Below, in pieces: positions 1-21,874 of a stretch of DNA of 21,874 nucleotides (positions within the stretch are counted from its first letter, which is position 1; each line of letters begins with the position of its first letter). The stretch comes from Caldisericota bacterium. GTDB lineage: Bacteria; Caldisericota; JANLFM01. The DNA lies in NCBI GenBank assembly GCA_024655865.1, contig JANLFM010000025.1, forward strand, positions 1-21,874. Direction: 5' to 3'. The notes beneath the pieces were generated by a model. The model did no database searches and was not told the origin of the DNA. It saw only the letters and a program-made list of their open reading frames with translations. Made by a program: the position numbers and the translations under genes.

Positions 1-135
1 CTCCACCAGTTTGGTGATCTCCTTCTCAAAGGGATGGCCGGAAATGTCGGAGAGCGTCACAGCACCAACCCTGGGTGCATAAGCCAGGGTCATGACCATT
101 AACACTGCAATTGCCAGTACTAAAAGTTTCTTCAT
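1..135 (-). CDS. Exported SLH-domain protein, N-terminal fragment
   Basis: Partial gene running off the left edge of the window; 45 codons are visible. Residues 1-25 form a signal peptide: Lys-Lys, a hydrophobic stretch LLVLAIAVLMVMTLAYA, and a small-residue region ending VGA. The mature part begins VTLSDISGHPFEKEITKLVE, which matches the start of an S-layer homology (SLH) domain (pattern FxDVxxHwaxxxIxxLxxxGI). SLH domains bind pyruvylated secondary cell-wall polymers or peptidoglycan. An SLH domain directly after the signal peptide is typical of S-layer proteins and also of OmpM-type outer-membrane porins. The ATG is preceded by a strong AAGGAGGAG ribosome binding site. It follows the anti-sigma gene after 78 bases with no terminator seen, so readthrough is possible. 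What lies beyond the SLH start is unknown. Confidence 0.75.
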   Translation of the reverse strand, partial: MKKLLVLAIAVLMVMTLAYAPRVGAVTLSDISGHPFEKEITKLVE

Positions 136-196
136 TCTCACTCCTCCTTGTTACTAATTTCCCAAATTTACTAACTAACCCTCTTTTCTCCCTTCA

Positions 197-208
197 ATCA
201 CCTCCTTA
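197..208 (-). promoter_or_regulatory. Orphan extended Shine-Dalgarno sequence
   Basis: The minus strand reads TAAGGAGGTGAT, a 12-base perfect complement of the usual 3' end of 16S rRNA, only five bases after the anti-sigma stop codon. No well-placed start follows. A TTG three bases after GGAGG would open an eight-codon ORF ending at about 171. The SLH gene has its own Shine-Dalgarno about 55 bases further on. It could be a leader peptide, a ribosome standby site or a remnant of a lost gene. Confidence 0.4.
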
Positions 209-213
209 AAGAC

Positions 214-660
214 TTAATAAAAGCCAATTCTGTAATTTAACCCTTCCTCGCTGGGAGGGTTGTGTGGATAACCGGCATCTCTGGATACGATTGTTACTGC
301 ACTTCCTTCTTCAGTGGGGGAGTTTATCTTATTGATTAAACCAGCAGAAATGGGAGAAAGCAATAAGAAAATTCCTACAAGAAGAATAAGAATTAGAGCA
401 AACGAAGGAACAAGGCGCATATAGCGCTTGCTTTCCTTGGATGAAAATACCAGCCCCCAGTTGATCGGCAGGGGCCAATTGGCTTGCTGATTAGCATTCA
501 GGCTCTTCTTCAAAAGTGAGAGGAAAGTCTCTTCCTGGCTGTAAACTTTGCGGCATTCCGGACAATTCTTAAGATGATCCTCCACCTTTTCCCTGGTAAG
601 GGTTCCCAAATCCCCAAGAAGGTAGGATTCTACAAGCTGGCGTACCTTCTTACAATTCAT
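214..660 (-). CDS. Zinc-finger anti-sigma factor, membrane-anchored
   Basis: 148 residues. The N-terminal part is a zinc-binding anti-sigma (ZAS, zf-HC2) domain, with Cys3 and the HxxxCxxC motif His29-Cys33-Cys36. A single strongly hydrophobic segment at about residues 82-104 is the membrane anchor, leaving a short C-terminal tail of about 44 residues on the outer face. Proteins of this type hold their partner ECF sigma factor inactive at the membrane until an envelope signal releases it. The ATG lies inside the end of the upstream sigma gene (11-base overlap), which couples translation of the pair. The signal and the regulon cannot be read from the sequence; the adjacent SLH gene is a candidate target. 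Confidence 0.88.
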   Translation of the reverse strand: MNCKKVRQLVESYLLGDLGTLTREKVEDHLKNCPECRKVYSQEETFLSLLKKSLNANQQANWPLPINWGLVFSSKESKRYMRLVPSFALILILLVGIFLLLSPISAGLINKINSPTEEGSAVTIVSRDAGYPHNPPSEEGLNYRIGFY

Positions 661-1264
661 ATGCTTCCTCTTCCTTGGAAGGATGCCACAATCCTTGAAC
701 TTCTAAATCAGCCTTTAATTTCTTTAGCGCGGCATTGAGGCGAGATTTGACTGTCCCAACCGGGCACTTCAGAATCCTGGCAATCTCTTTCTGGCTGTAG
801 CCTTCCAAATAGCGAAGCACAATGACTGCTCGATAGGGAAAACTTAAGCGATTCACCGCCTCCATTACCCCTACAGAGAACGGGCTGTTTTCCCGTAAGT
901 TCACCTGCAACACACTCATATCCGCTAAGAGGCTCACCTTTTTCCTTTCCTTTAAGATTGCACAGCACTTATTTATTAATATTCGCGTGACCCAGGTTTT
1001 AAAGAACAGCGGCTCTCTAAGTTGTTTGATGTTCTTGTAAGCTTTAAGCGCCACATCCTGGAGCGCATCGTAAGCGTCGCTTTCGTTCTCAAGGATCACA
1101 CAAGCAGTCCGATAAAGGCTATCCTTTACTTTCTCAAAAAGCCTAACGAATGCCTCCTTGCTTCCAGCCTGGGCCGCGAGCACCAGCTGGCTTAAATCCT
1201 CGGACTGCTTTTCACCTTTAATAAATAGATTATTCTTTTTCAAAATTGGTTCGCAATTCCTCAA
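650..1264 (-). CDS. ECF-type RNA polymerase sigma factor
   Basis: 204 residues. Region sigma-2 covers about residues 36-105 (AFVRLFEKVKDSLYRTA, then DAYDALQDVALKAY and TWVTRILINKC). Region sigma-4 covers about 135-186, with the helix-turn-helix GYSQKEIARILKCPVGTVKSRL. There is no region 1 or 3, as in ECF (group 4) sigma factors. The partner anti-sigma gene overlaps its stop. The start is uncertain: TTG at 1264 gives the longest frame but has no Shine-Dalgarno, while a GAGGAA just inside the frame suggests a start several codons later (for example TTG at 1243). A housekeeping-type promoter at 1291-1319 precedes the gene. Family assignment is firm; the ECF group and target genes are unknown. 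Confidence 0.88.
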   Translation of the reverse strand: MRNCEPILKKNNLFIKGEKQSEDLSQLVLAAQAGSKEAFVRLFEKVKDSLYRTACVILENESDAYDALQDVALKAYKNIKQLREPLFFKTWVTRILINKCCAILKERKKVSLLADMSVLQVNLRENSPFSVGVMEAVNRLSFPYRAVIVLRYLEGYSQKEIARILKCPVGTVKSRLNAALKKLKADLEVQGLWHPSKEEEAYEL

Positions 1265-1290
1265 AATTTTTTTGATTTAAACCAGGAACA

Positions 1291-1319
1291 ATTATATTTT
1301 CCTGATGAGTGGTATTCAA
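1291..1319 (-). promoter_or_regulatory. Sigma-70/sigma-A type promoter for the ECF sigma operon
   Basis: On the minus strand a -35 TTGAAT (1314-1319) is followed by exactly 17 bases and a perfect -10 TATAAT (1291-1296). The -35 lies four bases beyond the sepF stop codon. Predicted transcription start is near 1284, about 20 bases before the TTG at 1264. This would let the sigma/anti-sigma pair be made by housekeeping polymerase independently of the dcw operon. Confidence 0.7.
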
Positions 1320-1323
1320 CGAA

Positions 1324-1728
1324 TCAAAGTTCTGGAAAAAGATCGCTTGAGTCAAACGGTTTTTCCTGGTCCCAGCTTTTCCTTCTCGTCTCCTCAATGT
1401 TCACTGAACTAGGAGCAAAGAGGAAAACCGACTCCGCTATCTTTTCTACTGAGCCGTTCAAGGCATAAATGGTACCACTTAGAAAGTCAATACACCTTCG
1501 TGCGGCGTCGTGGTCCATTTTCTCCAAATTGACCACTACTGGTTTCCGCGCCTTAAGGTTATCAGCAATTTTTCTTCCCTCTTCGAAACTCGTGGGCTCA
1601 AAGAGCACGATCGTGCTCTGTTTCCTCTCCGGGGTGAACGCTTCCCTTTCGGGCTGGGCATTCTCCACCCCTTCTTCCTCTTCCTCTGCCTCTTCTTGAG
1701 ATCCGAAGAATCTCTTAAACCAACTCAA
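1324..1728 (-). CDS. sepF: Cell division protein SepF
   Basis: 134 residues. Residues 1-10 (MSWFKRFFGS) form the amphipathic membrane-targeting helix. An acidic linker (about 12-29, mostly Glu) leads to the SepF domain at about 37-113, with STIVLFEPTSFEEGRKIADNL, VVVNLEKMD and the end VFLFAPSSV. SepF polymerises into rings, binds the FtsZ C-terminal tail and tethers the Z-ring to the membrane. The start is TTG, overlapping the yggS stop as TTGA, with AAGGA a few bases upstream. Last gene of the dcw cluster. Because no ftsA is present in the cluster, SepF is the likely main Z-ring anchor here (inference). Confidence 0.93.
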   Translation of the reverse strand: MSWFKRFFGSQEEAEEEEEGVENAQPEREAFTPERKQSTIVLFEPTSFEEGRKIADNLKARKPVVVNLEKMDHDAARRCIDFLSGTIYALNGSVEKIAESVFLFAPSSVNIEETRRKSWDQEKPFDSSDLFPEL

Positions 1729-2411
1729 GTGTCCTTCCTCCTTTCACCGAATATCGCCCTCCCTACCCTGATAATGGTAGCCCCTTCTTCAATAGCCTGT
1801 ACAAAATCCTGGCTCATGCCCATGGAAAGATGCTTCAATTCTACTCCAAATTTATCCGAAATTCTGTCCCTGAGCTCCCTCATCTGCCGGAAATAGAACC
1901 GGGTTTCCTCCGGGGGAACAAGGGGCGTAATGGTCATTAGCCCAAGTACAGAGAGGTACGGGAGCGTAAGAAGCGCAGAAATTTTGTCCTCCTCTTCAGG
2001 GAGAAGACCATTTTTCCTGGGATCTCTGCCGATGTTGACCTCAATTAGGCAGCCTATTTTCCTGGCTGTCTGCTCTCCGTAATTATTGAGAATTAATCCC
2101 AGCCTGGGATCATCTACGGAGTGCAGCAAGTGGAAAAGGCTGGCTACCTTTTTGGCCTTGTTCTTTTGAAGATGGCCAATAAAATGCCAGTTTAAGTTAA
2201 GTTCAGAGAGAGCCTTAATTTTAGGCTCCGCTTCCTGCAAATAATTTTCCCCGAAGTCCCTCAAACCACAGTTTGTAGCTTCCCAAATTTTCTCGGGACT
2301 CACGCCTTTGGTAACAGCTACCAGGAGAACCTCTGAGGGGTCTCTCCCGGATCTAAGGCATGCTTCTCTGATTTCCGCCTTTACCCTCTCGATGTTTTTC
2401 TCGATACTCAT
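1725..2411 (-). CDS. yggS: YggS/PLPBP-family pyridoxal-phosphate homeostasis protein
   Basis: 228 residues, usual length. It is a single-domain fold-type III PLP barrel. VAVTKG contains the PLP-binding Lys35; DFGENYLQEA, WHFIGHLQKNKAKKV, GLMTITPL, LSMGMSQDF and GATIIRVGRAIFG are the family signatures. No enzymatic activity is established for the family; members bind PLP and affect vitamin B6 and amino-acid homeostasis. The ATG overlaps the stop of the HlyD-like gene (ATGA) and its stop overlaps the sepF start (TTGA), so it is translationally tied to both. The yggS-sepF pairing is widespread in Gram-positive bacteria and cyanobacteria. Confidence 0.94.
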   Translation of the reverse strand: MSIEKNIERVKAEIREACLRSGRDPSEVLLVAVTKGVSPEKIWEATNCGLRDFGENYLQEAEPKIKALSELNLNWHFIGHLQKNKAKKVASLFHLLHSVDDPRLGLILNNYGEQTARKIGCLIEVNIGRDPRKNGLLPEEEDKISALLTLPYLSVLGLMTITPLVPPEETRFYFRQMRELRDRISDKFGVELKHLSMGMSQDFVQAIEEGATIIRVGRAIFGERRKDT

Positions 2412-3160
2412 GGTTCTATTTTAATCATCGATCCAGGCTTAATTCCTGAGACTGCCAGGTTTGAATAATCGCTCCCTAAAATCTGCACCGGAGAAAACTC
2501 AGAGTCGCCATTAGTTTCCCGGTACACCCCAAGTTCCCCATTTTGCACGGTGAGAGCTCTCTTGGGAATAAGAGGAACCTGTTTTAGCGATCCATAAAAA
2601 ATCGTTACAACCCCAGAGGGAGCCTTTAGAAGCTGGGGGAGAAAGTCCCTTATCATAAGCCTCACATCCCACAAGTCCCCGTGCTTTTCTGTAGAGAGGA
2701 ACTCTCCCCAGACCTCCTGCCTGGAGAAGGGAAATTGAAGTCCCAGGAATTCTTTCCCGGAAACATCCCTTGCCTGTTCAGGATACATAGAAATTTGAAT
2801 AGATCCCTCAAGAGGCAAAATCTCAAAAAGAAGCGCTCCGCTCTCCACCTCCCCCCTTGTCCTGAAGACCACTAATCCCGCCTGGGAAGATTTATATATT
2901 TTGGTATTATCACCCTGAACCAGGCAAATTTCTTCCTGAGCTTTTACCTTTTCCCCATCCCCCACCAAAGGGTAAAGGGTCCCCTTTGTCTCTGAAAAAA
3001 TCTTTTCAGTTTGGGCATCAAATGTATACTGTGCAGAAAAGCACAAGTAAAGGTCCCCCATCCTGACCTGATAAATTTCGCTCTGGCTTCTGTCTTTTAA
3101 GGCAAACCAGGCTACCAGGAAGAGTATGAGAAGAATGACAAACGCTATTTTGAGCTTCAT
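2408..3160 (-). CDS. HlyD/membrane-fusion-like envelope protein
   Basis: 250 residues. One N-terminal transmembrane segment (about 4-20) places the rest outside the membrane. A biotinyl/lipoyl-like half motif (GTLYPLVGDGEKVKAQEEI, then SSQAGLVVF) and a C-terminal strand region (VPLIPKRALTVQNGELGVY, ending GIKPGSMIKIEP) resemble HlyD/MacA-type membrane-fusion proteins. The long coiled-coil hairpin and any partner transporter gene are missing, so it is probably not a normal efflux adaptor. It starts two bases after the nrdR stop and overlaps yggS by ATGA. A HlyD-like gene before yggS-sepF is also found in clostridial dcw regions. Function is not established; a role in envelope assembly or septation is inferred from context only. 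Confidence 0.65.
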   Translation of the reverse strand: MKLKIAFVILLILFLVAWFALKDRSQSEIYQVRMGDLYLCFSAQYTFDAQTEKIFSETKGTLYPLVGDGEKVKAQEEICLVQGDNTKIYKSSQAGLVVFRTRGEVESGALLFEILPLEGSIQISMYPEQARDVSGKEFLGLQFPFSRQEVWGEFLSTEKHGDLWDVRLMIRDFLPQLLKAPSGVVTIFYGSLKQVPLIPKRALTVQNGELGVYRETNGDSEFSPVQILGSDYSNLAVSGIKPGSMIKIEP

Positions 3161-3162
3161 TT

Positions 3163-3624
3163 CTATTTCTTGGCATTATCCCTCATGATTTTTCGGAGTT
3201 CTGAAAGAAAAGTGCCCAGATCTTGAAACTGCCGATAAACGGAGGCGAACCTGACGTAAGCTACCTCATCCAGTTTTTTTAACTTGGAAATCACTAGCTC
3301 ACCGATCTCGCTCGAGGAGATTTCGCTCTCCATCCTATTCCGGAGCTCTTTTTCCACTTCATCCACAAGGTTTTCCAGAGCACTCATAGGAATTGGTCGT
3401 TTTTCACAGGCTTTTTGTAATCCAGAAAGGATTTTGTTGCGATCGAAACTCTCCCTTCTCCCGTCTTTCTTTCGCACCCAGAGCTTGATCTCCTCCACCC
3501 TCTCGTATGTGGTAAAACGACGACCACAATGGGAACACTCCCTCCTCCTCCGAATTCCACCCTCTTTAGCGGAACGGGAGTCAATTACTTTAGTGCCTTG
3601 CTTGCCGCAAAAGGGACAGCGCAA
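3163..3624 (-). CDS. nrdR: Transcriptional repressor NrdR
   Basis: 153 residues, typical length. The N-terminal zinc ribbon has Cys3, Cys6, Cys30 and Cys33 (RCPFCG and ECSHCGRRF), with the conserved basic GGIRRRREC stretch. An ATP-cone domain follows at about residues 47-137 (LWVRKKDGRRESFDRNKI to YVRFASVYRQF). NrdR senses ATP/dATP and represses ribonucleotide reductase genes by binding NrdR boxes. The start is TTG immediately after the ftsZ TAG with only a weak AAGAG upstream, so translation probably depends on ftsZ. No ribonucleotide reductase gene is in the window. Confidence 0.95.
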   Translation of the reverse strand: MRCPFCGKQGTKVIDSRSAKEGGIRRRRECSHCGRRFTTYERVEEIKLWVRKKDGRRESFDRNKILSGLQKACEKRPIPMSALENLVDEVEKELRNRMESEISSSEIGELVISKLKKLDEVAYVRFASVYRQFQDLGTFLSELRKIMRDNAKK

Positions 3625-4719
3625 CTATTTTCTCTTTAAGAAAGAGGGAATCTCGATGTCCTCCCCTACGTCCTTGAAGTCGAAGGAAAATGAAGGCGTG
3701 CTTGGCGCCGTTGCCTCTGGGGTTGGTCCAGGTCCAGGAGGAGCAAGGCGAGCCTCTTTGCGATATCTGGAATCAAAACCCGTGGCAATTACGGTAATCT
3801 TTATCTGATCGTCAAGATTATCATCTATCACTGAGCCAAAGATGATATTGGCCTCCGGGTCAGCGATGGAACTAATAACGCTTGCAGCTTCATTTACTTC
3901 TGCCAACGTCATGTTCTTGCCTCCGGTGATATTGAAGAGTAACCCTTTGGCACCTTCAATTGCGGATTCCAAGAATGGGCTGGAAATAGCCATTTTGGCA
4001 GCAGCCTCAGCCCTGTTCTCTCCGCTCCCTATACCGATGCCCATCAGAGCGCTGCCCGCATTGCGCATGATCGTGTTTACGTCGGCGAAATCAAGGTTGA
4101 TAAGACCGGGAACTGTAATCAGGTCAGAAATTCCCTGAACACCCTGTTTGATTACCTCATCCGCCATGCGAAAAGCTTCAATCAGGGTAGTGTTCTTGGG
4201 GACGACCTGGAGCAACTTGTCGTTGGAGATAGTGATCAAAGTATCAACCTTCTCCTTCAGCTTTGCTACGCCTTGTTCAGCAATCTGAGCCCTTCTTCTT
4301 CCCTCGAAGGAAAAGGGTTTGGTGACTACTGCGATAGTCAGGGCTCCAAGCTGCCGTGCCACTTCGGCAATTATGGGAGAAGCACCCGTTCCCGTACCTC
4401 CGCCCATTCCGGCTGTAATGAAAACCAGGTCAGCACCCGCCAACGCTTCCGCAATAATATCCCTGGATTCCTCTCCTGCCCTTTCACCGAGTTCAGGGTT
4501 GAAGCCCGCGCCCAAACCCTTAGTGACCTTAGGTCCTATCTGGATTTGTCGGTCTGCCAGTGAAAGCTTAAGCACCTGAACATCGGTGTTAATGGCGATA
4601 AACTCCACATGCTTGATCCCCGCCTCAATCATCCTGTTGACGGCGTTGGTTCCGCCTCCTCCAACACCCACCACTTTTATGTTAGCGGGGCTTTCCTCCC
4701 ACGGATCGTATAGGCTCAT
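3625..4719 (-). CDS. ftsZ: Cell division GTPase FtsZ
   Basis: 364 residues. Tubulin-like GTPase that polymerises into the Z-ring. The N-terminal nucleotide region has [15 protein letters not shown] (about 16-30); the tubulin signature GGGTGTG is at 106-112; the catalytic T7 loop NLDFADVN is at about 208-215. A Pro-rich variable linker precedes the conserved C-terminal peptide [12 protein letters not shown] (353-364), the docking site for SepF or FtsA. The ATG has a strong AAGGAGGG six bases upstream, the best ribosome binding site in this part of the cluster, fitting a highly translated gene. It follows ftsQ by 13 bases; ftsA, which often sits between them, is absent. Confidence 0.98.
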
Positions 4720-4732
4720 CTATTTCCCTCCT

Positions 4733-5371
4733 TCATTTAGCGTAAACCTCGGAATATTCAAAATGCAACTCCTTTTTCCCGTCCTTGCGTGCTCTATTAA
4801 TATATACCTCTAAATAAGCCATGTGTTTCTCATAATTGCTCAAGGAAAAAAAACATTTTAATCCATCATCTAATTGTAAGACTACTTTTTCTGAAGAATC
4901 CACTTCCAATGCCCTTATTGTTTTTTTAAGTCTATCAGGAATTCTGGCCATCAGGGTAGCCAGCTCGCCCCTAATTTCTTGAGGCAGGGGCCAGGTGTAG
5001 ACGCTGCACGTAGCCGTAGGCGTAACCCGTGGGTTCTCCACAAAATCTCCATTGTCCAAAAGTTCCCATGTTTTTTCCTTTAAAGAGAGGATAAGCAGTA
5101 CCTTATGTCTTACCCAGCGCACCTGGAGATCAAAAGGAAAATACCGCTCCAGAACCACGTCCTTTAAACCACCATCAAGACTCTTCAGGGTCGCGAAATC
5201 AGGTAATCTGGCAAGGATAAAGGATTGAGCGCCCAAGCCCGCTTTCAAAAGACTAGTATCAAAATCCGCCCCCTCGATATAAACTTTCCCTACAGGAACA
5301 GGGAATTGTAAATAAGTAAGCGCGGTTCCCAAAAAGAGAGATAAAATCAGGAAAAAGGAAAAGGCTTTCAT
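4733..5371 (-). CDS. ftsQ: FtsQ/DivIB-type cell division protein (divergent)
   Basis: 212 residues, shorter than most FtsQ. One N-terminal transmembrane segment at about 4-20, then a POTRA-like start (VGKVYIEGADFDTSLLKAGLG). The C-terminal part (LQLDDGLKCFFSLSNYEKHMAYLEVYI, ending ELHFEYSEV) resembles the FtsQ beta domain, where a Lys-containing helix precedes a final strand. FtsQ recruits FtsL/FtsB and controls activation of FtsWI. Sequence similarity alone is weak; the call rests on topology and on its place between murB and ftsZ. The ATG overlaps the murB stop (ATGA). Confidence 0.8.
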   Translation of the reverse strand: MKAFSFFLILSLFLGTALTYLQFPVPVGKVYIEGADFDTSLLKAGLGAQSFILARLPDFATLKSLDGGLKDVVLERYFPFDLQVRWVRHKVLLILSLKEKTWELLDNGDFVENPRVTPTATCSVYTWPLPQEIRGELATLMARIPDRLKKTIRALEVDSSEKVVLQLDDGLKCFFSLSNYEKHMAYLEVYINRARKDGKKELHFEYSEVYAK

Positions 5372-6321
5372 CCTCTATAAGGCCTCAGGAACTCTGCCAG
5401 CTCATCGGGCCAATTCCCGATGATTTTCAGCTCTGGTTCTAAACACACCCCGAACTTCTCCTCTACTACCCTGCGAACCCTGCCCATAAGTCTTCCCACA
5501 TCGATTGCGCGGGCCCCTTTGTAATTCACTATAAAATTAGCGTGAACCGGTGAGACCATCGCCCCACCCTCTGTCCAGCCCTTGCAACCCGCATCTTCAA
5601 TAAGTTTGCCGGCATACGCGTTATCGGGATTTCGAAAAACGCTTCCCGCCGAGGGATAATTAAGGGGCTGCACCTGTTTTCTTCTTAAAAGTAATTCCTC
5701 AATCCGGGAAAATATTTTCTCAGGTTCCTCCCTTTGAAGGAGAAGCTCCACCTCCAACACTATCCACTTGCCGGTGTCAAGGATACTTTTTCGGTACTGA
5801 AAGCAAAGGTCCTCTTTCCGCATCTCCACGAAATCTAGGGTCTGGCAATCCAGGGCCCATACCTTGACCACGTGCTGGCCCATGTGCAACGTGCTTGAGC
5901 CTGCGTTCATCACCACCGCACCGGCAACTGTACCGGGGATCCCTACTGCGAAATGCCAGCCGAAGAGGCCGTTTTTTGCAGCCTGATGGATCAAAAAGGA
6001 GAGGTCTGTTCCTGCTCCGGCAATTACGCGTTCCCCGAGGAACTGGAACCCGTTGAAGACTCCCGAAATCTTAATGATCATGCCGTCAAAGCCCTCGTCA
6101 GAGACCAGAAGATTGGTGCCATTCCCTATGATGTAGCAGGGAATTCCCTCCTGGTAAGAGAAATTGAGCGCAATTTTCAAATCATTCACGTCCTGGGGCA
6201 CGCAGAAAATTCTGGCTGGCCCTCCAATTCTATAGGAGGTGTGCCGGAACATGGGTTCAGAATAGAAAATTGGACCTTTGAAACCAGTCTTGGCTAAGAG
6301 TTTTTCATCCATTGATTTCAT
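5368..6321 (-). CDS. murB: UDP-N-acetylenolpyruvoylglucosamine reductase MurB
   Basis: 317 residues from the chosen ATG. FAD/NADPH-dependent enzyme that reduces UDP-GlcNAc-enolpyruvate to UDP-MurNAc. Seen: RIGGPA (31-36), GNGTNLLV FAD-binding loop (67-74), GIPGTVAGAVVMNAG (127-141), catalytic-type Arg in FQYRKS (about 177), the proton-donor Ser in SAGSVFRNP (about 227) and the Glu in LEPELK (about 297). Size and motifs fit type II MurB. The start is a choice: the frame opens at TTG 6348, but ATG 6321 has GAGAGGG at proper spacing; ATG 6312 is also possible. The chosen start overlaps the end of murC by 17 bases. Confidence 0.95.
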   Translation of the reverse strand: MKSMDEKLLAKTGFKGPIFYSEPMFRHTSYRIGGPARIFCVPQDVNDLKIALNFSYQEGIPCYIIGNGTNLLVSDEGFDGMIIKISGVFNGFQFLGERVIAGAGTDLSFLIHQAAKNGLFGWHFAVGIPGTVAGAVVMNAGSSTLHMGQHVVKVWALDCQTLDFVEMRKEDLCFQYRKSILDTGKWIVLEVELLLQREEPEKIFSRIEELLLRRKQVQPLNYPSAGSVFRNPDNAYAGKLIEDAGCKGWTEGGAMVSPVHANFIVNYKGARAIDVGRLMGRVRRVVEEKFGVCLEPELKIIGNWPDELAEFLRPYRG

Positions 6322-7654
6322 CCATGGCCCTCTCAGATAGTCTATCAATATCCCCTGGTCCCATAAACACTACAAGGTCATCACTTCGCAGTACTTTCCT
6401 CAGCTCCTCAAAAACTGCCTCCTTAGGGAGAAAACGCACAAATTTTTCCTGAAAAGCAAAGCTAATGGCCTCCTTCACCTCTTCTCCGGAAAGTCCGTAA
6501 TCTATTTTTTCCCCTGCGGAAAAAATCGGCAAAACAAAGATTAAATCAGCAGGCTCGAAGGCTTTCCCGTAGAGTTTTTGAAGCGCCTTAACTCTGGAAT
6601 AGCGGTGGGGCTGGAAGACACACACTATTCTGCGTCCAAGAAGCCGTAATGCCTCCAGTGCCCTTCGGATTTCTGTGGGGTGATGCGCATAATCATCATA
6701 GATCACGATGCTACCCTTAATACCCTTCTTCTCCAACCTTCTTTTGATCCCTTTAAATCTTGAAAGTGTTTCTAATGAGGCCTCTATAGGAACCCCCTCC
6801 AGAAAGGAGATGGCGATAGCCCCTAAGGCGTTCCAGGCATTGTGTTCCCCCAACATGGGAAGGCAAAATTCAAATTTGTTTCCTTGAAAAAGAAAGGCAA
6901 TCCTCAGGCCCTCGTCCTCCTGTAGAGCTTCTAAGAGCCGAAAATTTGCTTTATCGCTTATCCCGTAGCTTGTGAGGTTTCCTCCCTTAAGATTAAGGGT
7001 CTCCTGCGCTTCTTCGGAGAGCACGACGTATTCAGAAGCGCTTTGGGCAAATTTTCTGAATCCTTCCTTCAGGGCTTCGAAATCCCCCCAGAAGTTCAAA
7101 TGGTCACTGCTTACATTAGTGATTACCGCACAATCGGGCTGAGTTTTTAAAAATGAGCCGTCGCTTTCATCGGTCTCTAAAACGAAATGCCTCCCTTCTC
7201 CCAGGAAGGACCTCTTTTGGTAATTAATAATTTCCGCCCCGTTATAGAAAGTGGGAGATAATCCAAACTCTTTCAGGATATAGCCAATCATAGCGGTGGT
7301 GGTCCCCTTCCCGTGGCTCCCTGCAACAGCTATTCTCCTCTTCCCAGGGGTTAGCTTCAGGAGGGCATCCACTCGGTGCATTATTGGTAGATCTGCTTGT
7401 AACGCCGCCTGAAGTTCCACGTTCTCATCTGGAATTGCTGATGAGACTACCACTCCCTGGGCACCCTGAATGTTTTCGGGGTGGTGAAAGGTAAAAACGG
7501 TGATCCCGGCATCTTCCATTTTTCGCTGCAGGTGATCCTCCAGAAGAGGGTCCGATCCGGAAACCTGAAAGCCCGATTCTTTGAGCAAAAAAGCCAGAGC
7601 GGACATCCCGGTACCCCCGATACCAATCAGATGAAGCCTTTCTGGAAGAGTCAT
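6305..7654 (-). CDS. murC: UDP-N-acetylmuramate-L-alanine ligase MurC
   Basis: 449 residues from ATG 7654. Adds L-alanine to UDP-MurNAc with ATP in the cytoplasm. Rossmann start LHLIGIGGTGMSALA (7-21); ATP loop AGSHGKGTTTAM (111-122); LETDESDGSFL; VSSDHLNFWG; GEHNAWNALGA; DDYAHHPTEI, all characteristic of MurC. The ATP loop is odd: most MurC read GTHGKTTTT, whereas here a Gly (codon GGG) replaces the Thr right after the Walker Lys. The start was chosen because ATG 7654 overlaps the murG stop (ATGA) and has AGGTGG five bases upstream; a GTG three codons earlier is too close to any Shine-Dalgarno. Confidence 0.96.
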   Translation of the reverse strand: MTLPERLHLIGIGGTGMSALAFLLKESGFQVSGSDPLLEDHLQRKMEDAGITVFTFHHPENIQGAQGVVVSSAIPDENVELQAALQADLPIMHRVDALLKLTPGKRRIAVAGSHGKGTTTAMIGYILKEFGLSPTFYNGAEIINYQKRSFLGEGRHFVLETDESDGSFLKTQPDCAVITNVSSDHLNFWGDFEALKEGFRKFAQSASEYVVLSEEAQETLNLKGGNLTSYGISDKANFRLLEALQEDEGLRIAFLFQGNKFEFCLPMLGEHNAWNALGAIAISFLEGVPIEASLETLSRFKGIKRRLEKKGIKGSIVIYDDYAHHPTEIRRALEALRLLGRRIVCVFQPHRYSRVKALQKLYGKAFEPADLIFVLPIFSAGEKIDYGLSGEEVKEAISFAFQEKFVRFLPKEAVFEELRKVLRSDDLVVFMGPGDIDRLSERAMDEING

Positions 7655-8730
7655 TTGCCCCACCTCTCCAATAAAAAGGAAGCGATCTTCTGGCTGGCAT
7701 CCTTCCCCGAGACTTTAGAAGCGCATTCCCTCATTTTTCCCAGTTTTTCAGGTGAAGCAATTAGCCCTTCTATTGCTGGCTTTAAGGCGCCCATGTCATC
7801 TTCAGACACTACCACACTCGCACCGCAGGCTTCAAGGAACTTTGCGTTAGCCATTTGGTGGTTATCAGCGGAAAAGGGATAGGGCACAATAATAGAGGGA
7901 ACCCCACTTGCCAAAACCTCCCAGAGCAACCCAGCACCGGCCCGGCCCACGTACAGGTCACAAGCGGAAATCCAGTATGGAAGTTGAGGATCAAATGCTT
8001 GAAGGATCAACCTTTCCATGCCTGGAGAGATTCTCCTCCTTATTTCCTCAAAATTGGCTTCCCCGGTTACCCAGTAAACCATTAGGTTCGAGTGCAAAAG
8101 AAGGGAAGGGAGAATTTCTAAAAGATAGTTGTTCAGAGAGCGAGCTCCTTTGCTTCCTCCTGCAACCAGAATCAAGAAGGCATCCTCGGGAATATTAAGC
8201 AATCCCCGCGCTTTTTCCCTCGAAAGAAACAATTCTTCACGAATGGGATTCCCTACCACCATGCTTTTTCCACGGACGTATTTCTCAGAGCCAGGAAAGG
8301 TAAGGAAGGTCATCTCGGCCCAGCGGGAAAAAAATCTGGTCATTTTTCCAGGTACCATATTCTGTTCCAGAAGCACGTAGGGCCTGTTTAAGATTCTCGC
8401 GGCTACTATTGCCGGAAGACTGACAAAACCACCCCCGCCTATCACCACATCGGGCTTAAAGGAAAGAAAAAGGAATATTGTTTGCATTGCTCCTAAAAAA
8501 GCTAAGAAAAGAGATAAAATCATTCCCAAAGGGTCTCTGCGGTTGCTTTGCCTGACGAGCCTTACAAACCTCAAGCCGATTTTTGCGGCCTCTTTCTCCT
8601 CCAGGGAGTTCCTCTGCCCTAAATAAATCATTGAAAGCCCCGAAATGTTCATCCTCTTGAGCCAGGAAGCCAGGGCGATCAGGGGAAATACGTGCCCTCC
8701 AGTTCCGCCGCCTGAAAGGACGACCCTCAT
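7651..8730 (-). CDS. murG: Lipid II-forming GlcNAc transferase MurG
   Basis: 359 residues. GT-B glycosyltransferase at the inner face of the membrane that transfers GlcNAc from UDP-GlcNAc to lipid I. Seen: GGGTGGH at 7-13; VVIGGGGFVSLPA (95-107); EQNMVPGKMTRF (122-133); the UDP-GlcNAc region GRAGAGLLWEVLASGVPSI (262-280) and VPYPFSADNHQMANA (282-296). Most homologues have SRAGA and S/T-L-A-E where this one has GRAGA and GLLWE, a small variation. The ATG overlaps the ftsW stop and the murC start overlaps its own stop (both ATGA). Confidence 0.97.
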   Translation of the reverse strand: MRVVLSGGGTGGHVFPLIALASWLKRMNISGLSMIYLGQRNSLEEKEAAKIGLRFVRLVRQSNRRDPLGMILSLFLAFLGAMQTIFLFLSFKPDVVIGGGGFVSLPAIVAARILNRPYVLLEQNMVPGKMTRFFSRWAEMTFLTFPGSEKYVRGKSMVVGNPIREELFLSREKARGLLNIPEDAFLILVAGGSKGARSLNNYLLEILPSLLLHSNLMVYWVTGEANFEEIRRRISPGMERLILQAFDPQLPYWISACDLYVGRAGAGLLWEVLASGVPSIIVPYPFSADNHQMANAKFLEACGASVVVSEDDMGALKPAIEGLIASPEKLGKMRECASKVSGKDASQKIASFLLERWGK

Positions 8731-9815
8731 AGGGCGGAAACCTCCTCCTTAGCAATTCGTGCCAGGATCCCGCAGGCTGCCATGGAAATTAAAAGTGAAG
8801 TGCCTCCGTAGCTCAAGAATGGCAAGGTAATTCCCGTTACGGGAAGAGCCCCGCTGGAAACCCCAATATGCAATAAAGCTTGAATAGCAAGAAGGCCTGA
8901 GATCCCTGCAGCCAGAAGGGAGTTGAAAGGCTGACGACTCCTCAGGCCAACTTGAAAACCCACAATTACTAATGCCAGGTAAATTCCCAAAACGGCCAAA
9001 ACTCCCAGAAAGCCGATTTCTTCAGCCAGAATTGAGAAAATGAAGTCGTTATAAGCCTGTGGAAGCCATTGAAATTTCTGCAAGGAGAGGCCCAGACCCC
9101 TGCCCAAAAGCCCCCCAGCCTTTACGCCAATAAGGGACTGGATTTGATTATAGCCGGTCCCCAGGGGGTCTAACCCGGGGTTGGCAAAGGAAAGGACCCT
9201 TGCCTTAGCGTAAGGAACGGTCAGGATGATGACTGCCAGCCCCCCGGCAATTACCGGTATTCCCACTATCATCTGCTTGATTGGCATACCACCTGCAAAA
9301 AAGAGGATCGAGAGTACAGCCAGTATTGTGATAGCTGACCCAATATCGGGCTCCACAGCTATACAGGCCACAGGAATCAGAGCAAGAAGGGCAGCCACAG
9401 CCCAGGCCTTCCAGCTACCTCTGTTAAAGGAGGTGTTGGAGAACAGTGCGGAGAAGAAGATAATGGCCGCAAGCTTTACTACTTCGGAGGGTTGAAACTG
9501 GAAGCCACTGAAATACACCCACCTTGTGGATCCTCCAGAATTTACCGCAAAGGGTGTTAAAAGAAGGGCCATTAGAAAAAGAGCAACTATCATAATCCAG
9601 TTCCCATACTTTTTGAGCGTGTTCAGCGGAATAGAAAACAGGATCAGAAAGGAAATGAGCCCTAAAAGAAAGGATAGGGCTTGTTTTTTGAGCATGTAAA
9701 AGGAGTCATTGAACTCCTTAAGCGAAATCCAGGAAGTAGCACTGCCTACAATAATCAGGCCCACACCCGCAAGAACGAGCATCAAAAGGAAGATGGTCAG
9801 TGGTTTTCCTCGCAC
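8727..9815 (-). CDS. ftsW: Septal peptidoglycan glycosyltransferase FtsW (SEDS family)
   Basis: 362 residues with about ten hydrophobic segments. SEDS-family polymerase that joins lipid II into glycan strands together with the partner PBP FtsI. Seen: STRWVYFSGFQFQPSEVVKL (96-115), EPDIGSA (155-161), GGLLGRGLGLS (234-244), the catalytic-type Asp257 in LPQAYNDFIFSILAEE, and PVTGITLPFLSYGGTSL (325-341). The start is GTG at 9815 with AGGAGAAGGAAGG directly before it; it overlaps the end of murD by 19 bases. RodA is the main alternative, but the position between murD and murG favours FtsW. Confidence 0.95.
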   Translation of the reverse strand: MRGKPLTIFLLMLVLAGVGLIIVGSATSWISLKEFNDSFYMLKKQALSFLLGLISFLILFSIPLNTLKKYGNWIMIVALFLMALLLTPFAVNSGGSTRWVYFSGFQFQPSEVVKLAAIIFFSALFSNTSFNRGSWKAWAVAALLALIPVACIAVEPDIGSAITILAVLSILFFAGGMPIKQMIVGIPVIAGGLAVIILTVPYAKARVLSFANPGLDPLGTGYNQIQSLIGVKAGGLLGRGLGLSLQKFQWLPQAYNDFIFSILAEEIGFLGVLAVLGIYLALVIVGFQVGLRSRQPFNSLLAAGISGLLAIQALLHIGVSSGALPVTGITLPFLSYGGTSLLISMAACGILARIAKEEVSAL

Positions 9816-11164
9816 CCTTCCTTCTCCTCTAGGACAATTTTTCTGAAGACTTCTCCCCTGTGCTCAAAATCGTTGAACATGTCAAAGCTGGCACAAGCAG
9901 GAGAGAATAGAACGGCATCCCCGGGCTGAGCCAGAGATCGGGCTTTTTTAACTACTTTCTTCAGGTCATTCTCCTCTATAGTAAAGGAGGAAAAGCCGTT
10001 TTCCTGGCAGGCTTCGGCTATTCTTGTTTTTGTGGCTCCGAAAAGCACAAGGTGCTTTACTTTCTCTTTACAGGCTCTGGCCAACGGGGAAAAATCAGAA
10101 TGCTTTTCGCTTCCTCCGGCAATCAAAACAATGGGCCTCTCTATAGCGCTTAGAGTCCTGATTGTGGATAGAGGGTTTGTGCCGGAGGAGTCGTTGATAA
10201 ACAAGACACCGTCTATCTCCGCAATCTCCTCTAACCTGTGAGCTACCCCGGGGAAGGTTCTCAAAGCGTATGCTATCCTTTCTGCGGAAATATTGAGAAG
10301 GAGCCCGCAGGCTGCTGCCGCCAGGGCGTTCTCGGGATTGGCCTTTAAAATCGTAGGCAGAGCATTTACTTCCAGAAGAGGAACTTCCCCTTCGTCCTTG
10401 AGAAACAAGGTGTTTTCCTTCAAATAGGCCCCCCATGAAGGCTCTATGCTCAGGGAGAAATAAACTGATTGTGCCCGAGAAACCACGCTCCTGGACCACT
10501 CATCCTCAGCGTTCCTGATCACCCAATCCTTCTCTGTTTGATTTTCCGTGATCCGGGATTTGACCTCACGGTACTTTTCTATGGTTCCATAGCGATCGAG
10601 ATGATCCTCGGAAAAGTTTAAAAGAATTGCGATCCAGGGACGAAAGTTGTGGATAAACTCAAGCTGGGGAGCTCCTATCTCCGCGACTATCAGGGAGTCC
10701 TCAGGGGCTTCCAGGGCTATTTTCACAAGAGGAATCCCGATATTCCCGCCCAGGAAGACCTCTTTCCCTGTTTCTTTCATCAGGTGGGCAACAAGGGAAG
10801 TAGTGGTGGTCTTTCCATTAGTCCCAGTAATTGCAATTATCGGGGCTTGAGCAATACGATAAGCAAGCTCGATCTCACTCCAGATTTCCACCCTTCTTTT
10901 GATCGCTTCCTTGAGGACCTCAGCATCCGGTTTGATCCCGGGACAAACTATGAGCACGTCGTTCTGGAAAACCCGTTCGGTGTGTCCCCCCAGCTCGAAG
11001 GGAATATCATATTCCTCTAAAAGCTGAGCTTCCTCCTGGTAAAGATCAAAGGGAGCGAGTTCACTGACAAAGACCTCTTTACCCAAGGCCTTTAAAGCCA
11101 GGGCTGCTTCCAGCCCGGACTTCCCTCTTTTTCCGATTCCTATAACGGCAAAACTTTCCCTCAT
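9797..11164 (-). CDS. murD: UDP-N-acetylmuramoyl-L-alanine-D-glutamate ligase MurD
   Basis: 455 residues. ATP-dependent addition of D-glutamate to UDP-MurNAc-L-Ala. Rossmann-like start FAVIGIGKRGKSGLEAALAL; ATP loop AITGTNGKTTTTSL (111-124) with normal GKT; FSEDHLDRYGTIEKYREVK containing the region of the carbamylated Lys; NPENALAAAACG; FINDSSGTNPLSTIRTL; VLFSPACASFDMFNDFEHRGEVF, a MurD signature near the C-terminus. The ATG lies three bases after the mraY stop and its end overlaps ftsW. Confidence 0.97.
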   Translation of the reverse strand: MRESFAVIGIGKRGKSGLEAALALKALGKEVFVSELAPFDLYQEEAQLLEEYDIPFELGGHTERVFQNDVLIVCPGIKPDAEVLKEAIKRRVEIWSEIELAYRIAQAPIIAITGTNGKTTTTSLVAHLMKETGKEVFLGGNIGIPLVKIALEAPEDSLIVAEIGAPQLEFIHNFRPWIAILLNFSEDHLDRYGTIEKYREVKSRITENQTEKDWVIRNAEDEWSRSVVSRAQSVYFSLSIEPSWGAYLKENTLFLKDEGEVPLLEVNALPTILKANPENALAAAACGLLLNISAERIAYALRTFPGVAHRLEEIAEIDGVLFINDSSGTNPLSTIRTLSAIERPIVLIAGGSEKHSDFSPLARACKEKVKHLVLFGATKTRIAEACQENGFSSFTIEENDLKKVVKKARSLAQPGDAVLFSPACASFDMFNDFEHRGEVFRKIVLEEKEGCEENH

Positions 11165-11167
11165 TTT

Positions 11168-12103
11168 TTACACCCAGATGAAGAGGAAGGCTAAGCCGAT
11201 GAAGAGGAGATTGAGGAGAGCAAAACGGACTACAATTTGAGTTTCGGACCATCCTAAAAGCTGGAAGTGGTGATGAAGCGGGCTTCTTTTAAAAAACTTC
11301 TTACCCCCGGTCCTGCGAAAATAGACAATTTGAATGATTACAGAAATGGTTTCCAGGACGAAGACCATGGCAATGAAGGGTAAGAAAAGGGGAATGTGAA
11401 GGATCAAGCTTAAACCAGCCATAGCTCCTCCTAAAGCCAGGGACCCAGTGTCTCCCATAATGATGCGCGCGGGATGAGTATTAAACCAGAGAAAGGCTGC
11501 AAGGACTCCGATCAAGCTATACATAAAGGGAAAGAGGCTCACCTGTCCCTGAAGGTAAGCTACGACGAGCAGAGCTGCCATAACCGTAAGAAAAACTGTG
11601 GTCGCCAGCCCGTCCGCCCCGTCTGTGAGGTTAACAGCGTTTTCCGAGGAAACGATCACCAAAATCGCAAGCGGAATATAAACCCAGCCAATGTTTAATG
11701 GTGGTATGTATGGGATCCAGATCACAGAATATTTCATGGTCATGAGTCCGAAAATGAGGCCCAAAATGATCTGAAAAAGGAGTTTGAACCGCCCCCGTAA
11801 TCCCAGGGAGGTCTTCCTCTTTGAGGAAAGGAGATCATCAATAAAGCCCACTACTCCTGAGGCCACAAAGAGGATCAAGAGCGCCCAGACCTCCTTGGGA
11901 GGGTTAAAGACAGCAGAAGCTATAAGGGGAATAACCAGGAAAAGGATTCCGCCGGCTTTAGGAGTACCCGTCTTATGTACGTGTTCGGTCACTACCTCTC
12001 GGACGTAGATCACCATGCCTATATGTTTCAGAAACCTAATCAGGAAGGGCATTATCAAAAGGCCAAACAAAAATGAGACCAGCAAAATCCTTAGCCAGGT
12101 CAT
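11168..12103 (-). CDS. mraY: Phospho-N-acetylmuramoyl-pentapeptide transferase MraY
   Basis: 311 residues with about ten membrane spans. Transfers phospho-MurNAc-pentapeptide from UDP to undecaprenyl phosphate, giving lipid I. Seen: HVHKTGTPKAGG (41-52), GFIDDLLSSKR with the Asp pair 89-90, NAVNLTDGADGLATT (155-169), GDTGSLALGG (217-226) and SPLHHHFQLLGW (274-285), all MraY signatures. The frame extends 23 codons upstream into murF, but ATG 12103 overlaps the murF stop as ATGA and begins with the typical hydrophobic N-terminus. Confidence 0.97.
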   Translation of the reverse strand: MTWLRILLVSFLFGLLIMPFLIRFLKHIGMVIYVREVVTEHVHKTGTPKAGGILFLVIPLIASAVFNPPKEVWALLILFVASGVVGFIDDLLSSKRKTSLGLRGRFKLLFQIILGLIFGLMTMKYSVIWIPYIPPLNIGWVYIPLAILVIVSSENAVNLTDGADGLATTVFLTVMAALLVVAYLQGQVSLFPFMYSLIGVLAAFLWFNTHPARIIMGDTGSLALGGAMAGLSLILHIPLFLPFIAMVFVLETISVIIQIVYFRRTGGKKFFKRSPLHHHFQLLGWSETQIVVRFALLNLLFIGLAFLFIWV

Positions 12104-13467
12104 TTCATCCTCTCCATTTCCTCGATAATTTTCTCCAGGTGCATTCCCCGAGAGCCTTTGACCAGGACCCAATCCCCTGCCTTTAAATTCTCCTTTAAAA
12201 AAGCCTTCAATTCCTCCTGAGATTGAAAATGGTGAAGACGGCCCGAATCAAAGCCGCGCTTCTCTGCACCTTTTTTAATCTCCCCGGATAAATCCCCAAA
12301 AAGCAGTATAAGATCGAGCGCAAGAGGCAAAGATTTCCCCACCTTTCTATGCCAGAATCGCGCGCTTTTTCCCAGTTCCAGCATATCCCCGAGCACGGCA
12401 ATTCTTCTTCCTTTAGCAAGGGAGACAAAGTTATCCAGGCTAGAAAGAAGAGAAGTGGGGTTTGAATTATAAGAGTCATCCATAACCCAGACCCCATTTG
12501 GGAGCCGTTTAAGCGTTCCTCTGCCGCTTAATATTCTTAGCTCCTCAGAGGCTTTTTTGATTTCTTCGGGTGGGATTCCTAAAAGGGAGGCGGTGGTAAA
12601 AGCAGCGAGAAAATCCTGGAGGAAGGACTTCCCCCTGAAGGGCAAAAGAAAGGTGTAGGCTTTGCTTTCTGTAAAAACCTCGAATAGGGTCTGATAATCT
12701 TCCTCATTTAGAATGCGGCCGTTGAAATCTCCCTGCCCTTGCAAAGAGTAATAAGCTACCCTGCAATTTTCTGGGGGTCTGGCTTGCGCCAGGTACTGAT
12801 TGTCCTTGTTGAGCACAACAATCCCTCCCGAGGGAAGGCTCTCCACCAGGCGCCATTTCTCTTTGAGGATATTTTCCACGCTTCCTAAATACTCCAAATG
12901 GGCTGGACCAATTTGAGTTATTACTCCTACTTGAGGGCGAGACAGTCGGGATAGAATTTCGATGTCGCCTAGCTTTTGCAAACCAAGCTCCAGGATCAGA
13001 AACTGATGCTTTTCCTTGAGCTTGAGGAGGGTCAGAGGTATCCCCAACTCGGTATTTAAATTTCCCTCGCTCTTTAACACATTGAAAGAGCCGGAAAGAA
13101 GCGTGGCTATCATTTCCTTAGTGGTGGTCTTCCCCACAGTTCCTGTAACAGCAACCACCACCGGGTGAAATTGTTCCCTCCAGAAGGAAGCCAGCTCTAA
13201 CAAGGCCGAGGGGGTAGATTCTACCTGGATTAAGTTCCAATCCCTGGGAATAGAGGAAGGTAATTTTTCCACGAGGGCAGCGAGTGCCCCCCTATGAAAT
13301 GCCTGATCGAGAAAAAGGTGTCCATCCGTTCTCTCCCCTTTTAAGCAGACGAAGAGGTCTCCTTTTTCCACTTTTCTGGAATCCAGGACCACGGAGGAAA
13401 TGGTCCCTTTTCCTGGTCCGTAAATTTTTCCTGAGCAAATCTCTGCGATCTTTTCCAGAGTAATCAT
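12100..13467 (-). CDS. murF: UDP-MurNAc-tripeptide:D-Ala-D-Ala ligase MurF
   Basis: 455 residues. Adds D-Ala-D-Ala to the UDP-MurNAc-tripeptide. Seen: LDSRKVEKGDLFVCLKGERTDGHLF-type N-domain (about 28-53), ATP loop VTGTVGKTTTKEM (107-119), NLNTELGIPLTLL, LELGLQKLGDI, QIGPAHLEYLG, and the C-terminal DDSYNSNPTSL and LGDMLELG motifs that separate MurF from the other Mur ligases. ATGA overlaps join it to murE before and mraY after. No ddl gene for D-Ala-D-Ala ligase is in the window. Confidence 0.97.
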   Translation of the reverse strand: MITLEKIAEICSGKIYGPGKGTISSVVLDSRKVEKGDLFVCLKGERTDGHLFLDQAFHRGALAALVEKLPSSIPRDWNLIQVESTPSALLELASFWREQFHPVVVAVTGTVGKTTTKEMIATLLSGSFNVLKSEGNLNTELGIPLTLLKLKEKHQFLILELGLQKLGDIEILSRLSRPQVGVITQIGPAHLEYLGSVENILKEKWRLVESLPSGGIVVLNKDNQYLAQARPPENCRVAYYSLQGQGDFNGRILNEEDYQTLFEVFTESKAYTFLLPFRGKSFLQDFLAAFTTASLLGIPPEEIKKASEELRILSGRGTLKRLPNGVWVMDDSYNSNPTSLLSSLDNFVSLAKGRRIAVLGDMLELGKSARFWHRKVGKSLPLALDLILLFGDLSGEIKKGAEKRGFDSGRLHHFQSQEELKAFLKENLKAGDWVLVKGSRGMHLEKIIEEMERMK

Positions 13468-14918
13468 TTTATATCCATGGCCTTTCGTGCCTCTTCTTCG
13501 TCATCAAGGTAAATAAGCCGATCCCCGAAGCGCTGATATTTTTCGTGGCCTCTGCCCGCAATCAGCACCACGTCTAGTTTCCGTGATCCCCTGACGGCAA
13601 GCGCAATAGCTTCCGCGCGATCAGGAACCACTAAAAACTGTTTTCCCTCACTTAAGCCGGCCTGCATTAGGCCGACCTTTATTCCTTCTATAGTCGAAAG
13701 AGGGTCTTCCTCGCGGGGATCATCGGTCGTGACATAAATAAAATCCGCCATACGCGCGGCAATTTGCCCCATAATTGGTCTTTTCCCCTTATCCCCCGAT
13801 CCCACACAACCAAAAACGAGGATTACTCTGTCTCCAATAGTACGGGCAAAACTAAGGGTCTTTTCTAAAGCGATAGGGGTATGCGCGTAATCGATAATCA
13901 CCGAAGCCCCCCAGGGGGTGTTAACCATCTTATATCTTCCCTTCACCTCTCTTAGTGAGGAAAGCCCTTCCGCTATTAAGGAGGGGTCAATGCCAAGATA
14001 AAAAAGTAATCCGAAAGCGGATAGAGAATTGGATACGTTCACTTCTCCAGGAAGGGACAACCTAAAGCGAACCACACCCCCCGGATATTCGACCTCAACC
14101 TCATTCCCGGAGTCCCAGCTTTCCACGACGGAACCCCTAATATCAGCTTTCCGCTTCAAGGAAACTGTCCGAGCACGATGTTCTAAAAATTTCAAGCAGC
14201 GTTCGCTTTCCGGGAAATCGAGGTTAACGATGATTGTCCCCCTCTCGGCAACGGATTTCAGCCATCTCAGTTTAGTCAGGGCATACTCTTCCTCTGTACC
14301 ATGCAGGTCTAAATGATCTCTATATATATTAGTTAATATGGCACCTCGAAACTCCACGCCATTGACCCTGCCAAAGTGAATAGCGTGGGAGGAAACTTCC
14401 AGAACCACAAACTCCGCCCCAGACTGATAAATTTCTTTCAGCCTTTTCTGCAGTGCTGGAGCCTCTGGAGTGGTATGGAAGGGAAATTCGGGAGTTGGGT
14501 TAAGGGAACCTACAAGCTCCGCCTTTTGCCCGGAAGTATTTAAGCAGCGTTCCAGAAAGTAAGTAGTTGTGGTTTTCCCGCTCGTGCCCGTAACCCCCAG
14601 GACCTTCAGTTTTCTGGAGGGCTCGCCGTAAATGAAGGAGCTCAAGGGACCGGCGAGTGATCTTACATCGTCAGCCAAAAAAAATGGAGTGCCCTCAGGA
14701 AGGAGGGGTATCTCCCTCTGTGCTACAATTCCTGTAGCCCCGTTTTTTAAAGCCTCCAGGGCGAAATCGTGCCCATCGTGCTTTTCTCCTGCAAAACATA
14801 AGAAAAGGTCGCCTCTGCTTGCGCGTCGGGAATCGGAAGTGCATCCCTCTACGGGCAAATCCAGGTTGCCTCGGACTTCCTTAAAAGGAAATTTGTCCTT
14901 TAATTCCAGAAGTTTCAT
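13464..14918 (-). CDS. murE: UDP-MurNAc-tripeptide synthetase MurE (diamino-acid ligase)
   Basis: 484 residues. Adds the third (diamino) acid of the stem peptide. N-domain CTSDSRRASRGDLFLCFAGE; ATP loop GTSGKTTTT (111-119); EVSSHAIHFGRVNGVEF; TNIYRDHLDLHGTEEEYALTK, with Lys216 at the usual carbamylated position; YAHTPIALEKTL; FGCVGSGDKGKRPIMG. The substrate-selecting motif is DDPR (399-402) followed by EEDP. DNPR is the meso-diaminopimelate signature; the Arg is kept here, so diaminopimelate is likely, but the DDPR variant leaves some doubt. ATG one base after the ftsI TAA; end overlaps murF by ATGA. Confidence 0.97.
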   Translation of the reverse strand: MKLLELKDKFPFKEVRGNLDLPVEGCTSDSRRASRGDLFLCFAGEKHDGHDFALEALKNGATGIVAQREIPLLPEGTPFFLADDVRSLAGPLSSFIYGEPSRKLKVLGVTGTSGKTTTTYFLERCLNTSGQKAELVGSLNPTPEFPFHTTPEAPALQKRLKEIYQSGAEFVVLEVSSHAIHFGRVNGVEFRGAILTNIYRDHLDLHGTEEEYALTKLRWLKSVAERGTIIVNLDFPESERCLKFLEHRARTVSLKRKADIRGSVVESWDSGNEVEVEYPGGVVRFRLSLPGEVNVSNSLSAFGLLFYLGIDPSLIAEGLSSLREVKGRYKMVNTPWGASVIIDYAHTPIALEKTLSFARTIGDRVILVFGCVGSGDKGKRPIMGQIAARMADFIYVTTDDPREEDPLSTIEGIKVGLMQAGLSEGKQFLVVPDRAEAIALAVRGSRKLDVVLIAGRGHEKYQRFGDRLIYLDDEEEARKAMDIK

Positions 14919-14919
14919 T

Positions 14920-16644
14920 TTAGGGCAAAGGAAACCTCATAATATCCACTATTTTAGCAGCAATTTCCATAAAGACAGGAACGCACACCCGCACCGCATA
15001 AGCGAATTCCACCTGTGGTTCGTTGATGTTCACAAGAATGCCAATTCGGGGGTTATCTATGGGAAAAGCGCCCACGAAAGTAGTATTGTTCAAATCAGTA
15101 TATTGGCCGTCTTTCCATGCTCGGGCCGTTCCAGTCTTGCCAAATACTCCATACTGGTCAAGGCCCTGGGGAACTTTCCCTTCCACCGGGCCCTTGAGGG
15201 CTTCCCTGAGCTGCAAAGCAGTCCTTTTGGAAATCACCTGCTTGGTGAAAGTGAAATCGAAAGATTCTATCGCTTTTCCGTTCTCCCGGATTTCCTTCAC
15301 TATATGAAGAGGGACGTATTTCCCATCGTTGGAAATAATTTGAAAAGCAGAAGCCAGCTGCAGCGGCGTGACCTCCAGTCCATACCCGAAAGAGACTGCC
15401 GCCAGATCCGATTTTGACCACTCATCTTGAGGGGTTATTTTGCCGAGGGAAGCAGGGAGCTCAAAATTTGACGGACTGCCGAAGCCAAAGAGCTTAAAAT
15501 ATTTATACATCCTGTCAATCCCCAGCATTTGCCCCAATTTGATAAATCCAACGTTACAGGAATTCTTAAAAAGTTGGTACAGGTTCTGCTTTCCGTGGGG
15601 CCCCCCAAATTCTGAAGGGCAAGAGAAAATGTTCCCGTCAATTACTATCGGCCCATCGTCTTCCACAATGGTATCGGGTTCCACTACTCCCTCTTCCAGA
15701 GCCGCAGCCCCTACTACAAATTTGATGGCCGAGCCTGGCTCATAGGAAAACTGAGTAGCTACATTCTGAAGATCCTCTTTTTTAACTGAGCTCCAATTGT
15801 TAGGATCGAAATCCGGGAATGAAGCCAGGGCAAGGATTTCCCCGCTTTTTACATCAAAAACGATGGCGCAACCGGAACGGGCTTTTTTCTCCTGGACCGC
15901 TTTTTCCAAAGCAGTCTCGGTGATGTTCTGAATTGTGGTGTCTATAGTCAGAACAATATCCTTTCCGTTTTCTACCGGTTGCATCTGGGATGGAGGTATT
16001 GGAAGCTTTTCGCCAATGGGACTAAAGTACTGGACTACTACTCCCGGGTTCCCGTGTAAAGTGCTCTCAAAAGCTGCTTCAATTCCCTCCAGGCCAAAGA
16101 GCTCCTCTCTTCCGTTAAAGCCAAAATCAGGGTGCACAAAGCCCAGGATATGGGCGGCTAAGGCACCGTAAGGGTATACCCGCTTCTCTGAGGGAAGGAT
16201 GTCCACTCCGGGAAGGGAAAGGCTTTTAACTTTATCCGCCATTTCACTATCTATTTGACGATCCAGAGGGAAGGGTTCATAGTATTTGGCGAAAAGTTCC
16301 AGGATTTTCTCTTCAGGGATTCTGAGTATTTGCGAGAGTTTGGATGCGACATCTGGGCGATTTTCAGGTTTAATCTCTGCCGGCCTGATATCAACTCGAT
16401 AGCAATCCACAGACTGAGCCAATACTTTGCCAGAACGGTCATAAATTGTCCCTCTCCGGGGAAGAAGGATATCAACATTCTGAGAAGTGTTAGCGTAAAC
16501 TTTCTCCCCCTCCCTGGAACCCTGAATAACTTGCAGATTAAAGAGGTGCAATGAGAGGCAGAAAAAGAAAAATATTATGATGCCCAATACGAGTTTTATT
16601 CTGGTTTTTTGAGTGCTAAAGTTTTTAGGGGATTGTAGTGCCAT
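14920..16644 (-). CDS. ftsI: Division transpeptidase FtsI/PBP2-type (class B PBP)
   Basis: 574 residues. One N-terminal membrane span (about 15-36), PBP dimerisation domain (RRGTIYDRSGKVLAQ at about 63-77), then a transpeptidase domain with Ser305-AIK (YEPGSAIKF), Ser362-Cys-Asn and Lys503-Thr-Gly (FGKTGTARAW). These are the SxxK, SxN and KTG active-site triad. It crosslinks septal peptidoglycan with FtsW. It ends about 70 residues after KTG with no PASTA domain, unlike many Gram-positive FtsI/SpoVD proteins. The ATG overlaps the end of the ftsL-like gene by 20 bases and lacks a clear Shine-Dalgarno, so it probably relies on translational coupling. Confidence 0.95.
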   Translation of the reverse strand: MALQSPKNFSTQKTRIKLVLGIIIFFFFCLSLHLFNLQVIQGSREGEKVYANTSQNVDILLPRRGTIYDRSGKVLAQSVDCYRVDIRPAEIKPENRPDVASKLSQILRIPEEKILELFAKYYEPFPLDRQIDSEMADKVKSLSLPGVDILPSEKRVYPYGALAAHILGFVHPDFGFNGREELFGLEGIEAAFESTLHGNPGVVVQYFSPIGEKLPIPPSQMQPVENGKDIVLTIDTTIQNITETALEKAVQEKKARSGCAIVFDVKSGEILALASFPDFDPNNWSSVKKEDLQNVATQFSYEPGSAIKFVVGAAALEEGVVEPDTIVEDDGPIVIDGNIFSCPSEFGGPHGKQNLYQLFKNSCNVGFIKLGQMLGIDRMYKYFKLFGFGSPSNFELPASLGKITPQDEWSKSDLAAVSFGYGLEVTPLQLASAFQIISNDGKYVPLHIVKEIRENGKAIESFDFTFTKQVISKRTALQLREALKGPVEGKVPQGLDQYGVFGKTGTARAWKDGQYTDLNNTTFVGAFPIDNPRIGILVNINEPQVEFAYAVRVCVPVFMEIAAKIVDIMRFPLP

Positions 16645-17026
16645 TATTTACCGGTGCTTCGACAGCTGCCAGGGCCTGGACGTCTTTATCGTCCAGGAAC
16701 ACTACGCTCGTCTGCGGTGCGATAATGGCAAACTCCATATTGAGTCGCTCACGGGCGAATTTTTCCACCACCTGGGGATTGAATTTCAAAGATAACTGGG
16801 TAGCGAGCTCTAAATTTTTGTTCTTTAAATAGGTAGCCTCGTTCAAAAGGATCTGGGTTCTCTGTCGAAGGGCTTCCGTCTTAACGCTCATTAATACCTG
16901 CATCCCCAGGGTTAAAACTATCAGCCCCACTAAAATGATTAAAAGCCAGTTCGGGGGTGCCGCTGCCTCTTTCCTTGAAAGGGAAAGGGCCTTCTTGCTT
17001 ATGGTCACAGATACTGCTGTGTTCAC
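16625..17026 (-). CDS. ftsL: FtsL/DivIC-like divisome linker
   Basis: 133 residues. A short cytoplasmic N-terminus, one membrane span (about 27-48, LLIILVGLIVLTLGMQVLM), then a helical, coiled-coil-prone stretch (about 50-80, ALRQRTQILLNEATYLKNKN), then FARERLNMEFA, similar to the 'A-x-x-x-L-G-M' end of FtsL. FtsL binds FtsB/DivIC and FtsQ and activates FtsWI. Sequence conservation in this family is low; the position between rsmH and ftsI and the topology carry the call. The GTG start is well fixed by AGGAGGT seven bases upstream, lying inside the end of rsmH. Confidence 0.82.
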   Translation of the reverse strand: MNTAVSVTISKKALSLSRKEAAAPPNWLLIILVGLIVLTLGMQVLMSVKTEALRQRTQILLNEATYLKNKNLELATQLSLKFNPQVVEKFARERLNMEFAIIAPQTSVVFLDDKDVQALAAVEAPVNNGTTIP

Positions 17027-17031
17027 TCAGA

Positions 17032-17922
17032 TTACCTCCTCTCCGCTGCTCTTAATCTCGCGCTTCGTGACCGGGGATTCTGAGCAATTTCACCCTCTGA
17101 TGGCCTGACAACTTTCTTGGTGAGCACAGAAAAGGTTCCGTTCTGCTCAAAGGTGCGAAAGGCGGTCTTAATCAGCCGATCTTCTAGAGAGTGATAAGCG
17201 ATGAACACTGCCCTTCCTTTTGGCTTGAGTAAATCTGGAAGGGAACTCAAAAGGATGCTCAGGTTTTCCAGCTCCCTGTTTACAGCGATTCTTAAAGCCT
17301 GAAAAACAAGGGTGGCCGGGTGCATGGTTCTCCGGAAAGGCAGCCTCAGTTCCCTGAGAAAGTTGACTAGATCCTGGGTCGTGTGAAAGCTTTTCTTTGT
17401 CCTGAAGCGCACTATTTCTCTGGCGATCCTTAGGGCAAGAGGAACTTCTCCCTTTTTCAGGACTGCCAGTATTTCGTCCTCCCTCCAAGAGTTCAGAATG
17501 TCTGCTGCCGTGAAACCTGCTTTAGGGTTCATGCGCATATCCAGGGGGCCCTCCTTTTGAAAGCTAAAACCCCTTTCCTCTTTTTCCAGCTGCCAGGAAG
17601 AAACTCCCAGATCGCAAAGTAAACCATCAACTGCGTTCACATTGAGCGTTTTTAGGATTTCCCCTGCCCTGATAAAGTTAGCTTCTTTAAGGATGACGCT
17701 CCCCTCGAATTGGGAAAGCCTTTCCCGGGAGTAAGAAACGGCTTCGGGATCCATATCTAAACCAATGACCAGGGCTTTACCGGCTGTGGCTTCTAAAATC
17801 GCCAGGGAGTGGCCCCCTCCCCCCAGGGTGCAATCGAGATAGGTTTTACCAGGTTCTGGAGAGAGGAAGTGCAGACACTCAGAGACCATTACAGGGTTAT
17901 GGAATAATTGCTTTGAGATCAT
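17032..17922 (-). CDS. rsmH: 16S rRNA (cytosine-1402-N4)-methyltransferase RsmH
   Basis: 296 residues from ATG 17922. SAM-dependent methylation of N4 of C1402 in 16S rRNA. Seen: HNPVMVSECL at the N-terminus, SAM loop LDCTLGGGGHS (29-39), GLDMDPEAV, GLLCDLGVSSWQL, MRMNP, RIAREIV, FQALRIAVNRELENL and AYHSLEDRLIK, all RsmH signatures. The frame runs 24 codons further upstream, but ATG 17922 overlaps the mraZ stop (ATGA) and gives the usual N-terminus. Second gene of the cluster, as in most dcw operons. Confidence 0.97.
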   Translation of the reverse strand: MISKQLFHNPVMVSECLHFLSPEPGKTYLDCTLGGGGHSLAILEATAGKALVIGLDMDPEAVSYSRERLSQFEGSVILKEANFIRAGEILKTLNVNAVDGLLCDLGVSSWQLEKEERGFSFQKEGPLDMRMNPKAGFTAADILNSWREDEILAVLKKGEVPLALRIAREIVRFRTKKSFHTTQDLVNFLRELRLPFRRTMHPATLVFQALRIAVNRELENLSILLSSLPDLLKPKGRAVFIAYHSLEDRLIKTAFRTFEQNGTFSVLTKKVVRPSEGEIAQNPRSRSARLRAAERR

Positions 17923-18350
17923 AGCTTTATTTCCCCCAGTTCCTCGGCGAGTTTCTCGTAAGAAGGCTTGCTCTGAGCCAGGAACTCCAGCCACTTCTCC
18001 TTGGCCCAGATCTCGAGCTTATCAATTACCCCCACCAGCACTACTTCTTTTCTGATCTGGGCGTGTTCCCTGTGAGTCTGTGGGATTAAGAGCCTTCCTT
18101 GCTTGTCCAGCTCGCAAAGTTCGGCACCATAAAGCATCAACCTTTGGAGCTTGCGCACGTTCTCTTTAAGGTAGGAAAGCTCGCTTAGCTCGGAGGTAAC
18201 TATCTGAAAGCGATCCGTTGGATAAGCTATCAGGCAACCCTCAAAACCGAGGGTCAAAACGAAAGATTTCCCAAGGAACTCCCTGAACTTGGGAGGAATA
18301 ATCACCCTGCCTTTTTCATCTACCGCATGCTCTGATTGTCCGGTCAGCAC
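17919..18350 (-). CDS. mraZ: MraZ, transcriptional regulator of the dcw cluster
   Basis: 143 residues from GTG 18350. It has two SpoVT/AbrB-like halves: HAVDEKGRVIIPPKFRE (about 8-24) and CELDKQGRLLIPQTHRE (about 80-96), the duplicated Dx(K/Q)GRxxxPxxxR motif of MraZ. MraZ forms a ring that binds repeats in front of its own gene and represses or tunes the operon. The open frame extends to a GTG at 18386, but that codon lies inside the fourth operator box. GTG 18350 has AAGGGAG six bases upstream, gives the family N-terminus (LTGQSEHAVD) and the same length as the Bacillus protein. Its stop overlaps rsmH. Confidence 0.93.
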   Translation of the reverse strand: MLTGQSEHAVDEKGRVIIPPKFREFLGKSFVLTLGFEGCLIAYPTDRFQIVTSELSELSYLKENVRKLQRLMLYGAELCELDKQGRLLIPQTHREHAQIRKEVVLVGVIDKLEIWAKEKWLEFLAQSKPSYEKLAEELGEIKL

Positions 18351-18356
18351 TGGCCT

Positions 18357-18363
18357 CTCCCTT
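18357..18363 (-). promoter_or_regulatory. Ribosome binding site deciding the mraZ start
   Basis: The minus strand reads AAGGGAG, six bases before GTG 18350. The alternative GTG at 18386 has no Shine-Dalgarno and falls in the operator. Confidence 0.7.
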
Positions 18364-18381
18364 TCCGTTGCTACCTTGCGA

Positions 18382-18416
18382 TCCACATTTTACCACTAAT
18401 AACCACTTTTTACCAC
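18382..18416 (-). promoter_or_regulatory. Putative MraZ operator: four boxes, 10-base period
   Basis: On the minus strand three GTGGT boxes (18412-18416, 18402-18406, 18392-18396) and one GTGGA (18382-18386) are each separated by exactly five AT-rich bases (AAAAA, TATTA, AAAAT). MraZ proteins of E. coli and Mollicutes are known to bind short G-rich direct repeats, containing GTG/TGGG, at about 10-base spacing upstream of mraZ. A TAAAAT that could serve as a -10 lies between the last two boxes (18387-18392); no convincing -35 was found. Confidence 0.82.
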
Positions 18417-18466
18417 AAATTAGGAAAAAAATTTTTTAAAAATAAGGAAAAATGGGAGATGAGAGT

Positions 18467-18507
18467 AAAAAAAAATTCAGGTCGGTCTGAATAGACCGAC
18501 CTGAATT
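18467..18507 (-). terminator. Intrinsic terminator after rplL
   Basis: A perfect 15-base inverted repeat (arms 18474-18488 and 18493-18507, core AGGTCGGTCT) with a four-base loop, followed on the minus strand by a run of nine T (18467-18475, the first two within the stem). It begins about 25 bases after the rplL stop. The remaining 50 bases before the MraZ boxes are very AT-rich. Confidence 0.95.
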
Positions 18508-18531
18508 GAAATACAGGGTTTTTCTTTTGGT

Positions 18532-18918
18532 TTACTTGATCTCTACTTTGGCACCAACTGCCTCGAGAGCTTCCTTCACTTTCTGGGCTTCTTCTTTAGA
18601 GACCTTCTCCTTTACTGGCTTAGGCACCGAATCTACCAGGTCCTTGGCCTCCTTCAAGCCTAAACCAGAAAGTTCCCGGACGACCTTCAGAACCTGGATT
18701 TTCTGGGAACCTACATCGGTGAGAATAACGTCAAACTCGGTTTGCTCCTCCTGGACTTGTGCAGGCTGAGCAGCAGCAGGTGCAGCAGCGGCCACTGGAG
18801 CAACCGCGGTTACCCCAAACTCCTCCTGAAGCCTCTTTGCTAGATCGGCGATTTCAAGAATTGTTTTCTTCTTTATCGCCTCAATAATCTCGTCATTGGA
18901 CAAAACATTCTCTGCCAT
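18532..18918 (-). CDS. rplL: 50S ribosomal protein L7/L12
   Basis: 128 residues. N-terminal dimerisation domain (about 1-35, [21 protein letters not shown]), an Ala/Pro-rich hinge (about 40-56), and a C-terminal factor-binding domain (about 60-128, with [21 protein letters not shown] and [15 protein letters not shown]). It forms the multi-copy ribosomal stalk on L10 and recruits translation GTPases. ATG preceded by GGAGGT; 24 bases after rplJ. The transcript ends in a strong terminator just downstream, so rpoB does not follow. Confidence 0.98.
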
Positions 18919-18942
18919 TTTTGAACCTCCTTCGGTCTTAAT

Positions 18943-19449
18943 CTACTTTTCAGCAATTGCTTGCAGAGTAAATACCAGATTGGCCATTGGCCCCTGCAAA
19001 GCCCAGAGCAGTCCCTGAACGGGTAATTGTAAGCTACCGAGAATCTGAGCTAAGAGCTCGTTCTTGGAAGGCAGCTTGGCAAGCTCTCTCATCTGAGCTG
19101 CATCGTAAAATCTTCCTTCCAGGAACCCTCCTTTGGGCTTGATGGCTTCCTTGTCTTTGGCAAACTCCATCACAACCTTGAGTGGGACAACTGGATCCTC
19201 GGTGGTTAACATTACACCTGTGGGACCCTTTAAAACTTCAACAGAGCCCAGGCCGGCCTCGTCTAAGGCAATCTTCAAGAGAGTATTCTTCGCCACCTTG
19301 AAGACGGCCTTCGATTCCTTAAGCTTTCTCCTCAAAGCGCTGATGTCCGCAACGTTTAATCCCTGATAGTCCAGGAAATAAACGGCAGTCGAGCTCTTCA
19401 GAGCAAGCTTGATATCCTCTAATTGTTCAACTTTCTTTGGATTAGGCAA
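18943..19449 (-). CDS. rplJ: 50S ribosomal protein L10
   Basis: 168 residues. The N-terminal rRNA-binding domain has STAVYFLDYQGLNVADISALR, FKVAKNTLLKIAL and LKGPTGVMLT; the C-terminal helix (about 135-168) is the docking site for L7/L12 dimers. The start is TTG at 19449 with GGGGTG about five bases upstream. The preceding 150 bases carry an L10-leader structure and an attenuator-like hairpin, so autogenous control by the L10-L12 complex is likely. Confidence 0.97.
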   Translation of the reverse strand: MPNPKKVEQLEDIKLALKSSTAVYFLDYQGLNVADISALRRKLKESKAVFKVAKNTLLKIALDEAGLGSVEVLKGPTGVMLTTEDPVVPLKVVMEFAKDKEAIKPKGGFLEGRFYDAAQMRELAKLPSKNELLAQILGSLQLPVQGLLWALQGPMANLVFTLQAIAEK

Positions 19450-19471
19450 TTTATCACCCCTTTATTTAACG

Positions 19472-19497
19472 AAAAAGGACCCCTACCAAAGGAGTCC
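19472..19497 (-). terminator. Attenuator-like hairpin before rplJ
   Basis: On the minus strand GGACTCCT (19490-19497) pairs with AGGGGTCC (19477-19484), eight pairs with one G-T, around a five-base loop, followed by five T (19472-19476). It sits between the L10 leader and the rplJ start, where leader-controlled early termination would act. Confidence 0.65.
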
Positions 19498-19512
19498 AGA
19501 TTATCTGAACTT

Positions 19513-19558
19513 AGCCTCGGTAGGATTTAAGCCTTCTGGCAACCTACTTTCTTCGGCT
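19513..19558 (-). promoter_or_regulatory. L10 leader: L10(L12)4 binding site in the rplJL mRNA
   Basis: On the minus strand AGCC (19555-19558) pairs with GGCT (19513-19516), and GTAGG (19543-19547) with CCTAC (19520-19524). They are separated by an asymmetric internal loop GAAGAAA / CGA, and an apical GCC-AGAA-GGC hairpin lies above. This matches the kink-turn-like L10 leader found upstream of rplJ in many bacteria. The region 19450-19602 holds no gene. Confidence 0.8.
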
Positions 19559-19602
19559 TCAAAATTTTCAGTTTTTAGTGGTTATCCGCTCCCATCCCTC
19601 CT

Positions 19603-20310
19603 TTAAGCAGCTTTCTTAGTTAAATTGGCAACTGCTTTTTGGTGGTCCACTTTCACTCCGGGGCTCATGGTGGAGGAGATAGCTATTCCCCTAATGTATT
19701 GGCCCTTTGAGGCAGCAGGGCGTGCTTTTACTAAAGCATCGAGGAAAGCGTAAAAGTTGCTCAAAAGGTCTTCCTCCGAGAAAGAAGCCTTCCCAATGGG
19801 TACGTGGACTACAGCCTGTTTGTCAGGCCGAATCTCAATTTTTCCACCCTTTGCTTCCTTCACTGCTCGGGCTATATCCATGGTTACGGTTCCGGTCTTG
19901 GGATTGGGCATTTTTGATCTTAAGATTTTTCCTAATTTACCCACAACTCCCATCATATCCGGAGTAGCGATAGCAACGTCAAAATCGGTCCAACCTTCCT
20001 GAATTTGTTTGGCAAGATCCTCTCCGCCCACGTAATCCGCGCCAGCTTCTTTGGCCTCCGTCTCCTTTTCCCCCTTGGCAAATACCAGAACTTTTACCGG
20101 TTTTCCTGTGCCAGCCGGGAGAACGCAGGTAGCGCGGACACTCTGATCCGATTTTTTGGGGTCAATTCCCAGTTCCACCGCTACCTCTATGGTTTCATCA
20201 AATTTACTGGTAGCCATCTTTTTGACCAGAGCAATGGCTTCTTCGGGAGCATAGCTTGTCCCGCGCTCTATGAGTTTTACAGCCTCAAGATAACGTTTTC
20301 CTCTCTGCAT
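19603..20310 (-). CDS. rplA: 50S ribosomal protein L1
   Basis: 235 residues from ATG 20310. Begins [14 protein letters not shown], with [87 protein letters not shown] and the C-terminal [20 protein letters not shown], all L1 signatures. L1 forms the L1 stalk that moves E-site tRNA, and it can repress its own operon. The open frame runs 14 codons into rplK, but 20310 fits the family N-terminus and has GAGGT upstream, one base after the rplK stop. Confidence 0.97.
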
Positions 20311-20311
20311 T

Positions 20312-20734
20312 TCAGACAACCTCAATTCCCATGCTTTTTGCCGTGCCTTCAACCATTCTCACGGCGGCCTCTAAATCCGTGGTGTTCAAATCAGGAAGCT
20401 TTATTTTCGCTATTTCTCTCACCTGCTCCTTGGTCACTCGCCCCACTTTCTTCTTATTAGGCTCGCCAGATGCAGTCTCCAGCCCAGCATATTTTTTAAG
20501 CAGCGCGGATACCGGAGGAGTTTTGGTAATAAAAGTGAAGGAGCGATCCTGATAAACAGTAATTTCCACGGGAATAATCAGGCCTTCGGAGTTGGCTGTT
20601 CTCTCGTTAAACTCCTTGCAAAATTGCATAATGTTAATCCCTCTCTGACCGAGAGCCGGACCTACAGGAGGTGCCGGTGTTGCTTTGCCAGCAGGGATCT
20701 GTAGCTTGACTATTGCTACTACCTTCTTGGCCAA
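20312..20734 (-). CDS. rplK: 50S ribosomal protein L11
   Basis: 140 residues, usual length. [34 protein letters not shown] is the N-terminal domain; the C-terminal rRNA-binding domain has [12 protein letters not shown] and [20 protein letters not shown]. It binds the GTPase-associated centre of 23S rRNA. The start is TTG at 20734, fixed by AGGAGGA (20741-20747) six bases upstream, which overlaps the nusG stop codon. Confidence 0.98.
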
Positions 20735-20745
20735 TTGCGATCCTC

Positions 20746-21294
20746 CTAAATTTTTTCTACCTGAAGAAAGTCAAGTTCAACTGGAATTTCCCTACCAAAC
20801 ATAGAGAGCCTTACCTTAACCTTCTCCCTATCCAGGTTAACCTGCTCAACTTTGCCGATGAAGCCCTCAAATGGACCCTCGATCACCTTCACGCTCTGCC
20901 CTACCTCGAGCTTGATCTTAATTTTGGCTTCCTCAACTCCGACCCTATTTAGAACTTGAAGAGCCTCTTCCTCACTCAGGGGCACCGGTTTTCCCCCGGA
21001 ACCCACAAACCCGATGACTCCGGGCGTGCTGCGAACCACGTGCCAGGATTCGTCATCCAGGATCATTTCTACCAGAACATATCCGGGGAAAACACGCTCC
21101 GTGACCACTTCTCTCTTCCCATCTTTGAGCTTCAAACGATGGTCCACGGGAACCACCACGCGGAAAATCTTGTTCTCCATCCCCAGATTCCGGATCCTTT
21201 GCTCAAGGTTAGCCTTAACCTTGTTCTCATATCCGGAATATGTGTGGATTACATGCCACCTTTTCTCTAATATTTCTTTCTTTTCCTGGTTCAT
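20746..21294 (-). CDS. nusG: Transcription termination/antitermination factor NusG
   Basis: 182 residues. NGN domain (about 12-115: [52 protein letters not shown]) and a C-terminal KOW domain (about 125-182: [22 protein letters not shown]). It binds RNA polymerase and links it to Rho or the ribosome. It follows secE by 15 bases. No Shine-Dalgarno is visible before the ATG, so coupling to secE translation is likely. Confidence 0.98.
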
Positions 21295-21309
21295 TTTAAG
21301 GAAGTCAGT

Positions 21310-21525
21310 TTAAGGCACAGACCTCGTGAGGAATGTGTTCATCAAAAAAGCAAAAAGGTAATCCCACAAACCGATGAACACCGCCCAAAAGAGAACAAAG
21401 ATAAGCACTGTGACTGTTGAGTTCACAATCGCTTTTCTTGTGGGCCACGAGACCCTCTTCAGTTCGGCTACTACGTTCCGAAAATATTCTTTTATCCTTT
21501 CTATAAATTTTTTCTTTTCAGGCAT
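21310..21525 (-). CDS. secE: Preprotein translocase subunit SecE
   Basis: 71 residues: the minimal single-span SecE. A basic amphipathic helix with the conserved VVAELKRVSWPTRKA (18-32) leads to one membrane span (about 36-60). It clamps SecY in the Sec translocon. The ATG is only eight bases after the CCA of tRNA-Trp, and those bases (AAATTATT) contain no Shine-Dalgarno. Confidence 0.96.
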   Translation of the reverse strand: MPEKKKFIERIKEYFRNVVAELKRVSWPTRKAIVNSTVTVLIFVLFWAVFIGLWDYLFAFLMNTFLTRSVP

Positions 21526-21533
21526 AATAATTT

Positions 21534-21610
21534 TGGCAGGCCCGGAGGGATTCGAACCCCCAACATCCGGTTTTGGAGACCGGCGCTCTACCAGTTAGAG
21601 CTACGGGCCT
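21534..21610 (-). tRNA. trnW: tRNA-Trp (anticodon CCA)
   Basis: 77 bases including an encoded CCA. The acceptor stem AGGCCCG (21604-21610) pairs with CGGGCCT (21538-21544), followed by discriminator G and CCA (21534-21536). D-stem GCTC/GAGC; anticodon stem CCGGT/ACCGG with loop CTCCAAA, anticodon at 21574-21576; T-loop TTCGAAT. It lies between rpmG (17 bases) and secE (8 bases) with no promoter or terminator seen, so it is probably cut out of the mRNA. Confidence 0.97.
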
Positions 21611-21627
21611 ACCACTACCACCTTTCT

Positions 21628-21777
21628 TTATCTCGTCTCCTTATGAATGGTGTGTTTGCGGCAAAAGGGGCAATACTTTTTAAACTCTAAACGATTAGGG
21701 TCGTTCTGCTTGTTTTTTGTGGTAGTGTAATTTCTCCTTTTGCACTCGGTGCATTCCAGGTTAATTATTATTCTCAT
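21628..21777 (-). CDS. rpmG: 50S ribosomal protein L33, zinc-binding form
   Basis: 49 residues, begins [20 protein letters not shown]. Two CxxC pairs (Cys9/Cys12 and Cys36/Cys39) mark the zinc-ribbon (C+) form of L33. It binds the large subunit near the E site. ATG with GAGGA about eight bases upstream; 40 bases after tuf with no terminator between. The order tuf-rpmG-trnW-secE-nusG is common in bacteria. Confidence 0.97.
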
Positions 21778-21817
21778 TTCAAATCCTCAATTTATCAGAT
21801 TTTCCCTTTGCCGTAAA

Positions 21818-21874
21818 CTACTCAATAATCTTCGTCACTACTCCTGCCCCGATGGTGCGGCCGCCCTCACGGAT
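21818..21874 (-). CDS. tuf: Elongation factor Tu, C-terminal end
   Basis: Partial: only the last 18 codons and a TAG stop are inside the window. They read IREGGRTIGAGVVTKIIE, the highly conserved end of EF-Tu domain 3. The rest lies beyond the right edge. The gene is the upstream neighbour of rpmG and probably part of the same transcript. Confidence 0.95.
   Translation of the reverse strand: MREGGRTIGAGVVTKIIE

Follow-up and report, generated by a model that had tools for sequence, protein, structure and literature searches.

The closest described relatives of the element reported here are the MraZ sites of Escherichia coli, Burkholderia cenocepacia, and Mollicutes. The E. coli MraZ operator lies at Pmra/mraZ1p (Eraso et al. 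2014, as cited in PMC7761207), and the DNA upstream of mraZ in strain K-12, which we read directly, runs GTGGGAAATT GTGGGGCAAA GTGGGAATAA, followed by a degenerate GGGG unit. In B. cenocepacia, the MraZ site of PmraBc consists of four 7-base repeats with 3-base spacers, and the fragment is gel-shifted by MraZ (PMC7761207). The Mollicutes site is (AAAGTGKN3)3, where K is G or T (Fisunov 2016, as quoted in PMC5282649).

A comparable array occupies positions 18382–18416 of the window, which is the whole 21,874-nucleotide stretch of DNA that was analyzed. Read 5' to 3' on the minus strand, the region is ...CCTAATTT GTGGTAAAAA GTGGTTATTA GTGGTAAAAT GTGGATCGCA AGGTAGCAACGGAAAGGGAGAGGCCA GTG, the last codon being at 18350. 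The boxes are GTGGT, GTGGT, GTGGT, and GTGGA; they start at 18416, 18406, 18396, and 18386, and each is followed by five bases, giving a period of exactly 10. Rereading the minus strand thus confirmed both the span and the exact period that the first-pass annotation had reported upstream of mraZ. The putative operator has the following parts, each recognized by its sequence and by its retention in relatives:

18413–18416, minus strand: MraZ box 1, GTGG, in unit GTGGTAAAAA (18416–18407)
18403–18406, minus strand: MraZ box 2, GTGG, in unit GTGGTTATTA (18406–18397)
18393–18396, minus strand: MraZ box 3, GTGG, in unit GTGGTAAAAT (18396–18387)
18383–18386, minus strand: MraZ box 4, GTGG of GTGGA, in unit GTGGATCGCA

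The pattern lies far outside what chance would give and is unique in the genome. In 20,000 dinucleotide shuffles of the 184-base spacer between rplL and mraZ, three GTGG at 10-base steps never arose, and only 8 of 3,000 shuffles of the same spacer contained some 4-mer in four equally spaced copies, whatever the spacing. Across the 1.82-Mb assembly, the exact four-box pattern is found at a single place, upstream of mraZ, and allowing up to two mismatches adds just one other, inexact, match. Apart from this locus, the genome contains one exact three-box match, and the reversed-pattern control gives no fewer. A wider MraZ regulon built on further genomic arrays was dropped from consideration because the three-box matches do not exceed this control.

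In sequence and spacing, the boxes resemble those already described more closely than had been supposed. The first-pass annotation held that the GTGGT/A box is unlike those of E. coli and Mollicutes, a view that the comparisons do not bear out. In E. coli K-12, too, the operator presents GTGG at three 10-base steps and immediately precedes mraZ, which heads the dcw cluster; it differs in the base after GTGG, which is G there and T or A here. PmraBc shares the four repeats and the 10-base period (7 + 3). The Mollicutes site has a GTG core and a period of about 10 bases, and box 2 (AAAGTGGTTA) fits its consensus, as quoted in PMC5282649, exactly; however, Mollicutes have three boxes rather than four, and the A-tract that precedes GTG there is loose here, where the base directly before GTGG is most often T. 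Firmicutes arrays (L031–L107, mostly Lachnospiraceae) also consist of GTGG[T/A] boxes at 10-base steps, in two to six copies. Among 231 boxes of other, mostly Firmicutes, genomes, GTGG[T/A] prevails: TGG is nearly invariant, a core partly given by the search that gathered the boxes, and the following base, which the search did not specify, is T in 58% and A in 26%.

The array stands at the start of a transcription unit. Upstream of mraZ is rplL (L7/L12), then a strong intrinsic terminator. Downstream on the minus strand are mraZ, rsmH, a small protein at the usual place of ftsL, a penicillin-binding transpeptidase, a Mur ligase, and mraY-, ftsW-, murG-, murB-, ftsQ-, and ftsZ-like frames, with dcw gene identities beyond the family-model tests read from sequences and gene order. 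Given the terminator after rplL and the dcw genes that follow, mraZ heads the dcw cluster with a promoter region of its own. The product of mraZ scores 143.9 bits against the TIGR00242 equivalog model (cut-off 98.35) and 128.9 against PF02381 (cut-off 23), which places it in the family. Its DxxxR motifs, D11–R15 and D82–R86, are invariant in an alignment of 14 sequences and both are intact in the window protein. The flanking features are:

18474–18507, minus strand: intrinsic terminator after rplL, a 15-pair stem plus T run, splitting the ribosomal operon from mraZ
18355–18361, minus strand: ribosome-binding site GGGAGAG, the same heptamer in all five family members
17919–18350, minus strand: mraZ coding sequence from GTG 18350, 143 amino acids with two DxxxR (AbrB-like) motifs, recognized by TIGR00242, PF02381, and alignment

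The gene order on the ribosomal side is also of note. Positions 18348–19449 (minus strand) lead from rplJ-rplL through the terminator into the dcw cluster and not into rpoB, the usual follower of rplJ-rplL. An rplL-like end also precedes mraZ in relatives L003 and L005. Upstream of rplJ, a ribosomal protein L10 leader (Rfam RF00557, above the gathering score) lies at 19462–19574 (minus strand) and contains a terminator-like hairpin at 19497–19477.

Conservation of the array follows the distribution of mraZ. Of 61 genomes searched, 25 contain MraZ; 21 of these belong to the same phylum, and in all 21 an array of three or four boxes at 10-base steps lies upstream of mraZ. These 21 genomes span three families, and the identity of their MraZ to the window protein falls to about 30–37%; the shared arrangement may nonetheless reflect one single inheritance. 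Examples are GTGGTGGAAA GTGGGGACAA GTGGTATATT GTGGGGGAAA in the same family, GTGGTAAAAT GTGGTAATTT GTGGTAAAAT in family f5, and GTGGTAAAAA GTGGGAAATT GTGGTATACT in family f4. The spacers differ between units and between species and the GTGG core hardly changes, box 1 of L004 being ATGG. Other families of the phylum are without MraZ as judged with the Pfam model and mostly retain rsmH, and in the DNA read at the rsmH loci of seven mraZ-less relatives there is no array. Among the relatives read, the array thus accompanies mraZ and is missing where the gene is missing, and both its conservation and its link to mraZ are direct observations.

The relatives that lack MraZ include G005–G010, G012, G014, G015, G017, G020–G023, G025, G026, G028, and G029, among others. 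In nearly all genomes tested from MraZ-less families rsmH is retained, and the absence of MraZ accompanies the absence of the box array. Array-like matches among mraZ-less relatives occur in G023, G041, G042, and G034. Those of G023 and G034 were set aside: one consists of weak ATGG boxes at an unrelated frame and the other sits at the start of another unrelated frame. A match in G053 is located at the end of a contig, which would leave mraZ off the assembled sequence.

We conclude that the array is very likely an MraZ autoregulatory operator, with a probability of roughly nine in ten. This reading draws on the uniqueness of the array in the genome, its conservation in 21 of 21 loci, and its absence at the seven mraZ-less rsmH loci. 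The locus has direct repeats with a GTG(G) core at 10-base steps (four exact GTGG), and these immediately precede mraZ, which leads a minus-strand run that continues with rsmH and dcw-type genes. The proposal of the first-pass annotation that MraZ binds here gains support from the presence of the array before mraZ in every mraZ-bearing relative of the phylum.

Where the promoter lies relative to the boxes is informative. A consensus scan found no sigma-70-type −35/−10 pair, so the promoter prediction rests on an extended −10, TGG-TAAAAT (18395–18387, minus strand), formed from box 3 and its spacer, such that the TGG of box 3 doubles as the source of the TG. The hexamer is:

18387–18392, minus strand: predicted −10 hexamer TAAAAT, the spacer between boxes 3 and 4, recognized by hexamer matches across the phylum and by the position profile

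In all 21 phylum loci, the hexamer directly after box 3 (TAAAAT, TATATT, TAGAAT, TATACT, or TATAAT) matches TATAAT at five or six of six positions, and TGG always precedes it. When all hexamers are scored, the top mean −10-like offset is +24 from box 1 in each of the three families; in L004, where box 1 is ATGG, the same place reads +14. Among eight representative loci, the box-3 spacer has 41 of 48 matches to TATAAT, whereas the other spacers average 2.7 of 6 (permutation p about 1e-4). The position of this −10-like hexamer is likewise observed directly. In addition, the hexamer ends exactly 7 bases before an in-frame mraZ ATG in f5 loci L006, L007, L008, L010, and L011, and exactly 6 bases before one in f4 loci L013–L023. 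A distance of 6 or 7 bases from −10 to ATG is the spacing expected for a leaderless transcript. This spacing lends independent support to the post-box-3 hexamer as a real −10 and predicts that mraZ transcripts in families f4 and f5 are leaderless.

It is therefore fairly probable, judging from these sequence patterns, that operator and mraZ promoter are fused phylum-wide, with a leaderless transcript in two families and repression by direct occlusion of the −10. In such an arrangement, a box would supply the TG of the extended −10, and the −10 hexamer would fill the spacer to the next box position. Alternatively, the array could be an MraZ operator with its promoter upstream of box 1 as in E. 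coli, in which case MraZ would block the start site and early transcribed region, and the TANNNT after box 3 would be mere operator sequence. The sites of B. cenocepacia and E. coli are presented in PMC7761207 as downstream of the −10, 49 of 73 loci from other genomes have a −10-like hexamer that begins 11–20 bases ahead of box 1, and L003 (TATGAT) and L005 (GATAAT) have such a hexamer directly before box 1. However, a −10-like hexamer with five of six matches at 11–20 bases before box 1 is found in just 1 of 21 phylum loci, against 21 of 21 for the hexamer after box 3, and an upstream promoter would leave the fixed distance of 6–7 bases to the ATG in f4 and f5 unexplained. We regard an upstream promoter as unlikely.

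A second alternative is that the boxes are mraZ coding sequence, translated from GTG 18386. As the first-pass annotation observed, box 4 overlaps the longest mraZ frame. Its GTG is the first codon of that frame and lies near the predicted transcription start, GTG 18350 is in the same frame, and the frame upstream of 18350 is open in the window and in a same-genus relative. In L003, L004, and L005, however, a stop is in frame upstream of the mraZ start, and box 4 lies 31 or 35 bases from the start codon and is therefore out of frame. The GGGAGAG ribosome-binding site is found 3–6 bases before the start codon in five of five family members, and the MraZ family model (TIGR00242) begins at the residue encoded by GTG 18350. 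That GTG 18386 would fall between the predicted −10 and the predicted transcription start is a further reason against its use as a start codon. The choice of GTG 18350 over 18386 in the first-pass annotation is thus upheld, and translation of the array is very improbable. Least credible is that the repeats arose by chance or slippage and have no function, since slippage can make short tandem units, but here the spacers vary between units and species while GTGG stays, and the array is conserved across three families and recurs before mraZ in other phyla.

With the operator and promoter fused as favored above, the array probably covers the promoter and blocks RNA polymerase. The extended −10 inside the array would direct mRNA start near box 4, at about 18382–18378, and this mRNA would be translated from GTG 18350, downstream of the GGGAGAG site. 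As MraZ accumulates, adjacent subunits of one ring, perhaps four as the first-pass annotation suggested, would engage the boxes along one face of the helix. Bound MraZ would cover roughly −35 to the start site and keep RNA polymerase from the −10, which would repress mraZ, rsmH, and the genes downstream of them, amounting to negative autoregulation of the dcw cluster. Binding by MraZ, the sign of regulation, and how many ring subunits take part are extrapolated from MraZ of other bacteria, and the transcription start is deduced from the extended −10; repression as the sign is taken from E. coli and could differ. A literature search found no paper on the recent MraZ structures 9qlr, 9qlg, and 9sx6.

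With these observations, the range of the MraZ operator comes to include a phylum that has been little studied. They also have a practical consequence for annotation, as a gene caller that placed the start at 18386 would render operator DNA as protein. If operator and promoter are indeed fused, the −10 is occluded directly instead of transcription being blocked at the start site, and the two elements can only co-evolve.

E. coli, Firmicutes, and this lineage share the GTGG core and the 10-base period and seem to differ in the register of the promoter. The E. coli site is downstream of the −10, and PmraBc is downstream of the −10 and overlaps the transcription start (PMC7761207), whereas here the array appears to contain the −10, predicted directly after box 3. 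Of 73 Firmicutes loci, 49 have a −10-like hexamer ahead of the array, which agrees with the arrangement published for E. coli and B. cenocepacia (PMC7761207), and just 7 have one directly after a box. From this comparison, the operator seems able to shift along the promoter in steps of a full helical turn, a flexibility relevant to the mechanism of MraZ repression. The kind of switch is already known; what is new here is its apparently lineage-specific promoter register.
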